A DNA stretch of 64,000 nt, from contig NZ_JAGQBW010000007.1 in assembly GCF_024345835.1 (NCBI RefSeq), positions 62,001 to 126,000 of the forward strand, given 5' to 3'. Every line of letters starts with the position of its first letter. Within the stretch, counting starts at the first letter, position 1. Below are positions 1 through 64,000 of this stretch, one piece after another. Source of the stretch: Synechococcus sp. HJ21-Hayes. GTDB lineage: Bacteria; Cyanobacteriota; Cyanobacteriia; PCC-6307; Cyanobiaceae. The position numbers were made by a program, and so were the translations under genes. The notes beneath the pieces are model-generated. The model did no database searches and was not told where the DNA came from. It worked only from the letters and a program-made list of their open reading frames with translations.

Positions 1-906
1 GGCGATCGAGCGATCCCCCATCACGGCCTTGTTGGCCAGCCCCACCTGGCCGGCCAGGATCACGCCGTTGCCCAGCTTGGCCCCGCCGGCGATGCCCACC
101 TGGGCGGCGAGGGCGCAGCCTTGGCCCGTGGTCACGCCATGGCCCACGTGCACCAGGTTGTCGATCTTGGTGCCAGCGCCGATGCGGGTTTCTCCCACCG
201 ACGGGCGATCAATTGTGCTGCCGCAGCCCACTTCCACACCGGCTTCTAGGACCACTAGGCCGGTCTGGGGCATCTTGCGCCAGCCATTCGCAGTAGGAAC
301 AAAGCCAAAACCCTCGCTGCCGATCACGGCGTTGGAGTGCACCACACAGCCGCTCGCCAGGCGTGAGCCCGGGTGCAGCACGGCACCGGCGTGGAGTTCA
401 CAGCCCTCGCCGATCTGTACGTCCTCGTAGATCACCACATGGGGATGGAGGGTGCAGCTGGAGCCGATCTGCACCTCGGCGCCGATCACCACATGGGCCC
501 CAACGTGGGACCCCATGCCCACCACCGCAGAGGGGTCGATCACCGCGCTCGGGTGGATTCCTGCAGGCTTGGCCCGACGGGGATGGAGGGCCTCCAGGGC
601 CTCGGCGAACCCCAGCCGGGGATCCGCCAGGGCGATCCAGGCCAGCCCCTGGGCACTGGCCTGCTCTTGCAGTGCTGGCGCCTCATCGCCGCGTTGCGGG
701 AGGAGCACCGCACTGGCTGTGGTGCCGCCGAGAGCGGCAGCCAGGGCATTGCCTGGCTCCAGAAAACTCAGCTGGCCGGCCCTGGCCTGATCGAGGGCGC
801 CGGCACCCTGGAGCTCCGGATCGCTGCCCAGGTCATGGGGCAGGTGCTGGAGGCCGCCGGCGGATTGCACTTCACTCAGCCGGCTGAGCAGGTCGCTGAA
901 GCGCAT
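1..906 (-). CDS. lpxD: UDP-3-O-acylglucosamine N-acyltransferase, 3' end outside window
   Basis: Adds the N-linked acyl chain to UDP-3-O-acylglucosamine in lipid A biosynthesis. The first 302 residues are visible; the stop lies before base 1. Residues 1 to about 105 match an LpxD N-terminal domain (starts [10 protein letters not shown]), followed by a left-handed beta-helix of hexapeptide repeats. The family signature [13 protein letters not shown] near residues 244-256 contains the expected catalytic histidine. The ATG at 906 is the first sensible start. It is the last visible member of a minus-strand run, 54 nt downstream of proB. Family assignment is secure; only completeness is unknown. 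Confidence 0.93.
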
Positions 907-960
907 GGGGGCCGTGGGCTTTCGGCCGAATCGTAGGGCCCGTGCTTGGACCCAGGTCGA

Positions 961-2043
961 TCAGCTGGGGGTGGCGGCAGCGGTGAGCACCAGGTGATCG
1001 CGGTGCACCACCAGCCCGCGCTGGCCCATCACGCTGCGCAGGTCGTCGCTGCTGAGGGCGGATAAACCGCGAGCCAGCTCACGACCATCCAGGGCCAGGA
1101 GACGCACGGCATCTCGGGCGGCGAAGTGGCCCTCCACCTGCTGGACCCCCACCGCCAGCAAGGAGGCCCCCTGCTGCACCAGCGCTTGCTCGGCGCCCCG
1201 GTCCACGGTGATGCTGCCCTGGGGCAGCAGGGCGTGGGCCAGCCAGCCCTTGCGGTCGCTGAGGGGTTGGGGGCTGGGATGGAAGCGGGTGCCCACGTTG
1301 GCCCCCGCTAGCAGGGCCTCCAGTACCGCCGGATCGCGGCCATCGGCCAGCCGCACCGGAATGCCGCTGGCGGTGGCGATGCGGGCGGCGGAGAGCTTGG
1401 TGGTCATGCCCCCGGTGCCCCAGTTGCCGCCCCCCTTGGCCACGCCTGTCAGGGCTTCCAGTTCCGCCAGGCTGTTCACCTCGGCGATGGGACGGGCGTC
1501 GGCATCGCGGCGGGGATCTCCCGAATAGAGGCTGTCGATGTCGGTGAGCAGCACCAGCTCATCGGCCCCAACGGCTACGGCCACCAGGGCGGAGAGGGTG
1601 TCGTTGTCGCCGAAGCGCAACTCATCGGTGGCAAGGGTGTCGTTCTCGTTGATCACCGGCGTCACACCCCAGGCGAGCAGTTGCTCGAGGGTGCGGCAGG
1701 CGTTCTGGTACCGGCGCCGTGACGCCAGATCGCCGCGGGTGAGTAGCACCTGGGCCACGCAGCGGCCGTGGCTGGCGAAGGCCTGGTCGTAGAGGGTCAT
1801 CAGCCGCCCCTGGCCCACGGCGGCGGCGGCCTGCAGGGCCTCTACCTCAGTGGGGCGCTGGGCCTGGCCCAGGGCATGGCAGCCCAGACCCACCGCCCCA
1901 CTGGTGACCAGGGCCACGGGTTCCCCCCGCTGCCACAGGCCACTGAGGCTCGAGGCCAGATCGGCGATCACCTGCTCGGTGCTGCGGGATGGATCGCCCC
2001 GCAGCAGGCTGGTACCCACCTTGATCACCCGTCGTTTGGTCAT
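961..2043 (-). CDS. proB: glutamate 5-kinase
   Basis: Phosphorylates glutamate to gamma-glutamyl phosphate, the first step of proline synthesis. The 360-residue length is normal. An amino-acid kinase domain fills residues 1 to about 260, with RRVIKVGTSLL at the N-terminus, VTSGAVGLG near residue 50 and NENDTLATDE near residue 150. A PUA domain follows at about 275-350. The ATG at 2043 lies 18 nt after yqeG, in a co-directional run with yqeG, DUF3727 and ruvX. proA is not in the window. Confidence 0.96.
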   Translation of the reverse strand: MTKRRVIKVGTSLLRGDPSRSTEQVIADLASSLSGLWQRGEPVALVTSGAVGLGCHALGQAQRPTEVEALQAAAAVGQGRLMTLYDQAFASHGRCVAQVLLTRGDLASRRRYQNACRTLEQLLAWGVTPVINENDTLATDELRFGDNDTLSALVAVAVGADELVLLTDIDSLYSGDPRRDADARPIAEVNSLAELEALTGVAKGGGNWGTGGMTTKLSAARIATASGIPVRLADGRDPAVLEALLAGANVGTRFHPSPQPLSDRKGWLAHALLPQGSITVDRGAEQALVQQGASLLAVGVQQVEGHFAARDAVRLLALDGRELARGLSALSSDDLRSVMGQRGLVVHRDHLVLTAAATPS

Positions 2044-2061
2044 GCTCGGCCGTTCTCCGTG

Positions 2062-2583
2062 TCAGCGCAGGGAGGCACCGGCCAGCCGCGCCAGCTTCAC
2101 CTCCAACATCTGCCAGCGATCGTGGGGACAGGGTTGTCCCTCCGGATTCACCGGTTTCACCAGCACCGTGTAGAGGCCCAGGCGGTTGCCGGCCAAGACA
2201 TCGGTGAACACGCGATCGCCCACGATCGCCACGTGGGCTGGGGGGATGGCCAGCTCAGCCAAGACCCGCCTCAGCGCGCCTCGGCGCGGTTTGCCTGCGC
2301 TGGAGGTGAAGGCCACGCCCAGTTGGTCGGCCAGGCCGCCGATGCGGCTGCGGGAGGGGTTGTTACTGAACAGGTGCAGGGGCATGTGCTCCTGGGCCCG
2401 CCGTAGCCACAGCTCCATGGCCGGCGGCAGTTGGTGGCTGCGCCGGGGCAGCAGGGTTCGATCGACATCCAGCACCAGGGCCTGGATGCGTTGCTCGATC
2501 AGGTGCTCCAGCGGCAGCTCCGCCAGGGTGCCGGGGGCCATCCAGTCGGGTTGCAGGAGCTGCGTCAGGGACAAGCGGGTCAC
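2062..2583 (-). CDS. yqeG: YqeG family HAD IIIA-type phosphatase
   Basis: A 173-residue HAD-superfamily phosphatase of the YqeG/GEP4-like subgroup. Motif I is LVLDVDRTLLP at about residues 36-46, a threonine/serine-type motif II lies in LHLFSNNPSR near 75, and motif III/IV appears as IVGDRVFTDVLAGNR near 122-136. The second motif I aspartate is preserved. The physiological substrate in cyanobacteria is uncertain; eukaryotic relatives dephosphorylate phosphatidylglycerophosphate, and pgsA is present about 10 kb away. The start is GTG at 2583, 3 nt after DUF3727. Confidence 0.88.
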   Translation of the reverse strand: MTRLSLTQLLQPDWMAPGTLAELPLEHLIEQRIQALVLDVDRTLLPRRSHQLPPAMELWLRRAQEHMPLHLFSNNPSRSRIGGLADQLGVAFTSSAGKPRRGALRRVLAELAIPPAHVAIVGDRVFTDVLAGNRLGLYTVLVKPVNPEGQPCPHDRWQMLEVKLARLAGASLR

Positions 2584-2586
2584 GCG

Positions 2587-3150
2587 TCAGTCGTCGGCGA
2601 GTTCGCGCTCGTCCAGCTCGGCCTCGATGCGGGGCTGGATCCGCTCGAATTCCTCCCCTTCCACCAGCACGCCCTCGCCGTCCTGCAGGCGGGCCACCAC
2701 AAAGAAGGGATCCAGGGGGATGAACAGGCCGTATTCCTGCTCGTTGGCCCGGAACTGGATCAGCATCTCGTAGAGGTCGGTGTCCTCGCTGTCCTCGTCG
2801 TCCTCGATGTCCTCTTCCAGTTCCTCGGGCTCATCCAGGTCGCCGCTCACGGTGAGGGTCACGGCCGAGCGCACCAGGGTGAGGTCGTGTTCCTGGAGCA
2901 CCACCTCGGCCACCGACAGGATCGATTCGGCCGCATCGAGTTCCTCGATCACCTCGTCCTCGCTGTCCTCGTCCTCGGCGATGCGTACCAGGCACACCGG
3001 GGTATCCACAGGGGTGAGCAGGGCGTAGTCGTTGCCATCCAGGGGAATCAGCTGCTCGAGGAAGCAGAGCAGATGGCGACCCTGGCCATCGCGCACGAGC
3101 ACCGTGGGCACATCACCGGATCCGTTCGCAGTCGGGCCGTCGGAGCTCAT
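2587..3150 (-). CDS. DUF3727 domain-containing protein
   Basis: A cyanobacterial conserved protein of about 187 residues with no known activity. The first half carries a beta-rich block around RHLLCFLEQLIPLDGNDYALLTPVD. A very acidic centre follows (EELEEDIEDDEDSEDTD near residues 115-131), then a second beta block near LIQFRANEQEYGLFIPLDPF. The ATG at 3150 is preferred because an earlier in-frame start at 3318 would run deep into ruvX. It sits between ruvX and yqeG, a neighbourhood typical of cyanobacteria. The family call is from pattern recognition. Confidence 0.85.
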   Translation of the reverse strand: MSSDGPTANGSGDVPTVLVRDGQGRHLLCFLEQLIPLDGNDYALLTPVDTPVCLVRIAEDEDSEDEVIEELDAAESILSVAEVVLQEHDLTLVRSAVTLTVSGDLDEPEELEEDIEDDEDSEDTDLYEMLIQFRANEQEYGLFIPLDPFFVVARLQDGEGVLVEGEEFERIQPRIEAELDERELADD

Positions 3151-3169
3151 GAAGAGGAGGCAGATCTTC

Positions 3170-3649
3170 TCAGGATGCCTGCGCACCCTCCCCGGGGCCA
3201 AGCACAGGGGTCGCCGCTGGGACCGGCGCAGGCTCAGGCCCCTCGGCCAGCCACTGCTCCAGCAGCATGGCGGCGGCAGCGCTGTCGAGGGCACCGCTGC
3301 GATCGCCCTGCAGCCCATGGCGTTCTGCAGCGGCCCAGCTACTGGCGTATTCGTTCACAAAGGCGAGGGGCAGCTCCAGGGTCCGGGCCAGCCGCTCGCC
3401 GTAACGGCGGCAGTGCAGAGCCTGGTTGGTGGGCTGCTGGGTGGCATCCAGGGGCAGCCCCACCACGAGGGCGGTGATGCGCCGCTGTGCCACCAGGGGC
3501 TGCAGTACAGCCAGGTCTGCTGGGAACTTGCCCCGCTGCAAAGCCCGCAGGTGCGTCACGGTGAGCCCCAGGGCGTCACAGCCCGCCAGCCCGATCCGCT
3601 TGCGTCCCACATCGAGAGCAAGCACTGAGCGTGGCTTGGGGGCCACCAT
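3170..3649 (-). CDS. ruvX: Holliday junction resolvase RuvX/YqgF family
   Basis: RNase H-fold nuclease of 159 residues, linked in other bacteria to recombination and 16S rRNA pre-processing. The first acidic motif is LALDVGRKRIGLAGCD at residues 10-25, VVGLPLDATQQ lies near 62, and the last acidic position is in LDSAAAAMLLEQWL near 119. The usual DER triad in the third motif reads NEY (VNEYASSW, near residue 98), so one expected acid is asparagine. That variation may be lineage-normal. The gene starts 3 nt after the GNAT-like gene and ends 19 nt before DUF3727. Confidence 0.9.
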   Translation of the reverse strand: MVAPKPRSVLALDVGRKRIGLAGCDALGLTVTHLRALQRGKFPADLAVLQPLVAQRRITALVVGLPLDATQQPTNQALHCRRYGERLARTLELPLAFVNEYASSWAAAERHGLQGDRSGALDSAAAAMLLEQWLAEGPEPAPVPAATPVLGPGEGAQAS

Positions 3650-3652
3650 CGA

Positions 3653-4741
3653 TCAGCGGCTCCAACGGCCCACCGGCGTGGGAATCGGACCTTGGCGGGG
3701 CTGCAGCCGGCCGAGTACGGCCTCAAGCTTGCGGGCCATCTCCTGGCTGGGTTGGGGCGCATGGCGACGCCAGACGCTGCGGGCCATCAGCACCTCTTCG
3801 CCCTCTGGCGCCATGCCCAGGCTCTGGAACCACTGGCTGCGTTCGCGGTCGGTCAAATCGCTCCGCACAATCACTTGCTCCGATCCGGCGGCCCCTTGTT
3901 CCAGCAGCCATTGCAGTGCGGGGCCCTGCAGGTGCTGCCAGCCCGGGTGCAGGCTGAGCTCCAGCTCGGGGATGCCGCGGGAGCTGTGGCGCAGGCGGCG
4001 AACTCCCGCCACGGCCTGTTGCCTGCTGTTGTCGATCAACATCAGGCTGGGCGATTGGCTCTGGTCCAGTAGGTCTTCGACCCGGCGATCCAGCAACTGG
4101 CGCAGCTGGGCTGGCAGGGCCGCCTGTTCCAGGTGCCACATGGCCGAGGCGGTCCGGCTGTTCAGGGGCCGGAGCTGCAGCTCGGCGGGCAGCTTCACAG
4201 CATCCGGCTCCACCGCCTGGCCGCTGTTGGAGGGCTCCCAGCGCCAGAGGGTTTCACGCCGCAGAGGCTGGAAGCCCTGCTGACGCAGCAGAGCGAGCCG
4301 GGCATCATCGCAGCTGGGGCTGGTGGCGATCCAGCTGGCGGCACTGCGGCTGCGCTGGATCGCCTCCCGTACAAGGGCCGCTTCCACGGCCATGCGGCCC
4401 GCTTCGCTGGCACCCAGCACGGCTTCACAGGTGCGCAGGTGTTGCAGCTGCCAGCAACTGCCGCTGCGGTTCAGGCGCTTGCTCACCACCAGCCCCAGGG
4501 GCTGGTGGCTCTGGCGATAGGCCACGAGCACCATCGGCGCCAAGGCCCGCTGGGCCGTGAGGCTGTGGAGCAGACGCTCCGGCCCCTGCAGCAGCAGGGA
4601 GCGCTGCAGCAGGGGATGCAGGTCTTGAAAGGCGGAGTCCTGTAGGAGCGGCAGATGCCAGCCCCGCAAGGGCTCGATCTGCAGGGGTGGCGGCGTCAGC
4701 GGCGGCGTCACAGGTGGCGGCACGGGCTGCGGCACGGGCAT
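3653..4741 (-). CDS. GNAT-like acetyltransferase domain protein, function unknown
   Basis: About 362 residues from the ATG at 4741; a TTG at 4783 would add 14. After a proline-rich leader there are two weak acetyltransferase-like halves. The first holds APMVLVAYRQSHQPLGLVVSKRL and VEAALVREAIQRSRSAASW; the second holds SLMLIDNSRQQAVAGVRRLR and LQWLLEQGAAGSEQVIVRSDL. The strand/helix order resembles GNAT proteins, but no clean acetyl-CoA P-loop was identified. It is transcribed between the F420-ligase-like gene and ruvX. Substrate unknown; the GNAT call is inference. Confidence 0.6.
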   Translation of the reverse strand: MPVPQPVPPPVTPPLTPPPLQIEPLRGWHLPLLQDSAFQDLHPLLQRSLLLQGPERLLHSLTAQRALAPMVLVAYRQSHQPLGLVVSKRLNRSGSCWQLQHLRTCEAVLGASEAGRMAVEAALVREAIQRSRSAASWIATSPSCDDARLALLRQQGFQPLRRETLWRWEPSNSGQAVEPDAVKLPAELQLRPLNSRTASAMWHLEQAALPAQLRQLLDRRVEDLLDQSQSPSLMLIDNSRQQAVAGVRRLRHSSRGIPELELSLHPGWQHLQGPALQWLLEQGAAGSEQVIVRSDLTDRERSQWFQSLGMAPEGEEVLMARSVWRRHAPQPSQEMARKLEAVLGRLQPRQGPIPTPVGRWSR

Positions 4742-4785
4742 GTCCCTGGAGGAGGGCCGCCCAGGCAAAAGGGCTTGTTGCAATG

Positions 4786-5976
4786 TTATGGGCGAACCAG
4801 CACGAGGGGCGTGCGCTCGTTGGCGTTCCCGGCCGGGTTGGGCCGCAGCGCCCGCTGCAGCAGCGCCTCGTCGCAGCCGGGGCTCGAGGCCAGTACCTTC
4901 ACTCGGCCCAGGTCGTTCACGTCCACCACCGCCACTGCCACGCCTAGGTCGGCCGCCAGTTGGGCACAGATGGCTGCGGGTTGGTCAGGTCCCAGCACAA
5001 TCGTCTGGTCGTAGGGGGGGGTAGTGCCAGTGATGTCGTCGATCAGACGGGCCTGTTCACCAGCGAGCCGATAGAACCAACCCTTCGACCCCACCAACTT
5101 CAGGGCCATCCCCACCAACCAGGCGCACAGCACCCTGGCAGGGCCCACATCGTCGATCAGGCTCTGCAGGCCGCAGGCGGAGGCCAGGGAGCTGGTGGGG
5201 TGGAAGACGCGGCAGAGGAGCCGTGCCAGCGAAGATGGTTCCACCGTGGCGGGATGGTGGTAACGCCCCTGCATCACCGCCAGTGGGGTTTCCCCGATGG
5301 TGAGCACATCGCCGGGTTGCAGAACGGCGCCGGCGTAGTGACGCAGCACCTCGGTGGGATCGTCGAGGGTGCCGAGCAGATGGGTGCGAATCGGCAATAC
5401 CGAGCAGTGGTCGCCCTGGCGCCAGCTGGAGGTGCTGGGGTTGGCCGGGGCCGGTTTACGCAGGGGGATCAGCACGCCATCGCGGCGCTGCAGGCGTCCG
5501 AAGGGGCCGTAGTTCACCCAGAGAATCTCGAGCCAGAGGGTGTCGAGTAGGGCCTTCAGATCGCTGCCTGCAGGCCCACTGATGCTCACGCTCACGTCGG
5601 CTTGGGTGGTCTTGCGGCCCTTCACGATGTAAGCGAACCAGTAGCCATCCGCCCGCGATTCCTCATCGGGATGGCGGGGGGTAATGCGGTTGGTGATGGT
5701 GAGTGCCGAGAGATCACCACGGCCCAGCAGGGTGGGCTGCAGGCTGATTTCCGGCACAAACACCTCCATGCGGGCATGGGGGTTGTGGATCTGGATGGAT
5801 CCCTTCACCAGCACCTGGCTATCGCCCTCCCGCTGCACTTTCCAGCCGCTGGTGCTGATCTGCAGGGGTGAGGCAGGCCTTAGCCGGTGGCGGCTCTCCA
5901 GCCACAGCAGGGCCAGCCCGAAGATCAGGGCACTGATCAGCAGGAACGCAATCACGGGATACAACGCCAGCTCCAT
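4786..5976 (-). CDS. F420-0:gamma-glutamyl ligase-like membrane-anchored protein
   Basis: The 396-residue protein starts with one membrane segment (residues 4-26, VIAFLLISALIFGLALLWL). A cyanobacterial N-terminal domain follows, then a C-terminal half resembling CofE/F420-0 gamma-glutamyl ligase. Key stretches are LPIRTHLLGTLDDPTEVLRH near 195, LQPGDVLTIGETPLAVMQGR near 221, and LIDDITGTTPPYDQTIVLGP near 312. CofE adds glutamate to the F420 precursor in actinobacteria and archaea. Cyanobacteria generally make the F0 chromophore but not full F420, so the actual substrate is open. It heads the minus-strand run. Confidence 0.78.
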   Translation of the reverse strand: MELALYPVIAFLLISALIFGLALLWLESRHRLRPASPLQISTSGWKVQREGDSQVLVKGSIQIHNPHARMEVFVPEISLQPTLLGRGDLSALTITNRITPRHPDEESRADGYWFAYIVKGRKTTQADVSVSISGPAGSDLKALLDTLWLEILWVNYGPFGRLQRRDGVLIPLRKPAPANPSTSSWRQGDHCSVLPIRTHLLGTLDDPTEVLRHYAGAVLQPGDVLTIGETPLAVMQGRYHHPATVEPSSLARLLCRVFHPTSSLASACGLQSLIDDVGPARVLCAWLVGMALKLVGSKGWFYRLAGEQARLIDDITGTTPPYDQTIVLGPDQPAAICAQLAADLGVAVAVVDVNDLGRVKVLASSPGCDEALLQRALRPNPAGNANERTPLVLVRP

Positions 5977-6039
5977 GGGGTTTGCGGGAGCGTAGGGCCG
6001 GCTACTGCCCAGTCCACCCCCTGGGCATCAGTGGCTGCC

Positions 6040-7449
6040 TTACACCATCTGCTCCGGCCGCACCCACTGGTCGAAGTCATCGGCGCTGATGTCTCCGAGC
6101 ACCAGGGCGGCTTCCTTGAGGCTGAGGCCGTGCTTGTGGGCGTGCTTGGCGATGGCGCAGGCGCGGTCGTAGCCGATGGCAGGGGTGAGGGCGGTCACGA
6201 GCATCAAGCTCTGGTTGAGCAGCCTCTCGATGCGGGGCTCGTTGGCTTTGAGGCCTTCGATGCAGTGTTCCCGGAAGCTCTGGCAGCCGCCCGCCAGGAG
6301 CTCGAGGCTCTCCAGCAGGTTGTGGGCGATCAGGGGTTTGAACACATTCAGCTCGAAGTTGCCCTGGCTGGCCGCCATCTGCACGGCGGTGTTGTTGCCC
6401 ATCACCTGCACCGCCACCATGGTGAGGCTCTCGCACTGGGTGGGGTTTACCTTGCCCGGCATGATTGAGGAGCCCGGCTCGTTTTCTGGCAGCACCAGTT
6501 CCCCCAGGCCGCAACGGGGGCCGCTGCCCAGCCAGCGGATGTCGTTGGCGATCTTCATCAGGCTGCCGGCCAGCACGGTGAGCGCGCCGTGGCAGCTGGC
6601 TAGGGCCTCGTGGCCGGCCAGGGCCTGGAACTTGTTGGGGGCACTGGTGAACAGGGTGCCCAGGCGTGCGGGGAGCCGCTGGGTCCCCGCCTCGCCGCAG
6701 CCCTTCGGGGCATTGAGGCCGGTGCCAACCGCCGTGCCGCCGATGGCCAGCTCCCGCACCCGCGGCAGGGTGGCTCGGATCGCCTCGAGCCCCAACTGCA
6801 GTTGGGCCACGTAACCGCTGAATTCCTGGCCGAGGCTCAGGGGGACCGCGTCCTGCAAATGGGTGCGGCCGATCTTCACGATCTCGGCGTAGGCGGTGGC
6901 CTTGGCCTGCAGGGCTGTGGTGAGGCCCTCCACGGCTGGAATCAGGCTCCGTTCGAGTTCCAGCACCACGGCAATGTGCATGGCCGCTGGGAAGGTGTCG
7001 TTGCTCGACTGGCTCAGGTTCACATGGTCGTTGGGGTGCACAGGGCTCTTGCTGCCCAGCTCACCCCCCAGGGCTTCCACGGCCCGGTTGGCGATCACCT
7101 CGTTGGCATTCATGTTGCTTTGGGTGCCCGAGCCCGTCTGCCAGATCTTCAGGGGGAACTCAGCGTCCAGCGCACCAGTGGCCACCTCTTCAGCCGCGCT
7201 CACGATGGCGGCACAGAGGCTGGCGTCGAGTTTGCCCAGGTCGCGGTTGACTTCGGCGCAGGCCGCCTTGAGTTGGCCAAAGGCGTGCACCACCGCCAGC
7301 GGCATGGGCTGACCAAAGGGAAAATTCCGGATCGAGCGCTGGGTCTGGGCTCCCCAGTAGTGCTCGCTGGGCACCGCAATGGCCCCGAGGCTGTCGGTTT
7401 CGAGGCGGGTGGTGCCGTTGGCGGTTGCGCTGCGCTTGCCGTTGGTCAT
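6040..7449 (-). CDS. fumC: fumarate hydratase class II
   Basis: Hydrates fumarate to malate. The 469-residue length is right for the family. The lyase superfamily signature [15 protein letters not shown] occurs near residues 326-340, the substrate-site block [14 protein letters not shown] near 105-118, and the catalytic-histidine block [15 protein letters not shown] near 135-149. The [11 protein letters not shown] block near residue 30 is also typical. The start is an ATG at 7449, 16 nt after the upstream gene, so the two may be cotranscribed. Aspartase and argininosuccinate lyase share the fold, but the motifs favour FumC. Confidence 0.96.
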
Positions 7450-7465
7450 GGCTGTCCCCAGGGGG

Positions 7466-8044
7466 TCACTTGGAAGGAACGATTTCGCTGTTCAGCTCGT
7501 TCACCTCGAGGTTGAGGCTGAGCTTTACGTCGCCCTGGGGCTTGAGGCCCGTTACCTGGGTAAGGGCCACGTTGATGGCATCGATGCTCACGGGGCCGCT
7601 CTCATCGAGCACCGCTTTGCCGTTCTGATCGAACACCACTACCTGGGGAATCAATCCCTTCCAGTAGCTGGCAGGGTCTGTGGGGCCATCCCCCTGGCGG
7701 CCTTGCAGGGGGTCGGTGGGGAGGATGATCAGCTCGGCCGTGCGGCCCCAGAGCCGCTGCAGCTCGTTGAACACGATGGCGTACTGCTTGCTGGCGGCGC
7801 TGTCGTCGAGGAAGAAGCCCAGCACGATCGGGCGGTGCTCGGCCATGGCATCCGCCAGGGTGCCCCGGGGTGGCACAAGGGAACCATTGCCGGCGTAGAG
7901 GGCGTAGATGTTGCCGTCGTAACTGTTGGTGTCGCGGGCGGCTTGGGCAGAGCCCGGCAGTGCCAAGGCCGCAGTCAGAGCCATCGTCAGCACCAGGGCG
8001 AAGGCGGTGCAGCGATTCAGCAACCGTGCCAGGAAACCGGGCAT
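7466..8044 (-). CDS. thioredoxin-like thylakoid protein, PSI accumulation factor family
   Basis: 192 residues from the ATG at 8044. Residues 1-35 form a lumenal/periplasmic signal peptide ([21 protein letters not shown], cleavage near AQA-A). The mature part has a thioredoxin-like layout ([25 protein letters not shown], then [21 protein letters not shown]) but no CxxC pair, so it is unlikely to be a redox enzyme. It resembles the cyanobacterial family annotated as thylakoid membrane photosystem I accumulation factor. It lies 16 nt upstream of fumC. The role is inferred from family resemblance. Confidence 0.78.
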
Positions 8045-8088
8045 CAAACGGAACAGGCCAACATTGCGGCCATTGTGACCCGTGGCTT

Positions 8089-9786
8089 TCAGCCTCTGCT
8101 GATGCTGCGGCCCATGCCCTGGACAATGCCGCGGCCCACCAGGCCGATGGCCCGCCCGATCACCTGGGTCAGCACCACCACCACCAGATTCCCCAGGCGC
8201 CGCAGCAGGGCCTGGAGTTGAGGCGCCAGGGCATCGCGGCTCTCGAGGGCGAGGGTCACCAGCTGCTGCACCCAGCCCAGCTGGCGCAGCTCCCCATCGC
8301 GGGGTTCGGTGAGCGTTAGCGGGGTGATGGCGCCGGCCTCGAGCTTGTAGAGCAGCCGTTGGCTTTCGTAGAGCTGCACCGGCCGCTCAAACCAGCTGCC
8401 CCAGCGCTGCTGGGCATTGAGCTGATTGCGCAGCCGTTCCAGATTGCGGGTGGCCAGTAGGTCGCGGCCCAGCAAGTAGCGACGCAGCTCGGGCCAGTTG
8501 CTGCAGCAGGTCAGCAACTCGGCACTGATCAGTTCGGCGTTGCGGATCAGCCAGTTGCTGATCAGGGCTTCCAGCTGTAGAAGCGCCTGGGGCTCATCGG
8601 GAGCCAGCAGGCGGCCATCCACCAGTAGGGGCTGGGCCTGCACCAGGGCCGCCAGCATCGGCAGGGGCGCGGGCAGCTCGGGGTCCACGGAATCGAGATC
8701 GGCGTTGCTGCTCAGGGTGTCGGCCACGGGCAGCAGGCTGCCCTGCTGGGGCAATTGCACGTATTCCCCTGCCATCTGGCGTAGGGCGAGGCGGCGCAGC
8801 TCGGGTTGGAGGCTCTGCCAGCGCTGTTCGAGTTGTTCACCGCGCAGCTGGTCGTGGCGTAGCCGGATGATCAACAGATCCAGCTGGCTGATCAGGGCCA
8901 GCAGCAGGTCGCGGCGGTGTTCCTGGGTCAGGCCTTCGAGGGCCAGCCGCTGGCCGCTGTGGTTACTGAGCCCGGCCTGGGTAGCGGCCACCAGGCGCTC
9001 TTGGATGGCCTGCCACACCCCCACAGCGGTGCGTTCCCGCAGGGTGATGGCGGTCACGCCGGAGGGCTTGGACGCGCTCACCCGAGGTCCAGCGGCTTGA
9101 GCCGGAGCAGGGGCGGGAAAGGCCATGCTCACCGGCCCCCACAGCCAGAGCAGTAGGCGTCGGGCCACGGTGAGTTCTCGCAACCGTCCGAGCAGCAGGA
9201 GCTGGCTGAGGCCCCCTGGGACTGCCAGCTGCAGCCATTGCTCACAGCGGCGTTGCTCAGCATCGATTTGCACCAGGCCGCTCTGCAGCAGCCATGGCCC
9301 GAGTCCCAGGGCTTGCTGGGGTTCGCTGGAGCTGGCGGCCACGGGACGGAGCTCCACCACCCGTCCCCCAGCCAGCAGGGTTTGCACAGCCGCCTGGAGG
9401 TCGTCAGCCTCGGTGTCTCCCTGCTGGATCAAGCCCTCGGCAGGCAGTTGCAGCAGCCAGTCGCTGGGATAGGTGGCCTCCGCCGGGAGTAAGAGCAGCA
9501 GCGGTGCGGGCTGCCAGCGTTCCCGCAGGTGGTGCAGTTCCGCGGCCAGGGTTTCTGCAGGCAGGCCCGAGGGTGAGCTCCACAGCACTAGCTGGGGGGC
9601 CCCTTCCAGTTGTTCGGGCCAGCAGACCGTTCGGAAGCGGCCTCCTGCCGGCTCCGCGGCGCTCAACAGGCGGATCAATCCCTCCCGCAGGAGCGGGTCA
9701 GCCAGGATCAGCAGCTGGGGTGCGACCTGGGCCTTGGGCACGGCGTTGGAGACGGCGATGGTCAGGCCATAAGGTAGCCAGCCCAT
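8089..9786 (-). CDS. DUF3685 domain-containing protein (Ycf55-related)
   Basis: 565 residues from an ATG at 9786. The N-terminal approximately 140 residues look like a degenerate response-regulator receiver (LLILADPLLREGLIRLLSAAEP, then LVLWSSPSGLP). No phosphoacceptor aspartate could be assigned confidently. The remainder is a long helical DUF3685 region, with blocks such as LISNWLIRNAELISAELLTCC and RRYLLGRDLLATRNLERLRNQL near residues 410-450. The C-terminus ends in a short hydrophobic stretch around LRRLGNLVVVVLTQVIGRAIGLV, perhaps membrane-associated. The family is related to plastid Ycf55; its function is not established. Confidence 0.82.
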   Translation of the reverse strand: MGWLPYGLTIAVSNAVPKAQVAPQLLILADPLLREGLIRLLSAAEPAGGRFRTVCWPEQLEGAPQLVLWSSPSGLPAETLAAELHHLRERWQPAPLLLLLPAEATYPSDWLLQLPAEGLIQQGDTEADDLQAAVQTLLAGGRVVELRPVAASSSEPQQALGLGPWLLQSGLVQIDAEQRRCEQWLQLAVPGGLSQLLLLGRLRELTVARRLLLWLWGPVSMAFPAPAPAQAAGPRVSASKPSGVTAITLRERTAVGVWQAIQERLVAATQAGLSNHSGQRLALEGLTQEHRRDLLLALISQLDLLIIRLRHDQLRGEQLEQRWQSLQPELRRLALRQMAGEYVQLPQQGSLLPVADTLSSNADLDSVDPELPAPLPMLAALVQAQPLLVDGRLLAPDEPQALLQLEALISNWLIRNAELISAELLTCCSNWPELRRYLLGRDLLATRNLERLRNQLNAQQRWGSWFERPVQLYESQRLLYKLEAGAITPLTLTEPRDGELRQLGWVQQLVTLALESRDALAPQLQALLRRLGNLVVVVLTQVIGRAIGLVGRGIVQGMGRSISRG

Positions 9787-9803
9787 ACCCGTTACTCCAG
9801 GGT

Positions 9804-10229
9804 TCAGCGGCGGCGGCGACCGCTGAGATGGAGCGTGTATCCCTCAATCGCAAAGCCGGTGAGCTCTTCGATCGTGGCCAGTAACTCGGGGGGGAGTTCC
9901 ACATCCAGATCCTGGATGGCTCCCGATTCCAGGCAGGTGAGGTGGCTGTGGGGATCGCTGCGGTAGCCATACAACCGACCACTGGCCCGATCGAGGCACT
10001 CGATCACTCCGGCGCTCTGGAGGGCTTCCAGGTTCTGGTACACCGAGGTGTGGCCGATGTTGCGTCCCTTGGCGTTCAATTTCTCGAAGATGTCGCGGGC
10101 ACTGAGGTGATCCTTCTCGTCCCAGAGCAATTCGAGAACCATGCGCCGTTGCCGCGACAGGCGCATGCCGAGGTCCCGGCAGCGCATGTAGGCGCTGTCA
10201 ACCCCTGGGCTGGCTGGCGTGGCAGGCAC
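9804..10229 (-). CDS. Fur/PerR family metalloregulator
   Basis: 141-residue ferric-uptake-type repressor. The winged helix spans about residues 15-85, with recognition helix TSVYQNLEALQSAG near 56-69. Regulatory-metal ligands are partly visible in YRSDPHSHLTCLESG near 86-100. Of the usual structural-zinc cysteines only that of TCLESG is present: its partner is serine, and the C-terminal Cys pair is missing (tail HLSGRRRR). The start is GTG at 10229. It lies between the hisA fusion and DUF3685, with 17 nt to each neighbour. Fur, PerR or Zur specificity cannot be told from sequence. Confidence 0.88.
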   Translation of the reverse strand: MPATPASPGVDSAYMRCRDLGMRLSRQRRMVLELLWDEKDHLSARDIFEKLNAKGRNIGHTSVYQNLEALQSAGVIECLDRASGRLYGYRSDPHSHLTCLESGAIQDLDVELPPELLATIEELTGFAIEGYTLHLSGRRRR

Positions 10230-10246
10230 TGAACTGGCCGGATCTC

Positions 10247-11254
10247 TTACACCGTTATAGAGCCGCTCGGCGAACTGACTGCATCCTGCAGTCGTTCGGG
10301 CCCCACGGCGGCTATCGCTTCAGCCAGATCCACGGTGCCGTCATAGAGGGCCCGGCCCACGATCACTCCCTCGACGCCGAGGGGAGCCACGGAGAGCAGC
10401 GAGAGCACGTGTTCGAGCGTGCCGATGCCGCCGGAGGCGATCACAGGAATGCTGCTGGCCTGGGCCATGGCCCGCAGGGAATCCAGGTTGGGGCCTGCCA
10501 GGGTCCCATCGGTGGCGATATCAGTGCTGATGATGGCGGCAACCCCGGTGTCTTCAAAACTCTTGGCCAGTTCCGTGGCCTTGACGCTGCTGGTTTCGAT
10601 CCAGCCGCGGGTGGCCACCAGGCCGTCCTTGGCGTCGATGCCCACCACCACCTGGCCGGGATAGCGGCTGGCCAGGCGTTGCACCAGTTCGGGCTGTTCG
10701 ATGGCCACGGTGCCGAGGATCACGCGATCGAGGCCGCAGCCCAACAGCTCCTCAGCCCGCTCGGCGCTACGCACCCCGCCACCGAGTTGGACGGGAATGT
10801 CGAGGGCGGCGGTGATGGCCTTCACCGCGTTGTCATTCACGGGTTGGCCGGTCCGGGCGCCGTCCAGGTCCACCAGGTGCAGGCGCTGAGCCCCCTGGCG
10901 CTGCCAGGCGAGGGCCTGGGCCACCGGGTTGTCGCTGAAGCGGGTCACCTGGTCGTAGTCACCCTGATGCAGCCGTACGCAGTGCCCGTCGAGCAGGTCG
11001 ATGGCCGGGATGATCTGCATGGCGGCGGGGGTGGGTAACTGTTGCCAGCCAGGCTGCCAGAGGCGCCGATTGCGCAGGTCCCGCAGCGGCACCACCAGCC
11101 GGAAGCTGCGCTGCAGCACCGCCTCCAACTCCACAGCCCGCTCGGTCCCCTTGCCCCGTTCTCCCAGCAGGGCGAAGTGGCGATAGCCGCCACTGCGGCC
11201 CAGGCTGGCCGCTTGGGCAGTCCAATGGTGCGGCACCCGCGAGGTTGTACTCAT
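10247..11254 (-). CDS. hisA: TIGR02450-like Trp-rich domain fused in frame to HisA
   Basis: The open frame runs uninterrupted from ATG 11254 to 10247 (335 residues). Residues 79-335 are a full phosphoribosylformimino-5-aminoimidazole carboxamide ribotide isomerase of histidine synthesis. It begins MQIIPAIDLLDG (internal ATG at 11020) and has the second catalytic aspartate in STDIATDGTLAGPN. Residues 1-78 resemble the cyanobacterial TIGR02450 Trp-rich family (HHWTAQAAS, YRHFALLGERGKG, VPLRDLRNRRLWQPGWQ). ATG 11254 overlaps the coq4-like stop as ATGA, so translation probably starts there. HisA could also start internally at 11020; the sequence does not show which product is made. Confidence 0.88.
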   Translation of the reverse strand: MSTTSRVPHHWTAQAASLGRSGGYRHFALLGERGKGTERAVELEAVLQRSFRLVVPLRDLRNRRLWQPGWQQLPTPAAMQIIPAIDLLDGHCVRLHQGDYDQVTRFSDNPVAQALAWQRQGAQRLHLVDLDGARTGQPVNDNAVKAITAALDIPVQLGGGVRSAERAEELLGCGLDRVILGTVAIEQPELVQRLASRYPGQVVVGIDAKDGLVATRGWIETSSVKATELAKSFEDTGVAAIISTDIATDGTLAGPNLDSLRAMAQASSIPVIASGGIGTLEHVLSLLSVAPLGVEGVIVGRALYDGTVDLAEAIAAVGPERLQDAVSSPSGSITV

Positions 11255-11943
11255 GCTGTGAAGTGTTGGCCGAGGCCATAGGGCTCGGCGTCGGCGGGAT
11301 CGAGCAGTCCCAGCTCCTGCCGCCATTCGCGGATGGACCGTTCCCAGCCGTCTTCCCAGCGCACCGCCGCCAGGCAGTGGGCCTGCCGGCCGATCCCCAT
11401 GCCATGGGCCACGGCGCGGCTCAGGGCTTCAAAGCGTTGCGTCTGGAAGCGGAAGCTGGCCAGTTGGCTGGCACTGGTAAGCAGCACGTAGGCCGGGAAT
11501 CCGATCTGGGCGGCGGTGATGGCCAGCACGCCGGTTTCGCCCTCCGGGGCGGTGCCGAAGCCACTGATCACATGGTGGATGTCATGGGTGGTGGCCACCC
11601 GCTGGGTGAGCCACTGGGCTTCGGTGGTAGTGGGTCGGGGGCGGAAAAATTCCGGGTCGTAGTTGAGACGCCGAATCAGGCTGGCGTAGTTGTGGCCGAG
11701 GCTTTCCGCCGGCAGTTGCAGCAGCAGCTCGATGTCGGGCTGCAGGGGTGGATAGCGGCTCTCCATCATCTCGGCCCCACCGGGTACCTGCCGGAAGCGA
11801 CGCACACAGTCCGCCATCTGCGGGCTGTCAAGGAAGCTGTCCACCAGGTCAGCCACGTTGCTCAGATCGCCGCCACTGCGGCCGATGGTCGCCAGCAATT
11901 TGAGGTTGTTGAGGGAGCGCAGCAATTCGGTGAAGCGTGACAT
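11251..11943 (-). CDS. Coq4 family protein
   Basis: 230 residues from ATG 11943 (MSRFTELLRSLNNLK). The metal-site motif of Coq4, HDxxH, is intact as TTHDIHHVISGFG near residues 128-140. The flanking helices (AESLGHNYASLIRRLNYDPEFFRP and LAITAAQIGFPAYVLL) fit the family. Eukaryotic COQ4 acts in ubiquinone head-group decarboxylation/hydroxylation. Cyanobacteria make plastoquinone, so the substrate here is unknown. Its TGA overlaps the start of the Trp-rich/HisA frame by 4 nt, indicating translational coupling. It is divergent from the epimerase gene across about 100 nt. Confidence 0.85.
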   Translation of the reverse strand: MSRFTELLRSLNNLKLLATIGRSGGDLSNVADLVDSFLDSPQMADCVRRFRQVPGGAEMMESRYPPLQPDIELLLQLPAESLGHNYASLIRRLNYDPEFFRPRPTTTEAQWLTQRVATTHDIHHVISGFGTAPEGETGVLAITAAQIGFPAYVLLTSASQLASFRFQTQRFEALSRAVAHGMGIGRQAHCLAAVRWEDGWERSIREWRQELGLLDPADAEPYGLGQHFTA

Positions 11944-12046
11944 CAAGACTGCGGTCTGGATCTGAAGATGAATGTGTTCCCAGTGTGGGGCCGCCAGATC
12001 CGTTGGGGCAGCGGTTTGAATGGCGCGCAGTTCCGCAAGGCCTGTC

Positions 12047-12967
12047 GTGAAGATCCTGGTGATGGGTGGCACCCGCTTTGTGGGCAAGCCGCTGGTAGCC
12101 CAGCTCCAGGCCGAGGGCCATGCCCTCACCCTCTTGACCCGCGGCAAGAACCCCGTGCCGGCAGGCGTGGAGCACATCAGCGGCGATCGCACCAGCCCCG
12201 CCGGCCTGTCGGCCCTTGAGGGTCGCCGTTTCGATGTGATCGTGGATAGCTCAGGCCGCACGGTTGAGGACAGCCGTGCCGTGGTGGAGCGCACTGGAGC
12301 CCCAGCCCATCGCTTTGTGTACGTGAGCTCGGCGGGTGTGTACGCCGACAGCGTGCTCTGGCCCCTCACGGAGGACTCCCCCACCGATCCCCAGAGCCGC
12401 CACGCCGGCAAGCTCGACACCGAGGCCTGGCTCCAGGCCGAGAGGATCCCCTTCACCAGTTTTCGGCCCACCTACATCGTGGGTGCGGGCAACTACAACC
12501 CCGTGGAGAGCTGGTTCTTTGACCGCATCGCACACGGCCGGCCCGTGCCCCTGCCCGGTGACGGCGACACCATCACCCAGCTGGGCCACGTGAACGATCT
12601 GGCGGCGGCCATGGCCCGCAGCATTGGCGTGGATGCCGCCGCCAACCGCATCTACAACTGCAGCAGTGCCCAGGGCATCAGCTTCCGGGGGCTCGTGGCC
12701 GCTGCTGCCCGCGCCTGTGGCAAGGATCCGGCTGCAGTAGAGATTCGCAGCTTTAATCCCGCTGGCCTGGATCCCAAGGCCCGCAAGGCTTTTCCCCTGC
12801 GCTTGGCCCATTTTCTCACCGATATCCATCGGGTACAGCGGGAGCTGGCCTGGACGCCGCAGTACGACGTTGAGCGCTCCCTTGCCGACAGCTTCACCAA
12901 CGATTACGCCAGGCGCATGGCCACAAGCCCGGATTTCAGCTCCGATGAGGCCCTTCTGGCGGGTTGA
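12047..12967 (+). CDS. NAD-dependent epimerase/dehydratase, CSP41-like
   Basis: About 306 residues from GTG 12047 (reads V/M-KILVMGGTRFVG); an ATG at 12020 would add nine. The Rossmann dinucleotide loop is GGTRFVGKPLVAQL at the N-terminus. VYVSSAGVYADS near residue 95 supplies the serine/tyrosine region of extended SDR enzymes, although the classical YxxxK lysine is replaced (context HAGKLDTEAWL). That fits the CSP41/Rap38 group of plastid and cyanobacterial epimerase-like proteins, which bind RNA/ribosomes in chloroplasts. It is a single gene, convergent with pgsA 3 nt away. The precise role is inferred. Confidence 0.82.
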   Translation: MKILVMGGTRFVGKPLVAQLQAEGHALTLLTRGKNPVPAGVEHISGDRTSPAGLSALEGRRFDVIVDSSGRTVEDSRAVVERTGAPAHRFVYVSSAGVYADSVLWPLTEDSPTDPQSRHAGKLDTEAWLQAERIPFTSFRPTYIVGAGNYNPVESWFFDRIAHGRPVPLPGDGDTITQLGHVNDLAAAMARSIGVDAAANRIYNCSSAQGISFRGLVAAAARACGKDPAAVEIRSFNPAGLDPKARKAFPLRLAHFLTDIHRVQRELAWTPQYDVERSLADSFTNDYARRMATSPDFSSDEALLAG

Positions 12968-12970
12968 GCG

Positions 12971-13522
12971 TCAGCGCTGCTCGGCGCGCAGGTATCCCCA
13001 GGCGGAACTGAGGGCCAGCGCCAGGGACGGCCAGAACAGCCAGTAGCCGAGCAGGTGCAGCATCCCGGGCAGCCCGAAGTTGTTGGGACCCTCCAGGGCG
13101 GCGCCCCAGCCATTCGGCCAAAGCAGCAGCAGCAGCGAGGTGAATTGCAGGATCGTTTTGGCCTTGCCGCTCCAGGAGGCGGGGCCTCCGCTGCCCTGGC
13201 CCGCCCGCCATCCTGAGATCAGCAGCTCTCGCGCTAACAGCAGCCACACCGCCCAGAGCGGCAGTGTCCCCTGTGCCCCCAGCCACAGCAGTGGGGCCAG
13301 GATCAACACCTTGTCGGTGAGGGGATCGAGCCGAGCTCCCCACACGGATCCACCGCCGGCCCGGCGCGCCAGCCAGCCATCGGCGGCATCGCTCAAGCCC
13401 CCTAGCAGCAGCAGTGTCCAGGCCTGGGCCTGGCCGCCGCCGCTGAGGGCCAAGATCAGGGGCAGGCCCAGGGCGGCGCGGCCCACGGTGAGGGCATCGG
13501 CCAGGCGGCGGCTCTTTGACAT
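12971..13522 (-). CDS. pgsA: CDP-diacylglycerol-glycerol-3-phosphate 3-phosphatidyltransferase
   Basis: Makes phosphatidylglycerophosphate, precursor of phosphatidylglycerol, an essential thylakoid lipid. The 183 residues start at ATG 13522 (MSKSRRLADALTVGR). The CDP-alcohol phosphatidyltransferase motif (D-x2-DG-x2-AR-x8/9-G-x3-D-x3-D) is intact in SDAADGWLARRAGGGSVWG followed by ARLDPLTDK, near residues 42-70. About five hydrophobic segments follow. An alternative start at 13753 would run through the divergent CBS gene and is rejected. The gene is divergent from the CBS protein with about 73 nt between starts. Confidence 0.93.
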   Translation of the reverse strand: MSKSRRLADALTVGRAALGLPLILALSGGGQAQAWTLLLLGGLSDAADGWLARRAGGGSVWGARLDPLTDKVLILAPLLWLGAQGTLPLWAVWLLLARELLISGWRAGQGSGGPASWSGKAKTILQFTSLLLLLWPNGWGAALEGPNNFGLPGMLHLLGYWLFWPSLALALSSAWGYLRAEQR

Positions 13523-13595
13523 CGATTCTCGGCCGGGTGGCCCCATTCTTCCGTCTGCCCGGCGGGTGACAATGTCGCCAGCAGCAATCCTGGCC

Positions 13596-14063
13596 ATGGT
13601 CGTCGAACGACGCGTTTCCGAAGTGATGACCTCTCCGGTGCTGAGCGTGGGTACAGCCACCCCGCTGCAGGAGGCGGTGCAGCTGATGAGCGAGCACCAC
13701 GTGAGTGGCCTGCCGGTGGTGGATGTCAGTGGTGCCCTGGTGGGTGAGCTCACCGAGCAGGACCTGATGGTGCGGGAGAGCGGCTTTGACGCCGGTCCCT
13801 ATGTGCTGTTGCTGGATTCGGTGATCTATCTGCGCAATCCCCTGCAGTGGGACAAGCAGGTGCACCAGGTTCTCGGCAGCATCGTGGGCGAGGTGATGGG
13901 CAAGCACCCCCACACCTGCCCCGCAGATACCCAGCTGCCCGCCGCTGCCAAGCAGCTCCACGACAGCAGCACCCAGCGCCTGTTTGTGTTGGATGGGGAC
14001 AAGAAGCCGGTGGGTGTGCTCACCCGCGGCGACGTGGTGCGCGCCCTGGCCGCCGCCGGTTAA
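13596..14063 (+). CDS. tandem CBS domain protein
   Basis: A 155-residue protein made of two CBS domains. CBS1 holds VSEVMTSPVLSVGTATPLQEAV and HHVSGLPVVDVSGALVGELTEQDLM; CBS2 holds VGEVMGKHPHTCPADTQLPAA and RLFVLDGDKKPVGVLTRGDVVRAL. Such stand-alone pairs bind adenine nucleotides and tune a partner, which is not identifiable here. The start may be ATG 13596 (MVVERRVSEVM) or ATG 13572. Its TAA overlaps the TAA of the convergent gene below on a shared TTAA at 14060-14063. Confidence 0.9.
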   Translation: MVVERRVSEVMTSPVLSVGTATPLQEAVQLMSEHHVSGLPVVDVSGALVGELTEQDLMVRESGFDAGPYVLLLDSVIYLRNPLQWDKQVHQVLGSIVGEVMGKHPHTCPADTQLPAAAKQLHDSSTQRLFVLDGDKKPVGVLTRGDVVRALAAAG

Positions 14064-15478
14064 GGCAGGGGCGGCGGCAGCAGAGGGGGTGGCGGCACTG
14101 GCAGCGGGGTTTCCCTCGAGGCGCTATCCACCTCGCTGGGGCTCACCGCTGCAGGATCAACCTGTTGCGGTTCCGCTGGGGGATCGGCCGTGGTGGCATC
14201 GGGGTTGGCGGGCAAACTCTCCCCCTGCAGCAGCAGCAGCGGTGGCGGCAGATCCGGTGCCAGGGGCAACCTCTCCTCGGGACTGCTCTGATCCCCATCG
14301 CTCTGCTGCAATTCCCTCAGGGCCATTGGGTCGGCGGTGATGGGTGGCTCCCGCAGGGGGGAGCGCAGGGCGCTGCGGTTGGGATCCTTGCTGCCCTTCG
14401 GTGCCCAGATCAACCGGGCCACCGGTTCCACCCCCTGCTCCATCAGGCGGTTGAACCCCGCCAGGGCGCGGTCGATGATCTGCCCCCCCAGGGTTTGCCC
14501 GCACTGCAGGGGGTTGCCGCAGCCGTTGTTGTTGAGCCTGGGCGTGAGGCTGGCCAAGAGGTTGCCCTGGAGCGGCAGTGACCGCTGGCTCAACCGCAGC
14601 AGGTAGGGCACGTGCACAAAGCTGGTCGCCCCGCCGCTGATCCAGTTGGCGTCCGCGTCGCTGAAGCCCTTCACCCCCGGGATGATGAAACGACTCTTCG
14701 AGGCGTGGTCGGGCAGGTAAGCCGCCCGCAGCCCCCGATCTCTGGCCAGGGCCTTGGTTTGCTCCAGGGTGAGCCCATCGCGGCTCATCAGCACCTCGAG
14801 GCGGCCGTCGTTGCGTAGGCCGATCACCATCCGGATCCGTGGCAGGAAGTAGCGGATCTGCTGCCCCATCGAGATGCTGTAGGCGCCCTTGTACTCGGGC
14901 GGAGGGCTCTCCAGGTCGTTGTAAACGCTGTGCAGACCGCCGATGAAGCTGTCGTAGTCGGCGGCCCGTTGGGGTGTCAGTTCGCCGTAGCCGAAGTCCA
15001 CCCGGCCGTCATGGCGGATGCCCACGTAGGCCCGCTGGCGTGCGGCGGTGCGGTTACGACCGCGCCACACCCGAGAACCCAGCTTGATGTCGCCCAGGGG
15101 AACCGTGATCTCCTGGCCGCTGTTGTTCACGTGCCGCTCGTACATCGGCCCGGACACGTAGGCCAGGGCGGAGCTGTCGTTGAAGGCCTCCTGTTCCCGG
15201 TCCCAGCCCTCGAGCAGATCCAGCCGCACTTTGCGGGGGTCGAAATCGAGGGCGTAAACCTGATCGTTGGGCAGGTAGCGGAACGCTTCGGTGCTTGCCG
15301 CGTCTGCGGTGGCGGCCTGGTTGTTCGCCCTGCGGCGGTCTGGCAGGGGGGGCGCAATGGCGATCAGAAAGGCCAGGGCCCCCAGCGGCAGGCCGATGGT
15401 GAGCCAACGCTTGCGGCGCCACAGCGGCCGGACCGGCGGGTGCGGAGTGGGAGGCGTTTCGCGAACCAGAGTGGGCAC
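14060..15478 (-). CDS. conserved membrane-anchored protein, function unknown
   Basis: 472 residues. A short cytoplasmic N-terminus is followed by one membrane segment near residues 28-46 (TIGLPLGALAFLIAIAPPL). A large presumably exported region comes next, then a proline/serine-rich tail of about 100 residues ending in PPPPLLPPPLP. The globular part carries VYALDFDPRKVRLDL, AYVGIRHDGRVDFGYGELT and RYFLPRIRMVIGLRNDGRLEVLMSRDGLT. These blocks loosely resemble phosphodiester glycosidase-type beta structures; that is a guess. An internal CGNPLQCGQ could form a disulfide. Convergent with the CBS gene and not clearly in an operon. Confidence 0.7.
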   Translation of the reverse strand: MPTLVRETPPTPHPPVRPLWRRKRWLTIGLPLGALAFLIAIAPPLPDRRRANNQAATADAASTEAFRYLPNDQVYALDFDPRKVRLDLLEGWDREQEAFNDSSALAYVSGPMYERHVNNSGQEITVPLGDIKLGSRVWRGRNRTAARQRAYVGIRHDGRVDFGYGELTPQRAADYDSFIGGLHSVYNDLESPPPEYKGAYSISMGQQIRYFLPRIRMVIGLRNDGRLEVLMSRDGLTLEQTKALARDRGLRAAYLPDHASKSRFIIPGVKGFSDADANWISGGATSFVHVPYLLRLSQRSLPLQGNLLASLTPRLNNNGCGNPLQCGQTLGGQIIDRALAGFNRLMEQGVEPVARLIWAPKGSKDPNRSALRSPLREPPITADPMALRELQQSDGDQSSPEERLPLAPDLPPPLLLLQGESLPANPDATTADPPAEPQQVDPAAVSPSEVDSASRETPLPVPPPPLLPPPLP

Positions 15479-15545
15479 TCGGCGTGGAAGGCCGCCTCGG
15501 ATCTGCTCCGAATCAGCGGCAACGGCGTATCAATCTACGGGCTGT

Positions 15546-16184
15546 TCACGGCAGGCACATCACACAGCCATCGGCGATCACCCAGCGCTGCAGTTGTGGC
15601 GAGCAGGGGTGCCCCCCGGTGAGGTTGCCGAAGGCCGGCAGTAGGAGCCGCTGGGCGGGGCGATCCAGGGCGAAGCAGGGCAAGCGCAGCCGATCGGCCC
15701 CACCCCCGATCAGGGCCACCGGGTGTAGGTGCCCGCAGATGTTCAGCAGGGGCGGATCGCCCGGCGGCGGCGGCTCCGGTTCATGGCTCAGCCAGAGCAC
15801 ACCCCGCTGTTGGGAGGGAGCCGCTGGCAGCCCCTCGAGCCAGCTGCCCCGATCGTGGTTCCCCCCCACAAGAGTGAGGCGGCAGCCCAGTAAATCGGGC
15901 AAGGCCGCAAGTTTCTGGCGCAGGCTGAGGGTGAGGCCGAGGCGGCTGTGGATCAGGTCGCCCAGCACCAGTACTTCCCTGGGCTGCAGCCGGTGGGCCA
16001 GATCCAAGAGTCGGTTCAGGTTGGCCGCATCCCCGTCGCTGGGCAACGGAATCCCATTGGCCTGGAAGGTCTCGGCCTTGCCCAGGTGAACGTCCGCCAG
16101 CAGCAGTAGCTGCTGCTGGGGATCCCAGAGGGCGCCCTCGCCCAGCAGATTGAGGTGATGGCCGTGCCAGTGCAGCTCGCTCAC
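15546..16184 (-). CDS. pdeM: ligase-associated DNA damage response endonuclease PdeM
   Basis: Calcineurin-type metallophosphoesterase of 212 residues. All metal-binding motifs are present: LLADVHLGKAETF near 26-38, LVLGDLIHSRLG near 64-75, LVGGNHDRGSW near 103-113 and ICGHLHPVALIG near 143-154. The family usually sits with an ATP-dependent ligase, Lhr-like helicase and MBL exonuclease in a repair set. Here those three lie 4-9 kb away at 19836-25026. The start is GTG 16184, overlapping the GST stop as GTGA, so pdeM is probably translated by coupling with the GST gene. Confidence 0.9.
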   Translation of the reverse strand: MSELHWHGHHLNLLGEGALWDPQQQLLLLADVHLGKAETFQANGIPLPSDGDAANLNRLLDLAHRLQPREVLVLGDLIHSRLGLTLSLRQKLAALPDLLGCRLTLVGGNHDRGSWLEGLPAAPSQQRGVLWLSHEPEPPPPGDPPLLNICGHLHPVALIGGGADRLRLPCFALDRPAQRLLLPAFGNLTGGHPCSPQLQRWVIADGCVMCLP

Positions 16185-16762
16185 CGCTGGCCCATCACCT
16201 CCTGGTAGGCCGGCCGGGCCTGGGTGGCGGCAATGGTGGCCTGCACATTGGGGAAGGGGGTTAGGTCGATCTGGGGGAAGAAGATCGGCAGATAGGCCAG
16301 GTAGGCCTGCACGGCGCAGTCGGCCACACCCCAGTGCTGGCCTGCTAGCGGCTTGCCTCCCTCCAGGAGGCGATCCAGCATGGTCATCAGGCGCGGAAAT
16401 TCCCGCTCGCGGCTGGAGGGTACGAACAGGGCCGTGGCCAGGGTCGCATTGGCAAACAGCACCCATTGCTGGACCAGGGCCCGCTCGGCGGGGGTGCTGC
16501 ATTCGCCGCCGTAACGCTCCGCCAGGTACAGCAGGATCGCGCCACTCTCGAACAGCTGCAGGCGGCCGCCGGGGAGGGCTGGATCCTCGTCCACCAGGGC
16601 TGGCACCTTGCCGAAGGGGTTGATGCCCAGGAAGGGCTCCTCGCGGTGCTCGCCGGCTTCCAGGTCCAGCAGCGCCCAGTGGTAGGGGATTCCCTTTTCC
16701 GCCATGTACCAGCGGGGCATGGAGGCCCGGCTGCGGGCACTCCCGTAGAGGGTTAGAGCCAT
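16181..16762 (-). CDS. glutathione S-transferase family protein
   Basis: 193 residues from ATG 16762 (MALTLYGSARSRASMPRWYMAEKG). The N-terminal thioredoxin-like domain has the cis-proline/gamma-glutamyl-binding block GKVPALVDEDPALPGGRLQLFESGAILLYLAERYGG, interrupted by a short insert. The helical C-terminal domain follows with HWGVADCAVQAYLAYLPIFFPQIDL. Catalytic residue class (Ser/Cys/Tyr) cannot be fixed; SARSRAS suggests a serine type. An upstream start at 17086 would overlap the divergent AAA gene and is rejected. It is coupled with pdeM by a 4-nt overlap. Confidence 0.9.
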   Translation of the reverse strand: MALTLYGSARSRASMPRWYMAEKGIPYHWALLDLEAGEHREEPFLGINPFGKVPALVDEDPALPGGRLQLFESGAILLYLAERYGGECSTPAERALVQQWVLFANATLATALFVPSSREREFPRLMTMLDRLLEGGKPLAGQHWGVADCAVQAYLAYLPIFFPQIDLTPFPNVQATIAATQARPAYQEVMGQR

Positions 16763-16798
16763 GGGGATCGGCTGAGCTGGGGGCATCATCGGCCCCGG

Positions 16799-19003
16799 AT
16801 GGCTCAACGCCATCACACTGAGCTGAGTGGCTCGGGCACCGTGAAGGAGCAGCTGGCGGCGCAACGCGAGGAGCAGCAGGCCGCTCTGCTCCGCCTGGCC
16901 CCGCACATCGTGGGCCGCACCCGCCGCGGGGTGGTGGGTAGCAGCCGCTATGCCAAGGCGCTGCGGGAGGCCGTGCGCCATGCCTCCGACGACCGGAACC
17001 GACAGCCGGTGTTGATCTCCGGTGAGCCGGGCTTGGAGAAGGACAACCTCGCAGCCCTGATTCATTTCGGTTCCCCGGATCGCCACCAGCTGCTCGTGCA
17101 GCTCGATGGCGCTCTCCTGCGCCCCGATGGTGCGGAGCTCTTTGGCTCCGCCACCGCCGACGGTGAGGGATCGCTGCTGGACACCCTGGGCAGTGGCTCG
17201 CTGTTGATCGACAAGCTCGACCAGGTGTCAGCGGAGTTGCAACCCGCGCTGCTGCAGCTCGCCCGCAACGGTCGCTGGCAGGCCCCTGGAGCCGATAGCC
17301 ATGAGCGGCAGTTCACAGGCCGGGTGTACTTCACGGCCGAGGCGTCCATGCCCAGCTTCGACCGGGCCTGCACCCTGATCCGTGTGCCGCCCCTGCGGGT
17401 TCGCCGCCAGGACCTGGGCGAATGGCTGCGCTATGGCGTGCGGCAGCGCAGCCGCAAGCTCGGCTGGGATCAGCCGCCGGAGGTGCCCGAGACGGTGGTG
17501 AAGCGGCTGCAGATCTACGACTTCCCCAACAACCTGCGCGAGTTGGAGATGTTGATCTATCGAGCGCTGCAGCAGGCGCGGCGCCAGGCCGATGGTGAGG
17601 CCGCCGGTGGGAGCACTGCGGCAGCGGCGGTGCTCCCCACGGCCCTGCCGGAGGACGTGTTCTGGACGTCCCCCCGCCAGCAGCGCTTCCGCTTCGACAT
17701 CTGGCGCTGGAAGCCGCGCCTGCGGGAGTTGATGCGAGCGCCATGGCTCTGGAACGGGCTGCTGTTCGGCCTGGTGAGCTGGATGTTCGTGCTCGTGAAC
17801 CTGTGGCTGTGGCTGGGTCCCCAGGACCGCGCCCACAACGGCGCCCTCAATCTCTTCTGGGCCTGGTGGTGGCCTTTGATCCTGTTGAGCTTTCCGCTCG
17901 TGGGCCGGCTGTGGTGCTCCTTCTGTCCGTTCATGGTGTGGGGTGAGATCAGTCAGCGGCTGGCTACAGCCCTGGGCTGGCAGCCCGCCCGCTGGCCCCG
18001 TGGCAACACGGACGACTGGGCCTCGCCGCTGCTGGCGGCAGGTTTCGCGGCGATCCTGATCTGGGAGGAAACGGCCAACCTGCTCAACACCGCTTGGCTG
18101 AGCAGCTGTCTGTTGTTGCTGATCACGGCGGGGGCGGTGATCGGTTCGCTGCGCTTTGAGAAACGCTTCTGGTGCCGCTACCTCTGCCCAGTGGGGGGCA
18201 TGAACGGCCTGTTTGCCAAGCTCTCGATCCTGGAGTTGCGGGCCCAAGTGGGCACCTGCAGCGGCAGCTGCAGCTCCTACGCCTGCTTCAAGGGGGGGGC
18301 GGCCGACGGGGAGGGTTTGGCCACTGCAGGGTGCCCACTCGGTACGCACCCTGCCCACCTCAGCGATAACCGCAACTGCGTGCTCTGCCTCACCTGTGCC
18401 CAGGCCTGCCCCCATCGCTCGGTGCAGTTGGCCCTGCGCCCCCCGGCCGCCGATCTGCAGCGTGAGATGGAGGTGCCCCGGGGGGAAGCCGGCCTGTTGC
18501 TGGTGTTGGCGGGCGACCTCTGCCTCCACGGCTGGCAGCGACTGCTGGGTTGGTTGCCTCTGGCCCCTGCCACCCTGGTGGCGGGCCCCCTGCTGCCCCG
18601 GCTGGCCTTTGCCTGCCTAGCCCTGGCGCTGCCATCGGGGTTGTTTCTGCTGACCCGGCCCTTCTTCTCGGCTCCGCGCTTGCGGCGCACCCTCTACGGC
18701 CTGCTGCCGCTGGTGTGGGCCCTGCTGCTGGCTCGTCATCTCCCCATCGGCATGGCGGAAGCGGGCCTCGTGCTACCGGTGAGTGTGGCCCCCCTGGCTC
18801 CGCCTTGGGCCGCCTCACTGCCCCGCTGGAGTGCCGACCCCCATGTGATCGGCTTTTGCCAGAGCGCCGCCGTGCTGCTGGGGTTCAGCGCGGCTGTGGT
18901 GGTGTTGCGCCGGATGTTGCAGACCAATCGGCTGGCTTGGCTGAGTTCCACGGCCCTGGCGCTGCTGCTGGCCCTGGGGGGACGCTGGTTGGTGGCCTTT
19001 TAG
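16799..19003 (+). CDS. sigma-54-activator-like AAA domain fused to membrane 4Fe-4S polyferredoxin
   Basis: 734 residues. Residues 35 to about 265 resemble a sigma-54 activator AAA+ module (VLISGEPGLEKDNLAALIHFGSP, LLIDKLDQVSAELQPALL, FPNNLRELEMLIYRAL), but the Walker A loop is degenerate and the GAFTGA loop that contacts sigma-54 is absent. Membrane helices start near 313. A NapH/NosR-type Fe-S part follows, with WCSFCPFMVWGE near 370, WCRYLCPVGGMNG near 458, a Cys-rich CSGSCSSYACFKGG, and a ferredoxin cluster CVLCLTCAQACPHRS near 527. Four or more further helices end the protein. Role unknown; membrane electron transfer with a nucleotide- or ligand-sensing head is an inference. Confidence 0.85.
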   Translation: MAQRHHTELSGSGTVKEQLAAQREEQQAALLRLAPHIVGRTRRGVVGSSRYAKALREAVRHASDDRNRQPVLISGEPGLEKDNLAALIHFGSPDRHQLLVQLDGALLRPDGAELFGSATADGEGSLLDTLGSGSLLIDKLDQVSAELQPALLQLARNGRWQAPGADSHERQFTGRVYFTAEASMPSFDRACTLIRVPPLRVRRQDLGEWLRYGVRQRSRKLGWDQPPEVPETVVKRLQIYDFPNNLRELEMLIYRALQQARRQADGEAAGGSTAAAAVLPTALPEDVFWTSPRQQRFRFDIWRWKPRLRELMRAPWLWNGLLFGLVSWMFVLVNLWLWLGPQDRAHNGALNLFWAWWWPLILLSFPLVGRLWCSFCPFMVWGEISQRLATALGWQPARWPRGNTDDWASPLLAAGFAAILIWEETANLLNTAWLSSCLLLLITAGAVIGSLRFEKRFWCRYLCPVGGMNGLFAKLSILELRAQVGTCSGSCSSYACFKGGAADGEGLATAGCPLGTHPAHLSDNRNCVLCLTCAQACPHRSVQLALRPPAADLQREMEVPRGEAGLLLVLAGDLCLHGWQRLLGWLPLAPATLVAGPLLPRLAFACLALALPSGLFLLTRPFFSAPRLRRTLYGLLPLVWALLLARHLPIGMAEAGLVLPVSVAPLAPPWAASLPRWSADPHVIGFCQSAAVLLGFSAAVVVLRRMLQTNRLAWLSSTALALLLALGGRWLVAF

Positions 19004-19254
19004 TAGCTGCGGCAGAGGCGCTGGATGTCGCTGCTGCGGTAGAGGCTTTCGCTGGCGCCTGGCGTGGCTTCCGCCAGCTTGTGGGCCTTGGTGAGCAGGT
19101 GTTCGCTGCCGATCCGGTTGGCGATGGCCGCCTTGGCCGGGCCACTGGCGCTGGCCCAGCTCTGGCAGTCGCGGCGGGTGTCAGCGGCCACAGCGGCTGT
19201 GGCCCCGATGCCCGCCAGCAGCAGTGCCACCGGCGTGATGAGGCAGATCCGCAT
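19000..19254 (-). CDS. small exported protein, function unknown
   Basis: 84 residues from ATG 19254. Residues 1-23 are a good signal peptide (MRICLITPVALLLAGIGATA, cleavage near AVA-AD). The mature protein has two cysteines (RRDCQSW and RLCRSY) that could bond, and a charged helix AKAAIANRIGSEHLLTKAHKLAEA. Its TAA shares TTAG (19000-19003) with the TAG of the convergent AAA/Fe-S gene. It ends the coding run below the gamma-glutamylcyclotransferase, 16 nt away. No family recognised. Confidence 0.72.
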   Translation of the reverse strand: MRICLITPVALLLAGIGATAAVAADTRRDCQSWASASGPAKAAIANRIGSEHLLTKAHKLAEATPGASESLYRSSDIQRLCRSY

Positions 19255-19270
19255 GGGCTCTCGGGCTGGC

Positions 19271-19696
19271 TCAGCCTGCTGGTTGACGCCGACCCTGCCA
19301 GATCCCGGAGGTGATGCGGGCCCCATGGCGCACCTGGCGTTGCCGTCCGACATAGACCCACGCCTGGCTCCCATCGACCAGGCGCCAGCTCTGCCGCTCG
19401 TAGAGCCGCGGCACCCCCTCGAAGCGGTCCAGGGCGGCCAGCATTGCCGGGGTCACGGCGTAGAGCTCGCCAGCAATGGTGTCGGCTGGATCGTCGCTGG
19501 CCACGGCCATCGGAAAGGGGCCCAGGTCGTAGAGCCGAGCGCCCGGCAGCAGCGCTTCGCCGCGGTAGGTGCCAGCGGCGATCCAGTGGTGGTTGCGCTC
19601 ACCTCGTTTCAGGCTGCCGTACACGAATACCGGAGCGGTGTCGCTGGGGCTGGCCCCAGGCCAGGGATAATCAGCCGATTCGCCTTGTGCTGCCAT
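19271..19696 (-). CDS. gamma-glutamylcyclotransferase-like protein (AIG2/GGCT fold)
   Basis: About 141 residues from ATG 19696. The fold signature VFVYGSLKRGERNHHWI lies near residues 22-38. AIAGELYAVTPA-like sequence (TIAGELYAVTPAMLAALDRFEG) supplies the catalytic-glutamate region, and YERQSWRLVDGSQAWVYVG the later strand. Members cleave gamma-glutamyl amines or peptides to 5-oxoproline; the substrate here is not predictable. An upstream extension to 19795 lacks family similarity. The start ATG shares its CATG with the ATG of a possible divergent small ORF. Confidence 0.86.
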   Translation of the reverse strand: MAAQGESADYPWPGASPSDTAPVFVYGSLKRGERNHHWIAAGTYRGEALLPGARLYDLGPFPMAVASDDPADTIAGELYAVTPAMLAALDRFEGVPRLYERQSWRLVDGSQAWVYVGRQRQVRHGARITSGIWQGRRQPAG

Positions 19697-19775
19697 GACG
19701 ATTGCCCTGCTGATTGCCCTGGCCGGATCCCTGGTGCTGATGAGTGTGATTGTGCGCCGTCTGGAGCGTTCCTGA
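19695..19775 (+). CDS. possible 26-residue single-helix membrane peptide
   Basis: ATG at 19695 opens a 27-codon frame ending TGA at 19773-19775. It encodes one hydrophobic helix with a basic tail (MTIALLIALAGSLVLMSVIV then RRLERS). The size, inside-positive tail and lack of other use of this space are like the very short thylakoid peptides common in cyanobacteria. It does not match PetL, PetM, PsaM or Psb30 as I remember them. The start codon overlaps the divergent GGCT start on CATG 19694-19697. Chance cannot be excluded at this length. Confidence 0.35.
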   Translation: MTIALLIALAGSLVLMSVIVRRLERS

Positions 19776-19835
19776 ACCAAGGGCTGCCGTTCCATGCCCG
19801 TGCGTGCGCCTGGGTGGATAGTGCGCCTGTTCTTG

Positions 19836-22364
19836 TTAGTTGGCTTCCGCTCGTTCCGCCTCGCGGATCAGCCGTTGCACCCGCTCCAGTAGCGACTCGT
19901 TGCTCATGCGGCTGTTGAGGCGCTCCACCAGCAGCGGAAAGGCCAGGGGGCCGGGCCTGCTGGTGCGCTCCAGCAACCGTTCACTGCCGGCCAGGCGTGT
20001 GAGCACCTCCTCGAGGCGATGGAGCTCCAGCTGCTCCTGCATCACCTCCCGCCGGGCCTGCTCCAGCAGCAGATGCTCCGGCTCATGTTTCGTCAACACA
20101 TCGAACAGCAACGCGGCGCTGATCTGGAGTTGCCCGCCCGTCTTGTTCTGGCCTGGCATGCCCTGGGTCACCAGACCACTCACCTGGGCGATGGCCCGGA
20201 ACCGCCGGCGGCAGAGTTCCGAGAGGTTCACGGCCTGTTCCAGGTCGGCTTTGAGCTGGCTGAGGTCGAACAGATCGTCGCCGTGGAGCTCCAGCAGTTC
20301 ATCAAAGGGGTAGCCCTTGGGGGCCAACAGCTCAAAGCCGTAGTCGTTCACCGACACGGTGATGGTGCTGGGGCGATGGCGGGCCAGGCGCCAGGCCCAG
20401 AGGAAGCCGAGGCCCTCGTGTACAAAGCGCCCTTCCAAGGGAAAGGCGAACAGATGGCTACCCTCGCGGCTGCGGCACACCTCCATCAGCAGCTGGTGCT
20501 GCAGCGGCAGGCGTGAGAGGTTGGCTTGCCGCTGCAGCAGCGGTTTGAGGGCCTGCAGTTCCGGGCTGTCCAGTTCAGCGCTGCCGGCTAGGGCCCGGGC
20601 ACAGCGATCCATCTCCGCTCGCAGGTGCTGGCTGAGCAGGTCGGAGAGGGCCATCTGGCCGCCTGCCCAGGCTGGAACCGTTGCGCTCTTCTTGGCCGTG
20701 GCCCTCACCATGGCGGTCATCTCCCGCAGGCGCACGAACTCCAGTTGGCGGCCCGCGAAGAAGAACACGTCGCCAGGTTTGAGACGGCCGATGAACGCCT
20801 CCTCCACATGGCCGATCACTGCGCCTCGAACGAAGCGCACCGTGACGGAGCGATCGGCCGTGATCGTGCCGATGTTGAAGCGATGCAGCCTCGCGATGGC
20901 CTTGTCGAGCACGCGGTAGCGGAACGGCTCGCCAGCGGCGGCCGGCTCGTCGTCTAGCCGGCAGCGCACCAGCTTGCGGTAGCGCGGGTAGGCCGCCAGG
21001 CATTGGCCGCCGTGTTCGAGAAAGGCCAGGCACCACTGCCATTGCGTGTCTGTGAGCTGGCGGAAACTCCAGCTCCTCCGCACCGCCGTGAGGGCCTCCT
21101 CGGGCAGGAAACCAGGGCCGCAGGCCAGGGTGACCAGGTGCTGCAGTAGCACATCCAGCGGCAGCTGGGGCGGCCGGCGGTGTTCCACCAGCCCTGCGGC
21201 CAACCCCCGCCGCATGGCGCTCAGTTCCAGTAGTTCGAGGGCATTGGTGGGCATGAACAGCACCTGGGAGGTGCCTCCCGGCGTGTGGGCACTGCGTCCC
21301 GCGCGCTGCAGCAGGCGGGCCAGGTTCTTGGCGGAGCCGATCTGCACCACTCGCTCCACGGGTTGAAAATCCACACCCAGATCCAGGGAGCTGGTGCACA
21401 CCACCCAGCGCAGGTCACCGGTCTTCACCTGGGCCTCGATCGCCTCGCGCTCAGCCCGGTCGATGGCGCTGTGGTGCAGGGCGAGGAGCCCCTCCATCTC
21501 GGGGCAGGCGAACCGCAGGCACTGGTGCCAGCGCTCGGCCTGGTTGCGGGTGTTGGTGAACAGCAGGGTGCTCACCGCCGGATCCAGGCCGGCCACCAGC
21601 TGTTCGTACATGCGCAGTCCGAGGTGGCCGCCCCAGGGGAAGCCATCGATTGAGTCGGGCAGCAGGCTGCGGATCGCCGTGGTGCGCTGGATGTCGGCGG
21701 TGACGATGCGCGGTTCTGGGCTGGTCGCCGCCGCGGCACCCACGCCCACTGCCGCTTGCGCCGCCTCGTTGAGGTTGCCGATCGTGGCGCTGATCGCCCA
21801 GGTGCGCAGTCCCGGCCGCAACTGTCGCAGCCAGCTCAGGCAGAGCTCGGCCTGCACGCCGCGCTTGCTGCCCATCAGCTCATGCCACTCATCGATGACC
21901 ACGGCCTGCAGCGCGCCGAATAGCTCTGGTGCCTTGGGATTGGCAAGCAGCAGGCTCAGGGATTCGGGGGTGGTGATCAGGATCTGGGGCGGGGTGCGCA
22001 GCTGTTTGCTGCGCTCGTGGCTGCTGGTGTCGCCGTTGCGGATGGCCACCCGCAGCGGCCAGCCCATGGCGCTGATGGGTTGCTCGATCGCCAGGGCCAG
22101 ATCGCGGCTCAGGGCCCGCAGGGGGGTGAGCACCAGCAACCGCAGGCCATGCGCCGCCTTGGCTTGGCTCTCCTGCCCCGGCTGAGCCGCCAGCATCTCG
22201 GCGATGGGGCCCATCACCGCGGCATAGGTTTTCCCAGACCCCGTGGGCACCTGCAGCAGGCCGCTCTCCCCAGCGAGATAGGCCTGCCAGCACTGGCGCT
22301 GGAACGGCATCGGGATCCAGCCTTGCAGGCGAAACCAGGCCTCGATCGGCGCCAGCACGGTCAA
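19836..22364 (-). CDS. ligase-associated Lhr-like DEXH-box DNA helicase
   Basis: 842 residues, a superfamily 2 helicase of the ligase-associated DNA-damage-response type. Walker A is VPTGSGKTYAAVMG near residues 39-52 and the DEWH Walker B is VIDEWHELMGSKRG near 157-170. Motif III is AISATIGNLNEA near 192, and the C-terminal RecA motifs include LLQRAGRSAHTPGGTSQVLF near 355-374. An extended Lhr-core region follows. Translation is coupled to the ligase through a 4-nt ATGA overlap at 22361-22364. It probably unwinds or remodels damaged DNA for its partners. Confidence 0.95.
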   Translation of the reverse strand: MTVLAPIEAWFRLQGWIPMPFQRQCWQAYLAGESGLLQVPTGSGKTYAAVMGPIAEMLAAQPGQESQAKAAHGLRLLVLTPLRALSRDLALAIEQPISAMGWPLRVAIRNGDTSSHERSKQLRTPPQILITTPESLSLLLANPKAPELFGALQAVVIDEWHELMGSKRGVQAELCLSWLRQLRPGLRTWAISATIGNLNEAAQAAVGVGAAAATSPEPRIVTADIQRTTAIRSLLPDSIDGFPWGGHLGLRMYEQLVAGLDPAVSTLLFTNTRNQAERWHQCLRFACPEMEGLLALHHSAIDRAEREAIEAQVKTGDLRWVVCTSSLDLGVDFQPVERVVQIGSAKNLARLLQRAGRSAHTPGGTSQVLFMPTNALELLELSAMRRGLAAGLVEHRRPPQLPLDVLLQHLVTLACGPGFLPEEALTAVRRSWSFRQLTDTQWQWCLAFLEHGGQCLAAYPRYRKLVRCRLDDEPAAAGEPFRYRVLDKAIARLHRFNIGTITADRSVTVRFVRGAVIGHVEEAFIGRLKPGDVFFFAGRQLEFVRLREMTAMVRATAKKSATVPAWAGGQMALSDLLSQHLRAEMDRCARALAGSAELDSPELQALKPLLQRQANLSRLPLQHQLLMEVCRSREGSHLFAFPLEGRFVHEGLGFLWAWRLARHRPSTITVSVNDYGFELLAPKGYPFDELLELHGDDLFDLSQLKADLEQAVNLSELCRRRFRAIAQVSGLVTQGMPGQNKTGGQLQISAALLFDVLTKHEPEHLLLEQARREVMQEQLELHRLEEVLTRLAGSERLLERTSRPGPLAFPLLVERLNSRMSNESLLERVQRLIREAERAEAN

Positions 22365-23995
22365 GGCCGTACCTCCATCAGGGCGAGGGCCGAAGCGAGG
22401 CTGTCGGCCTCGGCGGCGGGCTTGTCGCGGCGCCAGCGGCTGATCCGGGGGAAGCGCACGGCAATCCCGCTCTTGTGGCGCTTGGAGGCTTGCAGGCCCT
22501 CAAAGGCCAACTCGAACACCTGCAGCGGCTCCACCGACCGAACCGGCCCGAACCGCTCGCGGGTATGGGCGCGGATCCAGCGGTCGAGTTCGCGAATCTC
22601 GCCATCGTCGAGGCCGGAGTAGGCCTTGGCGAAGGTCACCAACTCGCCGGCGTCATTCCAGAGTCCAAAGCTGTAATCGGTGTAGAGGTTTGCCCGCTTC
22701 CCGCTCCCGGCCTGGGCATAGAGCAGCACCGCATCCAGTTTCAGGGGCTCCAGTTTGTGCTTCCACCAGTGGCCCCGTCGCCGGCCCGCTAAGTAGGGGG
22801 AGTTCAGGGCCTTGAGCATCAGGCCTTCGGCCTTGCTGTGGCGGGCCTGTAGGCGCAGTGGTTCCAGCCCCTGCCAGTCGCTCAGGGCTTGGCAGGGGGA
22901 GAGCCGCAAGCGGCTCTGCAGCTCGGCGGGGGCTGTGGCGCTCCAGTGCTGATGTAGCTGCTCCAGCCACAGTCGCCGCTCCCTCAGGGGGTAGGTGCGC
23001 ACATCGACGCCCTTGCGCTCCAGCAGGTCGTAGGCCACAAAGGCGGCCGGGCACTCCCGCTGCAGGGCCTTGCTGGGCGCCTTGCGGCCCAGCCGCCGCT
23101 GCAGGTTGGCGAAGGGTTCAGGGGCCTCAGCCTCCGGATGCCACACCACCACTTCGCCGTCGAGCACGGTGCCCTGGGGAAGGCTGGAGGCCAGGTTGAT
23201 CAGCTCGGGGAAGGCCTCGTTGATCAACTCCTCTCCACGGCTCCACAGGCTGGATCCTGCGCTCCGCTGGATCAGTTGGCCCCGGATTCCGTCCCACTTC
23301 CACTCCAGTTGCCAGTCGGACGGCGCGGTGTCGGCCAGCTGCCCAGGCTCCAGGGGGCTGGCCAGAAAAAATGGATAGGGCCGCCCCGACAGCTCCTCGC
23401 CCTCCCCCGCCGGCGCGATCAGGCCCTGGAAGGCCGCGGCGGAGGGTTCGAACCCTCCCATCAGTCGGTGGGCCAGCAGGGCTTCATCCAGCCCGGCGCT
23501 GCGGGCCAGGCCACGGGTCACCAGACCGGTGGAGACGCCCACCCGAAAGCCGCCACTGAGCAGCTTGTTCACCAGCAGCAGTTCGCCGGCGGTCAGGGTG
23601 GCCCAGCAGTGGCGCACGGCCTCAGCCTGGGCGGTGGGCTCCAGGGCGGCGAGATGGGGGAGCCGTTTGGCCATCCAGATTTCGAGGGAATCGGCCTCGT
23701 TCGTGGCCTGCGGCGCTGGATGGGGCCAGAGCAGTGCCACGGTTTCGGCGGAATCGCCCACCTGGCTGTGGCAGGCCTCGAACAGCCAGTCGGGCAGCGC
23801 CGTGGCTTCCTGGCAGATCTCCCGCAACCGGCGGCCGCTGATCAGTCGCCGCCGCCGTTTGCCCAGCAGTAGGGCCAGGGCCCAGGCGGCATCGCCCGGG
23901 GGCACGGAACGGAAATAGTGCTCCAGCCGCTCCACCTTGGCGTTGGTGCTGGTGGTGCGGTCCAGGTCGTCGAACAGCGCTGCAAAGTGCCTCAA
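22361..23995 (-). CDS. ATP-dependent DNA ligase, ligase-associated repair set
   Basis: 544 residues. An N-terminal helical DNA-binding domain fills about 1-200. The adenylation domain contains the KxDG nucleophile motif as LEWKWDGIRGQLI near 229-241, motif III as LDGEVVVWH near 277, motif IV around SKAEGLMLKALNSPY near 388, and motif V as WWKHKLEPLKLDAVLLY near 412. The C-terminal OB domain ends near VRFPRISRWRRDKPA. It is a second ligase type beside the housekeeping NAD-dependent enzyme expected elsewhere. It overlaps its neighbours by 4 nt on both sides, in one operon with the exonuclease and helicase. Confidence 0.95.
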   Translation of the reverse strand: MRHFAALFDDLDRTTSTNAKVERLEHYFRSVPPGDAAWALALLLGKRRRRLISGRRLREICQEATALPDWLFEACHSQVGDSAETVALLWPHPAPQATNEADSLEIWMAKRLPHLAALEPTAQAEAVRHCWATLTAGELLLVNKLLSGGFRVGVSTGLVTRGLARSAGLDEALLAHRLMGGFEPSAAAFQGLIAPAGEGEELSGRPYPFFLASPLEPGQLADTAPSDWQLEWKWDGIRGQLIQRSAGSSLWSRGEELINEAFPELINLASSLPQGTVLDGEVVVWHPEAEAPEPFANLQRRLGRKAPSKALQRECPAAFVAYDLLERKGVDVRTYPLRERRLWLEQLHQHWSATAPAELQSRLRLSPCQALSDWQGLEPLRLQARHSKAEGLMLKALNSPYLAGRRRGHWWKHKLEPLKLDAVLLYAQAGSGKRANLYTDYSFGLWNDAGELVTFAKAYSGLDDGEIRELDRWIRAHTRERFGPVRSVEPLQVFELAFEGLQASKRHKSGIAVRFPRISRWRRDKPAAEADSLASALALMEVRP

Positions 23996-25026
23996 GATGG
24001 TTCCGCCTGCTCCTCATTGCCGCTGCGTTCGGCTTCGAAGTGCCCGGCCAGGGGCGCAGCGCTGATGCCTTCTACCTCCCGCAGGTAGCGAGCGAGCACG
24101 TCGCTTTGGCCGTGGGTCACATACACCTGCTGGGCGCGGCTCTGCTGCACCGTGCGGACCAGTCCTCCCCAGTCGGCATGGTCGCTGAGCACAAAACCGC
24201 GCCCGTAGCCCCGGCGCCGCCGCGCGCCGCGCACAGCCATCCAGCCACTCACGAAGGCCGTTTGGGCGCCGGCCAGCTGGCGCATGCCCGTGCCGCGCTG
24301 GGCCGCTGGCGGAGCGATCAGCAACCGGCCCGCCAGGGAGGCCCCGCGGGGCAGGCTGCCCAGGGGCACCGTTGGCGGCATGGCGACCCCCGCCTCTCGG
24401 TAGCTGGCCATCAAGTTGTGCACGGCGCCATGCAGCAGCACCTCATGCTCCACGCCGATGGCGGCCAGTTCCGCCAGTAGCCGCTGGGCCTTGCCGAAGG
24501 CATAGGCAAACAGCACCGATGGGCGGTCGGGCGCCTGCTGCCACCAGGTCTGGATCTGGCGGGCCACCTCGGTGCCGCTCTGCCAGCGGTAGATCGGCAA
24601 TCCAAAGGTGGCCTCGGTGATGAACACATCGGCTGTCACGGGCTCAAAGGGGGTGCAGCTGGGGTCGGGGCAGCGCTTGTAGTCGCCGCTCACCAGCCAG
24701 CTTTCAGCGCCGGCCTCGAGCCGGATCTGGGCGCTACCCAGCACATGGCCGGCCGAATGGAACGACACGCGGGCGTCGCCGATGCCCAGCACCTGCCCGT
24801 AGTCCACCGGCAGCAGGCGGATGTCCTGGCCCAGGCGTTGGCGCAGGATGCCTTCACTGCTGGCAATGGCCCAGTACTCGCCGCAGCCGGCACGGGCGTG
24901 GTCGGCATGGGCGTGGGTGATCAGGGCGCGCGGTACCGGCCGCCATGGGTCGATCCAGGCCTGCGCAGCGCGGCAGTAGAGGCCCTGGGGGGTGAGCGTG
25001 AGGAGGCCGTCGGCGGGAAGGGGCAT
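23992..25026 (-). CDS. ligase-associated DNA exonuclease (MBL/beta-CASP fold)
   Basis: 344 residues. The metallo-beta-lactamase HxHxDH motif is ITHAHADHARAGCGEY near residues 36-51. FHSAGHVLGSAQIRLE near 92-107 provides the next histidine, WLVSGDYKRCPDPSC near 113 the aspartate, and FVLSDHADWGGLVRTV near 278 plus VYVTHGQ near 299 the beta-CASP histidines. The family resembles SNM1/Artemis nucleases and occurs with the ligase and helicase that follow. The ATG at 25026 lies 9 nt after nadA, so nadA may be cotranscribed with this set. Confidence 0.93.
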   Translation of the reverse strand: MPLPADGLLTLTPQGLYCRAAQAWIDPWRPVPRALITHAHADHARAGCGEYWAIASSEGILRQRLGQDIRLLPVDYGQVLGIGDARVSFHSAGHVLGSAQIRLEAGAESWLVSGDYKRCPDPSCTPFEPVTADVFITEATFGLPIYRWQSGTEVARQIQTWWQQAPDRPSVLFAYAFGKAQRLLAELAAIGVEHEVLLHGAVHNLMASYREAGVAMPPTVPLGSLPRGASLAGRLLIAPPAAQRGTGMRQLAGAQTAFVSGWMAVRGARRRRGYGRGFVLSDHADWGGLVRTVQQSRAQQVYVTHGQSDVLARYLREVEGISAAPLAGHFEAERSGNEEQAEPS

Positions 25027-25035
25027 GGCCCCGCT

Positions 25036-26040
25036 TCAGCGGCTCATCTCCAGCATCTTCTGGATCGGCAGCAGCGCCCGCTGGCGCATGGCCTCATCCA
25101 GTTCGATCGCCGGGGCCATGCCGTGGAGGCACTGCCATAACTTCTCGAGGGTGTTCAGCCGCATGTAAGGGCAGGCATTGCAGCTGCAGCCATCGGCACC
25201 CGGCACCTCGAAGAACTGCTTGTGGGGCACGGCCTTGCGCATCTGGTGCAGGATCCCTGGTTCGGTGAGCACGATGAAGCTCTCGGCGGCGCTGGCCTCG
25301 GCCCGGTGCAGCAATTTGCTGGTGGAGCCGATGAAATCGGCCAGGTCCAGCAGGTGCTGTTGGCACTCCGGGTGGGCCAGAACCTCGGCTCCGGGATGTT
25401 CGAGCTTGAGCTGCAACAGGGCCTGCTCGCTGAAGGTTTCATGCACGATGCAGCTGCCAGGCCAGAGGGTGAGCTCCCGGCCGCTCTGGCGTTGCACCCA
25501 GCGGCCCAGGTTCTGATCGGGGGCGAACAGGATCGGTCGATCGGCCGGCAGCTGCTGCACCAGATCCACGGCGTTGCTACTGGTGCAGATCAGGTCGCTT
25601 TGGGCCTTCACCGCGGCCGAGCAGTTGATGTAACTCACCACCAAGTGGTCGGGATGGGCCTCCCGGAAGCTGGCGAAGGCATCGGCGGGGCAGGCGTCCG
25701 CCAGGGTGCAGCCCGCCTCGAGATCCGGCAGCAGCACCGTTTTGTTCGGGCTCAGGATCTTGGCGGTCTCGGCCATGAAGTGAACGCCGCAGAACACGAT
25801 CACCTCCGCATCGGTGGCGGCGGCCTTGCGGGATAGCTCGAGGGAATCGCCGATGAAGTCGGCGATGTCCTGAATGGCGGGGTCCTGGTAGTAGTGCGCC
25901 AGGATCACGGCCTTGCGCTCCTGCTTCAGCGCAGAAATGGCCGCCGGTAGCTCGGCATGGGGCGGGCATGAGCCAGTGGCAGGGTTTCCGCTGCTGCCCT
26001 GGGCACCTAACGCTGTGTTCTGAGCAGCCGCGAAAACCAA
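25036..26040 (-). CDS. nadA: quinolinate synthase
   Basis: Condenses iminoaspartate and dihydroxyacetone phosphate to quinolinate for NAD synthesis, using a 4Fe-4S cluster. The 334-residue length is normal. Present are [25 protein letters not shown] near 45-69, [19 protein letters not shown] near 82, [17 protein letters not shown] near 105, and the C-terminal cluster ligand region [14 protein letters not shown] near 284. The cluster cysteines expected of NadA are visible. The only upstream start is TTG at 26040, since no in-frame ATG precedes the conserved core; a slightly internal start is possible. Confidence 0.95.
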
Positions 26041-26055
26041 CCGAATCCTCAGCTA

Positions 26056-26955
26056 GTGCAGGATGGCAAGAGCCTAGGCATCAGGTTGTCAGATCTCCGC
26101 ATTGCTATCGCCGGAGATCTCCACGGCCAGTGGGACGCCACCGATGAACGGCTGCTTGAGCTGATTGCACCCGATGCGCTCCTGGTGGTGGGCGATCTCA
26201 ACGACGGCCAGCAGCAGATTCCAGCCCGGTTATCGCGGCTGCAGTTGCCCCTGGCCTGCGTGCTCGGCAACCACGACACTGGCCGTGACTCCAGCGGTCG
26301 CACCCTGCAGCGCCAGCTGGCGGCTCTCGGTGATCGCCACTGCGGCTGGGGGCTGCGGGAGTTGCGGCCGCCGGGCCTGGCGGTGGTGGGGGGCCGGCCC
26401 GCCAGTGCCGGCGGCGGCTTTCATCTGAACCAGGGGGCCCAGGCGGTGTTCGGGCCGGTGAGCCTGGAGGAGTCTGTGTCGCGCATCGTGACGGCTGCCC
26501 TGGCGGCCGACCCGAGCCTGCCCCTGGTGTTGCTGGCCCACAGCGGACCCACGGGGCTGGGCAGTGCTGCCGGGGATCCCTGCGGGCGTGACTGGAAGCC
26601 TCCCGCCTGCGACTGGGGCGATCAGGACCTGGCTCTGGCAATTGAGCGCATTCGCCGTCGCCGGCCCGTGCCACTGGTGGTGTTTGGGCACATGCACCAC
26701 CGGCTCAAGCGGGGCCAGGGCGACCGGTTGAGTTTCTGCCGGGATCGGGCAGGAACCGCCTACCTCAACACGGCCTTTGTGCCCCGCCACGGCACCGACG
26801 ACCGCGGCCGGCCCCTGCGCCATTTCAGCTGGGCCGTGTTTCGCGACGGTGAGCTGGGGGAGGTGAGCCACCGCTGGTATTCCCCGGAGGGTGAGCTGCT
26901 CTACCGGCAAGTGCTGGCTGCGCCGCTGGCCGCCAAGCAGCTCGCGCCATGCTGA
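26056..26955 (+). CDS. TIGR04168 family metallophosphoesterase
   Basis: 299 residues from GTG 26056. The calcineurin motifs are complete: IAIAGDLHGQWD near residues 15-26, LLVVGDLNDG near 43, VLGNHDTGRD near 69, VLLAHSGPTGLG near 158 and VVFGHMHHRLKRG near 211. The family is found in cyanobacteria and plants, with no proven substrate. It is divergent from nadA with only 15 nt between start codons, so their promoters must overlap coding sequence. It overlaps the GT-B-like gene by 7 nt, suggesting a two-gene operon. Confidence 0.88.
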   Translation: MQDGKSLGIRLSDLRIAIAGDLHGQWDATDERLLELIAPDALLVVGDLNDGQQQIPARLSRLQLPLACVLGNHDTGRDSSGRTLQRQLAALGDRHCGWGLRELRPPGLAVVGGRPASAGGGFHLNQGAQAVFGPVSLEESVSRIVTAALAADPSLPLVLLAHSGPTGLGSAAGDPCGRDWKPPACDWGDQDLALAIERIRRRRPVPLVVFGHMHHRLKRGQGDRLSFCRDRAGTAYLNTAFVPRHGTDDRGRPLRHFSWAVFRDGELGEVSHRWYSPEGELLYRQVLAAPLAAKQLAPC

Positions 26956-28025
26956 TCCTGGCCTGCGTCAGTGGCCATGGTTTTGGCCATGGTTCGCGGG
27001 TGGCGTCGGTGCTCACGGCCCTGCACCAACTGCAGCCCGACTGGCGTCTGGTGCTCTCCACTCCGCTGCCGGAGGCATTTCTGCAGCTGGCCTTTGGTCC
27101 GGTGCCGTTTGAGTTGCGCCCTTGCCGTTGGGATGTGGGGGTGATTCAGGCGGACGCCCTCGGCGCCGATGGTCCGGCCACGCTCATGGCTCTGGATCAG
27201 CTCCAGGCAGCCCTACCTACCCAGTTGGAGCGCGAGGCGCACTGGCTGATGCAGCAGGACGAACCGGTGCTGGTGCTCGCTGATGTGGCACCTGCGGCCG
27301 CCGATCTGGCGGCGGCGATCGGGGCGCCCCTGGTGTGGATGGGCAATTTCGGCTGGGATGCCATCTACCGCCCCATGGGGGGTGTCTTCAGCGACTGGGC
27401 GGACCGCGCGTTGGCCCTGTATCGCCGCGGCCAGGCCGTGATCCGCTGTCCCTTCGCCATGGCCATGGACTGGGGCCTGCCCCAGTACGCCGTAGGCCTC
27501 ACCGCAGGGCGGCCTCGCCAGGCGGCTAGAGACCTGGCCAGAAGCCTGGAGCTCGATGCTCCGCGGGAACGCACGGTGATGGTGGGCTTTGGCGGCATGG
27601 GGTTCGCCCTGGATCCGCATCTGTTTACCCGTTGGCCCCAGCACTGCTTTCTGGCCAGCGATGCGGCCCTCGCTGCCGCGGCCCCGAACGTCCGGCTGAT
27701 GCCTGAGCAGCTGCGGCCCCTCGACCTGATGCCCCTCTGCGGACGGATCATCACCAAACCGGGCTACAGCACGTTCTGCGAGGCCATGGCCCTTGGGCTG
27801 GGCCTTCATTTGGTGCACCGCGAGGGATTTGCCGAAGCCCCGGTGCTGGAGGAGGCCTTGCGGCGCCACGCCCCCCACCGGCTGCTCACACGAACCCAGC
27901 TGCTCGAAGGCGACTGGCAGCTCGACCAGCCCCTGTTGCCAGCCACGGGCTCAGCCCTCGACCCCGAAGGCCACCAAGAGGCCGCGGTGTTGCTGCGCCA
28001 GCTGGCGTTGCAGTTCACCGCTTGA
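26949..28025 (+). CDS. GT-B-like glycosyltransferase family protein, function unknown
   Basis: 358 residues. The N-terminal Rossmann-like start is MLILACVSGHGFGHGSRVASVL, with the glycine/histidine-rich loop seen in nucleotide-sugar transferases and in the front half of plant arabinokinases. The second Rossmann half contains RTVMVGFGGMGFALD near 198 and a donor-site-like block IITKPGYSTFCEAMALGLGLHLVHREGFAEAP near 267-298. No membrane segment is obvious. It starts 7 nt inside the preceding phosphoesterase gene. The donor and acceptor are not predictable. Confidence 0.72.
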   Translation: MLILACVSGHGFGHGSRVASVLTALHQLQPDWRLVLSTPLPEAFLQLAFGPVPFELRPCRWDVGVIQADALGADGPATLMALDQLQAALPTQLEREAHWLMQQDEPVLVLADVAPAAADLAAAIGAPLVWMGNFGWDAIYRPMGGVFSDWADRALALYRRGQAVIRCPFAMAMDWGLPQYAVGLTAGRPRQAARDLARSLELDAPRERTVMVGFGGMGFALDPHLFTRWPQHCFLASDAALAAAAPNVRLMPEQLRPLDLMPLCGRIITKPGYSTFCEAMALGLGLHLVHREGFAEAPVLEEALRRHAPHRLLTRTQLLEGDWQLDQPLLPATGSALDPEGHQEAAVLLRQLALQFTA

Positions 28026-28136
28026 GTGAAACTGCCGCGTATCTGCGCTATCTCAATGCCGATCAATCTTGGCATTTTGTTGTTCCGAACTGAAGCTGGC
28101 TTCGCCGAGCACAACCGGCCAAATGTATTATTCACT

Positions 28137-28163
28137 ACAGGTGGACACCTGTGTGACTGTCAC
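28137..28163. promoter_or_regulatory. two adjacent palindromes, operator-like
   Basis: ACAGGTG-GA-CACCTGT (28137-28152) is an inverted repeat with perfect 7-nt arms. It is followed directly by GTGAC-T-GTCAC (28153-28163). Together they lie about 28 nt upstream of a TTGACA hexamer. They do not fit the NtcA (GTA-N8-TAC) or cyanobacterial LexA patterns. Either protein-binding sites or short stem-loops are possible. Confidence 0.45.
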
Positions 28164-28190
28164 TGACAAGATTTCATCTGGAGGATTTGT

Positions 28191-28221
28191 TTGACAAACT
28201 CTCTGCAACCAATTCTTTAAT
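28191..28221 (+). promoter_or_regulatory. candidate sigma-70-type promoter upstream of GH104 gene
   Basis: Perfect -35 TTGACA at 28191-28196 and TTTAAT at 28216-28221, 19 nt apart, slightly longer than ideal. A shorter-spaced -10 is less convincing. Transcription would give a leader of nearly 190 nt before the ATG at 28419. The call is from consensus matching only. Confidence 0.4.
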
Positions 28222-28418
28222 GCGTCTCGTTCCGACCTCTTTCCCTTGTGGTAGTGAAGTCGCTCTGAGTCTGAATTTGGTTAACCCGTCCCCCAGTCTT
28301 TTCGCCACCGCTTTCGTCTTCGAAACCGTCTGGCTCAATCGATTTCTCGGCTGAACTTGCGCTTGTCGCCAATCATTGGTGTCATGCGTCGATTTCTGCG
28401 GGATGGAAGTCCTTCGCG

Positions 28419-29249
28419 ATGCATGGTTTGCTGAGTTCTGCTCTTCGCCGCCTCCCAAGCCCGTTCCTGCCGGCTTCGATCGCGCTGGGGTGCACCCTCT
28501 CCCTGCTTCTGCCTCAGGCGCCTGTGCGGGCCGCGGCTGATCAGGTGGAGGTCCCCCCGACAGACTCCGCACCCGCTCTCGCTCCCCCCCTCGAACTGGC
28601 CCCGCGACCCACCAAGGTGGCCCTGCGCGATGCCGCTGCGCCGGCGGATACCGCTGCAGCCAGCAGCGCCTATCCCATCACCCCTGAGCGGCGGGCCCTG
28701 CTCAACACCATTCGCTTTGCCGAGGGCACCTGGGCCCGGGGTGAAGATCTGGGCTATCGGATCATGTTTGGCGGGGGTCTGGCTCCCCATCTGGAACGCC
28801 ACCCCGATCGGGTCAACTACTCCGGCGGCTACGCCAGCGCCGCTGCCGGCGCTTACCAGTTCATGCCGTTCACCTGGGCCCTGGCCAGTCGCAGTTTGCG
28901 CCTGCAGGGGTTTGGTCCCCACGTGCAAGATCAGGCAGCTCTGTTCCTGATCCAGCGCCGCGGCGCCCTTGAGCTGGCCGATCGGGGTGAGTTCACCCCC
29001 CATCTGGCCGCCAAGCTGGCGCCGGAGTGGGCCTCCTTCCCCACGTTGGCCGGCCGCAGTTACTACGGCCAGCCCGTGCAGCGCTACGCCCTGCTCAAGA
29101 GCTTCTATGAGCGCAACCTCTCGGAGCTGCGTGCCGGTGCTGCCATCCCGGCCACCGTGGCCCAGAGCCCCCGTTGCTTGCCGGTGGAATCCCTGCGTTG
29201 CCAACTCGAAGCGCTTGAAGCCATGGGCCCCCGCAGCAAACCCCTGTGA
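28419..29249 (+). CDS. exported lambda-endolysin-type (GH104) muramidase/transglycosylase
   Basis: 276 residues. A basic N-terminus and hydrophobic segment end near LLPQAPVRAAAD (residues 22-40), an export signal, followed by a proline/alanine linker. Residues 85-230 match phage lambda R-type lytic enzymes: TIRFAEGTWARGEDLGYRIMFGGG with the putative catalytic glutamate near 102, SAAAGAYQFMPFTW near 144, QDQAALFLIQRRGALELADRGEF near 171, and LAPEWASFPTLAGRSYYGQ near 203. A C-terminal CLPVESLRCQLEAL adds two cysteines. It probably cleaves peptidoglycan in the periplasm. No holin or other phage gene is adjacent. Confidence 0.87.
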   Translation: MHGLLSSALRRLPSPFLPASIALGCTLSLLLPQAPVRAAADQVEVPPTDSAPALAPPLELAPRPTKVALRDAAAPADTAAASSAYPITPERRALLNTIRFAEGTWARGEDLGYRIMFGGGLAPHLERHPDRVNYSGGYASAAAGAYQFMPFTWALASRSLRLQGFGPHVQDQAALFLIQRRGALELADRGEFTPHLAAKLAPEWASFPTLAGRSYYGQPVQRYALLKSFYERNLSELRAGAAIPATVAQSPRCLPVESLRCQLEALEAMGPRSKPL

Positions 29250-29261
29250 CTCTGATCAGCG

Positions 29262-30110
29262 TCAGGTCTCTCCGTCCTTGAGCTTGGCCTTGCCCACGGT
29301 GTTCTGGGCGATTAGGTAGGCCACGGCGATGGCTCCCACGAAACCCAGAGCGTTGCGCAGCAGGGGCAGCAGATCGGGGGTGCGGGTCACGATCGGGGCA
29401 ACCCCGAACACACCAAACAAAATCACCCACAGGGGAGAGAGCAGCAGCACCCAGGCCCACTCCACTTTGTGTTCGGGCTTGCGGGGATAGGCCGCAAATC
29501 CCACGATCAGGCCCCCCAGCACCGAGGTGGCCAGGGTGAGCACCCATTGCTCATTGGGCAGCCCTGGCACCACCTGGCACCCGCCCCGGTCGAGACAGGT
29601 TTCCACCGCCGCTAGGGAGTCCACGATGGCCGCATCCTGGCCGTGGTCGCGCACGTAGTACTGGTTGCCGAAGCGGGTTTGCAGCTCTACCCAGTAGGTG
29701 CGCGGCATCAGGGCGAACAGGGCATCACCCACGTTGAAATTGAGCAGGTTGCCGCCGCGCTCATCGGCCACCAGCAGCAGGCTGCGCTCATCCAGGCCCC
29801 AGAATTCCTTCACCGCCAGGCCGGGCGTGCGGTCGTACTGGGTGAGTACCCGCAACTTCCAGCCACTGCGCTGCTCCACCTCGTTGAGGTGCTGCTCCAG
29901 GCTGCTGCGCTGCTGGTCCGTGAGGATCTTGGCCAGGTCGATCACCGGCGTGGGGTGATCGGGGAGCAGATCGGGATTGTCGTAGGCCGCCGCAGGCGCA
30001 ACGCCCAGGCTGAGCAGCAGGGCCAGCCCGAGCACGGTGGTGACCAGGGCGGCAGTGGCTCGCGCCCAGGCCCGCTGGAGAGTCAGATGAAGAAACTCCC
30101 GCGGGCCCAT
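29262..30110 (-). CDS. TPM domain membrane protein (Psb32/TLP18.3-like)
   Basis: About 282 residues from ATG 30110; ATG 30134 is an alternative. An N-terminal signal/membrane segment (TTVLGLALLLSLGVAPAAA) precedes the TPM domain at about 40-175 (VIDLAKILTDQQRSSLEQHLNEVEQRSG, LRVLTQYDRTPG, SLLLVADERGGNLLNFNVG). Two or three C-terminal helices follow. Plant TLP18.3 and cyanobacterial Psb32 help photosystem II repair, which fits but is unproven here. ATG 30110 is 48 nt from the divergent MidA start. The gene is convergent with the GH104 gene. Confidence 0.82.
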   Translation of the reverse strand: MGPREFLHLTLQRAWARATAALVTTVLGLALLLSLGVAPAAAYDNPDLLPDHPTPVIDLAKILTDQQRSSLEQHLNEVEQRSGWKLRVLTQYDRTPGLAVKEFWGLDERSLLLVADERGGNLLNFNVGDALFALMPRTYWVELQTRFGNQYYVRDHGQDAAIVDSLAAVETCLDRGGCQVVPGLPNEQWVLTLATSVLGGLIVGFAAYPRKPEHKVEWAWVLLLSPLWVILFGVFGVAPIVTRTPDLLPLLRNALGFVGAIAVAYLIAQNTVGKAKLKDGET

Positions 30111-30158
30111 GGCAACTGCTTCAGTGGCCAGCATTCTCCCTGAGCTGAGCCCATCCCC

Positions 30159-31325
30159 GTGACTCCCCTTCCGGCTGCACCCCCCTGGTTGGCCCAGCGC
30201 CTGGAGCAGGCCGGTGGCGCCGTGCCGTTTGCCACCTACATGGAGTGGGCCCTGCATGATCCTGAACACGGTGCCTATGGCAGTGGCCGGCTGCAGGTGG
30301 GCCCCCGCGGCGATTTCGCTACCTCGCCATCCCTCGGCCCCGATTTCGCCGCCCTGCTGGCTCCCCAGCTGGTGCAGTGGCTGCAGGAGTTGGCTGAGCA
30401 GCATCCGGGCCAGCCCCTCGCCTTGGTGGAGACGGGACCGGGAGAAGGCGACTTAGCCCTGCAGTTGGCCGAGGCTCTGGCCGAGAACTGGCCCGCGTTG
30501 GCGGCCCGCACTTCCCTGGTGCTGGTGGAGCCCAATCCGGGCATGGCGGCCCGCCAGCGCCAGCGCTTGGCCGTCTGCCCCCTGCCCTGCCGATGGGTGG
30601 GCCTGGCGGAGCTGGCAGCTGCGCCGGTGCAGGGGGTGGTGCTGGCCCACGAGGTGCTCGATGCCTTGGCGGTGGAGCGGATTGTCTGGGACGGGGCGCA
30701 CTGGCGCCAGCAATTGCTGGAACTCCACCAGGGCCTGCTGCGGCTGGTGCCCGGCGAACCCCTGGGGCCGCAGGCCGAGGCGCCACTCACAGCCCTGGGG
30801 CTCCTGCCGGCCAACCCCCAGCGTCCGCCTGGCTGGACCACCGAGTTGCATCCGGGACTGCAGCCCTGGCTCCAAGCCGCGGCGGCGGGCCTCAGCGCCG
30901 GGCGAATGCTGGTGATCGATTACGCCCATGAGGCCTGGCGTTACTACGCGCCCCAGCGCGCCAACGGCACCCTGATGGCCTATCGCGGTCAGCAGGCCAG
31001 TGATGATCCGCTCCAGGACCCCGGCCACTGGGATCTCACGGCCCATCTGTGCATCGAGAGCCTGGTGGCGGCAGGGGATGCCACGGGGTGGTCGTTGGTG
31101 GGGCAGCGGCGTCAGGGCGAGGCCCTGCTGGCCCTCGGCCTGGCCCAGCGGCTCCATGGCTTGCAGCACCAATCCGTTGGCCAGCTCGCCGATCTGCTCA
31201 GCCGCCGGGAAGCGCTGCTGCGCCTGGTGGACCCCATGGCCCTGGGGGACTTCCGCTGGCTGGCCTTCTCACGGGGCCCGGCCGGGGCGATGCCCCTGTT
31301 CCTGCAAGATCCGTCCCTGGTCTAG
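30159..31325 (+). CDS. SAM-dependent methyltransferase, MidA/NDUFAF7 family
   Basis: 388 residues from GTG 30159. The N-terminal family block is FATYMEWALHDPEHGAYGSGRLQVGPRGDFATSPSLG (read in parts near residues 25-62). The SAM-binding motif is LVETGPGEGDLALQLAEAL near 92, and VVLAHEVLDALAVERIVW near 163 follows. NDUFAF7 methylates an arginine of mitochondrial complex I during assembly. The cyanobacterial counterpart may act on NDH-1, which is inference. It is monocistronic and convergent with aroB 34 nt away. Confidence 0.9.
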   Translation: MTPLPAAPPWLAQRLEQAGGAVPFATYMEWALHDPEHGAYGSGRLQVGPRGDFATSPSLGPDFAALLAPQLVQWLQELAEQHPGQPLALVETGPGEGDLALQLAEALAENWPALAARTSLVLVEPNPGMAARQRQRLAVCPLPCRWVGLAELAAAPVQGVVLAHEVLDALAVERIVWDGAHWRQQLLELHQGLLRLVPGEPLGPQAEAPLTALGLLPANPQRPPGWTTELHPGLQPWLQAAAAGLSAGRMLVIDYAHEAWRYYAPQRANGTLMAYRGQQASDDPLQDPGHWDLTAHLCIESLVAAGDATGWSLVGQRRQGEALLALGLAQRLHGLQHQSVGQLADLLSRREALLRLVDPMALGDFRWLAFSRGPAGAMPLFLQDPSLV

Positions 31326-31359
31326 GACGAGGGATCGCTGTGTCGGGACTGTCCAGCGC

Positions 31360-32496
31360 TCAGCCCAAGGCGGCCAACACCGCGCGGATGGTGTCGGCGC
31401 TCACGTCGTCACGGATCTCCACCCTGCCCAGCCCGGTGGGCAGCACGAAGCGAACCTTGCCGTCCCGAACTTTCTTGTCCCCTTGGAGGCACTCGAGCAC
31501 GGCATCGGGATCGAGATCGGGCCAGGCCATCGGCAGTCCGGCGGCAGCGATCACCGCTTTCTGCCTCCTCTGATCCTCCTGGCTCCACAGGCCCATGGCC
31601 AAGGACACCTCACCGGCGGCGATCATGCCCAGACCCACGGCCTCGCCGTGCAGGTAGGTGCCGTAGCCGCACAGGGCTTCCACCACGTGGCCGAGGGTGT
31701 GGCCGTAATTGAGGATCGCCCGCAGGCCGCCTTCCCGTTCATCGGCCGCCACCACCTGCGCCTTGGCAGCGGCGGAGCGCTCCAACAGGCTCTGCAACCG
31801 CTGGGCGCCAACGCTGGCCAGGCTGGCCAGGCCCGCAGCGGGGTCATGCTCGGCGGCGGTGTGCAGATCGGTGAACAGTTCGGCATCACCGATCACGCCG
31901 TACTTGATCACCTCGGCCATGCCGGCCCGGAATTCGCGCTCCGGCAGGGTGGCGAGGGTGGCGGGATCGATCAGCACCAGCCTTGGCTGGTGAAACGCCC
32001 CGATCAGGTTCTTGCCGCCAGGGTGGTTCACGCCAGTCTTACCGCCGATGGCGGCATCCACCATGGCCAGCAGGGTGGTGGGCACCTGCACCACGGCGAT
32101 GCCCCGCAGCCAGGTGGCGGCGGCGAATCCCGCCATGTCGCCCACCACGCCGCCGCCAAGGGCCACGATCAGTGACCCCCGCTCCAACTTGCGGGCGAAG
32201 GCGGCGTCGTGAATCTGCGCCACCGTGGCGGGGGTCTTCTGGTCTTCGCCGGCCTCGATCACCAGGTCCGTTGCCGCGAAGCCACTGGCGATCAAGCTCT
32301 GCAGCACGTTCGCGCCGTAGTGCTGGTGCACCACCGGGTTGGTGACCACCAGCACCTTGGTACCGGCCTTAAAGCCGCGGCCACGCACCTGCTTTCCCAG
32401 TTGGTGCAGGCTGCCGTCACCGATCACGATCGGATAGGGGTTGGCGCTCAGGGCCACCTCGATGGTTCGGGAGGGGCACGCGGCGGCAACGGTCAT
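31360..32496 (-). CDS. aroB: 3-dehydroquinate synthase
   Basis: Second step of the shikimate pathway, NAD-dependent. 378 residues from ATG 32496 ([16 protein letters not shown]). The glycine-rich NAD site [21 protein letters not shown] lies near residues 111-131. [21 protein letters not shown] near 152-172 supplies catalytic lysines. The metal histidines are in [15 protein letters not shown] near 247 and in [11 protein letters not shown] near 268. A longer frame reaching 32565 lacks similarity. It ends 34 nt from MidA. Confidence 0.96.
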
Positions 32497-32568
32497 GACG
32501 GGTGGTGGGGCGGCCAGAGGTGTTGAGGCTACGGGGGCAGAACGGAGCGATGGCGGGCTCGTCAAGGC

Positions 32569-32949
32569 TCAGCTGCGTGAGGCGCGGTAGCGCTGCTCAT
32601 CAGCAGATGCCCCTGCGCCACTTTCCCAAGGAAATACGATCCACTCACTGGAGTCAGTGATCTCCACGGCTTGCCACCACTGGGGCTCGGCTTTGCTCAC
32701 CCACACCACCACCTGGCTGTTTTCCAAGTGCTTGTAGGGCCCCAAGGTCAGCCCGGTTTCGTAGACGTCATCAACCACGAGACAGCCCGCCCTGGCCTCT
32801 GCCAGCAGGGGGAGCCCCAGGCGGTGGCTGAGGGCTACGGCCAGCACTAGTCCGCCGCGGGGGATGCCGAAGATCCCGTTGAAGCCTGAGGACCCCGCAG
32901 CGATCTGTTCCACGGCTTGATCAAAGGCGTCCCAGGTGAGGTTGCGCAT
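32569..32949 (-). CDS. phosphoribosyltransferase domain protein
   Basis: 126 residues from ATG 32949 (MRNLTWDAFDQAVEQI). FNGIFGIPRGGLVLAVALSHRLGLPLL lies near residues 21-47, and the PRPP-binding loop is CLVVDDVYETGLTL near 54-67. The protein is smaller than purine PRTases, resembling the short hypoxanthine/xanthine-type group or regulatory PRTases. The base substrate cannot be assigned. An in-frame extension to 33219 is open but has no recognisable domain. It sits between recQ and aroB. Confidence 0.82.
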   Translation of the reverse strand: MRNLTWDAFDQAVEQIAAGSSGFNGIFGIPRGGLVLAVALSHRLGLPLLAEARAGCLVVDDVYETGLTLGPYKHLENSQVVVWVSKAEPQWWQAVEITDSSEWIVFPWESGAGASADEQRYRASRS

Positions 32950-33215
32950 TGATTGGGGTCGATCCCTGAACGATCGCCATGGTCGCAACAGCGTGGCTGG
33001 TTGCGGGAGTGTCGCGCGTTCTTCGCCCAGGGTCCGAGCGCTTGGCCCCAGCTCCATATCGACCCAAGGCCGAGGCGCATGAAGAACCAGCCGCAGCTTG
33101 ACAAACCTGGGCGCCTGGTTGGCGGCGCCATAGTCCGAGGGATCAAACAGGTCGCTGCGATTCGCGGGAGGACTGAGCCTGCTGGCCACGCTGATCGAAT
33201 CCAGCGACCTCTGCG

Positions 33216-35160
<1,945 letters not shown>

Positions 35161-35162
<2 letters not shown>

Positions 35163-36042
35163 GCCAGCCACCACCCGCAGTGCCACCGCCTGGGGCTTCC
35201 TGGCACCGGGCCTGATCCTGATCGGACTTTCGGTGCTGATCCCCGCGGCCATGGCCCTGGTGATGAGCTTCACCCAGAGCGGTCTGGATGTGAGCGAACC
35301 GCTGCAGTTCGTTGGTCTGGCCAATATCCGCCGTCTGCTGGCGGATCCGATGTTCTTCAAGGTGCTTGGCACCACCCTTCTTTATCTGGTGGGCGTGGTT
35401 CCGCCAGTGGTGCTTGGGGCCCTGGCCCTAGCGGTGCTGGTGAACCGACAACTCCCGGGCATCCACTGGTTTCGGGCCGCCCTTTACACGCCGGTGTTGG
35501 TGTCGATCGTGGTGGCGGCGATCGCTTTTCGCTGGCTCTATGCCGAAACCGGCTTGATCAACGGCTGGCTCAGCGCGCTGCTGGGGCCGGCCTTTTCGCC
35601 GATCGGCTTCCTCACCAATCCCCTGCTGGCGCTGCCCTCGGTGATGGTGGTGACGCTCTGGAAAGGCCTCGGTTACTACATGGTGATTTTTCTGGCTGGC
35701 CTTCAGGGCATCTCTCCGGACCTTTACGAGGCCGCTGAGCTGGATGGCAGCGAGGGCTGGCGTAAGCACCTCGACATCACCCTGCCGTTGCTGCGGCCCT
35801 ACCTCACCCTCGTGGCCGTGATCTCCGCCATCGCGGCCACGAAGGTGTTCGAGGAGGTGTACCTGATGACCCAGGGCGGCCCAGCGGATGCCACCAAGAC
35901 CCTCGTGTACTACGTGTACGACCAGGCCTTCGCCGAACTGGAGATCAGCTACGCCTGCACTGTTGGCCTGGCTCTGTTTGTGATCGTGCTCCTGCTCAGC
36001 TTGGTGCGCTTCGCCTTCGCCGGCGACAAAGGTTTCAGCTGA
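35161..36042 (+). CDS. sugar-type ABC transporter permease (MalF/UgpA-like)
   Basis: 293 residues from ATG 35161 (MPATTRSATAWGFLAPG). About six membrane helices are visible, the first ILIGLSVLIPAAMALVMSF. The EAA loop that contacts the ATPase is intact as YEAAELDGSEGWRKHLDITLPLLRP near residues 190-214. This is a carbohydrate-importer (CUT1) permease of the MalF side. No MalG-type partner, binding protein or ATPase is adjacent; downstream is purK. The partners must be elsewhere, possibly a glucosylglycerol or trehalose-type importer. Confidence 0.9.
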
Positions 36043-36102
36043 CCGGCTTGCCCCTTCTGAAGCCCCTAGAGATGCGATGGTGGTTGATTGACCTGCCGGC
36101 GC

Positions 36103-37350
36103 ATGGGCGCTTCGATCGGGATAGTGGGGGGAGGCCAGCTGGCCTGGATGCTGGCGGAGGCTGCCCAACGGCGGGGTGTGTCCCTGCAGGTGCAAACCCC
36201 CAATCCCCAGGATCCTGCCGTTGCGCTGGCATCCGGCGTGGTGCAGGCGGATGTGCGCGATGTGGGCGCCACCCGGAGGTTGGCCCAGGGCTGCTCCGCC
36301 ATCAGCTTTGAGAATGAGTGGGTGGATCTGCAGGGCCTGGCTCCCTTGGAGGCGGAAGGTATTCAGTTCGTTCCCTGCCTGGATGCCCTCAAACCCCTGG
36401 TGTGCAAGCGCAGCCAACGGGAACTGTTGCAGCGGCTGAATCTGCCTTCCCCGCGCTGGATTCCCCTGGATCTGGTGCAGCAGAAGCAGCCCGTTCCAGA
36501 GCTGATGCCGCCGGTACCGACGGGTGCTCCCAGCGGTGCTCCTGCCCCAGGCCCTGCTGTGCAGTTGCCGGATGGGTTCGCCTTTCCGTTGATGGCCAAG
36601 GCTGCCAGTGGCGGCTACGACGGCAAGGGCACCGCCCTGCTGCGTTCAGCCGTGGAGCTAGAGGCCTTGATGCAGCGGGTGGACGCCGGGAACTGGATCC
36701 TGGAGGAGTTCGTGAGCTTCGACCAGGAGCTAGCGGTGGTGGCTGCCCGGGACCGCCAGGGGGAAGTGGTGTGTTTTCCCCTGGTGCAAACCCATCAGTA
36801 CCAGCAGGTGTGTGACTGGGTGCTGGCACCGCTGGAGGCGAACCACGGCCTGCAGCAGCGGGTGCGCAACATTGCCGCCTCGCTGCTCACCTCTCTGGAT
36901 TATGTGGGCGTGCTCTCGATTGAGTTCTTTTATGGGCCCAGGGGCCTGATGGTCAATGAACTGGCGCCCCGCACCCACAATTCCGGCCATTTCTCCATTG
37001 AAGCCTGCAATCTCAGCCAGTTTGATCAGCAACTGCTCGTGGTGGCCGGTGAGCAAGCTCAGGAACCAGAGCTGGTGGTGCCTGGTGCCTTGATGGTGAA
37101 TCTGCTCGGCTTCGAGGTGTCCGACAGTGAGTACGCCCCCCAGCGCGAGGCGCTGAAGGCCCTTGCTGATGCGCACCTGCACTGGTATGGCAAGCAGGGA
37201 GCGGCCCCCGGCCGCAAGCTGGGTCACATCACCGTGCTGCTGCGCGAAGCAGAGAGTGCCGCTCGCCGCCAGGAGGCCATGGCACGCCTTGAGCAGGTGA
37301 GGCAGATCTGGCCCCTACCGCCTGGCCCGGATCCCCAGCAGGGGGCTTAG
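36103..37350 (+). CDS. purK: 5-(carboxyamino)imidazole ribonucleotide synthase
   Basis: ATP-grasp enzyme of purine synthesis; 415 residues from ATG 36103 (MGASIGIVGGGQLAWML). The biotin-carboxylase-like N-terminal domain and NPQDPAVALASGVVQADVRD are present. FPLMAKAASGGYDGKGTALLRS near 165 is the ATP loop. VGVLSIEFFYGPRGLMVNELAPRTHNSGHFSIEAC near 267-301 is the catalytic core. Residues about 125-155 are a proline-rich insertion (PELMPPVPTGAPSGAPAPGP) that makes the protein longer than usual. A weak Shine-Dalgarno and 60-nt gap separate it from the ABC permease. Confidence 0.95.
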   Translation: MGASIGIVGGGQLAWMLAEAAQRRGVSLQVQTPNPQDPAVALASGVVQADVRDVGATRRLAQGCSAISFENEWVDLQGLAPLEAEGIQFVPCLDALKPLVCKRSQRELLQRLNLPSPRWIPLDLVQQKQPVPELMPPVPTGAPSGAPAPGPAVQLPDGFAFPLMAKAASGGYDGKGTALLRSAVELEALMQRVDAGNWILEEFVSFDQELAVVAARDRQGEVVCFPLVQTHQYQQVCDWVLAPLEANHGLQQRVRNIAASLLTSLDYVGVLSIEFFYGPRGLMVNELAPRTHNSGHFSIEACNLSQFDQQLLVVAGEQAQEPELVVPGALMVNLLGFEVSDSEYAPQREALKALADAHLHWYGKQGAAPGRKLGHITVLLREAESAARRQEAMARLEQVRQIWPLPPGPDPQQGA

Positions 37351-37425
37351 GATTGCGCTGGGCTGCTGTGTTGGTGACTGCCTTCTACAGTTTTCTGATC
37401 TGACTCCCTTTTCGACTTGGGGCGT

Positions 37426-37437
37426 CTGTCGCGACAG
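37426..37437. promoter_or_regulatory. perfect 12-nt palindrome in intergenic region
   Basis: CTGTCGCGACAG reads identically on both strands. It lies in the 277-nt gap between purK and a small secreted protein gene, which also has a short hairpin CCGGC/GCCGG (37447-37462) and a repeated CTGACTCCC. It may be a dimeric regulator site; no known consensus was recognised. Confidence 0.3.
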
Positions 37438-37627
37438 TGCCGTAGACCGGCCTCGTAGCCGGAAACGAATCTCCGCTCTGACTCCCCTTCTGGTTTATCC
37501 AGGTCGGAATCTGGGGCAACACGGCACGGTGGTCCATCCTCTTCCAGTGCAATGAGTCCTGTCAGTTCCGAGGGTTGGACGGACTGGCGAGTGGACTGAC
37601 AAACGGTCTGACACATTGACGCACGAC

Positions 37628-37867
37628 ATGACCAGATCCTTTGCCCTCGCTGTGGCTGTTGTTGCGCTTGGCGTCTGTGTGGTGCCTGTCCGGGCCATCA
37701 GCCGTGATGACGCCTGTGCGCGCTTTGCCAGCAAGCTCAGCGACGCAGTGAAAGCTGGCGACACCGCCAAGGCGCAGCAGGTTTACAGCGTTGGCAGCCA
37801 GCGCATCGCCAGCCGCTTCAACGGAGCCACTTGCCCCAACGTTCAGCCCCCGGCCAGCGGCAACTAA
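37628..37867 (+). CDS. small exported protein, function unknown
   Basis: 79 residues from ATG 37628 (a TTG at 37616 is also open). Residues 1-23 form a clear signal peptide (MTRSFALAVAVVALGVCVVP, then VRA). The mature part is a short charged helix DDACARFASKLSDAVKAGDTAKAQQVYSV with two cysteines in total (DDACARF and GATCPNV). No family recognised. It stands alone in an otherwise gene-poor, AT-richer section, so its own promoter is likely in the upstream 277 nt. Confidence 0.68.
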   Translation: MTRSFALAVAVVALGVCVVPVRAISRDDACARFASKLSDAVKAGDTAKAQQVYSVGSQRIASRFNGATCPNVQPPASGN

Positions 37868-38426
37868 GGCCACTCCTGGAGAATGCGGTCGAATAGGACC
37901 AGTCGGTCTCATCGGTGAAGATCCCCAGTGGTTGGTAGCGGGATCCGATCTTGCCAGCAAGTGGCTGCTGGCCAAGCTGAGCACCGACGTTCAATTTGGG
38001 TATACGGCTAAAGCTCAGGGAATTTGCTGCATTGCTGGTGGGTAATTTCAATGGATTCTCTTTCCCGCCAGCGCAAAGCTCTATGGCATTGTCGGGAATA
38101 CAGGTGCCACGGCGTGAGCGATTCACGACAATCAAAAGGCCGTTCGGGGGTGGTCAGACTTTGGACATGTGTTGGGATCAGTTCTCTCCACGTTCAGCGG
38201 ATTTACCCCACATCGTTAATGCTTTTCATGGTTAGGACTGTTGGGTTCATGGATGATCAACCATGGAGATCTTCTTCTTGGTTCTAGACTGGTTTCTGTT
38301 GCTGTATCTCTTGGTTTGAGCTGTCTTTGAATGGCGTTGCTCAGTTGCCCATAAGCCCCGCTGTGTGTTGACCCTGTTCTGATGTCTTGGTGTGCCAGCC
38401 TTTGTTCGCGTCCACGGGTAAAGACC
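37868..38426. other. 559-nt gene-poor, AT-richer region
   Basis: No convincing coding sequence on either strand. Open frames at 37996-38235 (plus) and 37818-38135 (minus) lack a recognisable family, good starts or neighbours. Base composition differs from the flanking genes. No terminal inverted repeats or tRNA-like folds were seen. It may hold a decayed gene, a small RNA or inserted DNA. Confidence 0.5.
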
Positions 38427-38705
38427 TCAGTTCTGCATGGTCTGCGCGATGAGGGCTTCCAGGCCGGCTTGATCCAGGCCGGTGACCACGAACACTTCCT
38501 GGGCGCTGCTGCCTCGGCGCGCCACCAGCTTCCAGCCTCCGGTAATGGGAATGGATACCCGTAGGCGAAGTTCCGGCGCTCGGCCCCTCACCCGGGAGAT
38601 CACGGCGGGGGTGATGGTGTCGATCTCGGGGCTGCGCACCAGCCGCCGGAGCAGTGGGATCAGCCCGTCCAAGTAGGTGCTGTGGGTGATCACCAACCTG
38701 CCCAT
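38427..38705 (-). CDS. DUF2103 domain-containing protein
   Basis: 92 residues from ATG 38705 (MGRLVITHSTYLDGLIPLL). The family core is present: ITHSTYLDGLIPLLRRLV at the start, IDTITPAVISRVRG in the middle, and LRVSIPITGGWKLVARRGSSAQEVFVVTG near the end. DUF2103 is described as a predicted metal-binding family; its activity is unknown. A longer in-frame extension to 38903 is rejected because homology begins at MGRL. It lies downstream of clpS on the same strand. Confidence 0.85.
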   Translation of the reverse strand: MGRLVITHSTYLDGLIPLLRRLVRSPEIDTITPAVISRVRGRAPELRLRVSIPITGGWKLVARRGSSAQEVFVVTGLDQAGLEALIAQTMQN

Positions 38706-38932
38706 GGTTTTGCCGTGGTATGGGCTGGCCAACCCTAGGGAACCCTTCAGAGCATGCCGTCCGCTCCACCTTGTCCATGGCTGCGCCAGCCCTACCCGAT
38801 CGGCGCCACGCCCTGATTGGCCAGCGCCTACCGGATCATCAGCTTCGTGTTGGAGGCTGAGCAGCAGAGGTTGCATACCCGGCCGCTGTTCCAGTTGATG
38901 CACCGTTCCCGCAACGGTTGAGGGTTTCCGCT

Positions 38933-39292
38933 TCAGCCCCGCTCCAACGGCGCCATGGTGAGGCCTTCAGCCCCGAGTTGTTGGTGGTACAGCTCGGCCT
39001 GCTCGAGGGGGCCGCTCCACACCACGGCTGAGCCCGTGGAATCAATCCGGTGGGCGAGATCCCAGGCCTGGTCTGGCTGCATGCCGGGGATGTAGCGCAC
39101 CAGTACCTCCACCACGTGCTGGAAGGTGTTGTGGTCGTCGTCCAGCACGATCACCCGTGCTGTGGGGTAGGGCTGCTGCAGCAACTGGCGTTCCATCACG
39201 GCCTGCCCACCGGGGTTGGAGGACGTGCTTTGAACTGACTGCACGGGGGTCTTCAGCACGGCTGGATGACGGTCAACAACAGAACAAGGCAT
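38933..39292 (-). CDS. clpS: ATP-dependent Clp protease adaptor ClpS
   Basis: 119 residues. The ClpS core starts at ARVIVLDDDHNTFQHVVEVLVRYIP near residues 46-70, with the N-degron-binding DDDHNTF motif intact. AHRIDSTGSAVVWSGPLEQAELYHQQL follows. It delivers N-end-rule substrates to ClpC/ClpP. A 30-residue N-terminal extension is present if ATG 39292 is used; an internal ATG at MERQLL would remove it. It is divergent from petN, 71 nt apart; clpP lies about 4 kb away. Confidence 0.92.
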   Translation of the reverse strand: MPCSVVDRHPAVLKTPVQSVQSTSSNPGGQAVMERQLLQQPYPTARVIVLDDDHNTFQHVVEVLVRYIPGMQPDQAWDLAHRIDSTGSAVVWSGPLEQAELYHQQLGAEGLTMAPLERG

Positions 39293-39363
39293 CGAAGAGG
39301 TGGCCTGGGCCCTCTCAGGGCCTCAAGGCTGGGTAAAGTGCGCCCACACGAATTTCTCACGCC

Positions 39364-39465
39364 ATGTTGATCACCGTGGGTTGGGCCTCCCTGGCTGCTC
39401 TGTTCACCTTCTCGATCGCCATGGTGGTGTGGGGCCGCAACGGCGACGGCACCCTTAACTTCTGA
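39364..39465 (+). CDS. petN: cytochrome b6f complex subunit PetN (subunit VIII)
   Basis: 33-residue single-helix thylakoid protein. It reads [19 protein letters not shown] and continues [10 protein letters not shown] to the TGA at 39463-39465. The [21 protein letters not shown] block is diagnostic for PetN, which stabilises the b6f dimer between the photosystems. It is divergent from clpS and followed 20 nt later by another small hydrophobic ORF. Confidence 0.95.
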
Positions 39466-39485
39466 GCCCCCTGGCAGCGGCTGCT

Positions 39486-39659
39486 GTGACCGATCTCGCC
39501 CTCACTGGCAACAACGTGTTGGCGATCGTGGCCACCTCCTTGCTGGTGTTCGTTAGTGGAGGTGTGATTTATCTCTCCACGATCGAGTGGCGGGATCGCC
39601 GGCGCCGCCAGCAACCGGTGCGGATGGCGACGAAAGCCGGCACCAAGGCCCGCCGGTGA
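39486..39659 (+). CDS. small single-helix membrane protein downstream of petN
   Basis: 57 residues from GTG 39486. One hydrophobic segment (NVLAIVATSLLVFVSGGVIYL) is followed by an acidic/aromatic turn (STIEWRDRRRRQQ) and a strongly basic tail. The length, spacing (20 nt after petN) and membrane topology suggest a real gene cotranscribed with petN. No named subunit was recognised. It ends 24 nt before cofH. Confidence 0.7.
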   Translation: MTDLALTGNNVLAIVATSLLVFVSGGVIYLSTIEWRDRRRRQQPVRMATKAGTKARR

Positions 39660-39683
39660 TCACGAGCCTGTGAGAGCTCCGCT

Positions 39684-40934
39684 TTGACGCCCTTGCTCCA
39701 GGCCGATCGGCCAGAGCCGCTGGCCCAGTGGGCCTGGCAGGAGGCAGGCGAGCTGTTGGTGCCTCCCCCCTCCGAGGGCCATCGTCCCGGGGCAACCTGG
39801 AGCCCCGAGCTGCAGCAGCAGCTGGATGTTGCCCTTCGCCGGGATCCGGCTTCGCATGATGCGGCGATCCTGGCCTTGCTCTTGCTCGAGACGCCGCCCA
39901 GTTCCTCGTTGCGCCAGGCGGCTGATGGCCTCCGCGAGCAGCTGGTGGGTGACGCGGTGACCTACGTGGTGAACCGCAACCTCAACTTCACCAACCACTG
40001 CCTGCAGCATTGCAGCTTCTGCGCGTTCCGCCGGGATCCCGGTGAGGCAGGAGCCTACTGGCACTCCTTAGAGCTCCTCCAGGACAGAGCAGCGGAGGCC
40101 CAGGCCCTCGGGGCCACGGAGCTTTGCCTGCAGGGCGGCTTGAATCCTGAGGCGCGGCTCCAAGGCTCTGCCCTTCATTACTACATTCGGCTGCTGACGG
40201 CCTGCCGTGATGCGGCCCCCGGGCTGCATCTGCATGCCTTCTCTCCCCAGGAGTTGCTGTTCATCGCGGAGCAGGACAGGCTCCCCCTTGCGGAGGTGAT
40301 CGCAGCCCTGAAGCAAGCCGGCCTTGGTTCTGTTCCGGGCACGGCCGCCGAGGTGCTCAGCGAGCGGATCCGGCGCCGCCTCTGCCCTGAGAAACTCACG
40401 GCCCGCCAGTGGTGTGCCGTGATCCGCGAAGTGCATGCGGCCGGGCTGCCGAGCACCGCCACGCTGATGGCTGGCCATCTTGAACACCCTGCCGACCGCG
40501 CAGCTCACCTGCTCACCCTCGTGGCCCTGCAGCAACGGGCCTGGCAGCATCAGCAGATGGGTTTCACCGAGTTCGTGCTGCTTCCCTTCATCGGGGCGTC
40601 CGCACCCGCCTCCCTGCGTCAACGGGTGGGACGGGATCAGCCCGATCGGGAGGCGATGCTGGCCCTCACGGCCCAGGCGCGGTTGCTTTTGGGGCCCTGG
40701 TTTGTGAATCACCAGCCCAGTTGGGTGAAGCTCACTCTGGAGGGAGCCACAGAAGCCCTGCGCTGGGGGTGTAACGATCTCGGCGGAACGCTCATGGAGG
40801 AGTCGATCACCACCATGGCTGGGGCCCAGGGCGGCACCTGCCAATCGCCGCAGCAACTGGAGCAGGCGGCGCGCTCCCTGGGGCGGCCCGTGCGGGTGCG
40901 CACCACGCTGTATGGGGCACCGGTATGCGCGTGA
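39684..40934 (+). CDS. cofH: FO synthase subunit 2, radical SAM CofH
   Basis: With CofG makes 7,8-didemethyl-8-hydroxy-5-deazariboflavin (FO), the antenna pigment of cyanobacterial photolyases and the F420 core. 416 residues from TTG 39684; no ATG lies before the core. The radical SAM cluster motif is NFTNHCLQHCSFCAFRR (CX3CX2C) near residues 103-119. LCLQGGLNPEARL near 148, and LPSTATLMAGHLEHPADR near 255 also fit CofH. The C-terminal block AGAQGGTCQSPQQLE is typical. It overlaps the next gene by 10 nt. Confidence 0.92.
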   Translation: MTPLLQADRPEPLAQWAWQEAGELLVPPPSEGHRPGATWSPELQQQLDVALRRDPASHDAAILALLLLETPPSSSLRQAADGLREQLVGDAVTYVVNRNLNFTNHCLQHCSFCAFRRDPGEAGAYWHSLELLQDRAAEAQALGATELCLQGGLNPEARLQGSALHYYIRLLTACRDAAPGLHLHAFSPQELLFIAEQDRLPLAEVIAALKQAGLGSVPGTAAEVLSERIRRRLCPEKLTARQWCAVIREVHAAGLPSTATLMAGHLEHPADRAAHLLTLVALQQRAWQHQQMGFTEFVLLPFIGASAPASLRQRVGRDQPDREAMLALTAQARLLLGPWFVNHQPSWVKLTLEGATEALRWGCNDLGGTLMEESITTMAGAQGGTCQSPQQLEQAARSLGRPVRVRTTLYGAPVCA

Positions 40935-42250
40935 AGCTCAGCAAGCTGCCCCTGCGCTTCACCATCCTTTCAACGGCCGTATTGGTGGTGGCTCCAGCCC
41001 TGGTTCTCGGGCTGTTTCCCCGTAGCAATGCCTCGGGCCTGGACCGGCTGGTGGGGGCTGCCGCGATGGTCCAGAGCTTTGCCTCGGCGGCGAACCAACC
41101 CGTTCCTCCCCTCTGGCGCCAGCGCCTGGGCGAGGCCTCTGCCCAGCGGCTGTGGCGCCAGCAACGGCGCCTGTGGTGGCAGTTCTGGGGGGGGCATGGG
41201 GATGCCGGCGCCTACCTGGTGCTCAATGCCCCAGCCAACCTCCCCCTTCCTGCCAATGGCCTGCGGGTGGATGATCTGCTGGTGGTGGCGCCCGACCCCT
41301 TGGCGCGCCAGTTGCTACGGGATCAGCTCAAGGTGACCCGCCGAGCCCCTCGGGGCATGGAGCAGCGCTGCAGCACCCAGTTGCGTCAGCGGGAGGCCGT
41401 GCTCTGGAACGGCACGGCCCTGGGCCAGATGTTGGGCCCCCTCGCCCCCGTGGTGCAGAGCGTGCAGCACGGTTGCCTGCTGCTGCGTTCCGAGCGGCAG
41501 GCCCTGCTCTGGCAGGGAGAGGCGGATGCCACTGAGGGGCTGCTGTCCCGAGCCCCCACGCCGATACCGGAACCGGTGTTGCAACCCCTGCCCGCACCCC
41601 TATTGATGGAGTTGCAGGGTCGGCGCCTGGATTTGCTCACCCGCGGACTGCTCAGCAGCCAGTTGGTGCGCCAATCCCTGGCTCAAACCTATGGCCTCGG
41701 TCCGCAGCAGCTCACGCTTCTGGAGCGCACACCCTTCCAGTTGCGGCTTAGGGCCGTGCCCACGGGTCGTTTCCAGGCAGGGCTCGAGCTGCAGGTGCCG
41801 GTGGGAGCGGATCGCAGCCGGTGGGGGTCCCTGCTGGCCGGCCTGCGCAAGGCGCTGCTCGATCAAGGGCTCATGGAGCAGGAGCTGGGCCCTACCGGCC
41901 AGGCCCTGCAGGCGCCAGGGCCGGCCACCACGGCGCCCACCAGCACCTGGAGTCGGGAGGACGGCATGGTGGTGGGCGGCTGGCGCTGGTTCCAGGCGGC
42001 TGGCGCCCCCCAGTTGCTGCTGTTCCTCGGGCCCGTGCCCACCCAGGCCTCGGTGTCAGCCACTGTTCCCCAGGCCGATTGGCGTCTGCGGCTGCGCCCC
42101 CAGGCCATGCTGAAGGCCTCGTTGCTGCCTGAGAGCCTGCCCCTGGTGGTGAGCCGATCCGCTGAGCTGCAGCTGCTGGGGCGCACGGCCAGTGGCCGTG
42201 CTGGCGAGCGCCAGAGCGCCCTGGCGGGGCGCCTGGATTTGAAGCCCTAG
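40925..42250 (+). CDS. membrane-anchored conserved protein, function unknown
   Basis: 441 residues. One N-terminal hydrophobic segment (LRFTILSTAVLVVAPALVLGLF, residues 10-31) precedes a large exported or lumenal domain rich in Leu, Gln and Arg. Recognisable repeats of the type LLVVAPDPLARQLLRDQLK and LLLRSERQALLWQGEAD occur, but no catalytic motif. It overlaps cofH by 10 nt, so translation is probably coupled, although its job may be unrelated. Its TAG shares CTAG (42247-42250) with the stop of the convergent psb29. Family not recognised. Confidence 0.72.
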   Translation: MRVKLSKLPLRFTILSTAVLVVAPALVLGLFPRSNASGLDRLVGAAAMVQSFASAANQPVPPLWRQRLGEASAQRLWRQQRRLWWQFWGGHGDAGAYLVLNAPANLPLPANGLRVDDLLVVAPDPLARQLLRDQLKVTRRAPRGMEQRCSTQLRQREAVLWNGTALGQMLGPLAPVVQSVQHGCLLLRSERQALLWQGEADATEGLLSRAPTPIPEPVLQPLPAPLLMELQGRRLDLLTRGLLSSQLVRQSLAQTYGLGPQQLTLLERTPFQLRLRAVPTGRFQAGLELQVPVGADRSRWGSLLAGLRKALLDQGLMEQELGPTGQALQAPGPATTAPTSTWSREDGMVVGGWRWFQAAGAPQLLLFLGPVPTQASVSATVPQADWRLRLRPQAMLKASLLPESLPLVVSRSAELQLLGRTASGRAGERQSALAGRLDLKP

Positions 42251-42936
42251 TTGGCTTCCTCTGCTGAAGAACCCTGGCTCAGGGCCCGCTCGCGGCGGCG
42301 CCGGTCGGCGGCCAGGGTTTCCTCCACGAGTTCCACGGCTTGGGCCATCTTCTCGATGTTGGTGGCATAGAGGCCCAGGTCCTTGTCCACCCGGTCCTTG
42401 ATCAGGCCCATGGCCTCCCCGATGTCGTGGGCGGCGCTGCGCAGGGCCTGGGGGTCGAGGGCATCGGAGCCACGGGCGCTCTGCAGCAGGCTCAACAGCC
42501 CCACGGCCACGAGTCGTGAGTAGTGGAAGTCCGAGCGCTGCACGCCGGAGAGCAGGCCCGCGATCGGGGCCGGGGCACCCTCGCCCCGGTTCGAGAGCCA
42601 GCCCTTCACCTCCTCGAGGCTGTGGTGCCCCACGCTGGCCACCGCATCCGCGGCCATCTGGCGCAGTTGAGCGGGGTCAAAGCCATTGGCGCTGCAGAGG
42701 GCGGCGAACAGGGGGTCGCGTTGCTCGTCGGGGCGGTAGCCCTTGGACAAGCTGTCGAACACCTGGGTGAGGCCCACGGCGAACAGGCCATCGGCCTGGA
42801 AGCCCTTCTGGTGGCTCAGCAGGTGCAACTCCACCAGCAGTTCGTCCACCAGGCGGCGGTAAAGGGGGGCGATCACATGGGGAAACGCCGCATGAAAGGC
42901 CCGCTTGCTATCGGCAACGGTCTGGCTGGCGCCCAC
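42247..42936 (-). CDS. psb29: photosystem II biogenesis protein Psb29/Thf1
   Basis: About 229 residues from GTG 42936; TTG 42942 adds two. The Thf1 core is clear: TVADSKRAFHAAFPHVIAPLYRRLVDELLVELHLLS near residues 6-41, GLFAVGLTQVFDSLSKGYRPDEQRDPLFAALC near 50, and a coiled C-terminus (IEKMAQAVELVEETLAADRRRRER). In plants and Synechocystis it supports PSII assembly and FtsH complex stability. ftsH lies just beyond clpP, a notable neighbourhood. Confidence 0.93.
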   Translation of the reverse strand: MGASQTVADSKRAFHAAFPHVIAPLYRRLVDELLVELHLLSHQKGFQADGLFAVGLTQVFDSLSKGYRPDEQRDPLFAALCSANGFDPAQLRQMAADAVASVGHHSLEEVKGWLSNRGEGAPAPIAGLLSGVQRSDFHYSRLVAVGLLSLLQSARGSDALDPQALRSAAHDIGEAMGLIKDRVDKDLGLYATNIEKMAQAVELVEETLAADRRRRERALSQGSSAEEAN

Positions 42937-43023
42937 GCTCAAGGGTTCAAGGTGGGGCGACCCTAGCGCTGCAGATGCCCCACCCTCAGTAGGATCCGCA
43001 AAGCTGCTGCCTGCTCCGTGTCG

Positions 43024-43614
43024 ATGATCCCGATCGTGATCGAAGAGTCGGGCCGAGGGGAGCGGGCGTTCGACATCTATTCCCGGCTGCTGCGGGAGCG
43101 GATCATTTTCCTGGGCGAACCGGTGACAGCTGAATCCGCCAACCGCATCGTGGCCCAGCTGCTGTTCCTGGAGGCGGAAGATCCCGACAAGGACATCTTC
43201 CTCTACATCAATTCCCCCGGTGGCTCCGTCTACGACGGCCTAGGAATCTTTGACACCATGCAGCACATCAAGCCTGATGTGCAGACCGTCTGCGTGGGCC
43301 TGGCCGCCTCCATGGGTGCCTTCTTGCTCTGCGCCGGTGCCAAGGGCAAGCGCAGCAGCCTCACCCACTCGCGGATCATGATCCACCAGCCCCTGGGAGG
43401 CGCCCGCGGCCAGGCCAGCGACATCCGCATCCAAGCCGACGAGATTCTGTATCTCAAGAAGAAGCTCAATCAAGAGCTCGCCGACCGCACGGGCCAGCCC
43501 CTGCCCCGCATCGAGGAAGACACCGACCGCGACTTCTTTATGTCGCCGGCCGAGGCTGTGGAGTACGGCCTGATCGACAAGGTGATCGACAAGCGCCCCG
43601 TACGGCCTGTCTGA
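43024..43614 (+). CDS. clpP: ATP-dependent Clp protease proteolytic subunit
   Basis: 196 residues from ATG 43024 ([22 protein letters not shown]). The serine nucleophile is in [20 protein letters not shown] near residues 92-111, the histidine in [14 protein letters not shown] near 114-127, and the aspartate downstream in ERNTDRDFF-like sequence ([22 protein letters not shown]). All three are present, so it is an active protease chain, not ClpR. Cyanobacteria have several paralogues; which number this is cannot be told. It is divergent from psb29 and convergent with ftsH. Confidence 0.96.
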
Positions 43615-43647
43615 GCCCATGCTTCCAGGCATCATGAGGTCATGAAA

Positions 43648-43675
43648 AAAGCCCGCGGTTCACACCGCGGGCTTT
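43648..43675. terminator. bidirectional intrinsic terminator between clpP and ftsH
   Basis: An 11-nt perfect stem AAAGCCCGCGG/CCGCGGGCTTT encloses TTCACA. On the minus strand it is followed by six T's, a good terminator for ftsH. On the plus strand the T run is shorter (TTTCTGTT), weaker for clpP. It lies 28-34 nt from both stops. Confidence 0.85.
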
Positions 43676-43702
43676 CTGTTGGTCTTGCAGGTCCAGGCCA
43701 GC

Positions 43703-45640
<1,938 letters not shown>

Positions 45641-45724
45641 GGCAGTGGAAATCCGGATCTGGATGTTTAACAAGTGTAAAGCGAGCCCTCGCCGATCCGG
45701 GGCTGGATCCACTGGAGGTGAGTG

Positions 45725-46045
45725 CTACACGGCTTCCTGCCAGTCCGCCGGCTCGCGGCTGTTCTCAGGATCGGGCGCAATGCTGAGGGTGCGGGGGGCC
45801 GTGCCCGTGGGTGCGGTGGGTTCATCGGGCTCGAGCGACAGCTGTTCCACCGGCAGGCTCTCCATCAGCTCAGGCCCGCCCAGGCCGTGGGTCCAGATTT
45901 CCACCACGCTGCCGGGAGGCGCCAAGAAGCTGAGCAGCTCGAAGGGGAACACCACCCGTTCGAGAAAAAACTCATCCGGGCCGATGCAACGCACGATCAC
46001 CATGCGATCGGTGCCGTTGCGGTAGCCGCAGGAGAGCTGGGCCAA
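45725..46045 (-). CDS. DUF1830 domain-containing protein
   Basis: 106 residues. The family core is LSCGYRNGTDRMVIVRCIGPDEFFLERVVFPFELLSFLAPPGSVVEIWTHG (read in parts, residues 4-55). DUF1830 proteins are small, cyanobacterial and uncharacterised. The tail is acidic/proline-rich. The start is TTG at 46045 because an in-frame TAG lies upstream without an ATG. It lies upstream of ftsH on the same strand with an 84-nt gap. Confidence 0.8.
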   Translation of the reverse strand: MAQLSCGYRNGTDRMVIVRCIGPDEFFLERVVFPFELLSFLAPPGSVVEIWTHGLGGPELMESLPVEQLSLEPDEPTAPTGTAPRTLSIAPDPENSREPADWQEAV

Positions 46046-46194
46046 GGGAATCAGTCCTATGCAGAACAGCTAATAAACTCACCTGTGGGCTCCGTGATGG
46101 TTGCATCCAACACGGTTTAGGGGACCCGAGCGCTTCTTAAGCTTTTCTTTCTGCTGGTTTCGACATTTGCGGGGCCTGGCGGGAGTGGCCTGCC

Positions 46195-47424
46195 CTAGAG
46201 GCTGCGCAGGGCCGTGATCGGGTCGAGCCGGGCCGCACGGCGGGCGGGCAGCACCCCGAAGATCAGGCCGATGGAGCCGGAGAGCCCCACGGTTACCAAC
46301 ACACTCACGGTGCCAATGGCAGCGGGCAGGGGGGTAAGGGCCCCCAGGGCCGCCACGGCCGAGAGGCCGAGGGCACTGCCGATCACCCCGCCGAGGCTGG
46401 AGAGCACCAGGGCCTCCACCAGGAACTGGGCCAGAACGTCGCTGCTGCGGGCGCCCACGGCTTTGCGCAGCCCGATCTCCGAGGTGCGCTCACTCACCGA
46501 CACCAACATGATGTTCATGATGCCGATGCCGCCCACCAGCAGGGAGATGGCGCCGATGGCGCCGAGCATCAACGTGAGGCCTCCGGTGATGGTGCCCACG
46601 ATCGAGAGGGCGTCCTGTTGAGAGCGCACGGCGAAATCGTCCTCCCGGAGGATGTTGTGGCGCTGGCGCAGCAGGTTGGTGATCTGGAACTTGGCCGCAC
46701 CGGTGCTCGCCTCGTCCTTCGCCTCCACGCTGATGAAGTTGAGGCTGACGCCGTAGGTGGGATCCCGGCCTGAGAGCTTGCTCACCATGGTGGAGAGCGG
46801 GATGTAGGCCGCCTCGTCCTGGTTCTGGCCGAACACGGCGCCCTTGGGGGCCATCACGCCGATCACCTCGAACGATTGGTCGCGGATGCGCAGGGTTTTG
46901 CCGATGGCCGATCCCACCGGCAGCAACTTGGTGCGCAGGTCGGGACCGATCACCACCACGTTGCGGGCCGCCTCCAGATCGCGCTGATCAATGAAGCGCC
47001 CCTGGGCCACATCAAAGCGGCGAACCGTGATGAAGTCCGGCGTGATGCCGGAGATCGTGGCCGTGGAGCTCTTGGATCCCGCCTGCAGCACCGAGCTCAG
47101 GGTGATCTGGGGCACCACCCGCTTCACGCTCGGCACCTGCTCCGCGATGGCCTCGGCGTCTTCCAGCACAAGGGTCTTGGGGAAGTCGATGCCCTGGCGG
47201 CGGCTGTCGTTGTTGCCGGGCACCACGAACAGCACGTTGGCCCCCAGGGTGTTGAGCTGCCCCTCGGCCAGGTTCTGGGCTCCCTTGCCCACACCCACGA
47301 GGGTGATCACTGAGGCATTGCCGATCACGATGCCGAGCATCGTGAGCAGGGATCGCAAGCGGTTGGCCTTGAGGGTATTCAAGGCCATCCCCACGGTTTC
47401 ACGCAGGGGGAGCTTGGCGGCCAT
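46195..47424 (-). CDS. MacB/FtsX-type ABC transporter permease
   Basis: 409 residues from ATG 47424 (MAAKLPLRETVGMALNTLKANRLRSLLTMLGIVIGNASVITLVGVGKG). The MacB topology is evident: one N-terminal helix, a large periplasmic domain (residues about 50-280, containing VVPGNNDSRRQG and VLQAGSKSSTATISGITPDF), then three C-terminal helices starting GAIGAISLLVGGIGIMNIMLVSVSERTSEIGLRKAVGA. The ATPase and periplasmic adaptor partners are not in the window. It is upstream of DUF1830, 149 nt away, and 37 nt downstream of pyk on the same strand. Confidence 0.9.
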   Translation of the reverse strand: MAAKLPLRETVGMALNTLKANRLRSLLTMLGIVIGNASVITLVGVGKGAQNLAEGQLNTLGANVLFVVPGNNDSRRQGIDFPKTLVLEDAEAIAEQVPSVKRVVPQITLSSVLQAGSKSSTATISGITPDFITVRRFDVAQGRFIDQRDLEAARNVVVIGPDLRTKLLPVGSAIGKTLRIRDQSFEVIGVMAPKGAVFGQNQDEAAYIPLSTMVSKLSGRDPTYGVSLNFISVEAKDEASTGAAKFQITNLLRQRHNILREDDFAVRSQQDALSIVGTITGGLTLMLGAIGAISLLVGGIGIMNIMLVSVSERTSEIGLRKAVGARSSDVLAQFLVEALVLSSLGGVIGSALGLSAVAALGALTPLPAAIGTVSVLVTVGLSGSIGLIFGVLPARRAARLDPITALRSL

Positions 47425-47461
47425 GGGGGCTCCAGAACGGGGCGGTGGTGCCGGTGCTAGC

Positions 47462-49234
47462 TCAGCGGGAGGCCATGGTGTGGTTGCGGGCACCGCGATG
47501 CACCACGCCCTCACGGGTGTCGAGGGTCACCAATTCACCGTGGCGCAGGTCGGCGGTGGCGTTGGCAACGCCCACGATCACAGGCACACCGAGCTGCTGG
47601 GCGATGGTGGCCGCGTGGCTTTCGGCTCCACCCACCTCGACGATCACGCCCCTGGCCTTGCGGATGGCGTCGACGAAATCGGCGGTGGTGTCCTTCACCA
47701 CCAGGATCTCGCCGCTCTGCATGCCGGCGGCCTCTTCAGGGGTGGTGGCCAGGCAGACCTTGCCGCTCACGGAGGTGCTGCCAATGCCCAGGCCACGGCC
47801 GAGGACGGCACTCACAATCCCCACCTTCACCAGGTCGGTGGAGCCGCTGACCCCCGGCAGCGTGCCGGCGGTCTGCACCACCAAATCGCCCTCCTTGAGC
47901 ACACCCATCTCCTGGGCGAGGCCCATGGCAATGGTGAAGGTGCTGGTGGCCGAGTTCTCCTGCTGCACCAGCAGGGGGTTGACGCCCCACACCAGCTGCA
48001 TGCGGCGGGCCACATCCACTTCACTGGTGATGGCCAGAATCGGGGTGGAGGGGCGGAACTTGCTCACATTGCGGGCAGTGGCGCCACTCTTGGTGAGGGT
48101 GAGGATGGCGGAGGCCTCAAGCCGGCGGGCGATGGAGCTCACCGCCTGGCTGATGGCGTTGGGGATGGTGGAGGCCAGCTGGCTGGTCTCGCTGCGGTGG
48201 GGATAGTCGCGCTCGATGCGGCGGGCGATCTGGCTCATGGTGGCCACGGCCTCCACGGGGAAGTCGCCCACGGCGCTTTCGTTGGACAGCATCACGGCGT
48301 CCGTGCCATCGAGGATGGCGTTGGCCACATCGCTCACTTCGGCACGGGTGGGCCGCGGGCAGCTCACCATCGAATCGAGCATCTGGGTGGCGGTGATCAC
48401 CGGGATGCCCAGGGCATTGCACTTGCGGATCAGCTCCTTCTGCAGCAGCGGCACTTCCTCGGCGGGCATTTCCACGCCGAGGTCACCGCGGGCCACCATC
48501 ACCCCGTCGCAGAGGGGCAGGATTGCATCGATCTGATCGATGGCTTCGAACTTTTCGATCTTGGCCACCACCGGCGTGCTGAAGCCGTGGCCGGCGATCA
48601 GCTCCTTGATCTCCAGCATGTCGGAGGGGTTGCGCACGAAGCTGAGGGCCACCCAGTCCACCCCCTGCTTGAGGCCAAAGGCCAGATCAGTGCGGTCCTT
48701 GTCGGTGAGGGCGCGAATGGAGAGTTGAACGTCCGGGAAATTGACGCCCTTGTTATTGGAGAGCACGCCACCCACGGTGACGGTGCAATAGAGGGTCTGC
48801 TCGCCCTGGTCCACCCGGTCCACCACCATCTCGACGCGGCCGTCATCCAGGAGGATGCGGCTGCCCGGAACCACCTCATCGGCCAGCCGGTCGTAGGTGA
48901 CGGTGGCAATGGCCTGACTGCACTCCACATTCCGTGAGGTGAGGGTGAAGGCATCCCCTTTGGCCACGGTGATGGGGCCGTCCTTGAAGCGACCCAGACG
49001 GATCTTGGGACCCTGCAGATCTTGCAGGATGCCCACGTGGATGCCCAGCTCGTGGCCCACCTGGCGGATGGTGGCGACCCGGGCAGCGTGCTCGGCGTGG
49101 TCGCCGTGGGAGAAGTTGAGGCGGAAAGTGGTTGCTCCGGCCTCAATCAGCGCGCGCAGCTGCTCGGGAGATTCGGTTGCAGGGCCGATGGTGGCCACGA
49201 TCTTGGTGCGACGCGTGAGATCGGGCAGGGCCAT
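47462..49234 (-). CDS. pyk: pyruvate kinase with C-terminal PEP-utilising mobile domain
   Basis: 590 residues. The barrel holds RTKIVATIGPATESPEQL at the N-terminus, VAKIEKFEAIDQIDAIL near 220, DGVMVARGDLGVEMPAEEVPLLQKELI near 245-271, and ITATQMLDSMVSCPRPTRAEVSDVANAILDGTDAVMLSNESA near 283-324. After the regulatory C-domain, residues about 485-590 form a PEP-utiliser swivelling domain (GGAESHAATIAQQLGVPVIVGV), as in Bacillus and cyanobacterial isozymes. The ATG 49234 is divergent from the MazG-like gene across 60 nt. Confidence 0.97.
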   Translation of the reverse strand: MALPDLTRRTKIVATIGPATESPEQLRALIEAGATTFRLNFSHGDHAEHAARVATIRQVGHELGIHVGILQDLQGPKIRLGRFKDGPITVAKGDAFTLTSRNVECSQAIATVTYDRLADEVVPGSRILLDDGRVEMVVDRVDQGEQTLYCTVTVGGVLSNNKGVNFPDVQLSIRALTDKDRTDLAFGLKQGVDWVALSFVRNPSDMLEIKELIAGHGFSTPVVAKIEKFEAIDQIDAILPLCDGVMVARGDLGVEMPAEEVPLLQKELIRKCNALGIPVITATQMLDSMVSCPRPTRAEVSDVANAILDGTDAVMLSNESAVGDFPVEAVATMSQIARRIERDYPHRSETSQLASTIPNAISQAVSSIARRLEASAILTLTKSGATARNVSKFRPSTPILAITSEVDVARRMQLVWGVNPLLVQQENSATSTFTIAMGLAQEMGVLKEGDLVVQTAGTLPGVSGSTDLVKVGIVSAVLGRGLGIGSTSVSGKVCLATTPEEAAGMQSGEILVVKDTTADFVDAIRKARGVIVEVGGAESHAATIAQQLGVPVIVGVANATADLRHGELVTLDTREGVVHRGARNHTMASR

Positions 49235-49294
49235 TCGGCGGGGCCAAAGTTGAGTTCGACACTATCATCGTGGGCCACCAGCCCTGTTGTGCCA

Positions 49295-49624
49295 ATGGAT
49301 CTCAACGCGTATCAGCAGGGGGCCCGCACCACGGCGAAGTACCCCGATGTGGGCAGCAATCCCATCTACCCCACCCTGGGGCTGTGCGGTGAAGCCGGCG
49401 AGGTGGCCGACAAGGTGAAGAAGGTGCTGCGTGATCAGGGCGGCCAGTTCTCAGCTGAGGTGCGCGAGGCCCTCAAGCTGGAGCTGGGGGACGTGCTCTG
49501 GTACGTGGCCCAGCTGGCCAGTGAGCTCGATTTCGAGCTGGCGGAGATTGCCGAGGCCAATCTGGCCAAGCTGGCCAGCCGGGCCGCTCGTAACGTGATC
49601 TCCGGCAGCGGCGACCACCGGTGA
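49295..49624 (+). CDS. MazG-like nucleotide pyrophosphohydrolase
   Basis: 109 residues from ATG 49295 (MDLNAYQQGARTTAKYP). The metal-binding helices are GLCGEAGEVADKVKKVLRDQGG near residues 31-52 and LELGDVLWYVAQLASELDFEL near 64-84. These supply the EExxE and ExxD acids of the all-alpha NTP-PPase superfamily. It probably hydrolyses a non-canonical or excess nucleotide. The TGA overlaps the GTG of the next gene as GTGA, so they are coupled. An upstream extension into the pyk region is rejected. Confidence 0.88.
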   Translation: MDLNAYQQGARTTAKYPDVGSNPIYPTLGLCGEAGEVADKVKKVLRDQGGQFSAEVREALKLELGDVLWYVAQLASELDFELAEIAEANLAKLASRAARNVISGSGDHR

Positions 49625-50094
49625 GACACATTTTCTACGCCTTGGTGCTGGTGGTTCTGACCCTGTTCACCCCCCTGGTGCCGCCGGCTCAGGCGGCGGG
49701 ACTCACGGTGTCGGAGGTGAGCCTCGACCCCTGCCCTGCCGATGACATCGGGGCCCAGCCCCAGCTGCGTCGACCCAGTGGTGCCAGCTGCTTCGTGCTG
49801 CGGGGCACGGTGAGCAACCCCGCCCGCAAGCCGGTGGTGGACACCGATGTGTTCGCTCAGATCCTGGATGCCAGCGGCGAGCCGGTGCTGCAGAACCGCT
49901 CGCGGGTGGGCTCCATCGGCGATGTCCCCCCCGGTTCCTCCAGCTTTGCCCTGCGCCTGGCTGTGCCGGCCGGCACCCCTGGACCCTTCAGCTTTACCAA
50001 CGTGAAGGCCCGTGGTTTCAGCGCCCCGGTGCGCACCCGGGCCGGAGAGTTCGACGACCTGCTGCCCTTGGAGCAGGCTGTGGCGGATCAGTAG
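49621..50094 (+). CDS. exported beta-rich protein, function unknown
   Basis: 157 residues from GTG 49621. Residues 1-25 are a signal peptide (IFYALVLVVLTLFTPLVPPAQA). The mature part is a single beta-sandwich-like domain (ASCFVLRGTVSNPARKPVVDTDVFAQILDASGEPVLQNRSRVGSI) reminiscent of FxLYD or DUF3426-type modules. This is a loose structural impression. It overlaps the MazG-like gene by 4 nt and the convergent yggT by 7 nt. Confidence 0.7.
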   Translation: MRHIFYALVLVVLTLFTPLVPPAQAAGLTVSEVSLDPCPADDIGAQPQLRRPSGASCFVLRGTVSNPARKPVVDTDVFAQILDASGEPVLQNRSRVGSIGDVPPGSSSFALRLAVPAGTPGPFSFTNVKARGFSAPVRTRAGEFDDLLPLEQAVADQ

Positions 50095-50375
50095 CCCGCG
50101 CTTAGCACGCTCACGCTGGCGGCACCCAGGAGCTGCTGCACCAGGCTCAGGGCCAGGAAGGCCAGGATCGCGGAGAGATCGAGCCCACCGAGCGGTGGAA
50201 TCAGACCGCGAAAGGCGTTCAGGTAGGGGTCGGTGATCGAACTCACCGTCGAGAGCACCGGATTGCCCCAGTCCAGGTTGGGGAACCAGGTGAGCAGCAC
50301 CCGCACTAGCAGGATGAGCGAATAGATCTCCAGGGTGCTGGCGAGCACGCTCAGCAGTTGGCTCAACACGTCCAT
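50088..50375 (-). CDS. YggT family membrane protein
   Basis: 95 residues with two membrane segments (LASTLEIYSLILLVRVLLTWF and a later LDLSAILAFLALSLVQQLLGA). The family motif is LLTWFPNLDWGNPVLSTVSSITDPYLNAFRGLIPPLGG near residues 29-66. Plant and algal homologues (CCB3/YLMG) act in cytochrome b6 heme attachment or plastid nucleoid organisation. The cyanobacterial role is uncertain. It lies 36 nt after scpB on the same strand. Confidence 0.9.
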   Translation of the reverse strand: MDVLSQLLSVLASTLEIYSLILLVRVLLTWFPNLDWGNPVLSTVSSITDPYLNAFRGLIPPLGGLDLSAILAFLALSLVQQLLGAASVSVLSAGY

Positions 50376-50411
50376 GGGCTCTGGGGATCGAAGAACAACT
50401 CTATGGAGGGC

Positions 50412-50972
50412 TCAGGCGGCCTGCTCCAGGTCTGGCTGATTGTGGGCCGTGATCGCCCGTTTGGCCGCCACCAACTCCTCGGTTTTCACCGAGAAGGTGC
50501 GATGGAACTTTTCGCTGAGGGTGAGCCAGTAGGAGCGGCCCTCGCTCTGGCGCTTGCGTTCGATGAAGTTCTGGGCCAGCAGTTCCTTGATGTGGTCGTA
50601 GGCGCCGGAGCCGCGCAGCTCCACCAGATCCGATTGGAGGATGCGCTTCTTGAGGGCGATGGTGGCGAGGGTTCGCAGGGCCGCGGTGGAGAGGTCTACC
50701 GGCAGCAGGTTCTGCACCAGATCACCAAGTCCGTCGCGGAGCTGCAGGCTGTAGCGCTGTCCCTCCTGGCGGATCTCCAGGGCGGTGTCGCGATGGGCGT
50801 AGTCGGCCATCAGGGTGATCAGCCCGATCTCCGCCTGGTCGCGGCTCACCGCGGCGATCTCGGCCAGTTCCCCCAGGGTGAGGGCGCGGCCCTTCAAATA
50901 GAGGATGGCCTCCATGCGCGCCGGCAGGGAGAGGGCTGTGCCCTGGGGTTGAATCTCGGCCTGGCTGGACAT
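50412..50972 (-). CDS. scpB: SMC-ScpAB complex subunit ScpB
   Basis: 186 residues. Two winged-helix domains in the kleisin-partner arrangement: RMEAILYLKGRALTLGELAEIAAVSRDQAEIGLITLMADY near residues 18-57, and AALRTLATIALKKRILQSDLVELRGSGAYDHIKELLAQNFIER near 97-139. ScpB works with ScpA and SMC in chromosome condensation; scpA and smc are not in the window. It lies between ilvA and yggT on the minus strand, 31 nt after ilvA. Confidence 0.92.
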   Translation of the reverse strand: MSSQAEIQPQGTALSLPARMEAILYLKGRALTLGELAEIAAVSRDQAEIGLITLMADYAHRDTALEIRQEGQRYSLQLRDGLGDLVQNLLPVDLSTAALRTLATIALKKRILQSDLVELRGSGAYDHIKELLAQNFIERKRQSEGRSYWLTLSEKFHRTFSVKTEELVAAKRAITAHNQPDLEQAA

Positions 50973-51003
50973 TCAGGTTCTCCAGCTCGGTGTTAAAGGC
51001 AAG

Positions 51004-52593
51004 TTATCCCACCCCTACGGCACCGGCCACCTCACCCAGAAACAGCCGGTAGGCCGGGTTCTCCGTTTCGTTTTCATACTGATAGCCGAGGCCATCGAGG
51101 AAGCTCTGCCACTCGCCCAGCTCCGCTGGCGGCACCTGCACGCCCACCACAATGCGGCCCACGTCCGCCCCGTGGTTGCGGTAGTGAAAGATGCTGATGT
51201 TCCAGTTGGGATGCAGGCTGGTGAGGAACCTCATCAGCGCACCCGGCCGTTCGGGGAACTCGAAGCGATAGAGCAGTTCCTCCCCCTGACTGGCGGCTTC
51301 CGCGGCACTGGCGGGCAGGCGCCCCCCCACCATGTGGCGCAGGTGCAGTTTGGCCAACTCGTTGTTGGAGAGATCCAGGCAGGCAAAGCCGGCGTTCTGC
51401 ACATCGGTGATCAGCTGCTGCTCATCGGCCGAGCCACTGGTCTGCACACCCACGAAGATGTGGGCGCGCTTGGGATCGGCCAGGCGATAGCTGAATTCCG
51501 TGAGGCTGCGGTTGCCCAGCAGCGTGCAGAAGCGCCGCAGGCTGCCGGTTTCCTCCGGGATTTCCACGGCCAACATGGCCTCGCGGTCTTCGCTGATCTC
51601 GGTGCGTTCGGCCACAAAGCGCAGCCGATCGAAGTTCATGTTGGCGCCGCAGCTCACGGCTACCAGCGTTTTGCCGTGCAGCTGTCGCTTGGCGACATCC
51701 GCCTTCATGCCAGCCACGGCCAGGGCGCCGGCCGGTTCCAGGATCGAGCGGGTGTCCTCGAACACGTCCTTGATGGCCGCACAGATGGCGTCGGTGTCCA
51801 CGGTCACCATGGCGTCCACGTAGTGCCGAGCCAGTTCGAAGGTCTGGGCACCCACCTGGCGCACGGCCACGCCATCGGCGAACAGGCCCACCTGCTCCAG
51901 CTTCACCCGCTCCCCCAGGGCCAGGGAGCGGGTCATGGCATCGGCATCCACCGGTTCCACGCCGATCACTTCCACTTGGGGCCACAGGGTTTTCACGTAG
52001 GCCGCGATGCCGGCGATCAGGCCGCCACCGCCCACCGCCACGTAGATGGCATCGGGGGGTTCGGAGCACTGGCGCAGGATCTCGAGGGCGATGGTGCCCT
52101 GCCCGGCGATCACCTCGGGATCGTCAAAGGGATGGATGAAGGTGAGACCTCGCTCCCCGGCCAGCCGGTAGGCCTCCGTGCAGGCATCGTCGTAGCTGTC
52201 GCCGTGCAGCACCACCTCGGCGCCGCGGGCGGCCACGGCCCGTACCTTCATCTCGGGCGTGGTGACGGGCATCACGATCACGGCCCGGCAGCCGAGCTTC
52301 TGGGCGCCGAGGGCCACCCCCTGGGCATGGTTGCCGGCACTGGCGGCGATCACGCCCCGACCCAGTTCCTCGGCAGAGAGGCTGGCCATTTTGTTGTAGG
52401 CCCCGCGCAGCTTGAAGCTGAACACGGGTTGCAGGTCTTCCCGTTTGAGCAGCACGGTGTTGCCCAAGCGCCGCGACAGGTTTGGGGCCGGATCCAGGGG
52501 GGATTCAATCGCTACGTCGTAGACACGCGCCCGCAGGATGCGCTGGAGCATGTCCGGGCAGGGGGCAGGGGCCGGGGTGCAGGCATCGGTCAT
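51004..52593 (-). CDS. ilvA: threonine ammonia-lyase, biosynthetic
   Basis: Converts threonine to 2-oxobutanoate for isoleucine synthesis, PLP-dependent. About 529 residues from ATG 52593 (MTDACTPAPAPCPDMLQRIL). The PLP lysine is in LQPVFSFKLRGAYNKM near residues 49-64. The serine/glycine phosphate loop is AVGGGGLIAGIAAYVK near 178. The C-terminal third contains two ACT-like regulatory domains (REAMLAVEIPEETGSLRRFCTLLG and GEELLYRFEFPERPGALMRFL), the sites of isoleucine/valine control. Divergent from dxs with 121 nt between starts. Confidence 0.95.
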   Translation of the reverse strand: MTDACTPAPAPCPDMLQRILRARVYDVAIESPLDPAPNLSRRLGNTVLLKREDLQPVFSFKLRGAYNKMASLSAEELGRGVIAASAGNHAQGVALGAQKLGCRAVIVMPVTTPEMKVRAVAARGAEVVLHGDSYDDACTEAYRLAGERGLTFIHPFDDPEVIAGQGTIALEILRQCSEPPDAIYVAVGGGGLIAGIAAYVKTLWPQVEVIGVEPVDADAMTRSLALGERVKLEQVGLFADGVAVRQVGAQTFELARHYVDAMVTVDTDAICAAIKDVFEDTRSILEPAGALAVAGMKADVAKRQLHGKTLVAVSCGANMNFDRLRFVAERTEISEDREAMLAVEIPEETGSLRRFCTLLGNRSLTEFSYRLADPKRAHIFVGVQTSGSADEQQLITDVQNAGFACLDLSNNELAKLHLRHMVGGRLPASAAEAASQGEELLYRFEFPERPGALMRFLTSLHPNWNISIFHYRNHGADVGRIVVGVQVPPAELGEWQSFLDGLGYQYENETENPAYRLFLGEVAGAVGVG

Positions 52594-52714
52594 CCCCACA
52601 GTGTGACAAGCCTCTGAAGCTGGCCGTTCCAGGGGCTGGTCACGGTGCTTTTTCACGCCAACGCCCGGGCTGGAACACGTAGATTGCCTCTCATTAAGGC
52701 GCAGGACATAGGGC

Positions 52715-54622
52715 ATGCATCTCAGCGAGCTGAATCATCCGAATCAGCTGCATGGCCTGAGCACCGCTGAGCTCGAGGGCATCGCTCGCCAGATCCGCGA
52801 GCGTCACCTGGAGGTTGTGAGCACCAGTGGCGGCCATTTGGGGCCCGGCCTTGGGGTGGTGGAACTCACCCTCGCCCTCTACCAGACCCTGGATCTCGAC
52901 CGCGATCGCATCGTGTGGGATGTAGGCCACCAGGCCTATCCCCACAAGCTGATCACCGGCCGTTACAACACCTTCCACACCCTTCGCCAGAAGGACGGCG
53001 TTGCCGGCTACCTCAAGCGTTGCGAGAGCAGCTTTGACCACTTCGGTGCCGGCCATGCCAGCACCTCCATTTCCGCTGCCCTGGGCATGGCCCTGGCCCG
53101 CGACCAGCGGGGTGACGACTTCAAATGTGTGGCCGTGATCGGCGATGGCTCCTTGACGGGGGGGATGGCCCTGGAGGCCATCAACCACGCCGGCCACCTG
53201 CCCAAAACCCGGCTGCTTGTGGTGCTGAACGACAACGACATGTCGATCAGTCCGCCAGTGGGGGCCCTCTCGACGCACCTCAACCGGATGCGCCACAGCA
53301 AGCCCCTGCAGTTCCTGCAGGACAACGCTGAGGAGGCGATCAAACACCTGCCGTTCCTGCACGGTGAGCTGCCCACCGAGCTCAAGAACCTCAAAGAGAG
53401 CATGAAGCGCTTGGCGGTGCCCAAGCTTGGGGCGGTGTTTGAAGAGCTGGGCTTCACCTACATGGGCCCGGTGGATGGCCATGACATCGCCGGCATGGTG
53501 AAGGTGTTCCAGCAGGCCCACGAGCACGAGGGGCCGGTGCTGGTGCACGTGGCCACCACCAAGGGCAAGGGCTATGCCTATGCCGAGGCCGATCAAGTTG
53601 GCTACCACGCCCAGAGCGCCTTCGACCTGGCCACCGGCAAGGCCTACCCCTCCAGCAAGCCCAAACCCCCGGGCTACAGCAAGGTATTTGGCCAGACCCT
53701 GATCAAGATCTGTGAGCAAGATCCCCGGGTGGTGGGCATCACCGCCGCCATGGCCACTGGTACGGGCCTGGATCTGCTGGAGAAGGCGAGGCCCCATCAG
53801 TATTTCGATGTGGGCATCGCCGAACAACATGCCGTGACCATGGCCGCCGGTATGGCCTGTGAGGGCCTGCGGCCGGTGTGCGCGATCTACAGCACCTTCC
53901 TGCAGCGCGCCTACGACCAGCTCATCCACGACGTGGGCATTCAGAACCTGCCCGTGACCTTCGTGCTCGACAGGGCCGGAATCGTGGGGGCCGATGGCCC
54001 CACCCACCAGGGTCAATACGACATCAGTTACTTGCGCTGTGTTCCCAACTTCACGGTGATGGCGCCCAAGGATGAGGCGGAACTGCAACGCATGCTGGTG
54101 ACCTCCCTCCAGCACAACGGCCCCTGCGCCCTGCGCATTCCCCGCGGTGAAGGTGAGGGCGTTCCCTTGATGGAGGAGGGCTGGGAGCCCCTGGAGATCG
54201 GCCGCGGGGAACTGCTCGCCGATGGGGACGACCTGCTGATCGTGGCCTACGGCGCCATGGTTGGCCCCGCCATGGCCACCGCCGGACTGCTCCAAGAGCA
54301 GGGCGTTCGGGCTGCGGTGATCAATGCCCGCTTCCTGCGCCCCCTCGATGAGGCGCTGATCCTGCCGATGGCCAAGCGCATCGGCAAGGTGGTGACCATG
54401 GAGGAGGGATGCCTCGCGGGTGGTTTCGGTGCCGCCGTGGTGGAAACCCTCAACGACCACGACGTGCTCGTGCCCGTGTATCGCATCGGCATTCCCGATG
54501 TGCTGGTGGACCACGCCACCCCAGACCAGAGCAAGCAGGCGCTGGGCCTCACCCCGCCCCAGATGACCGACAGCATCCTCAACCGCTTTGGTTCCCTCAA
54601 GCGCCAGCCGGTGGGTGTCTGA
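52715..54622 (+). CDS. dxs: 1-deoxy-D-xylulose-5-phosphate synthase
   Basis: First enzyme of the MEP isoprenoid pathway, thiamin-diphosphate dependent, feeding carotenoids and chlorophyll phytol. 635 residues. [18 protein letters not shown] lies near residue 38. The ThDP motif [33 protein letters not shown] spans about 149-181. [15 protein letters not shown] lies near 253, and the pyrimidine-domain glutamate region is [18 protein letters not shown] near 366. It overlaps the downstream FAD oxidoreductase by 8 nt, suggesting an isoprenoid-related partner. Confidence 0.97.
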
Positions 54623-55832
54623 ACGCGAGGGCCTTGCCCCAGCTTGTGTGGATGTGCTGATCGCTGGTGCCGGCCCGGCCGGTGCCGAGTTGGCCAGGCT
54701 GTTGGCTGAGGCCGGCACCTCCGTGCTGCTGGTGGATCCCCTCACCGATCTGCGCCGGGCCGCCTTCAGCAGTGCCGCGCTTCCCCTGGCCGCCGTGGAG
54801 CACTTCGGGCTACCCGCCTCGGTGGTGGCCAGCCAATGGAGCCGCTGGTTGCTGTTGGGTCCTGGCCTGCAGCGGCGTGAATGGAGTTCCAGCCAACAGC
54901 AACCCCTCGGCGCCGTGTTGGATTTCGGCAGCCTGCGCCAGTGGCTGGCCGACCAGGCGGTTGCCGCTGGCGTCCAGGTGCAGCTGGGTTGGCGGGCTGA
55001 GCGCATGGAGCCGGTGGCCGAGGGCATCCGTACCCAACTGCGATCGGTGACGGGTGAACGCCGCTGGGTGCAGAGCCAATGGCTGGTGGACGCCACGGGC
55101 CAGCAGCGGGCCTTGCTGGGTGACCCCTCCCCAGCCCACGGGCCCCTGGTGCGTGGGGTGGGCGTGGAGTGGTTGCTGCAGGTGGATCCGGAGCAGTGGC
55201 AGCCCTGGGCCGATCGCCTCAGTTTTCTGATGGGCAGTACCTGGGTTCCCCAGGGCTACGGCTGGGTGTTCCCGATGCAGCCCGGTGTGTTGAAGCTGGG
55301 GGTATGCCGGCTTCTGGATCCGGATCGGTCCCAGCCGGCCCTGAATCCTCTCCTGGCTGGGCTGCTGCAACGGCTTGGGCTCAGCCAGGCTCAGGTGCTC
55401 GATCGCCACGGTGGGCTGATTCGCAGCACGGTTCGGCGGCGGGAGCCCCACCAGCGGGGCCGCCTGCTGGGCCTTGGGGATGCCGTGAGCACGGCGAATC
55501 TGCTGGGGGGCGAGGGTATTCGCCACGCCATGGCCAGTAGCCGGGTGTTGGCGCCCCTGCTGCTGAAGGCTTTGCAGGGAAGCCCCCTTGCCCTACGGCG
55601 CTATCCGCGCGCGCTGCGTCGCACGCTGGGCTGGCGTTGGACCCTGAGCGGGCGGCTGGCGCGGCGCACCTGGCTTGGGTTGCGCGATGCCAGGGCAGAC
55701 CATCGCCTCGAGCAACTGCTCACTGGGCTTCACTCCCAGGCTTCCGCGGAAGATCTCTCCGCCTTGCTGTTCCACTACCGTTTCGAGCGTTACGGCCTGC
55801 GGGTGTTGCCTTACCTACTGGGGTGGCATTGA
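54615..55832 (+). CDS. FAD-dependent oxidoreductase, lycopene-cyclase/GGR-like
   Basis: About 405 residues from GTG 54615; GTG 54648 would start at [12 protein letters not shown]. The FAD dinucleotide motif [29 protein letters not shown] lies near residues 14-42. Further blocks include [14 protein letters not shown] and [25 protein letters not shown], the latter resembling the second FAD motif of lycopene cyclase and geranylgeranyl reductase. Coupled translation with dxs hints at carotenoid or isoprenoid chemistry. The reaction is not fixed: CrtL-like, GGR-like and other reductases all fit. Confidence 0.82.
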
Positions 55833-55873
55833 ACCTGGGCGCGTTCCACAACCAGGGGTTTGACGCACAACAA

Positions 55874-55895
55874 AGCAGGCCCATGGGGGCCTGCT
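55874..55895. terminator. hairpin terminator between FAD gene and psaK
   Basis: A 9-nt perfect stem AGCAGGCCC/GGGCCTGCT with loop ATGG. On the minus strand it is followed by TTGTTG, a moderate T-rich tail suiting psaK. On the plus strand the run after it is G-rich, so plus termination is doubtful. It lies in the 103-nt convergent gap. Confidence 0.65.
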
Positions 55896-55935
55896 GGGCT
55901 GGGTGAGCGGCCGAAGCCTTCTGCCTAGAGAGGGT

Positions 55936-56193
55936 TCAGACCACACCGCGGGCGGCCAGGCCCAGGATGGCGCCGATGCCGAAGATGTGGCCCAGGGAGG
56001 TGGTGGCCAGGAGGGAGGCGTGGCTCATGCCGCCGAACATCGCGGCGTTCGGCAGCTGGGCGCCTTCGTTGGGGTACTTGATGGTGGCTTTGCCGATGCC
56101 GATGGCGATCACGTTGCAGATGATCATCACCAGCGCCACCTTGGGCGACCAGGAGAGGGAAGCGGGGGCGATGGCCAGCAGGGGAGCGATCAT
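55936..56193 (-). CDS. psaK: photosystem I subunit X (PsaK)
   Basis: 85-residue peripheral PSI subunit with two membrane helices. The N-terminal WSPKVALVMIICNVIAIGIGKATIKYPNEGAQLPNAAMFGG block (residues 15-55) and C-terminal LLATTSLGHIFGIGAILGLAARGVV are diagnostic. In cyanobacteria PsaK isoforms are exchanged under high light and affect state transitions. Which paralogue this is cannot be told. ATG 56193 lies 56 nt from the receptor-like gene stop. Followed by a hairpin terminator. Confidence 0.95.
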   Translation of the reverse strand: MIAPLLAIAPASLSWSPKVALVMIICNVIAIGIGKATIKYPNEGAQLPNAAMFGGMSHASLLATTSLGHIFGIGAILGLAARGVV

Positions 56194-56249
56194 CGAATTC
56201 TTGGCGACGCTTCATCTTCCGAGCAGAGCTCGCCTAGGACCACCTGCGC

Positions 56250-57353
56250 TTAAGACTTGTTCATTGCCTCCTGACGCCACTGCTGCACCGCGCCGATGCG
56301 CTTGAGCTCGGTGATGGCCCGGTTGATGCGATCCGCTGTGGCCTCATCGAGGCGGGGGGAGAGGGCGAAGGCCTGGGATTCGGGCATCAGCCCCTGCAAC
56401 ACCAGTTCAAGGCGGCGATCCTTGCTGGTCGCAAGGGCGTATTGCAGTTGCAGATCGTCCGCCAGCACAGCATCCACGCGCCCACTCAGGAGCAGCTGGG
56501 GCGCTGCCTTGGCGTTCGCCAGGGGGATCAGTTGGACCTGACTGTCCAGCGATCGGCTATTGAGGTTTTTGAGGATGGCCTCGCTCACGCTGCCGGGCCT
56601 CACGGCCACCCGCTGGCCTTCCAGATCGCCAAGGTTGCGGATCGGGCGGCTGCCCACGGAGCGGGGTTGCTGCACCACGTTCACGGTGATGGCTCCCACC
56701 AGCAGCGAAGCGGTCACGATGCGAATCAGGTAGCTGACCAGCACCAGGGCATGGCCACGGGTGGTGTCGGCAATGGTGTTCGTTCCGGGCCCGGTGGCCA
56801 GGATCTGAAAGATCTTGGCGTAGGTGCGGCGGCGCCCCTGGCTTGCGATGGCGTTGCCCTGCCCATGCCCCTCACAGATGCACAGCAGACAGGAGACCAG
56901 CGCGATGGCCAGGAGGTAGCCCCCCAGCAGTTGCAGCAGGTCGGGGGCGAGCAGGGCGCGCACGGATGCTTGGCCCGCCTCCAGCCGGTTGCGCTTCACC
57001 ATCACGGCCAGTCCCATCTCCTGGAACGGCACCGCAAAGCGGTAAATGCCCACCCGGTCGGGCGACACGTTGAGGCAACTCACGGCCACATCCAGCTGGC
57101 CCGCCTGGGTGTCCGCCAGCAGCGCAGCGGCGGTGGCCCTGCCCTCCAGCACGTAGGGAAGATCGCTGCGCACCGCCACGGTGTTCCACAGATCCACGGC
57201 GAGGCCCTGCCAGTTGCCCTCGGCGCGGGAGGAACAGGGTTGGGCCCCTTCCAGCACACCCACTCGCAGCACCGGCGCAAGCGGCGCGGCCGCCACCGGG
57301 GCCGTGAGCAGCAGCGCCAGGGGAAGCAACCAGCCAGGACGCAGCCGGTTCAT
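56250..57353 (-). CDS. ionotropic-glutamate-receptor-like / periplasmic-binding channel protein
   Basis: 367 residues from ATG 57353 (MNRLRPGWLLPLALLLTAPVAA signal). A periplasmic amino-acid-binding-like domain is split by membrane helices, as in prokaryotic GluR0: lobe part one (RVGVLEGAQPC to PFQEMGLAVMVKRN), helix LLQLLGGYLLAIALVSCLLCICEG near 139, helix LVLVSYLIRIVTASLLVGAITVNVV near 205-230, then lobe part two (NLGDLEGQRVAVRPGSVSEAILKN). The K+ selectivity filter (TVGYGD) is not seen; the region reads ATGPGTNTIADTT. A channel role is therefore unproven. Coupled by ATGA overlap to DUF3593. Confidence 0.78.
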   Translation of the reverse strand: MNRLRPGWLLPLALLLTAPVAAAPLAPVLRVGVLEGAQPCSSRAEGNWQGLAVDLWNTVAVRSDLPYVLEGRATAAALLADTQAGQLDVAVSCLNVSPDRVGIYRFAVPFQEMGLAVMVKRNRLEAGQASVRALLAPDLLQLLGGYLLAIALVSCLLCICEGHGQGNAIASQGRRRTYAKIFQILATGPGTNTIADTTRGHALVLVSYLIRIVTASLLVGAITVNVVQQPRSVGSRPIRNLGDLEGQRVAVRPGSVSEAILKNLNSRSLDSQVQLIPLANAKAAPQLLLSGRVDAVLADDLQLQYALATSKDRRLELVLQGLMPESQAFALSPRLDEATADRINRAITELKRIGAVQQWRQEAMNKS

Positions 57354-57679
57354 TCGCTTGGTTCCTCTTGCCTGGTGGCCATCCCGCTGAAGCCCAGCAA
57401 GACCAGCAGATTGCTCACGGTGAGCAGCGATTCGGCGCCGCCATGCAGTGCATCCACATCGGCCAGCTGGCGCCCGTATTGGGCCTCCGCCACCAGGGCC
57501 GCTGCAATGGTGACAGCCACAAACAGCAGGGTGACACCAAAGCCGATTAGGGCCAGCCGGGGGAAGCGCCCACTCTTCCAGCCCCACCACAGGAAGGCCA
57601 GATAGGGGAAGAGGGACAGGGCAAAGAGGGGGGCTGGATCGAAGCTGGCGAGGTGCAGCAGCAAGGCAGTCACCGTCAT
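57350..57679 (-). CDS. DUF3593 membrane protein
   Basis: 109 residues, with three membrane segments (PLFALSLFPYLAFLWWGW, LIGFGVTLLFVAVTIAAALVA, SLLTVSNLLVLLGFSGM). The DUF3593 family occurs in cyanobacteria and plant plastids, typically beside DUF2499. Function unknown. It overlaps both neighbours by 4 nt (57350-57353 and 57676-57679), so three proteins are made from one coupled message. Confidence 0.82.
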   Translation of the reverse strand: MTVTALLLHLASFDPAPLFALSLFPYLAFLWWGWKSGRFPRLALIGFGVTLLFVAVTIAAALVAEAQYGRQLADVDALHGGAESLLTVSNLLVLLGFSGMATRQEEPSE

Positions 57680-57978
57680 GGCTGCAGCCGGCTCTGGCGG
57701 TAGATGTTCCAGGCGGCAACGGCCATGGCCCCGTTGCCGATGGCGGTGGTTCCGGCCTGCAGCACCACCAAGCCCTTCAGTTCAGCGGCGTTGTCGAACA
57801 GATGCCAGGTGCAGGCCGCCATGGCACTCACCAGCGCCGGCACCATGGCCAGGGCCAGCCAGGTCCAGGCCCGTTCACCCCGGCTCAGCCCCCAGCGCTG
57901 GATGGCGAGCATGGCCAGCACCCATTCCAGGACGGATGCAACATGGATCCACCAGGTGGGCAGGGAAAGGGCGTGCAT
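57676..57978 (-). CDS. DUF2499 membrane protein (Ycf49-like)
   Basis: 100 residues with about three membrane segments. The family signature LSLPTWWIHVASVLEWVLAMLAIQRWG lies near residues 4-30, and ACTWHLFDNAAELKGLVVLQAGTTAIGN near 55-82. It corresponds to the plastid ycf49-type protein. Function unknown, but the plastid retention suggests photosynthetic membranes. First gene of the coupled trio; its promoter would lie in the 200-nt gap to the DOMON gene. Confidence 0.85.
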   Translation of the reverse strand: MHALSLPTWWIHVASVLEWVLAMLAIQRWGLSRGERAWTWLALAMVPALVSAMAACTWHLFDNAAELKGLVVLQAGTTAIGNGAMAVAAWNIYRQSRLQP

Positions 57979-58067
57979 GGGTGGGTTCTAGCGGCTGAGC
58001 CCCCCTTTTGCTCGACGCGCTGTGGCCGCTGAATGGCTCGAACACGGTGTTCAGCACCTGGATTGCG

Positions 58068-58160
58068 CTAGGGACTGGGCCGCCCAGGGCGCATGATGGA
58101 GCCGGAGCGGCATTTCACGATGACGTTGCCTTCGGGCAGGGGCTCAGGGTGGTGGTTCAT
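58068..58160 (-). CDS. possible 30-residue small ORF
   Basis: ATG 58160 to TGA at 58068 encodes MNHHPEPLPEGNVIVKC followed by a short basic/proline tail. It lies alone in the gap between DUF2499 and the DOMON gene. There is no recognised family. It overlaps nothing, but evidence is only an open frame of 31 codons, so chance is quite possible. Confidence 0.22.
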   Translation of the reverse strand: MNHHPEPLPEGNVIVKCRSGSIMRPGRPSP

Positions 58161-58186
58161 CCGGAGCCCTTCCAGGTTTTCTCCTC

Positions 58187-58732
58187 TTATCGCCACAGCG
58201 CCGCGATGAAGCTGTCGCGGCGGTGGAAGTCGGGCTCGCTGCCGGTGTGCTGCAGGGCCCAATAGCTGCAATCACCATGGCGTTGCTCCAGGACGGCCGT
58301 GAGCGAGAGCTCCAGGGCCGCTTCAGTCGGCACCAGCGTGCTGAGGTTCAGCTCCACAGCGAGGCTCAGGGCATCCCCCTCCTGCTGGCGTGCAACCGGG
58401 AGAGCCGAGCAGCGCGGTTCGGGCCGGAGGCCAGTGCGGTAGCCATCGAGGCGGTAGAGGTTCCAGTGGCCCGCTGGCGACAGGTTCAGTTCCCAGTAGC
58501 CCTCGCTGCCGGCCACGCCCACGAAGGCCTCGAAGCAGGTGGATTGCCAGAGCTCATCGCGGCGTTGTGGCGTGGGGCTGGGCAGGGGGAGCTTCAGGCC
58601 CTCGAGGTTGCCGCACAACCGGTAGTGGATGCGCAGGTGGCCCTGCTCCAGGCTGTAGGCACCGTCCAGCACGAGGCCGGCCAGGGCCGGATCCGGATCG
58701 AAGGGCTGCAGGCGAAAAGGCACGGTGGGCAT
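58187..58732 (-). CDS. DOMON-like domain protein
   Basis: 181 residues of beta-sandwich character: LVLDGAYSLEQGHLRIHYRLCGNLEGLKLP, then RRDELWQSTCFEAFVGVAGSEGYWELNLSPAGHWNLYRLDGYR near residues 57-99. The block around ELWQSTCFEAFV and YWELNLSPAGHWNLY is characteristic of bacterial DOMON-like type 9 proteins, usually carbohydrate or heme binders. No signal peptide, so cytosolic. It starts 9 nt after the NahK-like kinase gene, suggesting a sugar-linked pair. Confidence 0.82.
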   Translation of the reverse strand: MPTVPFRLQPFDPDPALAGLVLDGAYSLEQGHLRIHYRLCGNLEGLKLPLPSPTPQRRDELWQSTCFEAFVGVAGSEGYWELNLSPAGHWNLYRLDGYRTGLRPEPRCSALPVARQQEGDALSLAVELNLSTLVPTEAALELSLTAVLEQRHGDCSYWALQHTGSEPDFHRRDSFIAALWR

Positions 58733-58741
58733 GGGGGAGCC

Positions 58742-59875
58742 TCAGGCCACCACGGCCTGCTGCCGCAGCCGCTGCACCAGGGCCCGCAGCTCGGCCTCCT
58801 GGGCCTCGATGCTCTCGGTGAGGCGGAACTGCACCAGGGCCCGGTTGAGGTTGTGCTCTGGATAGCTGGCCTTGAAGTAGGTGCTGCCGGCCAGGTAGTC
58901 GCTGAAGAAGCGCAGGCCAAGCTCAAAGCTGATCAAGCGGGCTGCATCCACGATGTAGGTGATGTCGGCATCGCTGAGAAAGCTGTTGGCAACAGAGAAG
59001 TAGCCCTCCAGGATTTCTGCGGCCAGGCCGGCATCGAAGTTCACCGCTGCGAGGTCTGTGCTGTCTTCGCCAGCTCGATTGCAGCAGGAGCGCAGGCAGT
59101 CGCCGATGTCGTAGTGGATCAGGCCCGGTTTCACGGTGTCCAGATCCACCAGGCCCACGGCCTGGCCGCTGGTTCCATCGAGCATCACGTTGTTGATCTT
59201 CGGATCACCGTGGATGGGCCGAAGCTTCAGCTCGCCGCGGGCCCTGGCGTTTTCGAGCACGGAGGCGAAGGCCTCGCGGTTGCGGATGAAGGCGATGCAG
59301 TGGTCGGTGCGCTCGCAGCGCTCCAGCTCGCTGCGCACCAGGGCCTGGCGGTAGTGCTCGAGATAGAGCGGTGTGATGTGGAAGCCCTCGAGGGTGTCGG
59401 CCAGCTGCTCGGTGGGCAGATCGCTGATCAGCAGGTGGAACATCCCCAGGCCGAACCCCAGTTCGTGGGCCTGTTCGGGGCCCTCGATCACGTCCACGCT
59501 GCGAGCTTCAGCGATGAAGCTGATGGTGCGCCAGAAACCGCCCTGGCTGCAGGCGTAGAGGGGGGCATTCCCGTGGCGGGTGGTGATCACCTCCGGCAGC
59601 TCCCAGCGGCGACCTTCTAGGGCGGGCAGGGGCTGGTGCAGCCGCGCCCGCACGTGGGTGCCCAGGGTGATCAGGTTTTGCATCACCAGTTGGGGCTGGC
59701 GGAACACCTGGGTGTTGATGCGCTGCAGCACCGTGGGGAGCCCGCCCGCGCGCACCAGATAGGTGTCGTTCACGTTGCCGCTGCCGAGGGGCGTGATCGA
59801 CTCAATGGTGTCGGGGGCGTGGAAGGCCGCCGCCACGGCCTGGAGATGGTGGCTGTCGTGGCCCCTGGCCTGCAT
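58742..59875 (-). CDS. aminoglycoside phosphotransferase family kinase, NahK-like
   Basis: 377 residues from ATG 59875 (MQARGHDSHHLQAVAAAFH). The nucleotide loop ITPLGSGNVNDTYLV and the block TVLQRINTQVFRQPQLVMQNL resemble N-acetylhexosamine 1-kinases. The catalytic motif is RPIHGDPKINNVMLDGTSGQAVGLVDLDTVKPGLIHYDIGDCLRS (Brenner HxDxxxxN analogue near residues 220-263). A monosaccharide or amino-sugar substrate is likely. It precedes the DOMON-like gene with a 9-nt gap. Confidence 0.85.
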   Translation of the reverse strand: MQARGHDSHHLQAVAAAFHAPDTIESITPLGSGNVNDTYLVRAGGLPTVLQRINTQVFRQPQLVMQNLITLGTHVRARLHQPLPALEGRRWELPEVITTRHGNAPLYACSQGGFWRTISFIAEARSVDVIEGPEQAHELGFGLGMFHLLISDLPTEQLADTLEGFHITPLYLEHYRQALVRSELERCERTDHCIAFIRNREAFASVLENARARGELKLRPIHGDPKINNVMLDGTSGQAVGLVDLDTVKPGLIHYDIGDCLRSCCNRAGEDSTDLAAVNFDAGLAAEILEGYFSVANSFLSDADITYIVDAARLISFELGLRFFSDYLAGSTYFKASYPEHNLNRALVQFRLTESIEAQEAELRALVQRLRQQAVVA

Positions 59876-60069
59876 CACGGCTGCACGGATCCGGCTGGTG
59901 TCGCAGCGTTGCACGCATGAGAAGACTTTTGAGCCCCGCGGTGCCAGCGCGCCCACAGGCCAAACGTCTCAGCAGGTGGTAGGGTGAGACAGATTCAAAG
60001 AGTTCTCTTTAGCAAGCTCACCACTTTCTCCAGAGCTGCCTTCGAGTCGGTTCATAGTCTTTCTGGTTC

Positions 60070-60396
60070 ATGACGATTTACGTAGGGAATCTGTCCTTCG
60101 ACGCCGAAGTGTCAGATCTCGAGCACCTGTTTGCCGAATACGGTCAGGTGAGCAAGTGCAGCCTGCCCCTCGACCGCGACACCGGTCGCAAGCGTGGTTT
60201 TGCTTTCGTTGAAATGGCCAACGAGGCCGATGAGGCCAAGGCCATCAACGATCTGCAAGATGTTGAGTGGATGGGTCGCAGCATCCGCGTCAACAAAGCT
60301 GAGCCCCGCACCGGCGGTGGTGGCGGCGGCGGTGGCCGTGGTGGCTACGGCGGTGGCGGCGGCTACGGCGGCGGCGGCGGTGGCAACCGCTGGTGA
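60070..60396 (+). CDS. glycine-rich RRM RNA-binding protein
   Basis: 108 residues: a single RRM (residues 1-80) plus a glycine tail. RNP2 is MTIYVGNLSFD, RNP1 is KRGFAFVEMANEADE near 42-56. The tail after TGGGG has GRGGYGGGGGYGGGGG. These Rbp proteins are cold- or light-regulated and in cyanobacteria help target mRNAs to thylakoids. A 194-nt 5' region precedes the start, with a long apparent leader rich in pyrimidines near the ATG. The gene is followed by a strong terminator. Confidence 0.95.
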   Translation: MTIYVGNLSFDAEVSDLEHLFAEYGQVSKCSLPLDRDTGRKRGFAFVEMANEADEAKAINDLQDVEWMGRSIRVNKAEPRTGGGGGGGGRGGYGGGGGYGGGGGGNRW

Positions 60397-60427
60397 TCCC
60401 CAGCCCCTAGGCCCTAACTCGTCTTCG

Positions 60428-60459
60428 AAACCGTTCCTGCTTGCAGGGGCGGTTTTTTT
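60428..60459 (+). terminator. intrinsic terminator after the RRM gene
   Basis: A 13-nt stem AAACCGTTCCTGC/GCAGGGGCGGTTT with a 2-nt loop (TT) and two G-T pairs is followed by TTTT, giving a run of seven T's. It lies 32 nt after the RRM stop and 43 nt before the Nif11-like gene. Confidence 0.88.
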
Positions 60460-60502
60460 CTGGCGTTCTGGCTAGCTGTGGAGGGTCCATCGGGTTGCAC
60501 CC

Positions 60503-60667
60503 ATGTCCAAATCTCAGCTGAATGCGTTTGTGGCCAAGATGGAAAGCGATCCTTCCCTGAAGGCCCTGGTGGCATCCGCGACTTCCTCCGAGGCTGTGGT
60601 GTTGATCGCCAGCGATAACGGCAACAGCTTCTCGGCCGCCACCTGGAACCGCCACCTGCGCGGCTGA
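60503..60667 (+). CDS. Nif11-like small protein
   Basis: 54 residues from ATG 60503. The Nif11 pattern is visible: MSKSQLNAFVAKMESDPSLK, then ALVASATSSEAVVLIASDNG and a short C-terminus NSFSAATWNRHLRG. In other cyanobacteria this domain is the leader of prochlorosin-type lanthipeptides or a stand-alone nitrogen-linked protein. No double-glycine cleavage site, Cys-rich core or LanM-type enzyme is present here, so a stand-alone protein is more likely. It follows a terminator and is convergent with the ABC-2 permease. Confidence 0.72.
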   Translation: MSKSQLNAFVAKMESDPSLKALVASATSSEAVVLIASDNGNSFSAATWNRHLRG

Positions 60668-60668
60668 A

Positions 60669-61469
60669 TCAGCTGGAGGCGGAGGTGTAGTACCGCAGGG
60701 CGTACTGCCAGAACCAGCGGCTCAGCCCCAGGGCGGCCGCTGCCACCCCCAGGCTGGCGAGGGCCCAGCTGGCGCTGACGCGGCCCAGGATCGCCTCCGC
60801 CGGCACGGTGGTGAGAAAGGCCACGGGTAACACCAGGGTGAACAGGGTGCGTAGCCCCACTGGGTAGGCACTCACGGGATAGCGGCCCGCCACCAGCACA
60901 TAGCGGAGCACTTCAGTGGCGTTCCACACCTTCACGAACCAGATGCTCAGGGCCGCGAGCAGGAACCAGAGGCTGTAAAGGATCACCGCACTGCTGGCCA
61001 GCAGCAGCGCCGTGAGGGCCACGTGGCTGGCTTGCCAGCTGGCCCCGGCTTGGTTGGCGGCCCAGAGGATCAGCCCAGCTCCCGCCACCAGGCCCGGCAG
61101 GCCCCAGGGGGAGAAGCTGCGGGTGGAGATCCAGAACTGGCTGTCGATGGGCTTCAACAGCACGAAATCCAGGGTGCCGTTCTGCACATGGCTCACGATC
61201 TTGCTGAGGTTGGGCTGCAGCACGGCGCTGGTGAGCCCATCCAGCAAGGTGTAGACGCCGAGCACCACCAGCGCCTCATCCCAGCTCCAGCCACCCAGCC
61301 TGCTACTGCGGCCATAGAGCAGGGCGAGCACGAACAGGCTGCCGGCCAGGTTGCCCACCACCGCCAGCAGTTCGATGGCCATGTTGGCCTGGTATTCCAG
61401 CTCCGCCGCCAGGGACGTGGCCCAGAAGCGGCCCAGGCTGCGCCAGTAACGGTTCCGAGGCATCGGCAT
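60669..61469 (-). CDS. ABC-2 type transporter permease, second subunit
   Basis: 266 residues with about six membrane segments. N-terminal RFWATSLAAELEYQANMAIELLAVVGNLAGSLFVLALLYG and QNGTLDFVLLKPIDSQFWISTRSF are typical of the DUF990-type ABC-2 exporters. The cargo cannot be predicted. Its ATG overlaps the upstream permease stop by one base (TGATG at 61467-61471), so translation is coupled. Last gene of the operon, ending one base from the Nif11-like gene stop on the other strand. Confidence 0.88.
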   Translation of the reverse strand: MPMPRNRYWRSLGRFWATSLAAELEYQANMAIELLAVVGNLAGSLFVLALLYGRSSRLGGWSWDEALVVLGVYTLLDGLTSAVLQPNLSKIVSHVQNGTLDFVLLKPIDSQFWISTRSFSPWGLPGLVAGAGLILWAANQAGASWQASHVALTALLLASSAVILYSLWFLLAALSIWFVKVWNATEVLRYVLVAGRYPVSAYPVGLRTLFTLVLPVAFLTTVPAEAILGRVSASWALASLGVAAAALGLSRWFWQYALRYYTSASS

Positions 61470-62257
61470 CAGGCCCCCATCGCTCCGTAGCGCCGCACCC
61501 CTGCCCGCCAGAGCAGCCAGGCGATCGGCGCCAGCAGGGCAATCCAGGCTGCCAGGGCCCCGAAGCCAGCGGCAGCATTCACGGGCATGCCTGCCAGCAA
61601 TTGGGCCGGGAAGCTGAGCATGTAGGGGAAGGGCGTGGCCAGGGCGAAGCTCTTCATCGGTGCCGGGAAGGTGTCGAGCGGGGCCACCAGACCGGAGAGG
61701 AAGAGGTAGGGAATCAGCAGCAGCCGATCCAGTGCCGCCGCCCGCTCACTCCAAAAGCACAGCATGGTCACCACGGTTTGGAGCAGGAAGCGCAGGGCGA
61801 AGGCTGCCCCGATGGCCAGCAGTCCCAGGAGCAGGGCCCCAGCGGAGGGCAGTGCCAGGTCGGTGGGCTGCAGGAGCGCCAGTACCGCCAGCATCAACGC
61901 CACGAACGGGATCCTGGTGGCCTGCTCGGCGATGTGGGCGGCCAGGTAGCGCCAGAGGGGCTGCAGGGGCTGCAGCAGATAGGGAGAGAGCTTGCCCTGC
62001 AGGGCGTCCTCCTCGAACACGTGGATCAGCCACACCACGGTGAACTGGCGCACCACGAAGGCCGCGATGAAGTAGTGGCTCAGCTGTTGGGGGCTCAGGC
62101 CTGCCGCCACGGCGCCGCCGGCCCCCTGCCACACCCCCAGCATGATCAGGGGGAGCACACCGGAGAGGGCCCACAGGGCGATTTCGGCGCGGTATTCGAG
62201 CATGTAGGCGTACTGGGTGGCGAGCAACACCCGGGCGATCCGCAGGGCGCGCCTCAC
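61469..62257 (-). CDS. ABC-2 type transporter permease, first subunit
   Basis: 262 residues from GTG 62257. About six membrane segments (YAYMLEYRAEIALWALSGVLPLIMLGVW, FVALMLAVLALLQPTDL, GALLLGLLAIGAAFALRFLLQTVVTML). FEEDALQGKLSPYLLQPLQPLWRYLAAHIAEQ near residues 82-113 is the typical ABC-2 coupling region. It forms an exporter with the second permease and the ATPase. It overlaps the ATPase by 4 nt. Confidence 0.88.
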   Translation of the reverse strand: MRRALRIARVLLATQYAYMLEYRAEIALWALSGVLPLIMLGVWQGAGGAVAAGLSPQQLSHYFIAAFVVRQFTVVWLIHVFEEDALQGKLSPYLLQPLQPLWRYLAAHIAEQATRIPFVALMLAVLALLQPTDLALPSAGALLLGLLAIGAAFALRFLLQTVVTMLCFWSERAAALDRLLLIPYLFLSGLVAPLDTFPAPMKSFALATPFPYMLSFPAQLLAGMPVNAAAGFGALAAWIALLAPIAWLLWRAGVRRYGAMGA

Positions 62258-63237
62258 GCCACGCTCCCCTGGCGGAACAGCCGCCCGATGAGTTCTTCCA
62301 CGGGGGGATCGCTCACTTCGAGGTCGAGCACGTCGAAACGGCTCAGCAGTTCGCCAACCTGCTGGGTGAGCTGCTCGCGGGGGATCAGCAAGCGCACCTG
62401 GTGGCCCTGCAGCGACTCGAGCTCGCCATAGCCCTGGAACTCCTCAGCGTTGGCCAGGTGGCGGAGCTCCAGGCGCACCTCGCGCTGGGGGGCCAGGCTG
62501 GTGGTGAGTTCCTCCAGGGAGCCGTCGTAGAAGAGGCGGCCCTGGTGGATCAACAGCACCCGCGGACACAGGGCCGTGATGTCGCCCATGTAGTGGCTGG
62601 TGAGCAGCACAGTGGCGCCATAGCGGCGGTTGTAGTCCGCCAGGAAATCACGCACCCGGGCCTGGGCGTTCACATCCAGGCCAAGGGTGGGCTCATCGAG
62701 AAACAGCACCGCCGGGCGGTGCAGCAGGGCGGCCAGCAGCTCTGCCTTCATGCGCTGGCCCAGGGAGAGCTTGCGCACGGGGCGGGTGAGCTCGTCGCCG
62801 AGCTCGAGCATGTCGGCCAGCTCGTGGATGCGCCGCTTGGCCTCGCTGTCGTCGATGCCGTACACGGCCGCATTGACGCGGAAGGAATCCAGCGGCGGCA
62901 AATCCCAGATCAGCTGCTGCTTGTTGCCCATCACCAGGGTGATCTGCTCGAGGAAGCGGGGCTGGCGCCGGGCCGGCACCCAGCCCGCCACCTGCACGGA
63001 TCCAGACGAGGGATGGATCAACCCCGTGAGCATCTTCAAGGTGGTGGTTTTGCCGGCTCCATTGGGGCCGAGGAAGCCCACGATCTCGCCGGGCTCCACC
63101 GCAAAGCTCACGCCCTGCACCGCCACCACATCGCGATGGCGGCGCCGCAGCAGGTGCTGCACACTGCCACGCAGGCCGGGTTGCCGGTCGGCAACGCGGT
63201 AGGTGCGGCTCAGCTCGTCAACGGAAACGATCGGCAT
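62254..63237 (-). CDS. ABC transporter ATP-binding protein
   Basis: 327 residues from ATG 63237 (MPIVSVDELSRTYRV). Walker A is GFLGPNGAGKTTTLKMLTGL near residues 56-75, the signature is RKLSLGQRMKAELLAALLHRP near 150, and Walker B is AVLFLDEPTLGLDVNAQARV near 171-190. The C-terminal extension after residue 240 is a regulatory domain typical of polysaccharide- or multidrug-type exporters. It lies in an operon of the sepF-like gene, ATPase and two permeases. A longer start at 63321 is rejected because it overlaps sepF-like coding. Confidence 0.94.
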   Translation of the reverse strand: MPIVSVDELSRTYRVADRQPGLRGSVQHLLRRRHRDVVAVQGVSFAVEPGEIVGFLGPNGAGKTTTLKMLTGLIHPSSGSVQVAGWVPARRQPRFLEQITLVMGNKQQLIWDLPPLDSFRVNAAVYGIDDSEAKRRIHELADMLELGDELTRPVRKLSLGQRMKAELLAALLHRPAVLFLDEPTLGLDVNAQARVRDFLADYNRRYGATVLLTSHYMGDITALCPRVLLIHQGRLFYDGSLEELTTSLAPQREVRLELRHLANAEEFQGYGELESLQGHQVRLLIPREQLTQQVGELLSRFDVLDLEVSDPPVEELIGRLFRQGSVA

Positions 63238-63244
63238 GGAGCGC

Positions 63245-63544
63245 TCAGGCCGCTTCCACTCTGGTGACGCCGGAGGTGAACAGGAACACGCCAAGGCCCA
63301 GCTGATGGGACTGGCCGTCAATGGCGGCCATGCCGCCGCAGGCGTAGTCCACCAGCCGCTGGCCGGCGGCCTCGGGCAGGGCGCAGAGGTTGATCACGAT
63401 CGTGCGGTTCCTGCGCACGGCCTCGATGAGCTGCTCGGCGTCCGCCATGGTGGTGGGGGCCAACAGCAGAACTTCCGGGCCCCGACGTTCGGGGTAACCA
63501 GGGCTGGGCTTGCGCTCAACAGGGGATGCGGCCGGGTTGATCAT
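63245..63544 (-). CDS. short SepF-domain protein
   Basis: 99 residues. The core (EVLLLAPTTMADAEQLIEAVRRNRTIVINLCALPEAAGQRLVDYACGGMAAIDGQSHQLGLGVFLFTSG, residues about 24-92) matches the SepF FtsZ-anchor domain. Canonical SepF has a membrane-binding N-terminal amphipathic helix and about 150-190 residues. The short N-terminus here (MINPAASPVERKPSP) lacks one, so membrane attachment is doubtful. A main sepF is likely elsewhere. It starts 6 nt after DUF2811 and ends 7 nt before the ABC ATPase. Confidence 0.82.
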   Translation of the reverse strand: MINPAASPVERKPSPGYPERRGPEVLLLAPTTMADAEQLIEAVRRNRTIVINLCALPEAAGQRLVDYACGGMAAIDGQSHQLGLGVFLFTSGVTRVEAA

Positions 63545-63550
63545 CGCGGC

Positions 63551-63787
63551 TTAGCGGGAGACAGGGGCGTCCTGGCGGCGGAACAGGCCGTCGAGGTAGT
63601 GGCGCGCAACGGCGCGGTCCTGACTGCCGTGCTGAAACAGAAACCCCGCCAGGGCCACCTGCATCAGCCGGTACTGGTCCCACTGCGGATGCACCCGCAC
63701 GAACTCCCGCATGGCGTCGTACAGGTCCTCCGGGAACTGGTTCTCGACACTGACGAACTGGGGAGCGTGGTCGGGGATCTGCTTCAT
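63551..63787 (-). CDS. DUF2811 protein
   Basis: 78 residues from ATG 63787 (MKQIPDHAPQFVSVENQFPE). The family pattern is VSVENQFPEDLYDAMREFVRVHPQWDQYRLMQVALAGFLFQHGSQDRAVARHYL (read in parts). DUF2811 is cyanobacterial with no known role. First gene of the run ending in the ABC-2 exporter, 6 nt from sepF-like. The 213 nt beyond it to the window end hold no gene I can support; a divergent gene may start near 63862. Confidence 0.8.
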   Translation of the reverse strand: MKQIPDHAPQFVSVENQFPEDLYDAMREFVRVHPQWDQYRLMQVALAGFLFQHGSQDRAVARHYLDGLFRRQDAPVSR

Positions 63788-64000
63788 GCGTTCGCTGCGT
63801 GGGGGCCCATGACGCCACAACCATCCCGCATCGTCAAAGCGGCCTGTCGCGGAGTGTTGGGTTGAGACGCCAGCTGCGACTGGCCGGCTGGATTGGCCTC
63901 TGGCGCCCTGGCGCCGTCGCAGGGCCGGGCCAGTGCGGTTTGCCCGATGGCGTCAAGGGCTGCGCCGCTTTCCTCACCCCGCTGGCTGGCTGGTGCTGGG

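Follow-up and report, generated by a model that had tools for sequence, protein, structure and literature searches.

In a group of freshwater cyanobacteria, HisA and a small Trp-rich domain (DUF2389/TIGR02450) are encoded in one frame, and the fused gene is conserved among them. The best explanation of the data as a whole, which we regard as reasonably probable, is that this conserved fusion contains an expression signal belonging to hisA itself.

Structure of the fused gene

In the window, i.e. the whole stretch of 64,000 nucleotides analysed, the fused gene occupies positions 10247–11254 of the minus strand. Read from 11254 to 10247, it consists of 335 codons followed by a stop, and no stop separates the DUF2389/TIGR02450 domain from a complete HisA, as translation, profile matches and relatives all indicate. 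A mechanical list of open reading frames places the start upstream, at ATG 11326; position 11254 agrees with the place where the domain similarity begins. The stop of a coq4-like gene (11251–11940, minus strand; PF05019, E 6.5e-19) overlaps the start of the fused gene as ATGA (11254–11251), which had already been noticed in the first-pass annotation. Its suggestion that ribosomes enter at the Trp-rich start is plausible. An ATGA or GTGA start is found in 20/23 fused loci of the genus. In 18 of these 23 loci the TGA of the overlap closes an open frame 150 or more codons long, which was identified as coq4 by profile for the window. Ribosomes starting at 11254 would produce one 335-aa protein, an ordinary HisA barrel preceded at its N-terminus by the small predicted beta-barrel domain.

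The presence of this coq4-like gene (PF05019) in a cyanobacterium also caught our attention; cyanobacteria make plastoquinone. A divergent gene on the plus strand (12020–12967, from the list of open reading frames) carries the motif MGGTRFVG, by which we take it to be NAD-dependent epimerase-like.

The HisA part (10247–11020, minus strand) comprises 257 aa from the internal ATG 11020 and begins with MQIIPAIDLL at residue 79. Residues 80–308 match PF00977, and residues 81–312 match TIGR00007 with 262.3 bits (NCBIfam cut-off 228.95) over profile positions 1–230 of 231. The family profiles are matched over their whole length, and the predicted AlphaFold barrel is like that of solved HisA/PriA structures (Foldseek E 2.3e-26); what differs is the addition of 78 N-terminal residues, domain and linker. 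D86 and D207, presumably the two catalytic Asp residues to judge by the positions in T. maritima HisA, are invariant in 28 aligned sequences.

The Trp-rich domain (residues 10–71; 11042–11227, minus strand) scored above the cut-offs of both profiles, with 50.8 bits against PF09493 (cut-off 25) and 41.6 bits against TIGR02450 (cut-off 36.85); the domain sequence alone gave 55.1 and 45.9 bits, respectively. With both domains above their cut-offs and no internal stop, the proposed in-frame fusion of a Trp-rich domain to HisA was confirmed. The fused domain has W-T-A, RHF and W-x-x-G-W in common with stand-alone copies. In the other lineages read, DUF2389 is a small stand-alone protein, whereas here there is no stop before HisA, and the scores are 48–66 bits in the fused own genus versus 78–93 bits in other cyanobacterial families. 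The AlphaFold model of the domain is a five-strand small barrel (pLDDT 88) that weakly resembles Tudor-like domains (best Z 5.9, with the UvrD C-terminal domain; best Foldseek E 0.81), and a PDB sequence search with the domain gave no credible match (best E 0.16). Since the structural matches were weak, no assignment to an SH3-like or Tudor small-barrel fold was made. Neither the name DUF2389 nor TIGR02450 was found in the literature searched, nor did we find a known function of DUF2389.

Both parts of the gene show purifying selection: over 698 moderately diverged pairs, drawn from 49 of the 50 fusions (L183 omitted), pN/pS was 0.53 for the domain and 0.30 for HisA. None of the 23 fused genomes of the genus has a DUF2389 match besides the fused copy. 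The domain has no stop of its own and the fusion protein must therefore be made if the domain is made; we consider it highly likely that the fusion polypeptide is produced, and we infer that the domain affects HisA.

Distribution of the fusion

With the 335-aa product as query, matches were obtained in 23 of the 25 genomes of the genus, and all 23 proved to be fused when the DNA was read, including G006, in which the match was split by a longer linker. The two genomes without a match were G002, which is 62% complete, and G004, where the only close HisA is a fragment at a contig end. In a search of 300 genomes of the family, full-length matches occurred in further genera, among the matches listed, and the chosen loci place fusions in at least eight genera of the family, that of the window included. 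Among the carriers picked up in a single GTDB contig scan are Vulcanococcus sp., Cyanobium usitatum, Cyanobium sp. T1B-Tous and Synechococcus sp. 8F6 and CS-1331. As a whole, the earlier interpretation was partly supported: that the two are normally separate genes holds for the other cyanobacteria looked at, but in the window's own genus the fusion is the rule, and it occurs in seven more genera, so that the stop is not missing only here.

The relatives were compared at 123 loci, which were chosen and not random, being an initial set of loci together with fused candidates and unfused relatives picked among the matches listed, so that 50 fused loci out of 123 is not a frequency. Each genome contributed one locus except G258, with two. 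This bin, possibly a mixed one, has two hisA copies on separate contigs (L120, L121), both fused but different from each other. The linkers of the 50 fused loci have seven lengths (6, 7, 8, 15, 25, 31 or 32 residues), all in frame, being in frame having formed part of the scoring as fused; in the window the linker has 8 residues by translation (71–78; 11021–11044, minus strand). An HMM scan of the 1.3 kb upstream of hisA at the 123 loci found the domain in frame in 50/50 fused loci, and also in G256, which is cut by the contig end, and, frameshifted, in G285; a separate DUF2389 ORF was found in this region in no other family locus read. G256 (L136) was taken as fused in the tree and counted among the unfused in the element counts.

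A sequencing or assembly error that removed a stop, which had been named as a possible refutation, was rejected as the source of the fused frame because relatives share it. The same open frame is present in 50 loci, five of them in one-contig genomes of the own genus; nothing was found in favour of an error here, the frameshifted fusion of the relative G285 (L138) possibly being an assembly error of its own. We give this explanation practically no weight.

Of 16 genomes searched in genus g6, G282 has the fusion, and the other 15 carry DUF2389 either on a different contig from hisA or at a distance of hundreds of kilobases; in several further g6 genomes the DUF2389 search gave no match. In G045 and G046, from two other cyanobacterial families, a separate DUF2389 ORF precedes hisA on the same strand, at a distance of about 0.5 kb and 0.07 kb, respectively. 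Its place upstream of hisA suggests a route to fusion.

An element upstream of hisA

In 47 of the 71 family loci labelled as unfused, an element of the form xAxGATGG (CAGGATGG, GAGGATGG, GAAGATGG, CAAGATGG or GATGATGG) starts 27–44 nt before the hisA ATG; it was recorded in loci L024 and L026–L030 and in unfused loci among L141–L214. Most of the other unfused-labelled family loci have a decayed form, e.g. CAGGATGAG. The strict pattern fixes GATGG, so that position 2 alone is a free test, and this position was A in 57/57 cases although the pattern allowed G. In the AT-rich loci (58–66% A+T), CAGGATGG is found in L027 and L028 and CAGGAT in L029 and L030. A leader peptide starting from the ATG of the element was considered and rejected, as this ATG can stand in any of the three frames with respect to hisA and is missing from some forms; pairing of the element with the 5' codons of hisA was judged by eye only and set aside. 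In some fusions of genus g68 (L115, L116, L117), CAGGATGG directly precedes the Trp-rich start and not hisA, which looks like an insertion of the domain between hisA and its element.

Ten of the 50 fusions, three each from the own genus and g58 and two each from g46 and g74, keep xAxGATGG inside a linker of 15–32 residues. Because the element lies inside them, these long linkers look like former leader sequence that has come to be translated. The remaining 40 fusions have linkers of 6–8 residues and lack xAxGATGG.

LWQPGW codons in short-linker fusions

All 40 short-linker fusions write the LWQPGW motif of the domain with TCTGGCAGCCT and CCT for proline, and their CAGCCT stands at the same distance from the hisA ATG as xAxGATGG does elsewhere. 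In the window, the codons CTC TGG CAG CCT GGC TGG lie at 11045–11062 of the minus strand, and each of the four degenerate ones is identical in 40/40 short-linker fusions; overall, 7/80 conserved P/L/G/Q columns, these four included, use a single codon. The signal that we propose for hisA on the basis of sequence comparison is TCTGGCAGCCTG (11061–11050, minus strand), with CAGCCT at 11056–11051, i.e. at -36 from ATG 11020. It is found once in the window (0.12 expected). The 13-mer TCTGGCAGCCTGG, longer by one G, occurs twice in the genome, the second copy being at 127004–127016 of contig C12 of G000 (L277).

The ten fusions with xAxGATGG have CCG (8) or the serine codon AGC (2) instead of CCT; the relation between element and CCT among the fusions has a Fisher p of 1e-10, with kinship ignored. 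Among the 123 loci, xAxGATGG was present within 60 nt of the ATG in 57 and TCTGGCA[A/G]CCT in 48; 18 loci had neither form and none had both. The strict forms are absent in 16/121 family loci, and G029 and G126 have neither form even by a loose hexamer pattern, which was devised after the sequences had been viewed, the strict counts being the more trustworthy. A still looser A-n3-T pattern, with 118/121 family loci but without a chance control, was left out of the argument. The hexamer starts at -27 to -44 in 104/105 loci with either form; in G093 it is at -12, too close to the ATG.

It could be supposed that only the 335-aa protein is made, that the LWQPGW codons are held by protein sequence, codon bias or descent, and that ATG 11020 is just Met79. 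LWQPGW is indeed among the best-conserved stretches of the domain, and its codons may be common to related genomes by descent. However, against the 40/40 for CCT here, it is used in 5/355 cases at nine other conserved proline columns of the same 40 genes. Long-linker fusions and the stand-alone copies of genus g6, moreover, use CCG or CCC where the proline is present. The g6 stand-alone tally was CCG 14, CCC 1 and CCT 0, after removal of the CCT of L276, which is a piece of another fused gene, the second in G132; the fused congener G282 has CTC TGG CAG CCT. Stand-alone copies in other genera have serine or another residue at this proline and are uninformative on its codon. The segment is also found where there is no domain to encode: TCTGGCA[A/G]CCTG stands before hisA in six domain-less loci (G264, G127, G093, G200, G155 and G105; the frameshifted G285 was excluded), and in five of them the flanking bases on both sides are unlike the fused form, in G264 those on the upstream side only. 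When 49 fusions were pooled, the LWQPGW block was low in synonymous diversity, with some HisA windows lower still; it stands out once the fusions are split by linker type.

The lack of a Shine–Dalgarno-like sequence before the HisA ATG, present in 1/50 fusions only, might also speak for the 335-aa protein as the only product. This is uninformative because unfused hisA is likewise without one (3/73; 4/123 loci in all). We consider the explanation by a single product unlikely, and regard it as likely that the fused frame contains a hisA-specific signal, acting as DNA or RNA.

The start of HisA itself is kept. Its Met is present in 18/18 fused rows of an alignment that is independent of that Met, and the start codon is ATG in 50/50 fusions; the locus finder required Met at this place, and no fused candidate was dropped by that requirement. 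A hisA-type signal within the fused frame, together with retention of the second start, favours two products, as the first-pass annotation had envisaged should 11020 also be used. Judging from the sequence, the locus probably yields HisA alone, begun at ATG 11020, in addition to the long protein. In this lineage hisA would have retained its own expression signal within the LWQPGW codons, and a short transcript from about 24 nt before ATG 11020 would yield HisA alone.

Nature of the proposed hisA signal

We lean slightly towards a promoter, with the hexamer as putative -10 element. An A at position 2 and a T at position 6 mark a -10 element. The T at position 6 was fixed by our search patterns, and A at position 2 was free only in the xAxGATGG set. 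As a -10 element, the hexamer would leave a leader of some 15–30 nt. In other cyanobacterial families, TANNNT was present at -31 to -56 in 10/17 parsed hisA loci, with a mean of 6.0 in shuffled sequences; a count of 10 was reached in 3% of the shuffles. A scan of 10900–12100 for the sigma-70 consensus (-35 and -10) gave no matches and no -35, an absence that fits a fusion with a single product, and CAGCCT agrees with TATAAT at two positions and no more. The accessible parts of PMC5069720 and PMC6091082 contained no usable promoter motif.

The signal might instead work on RNA or through a DNA-binding regulator, e.g. as a translation or leader element of hisA. Such a role would suit the GC-rich element kept in the AT-rich loci L027–L030 and the constrained block, which reaches beyond the hexamer to CTC and GGC. 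The invariable A at position 2 is nevertheless what a -10 element has, the excess of TANNNT in the other families points the same way, and an Rfam search with eight loci gave no match. We regard this alternative as rather improbable.

At least 10 changes between fused and unfused must be placed on the HisA tree, and well supported branches demand 3 of these; because of these counts a single origin followed by many losses is indistinguishable from repeated origins. Two independent pairs on well supported branches show a joint change of element and codon, each in the direction expected (sign test p 0.5); on the best tree there are five such pairs. With all 121 family loci there are three supported pairs, typically two in the expected direction and one without difference. 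These results are consistent with a trade-off between element and codon and not significant by themselves. A bolder reading, to which we give slightly less than even odds, is that the hisA promoter of this cyanobacterial family was captured in coding sequence as the linker shrank, the LWQPGW codons being recruited as -10, repeatedly and in a trade-off with the old element, and that the promoter is a fossil where the domain was lost. If this is true, a single stretch serves as conserved protein motif, as promoter and as the junction within a gene with two products.

Comparison with known histidine gene fusions

'Trp-rich protein' together with hisA was not found in the literature searched. Known fusions of his genes include hisIE, hisNB, hisHF and hisIED (PMC1963479), and HisA–DUF2389 is not among the five kinds of fusion named in the accessible part of that 2007 paper. 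The gene described here may be a natural case of a fusion whose second half can still be expressed separately, by means of a DNA signal concealed among the codons. As in the known cases, a histidine gene takes part; those fusions link enzymes of the pathway, whereas here HisA is joined to a domain for which we found no known role, and DUF2389 gains a physical link to a metabolic enzyme.
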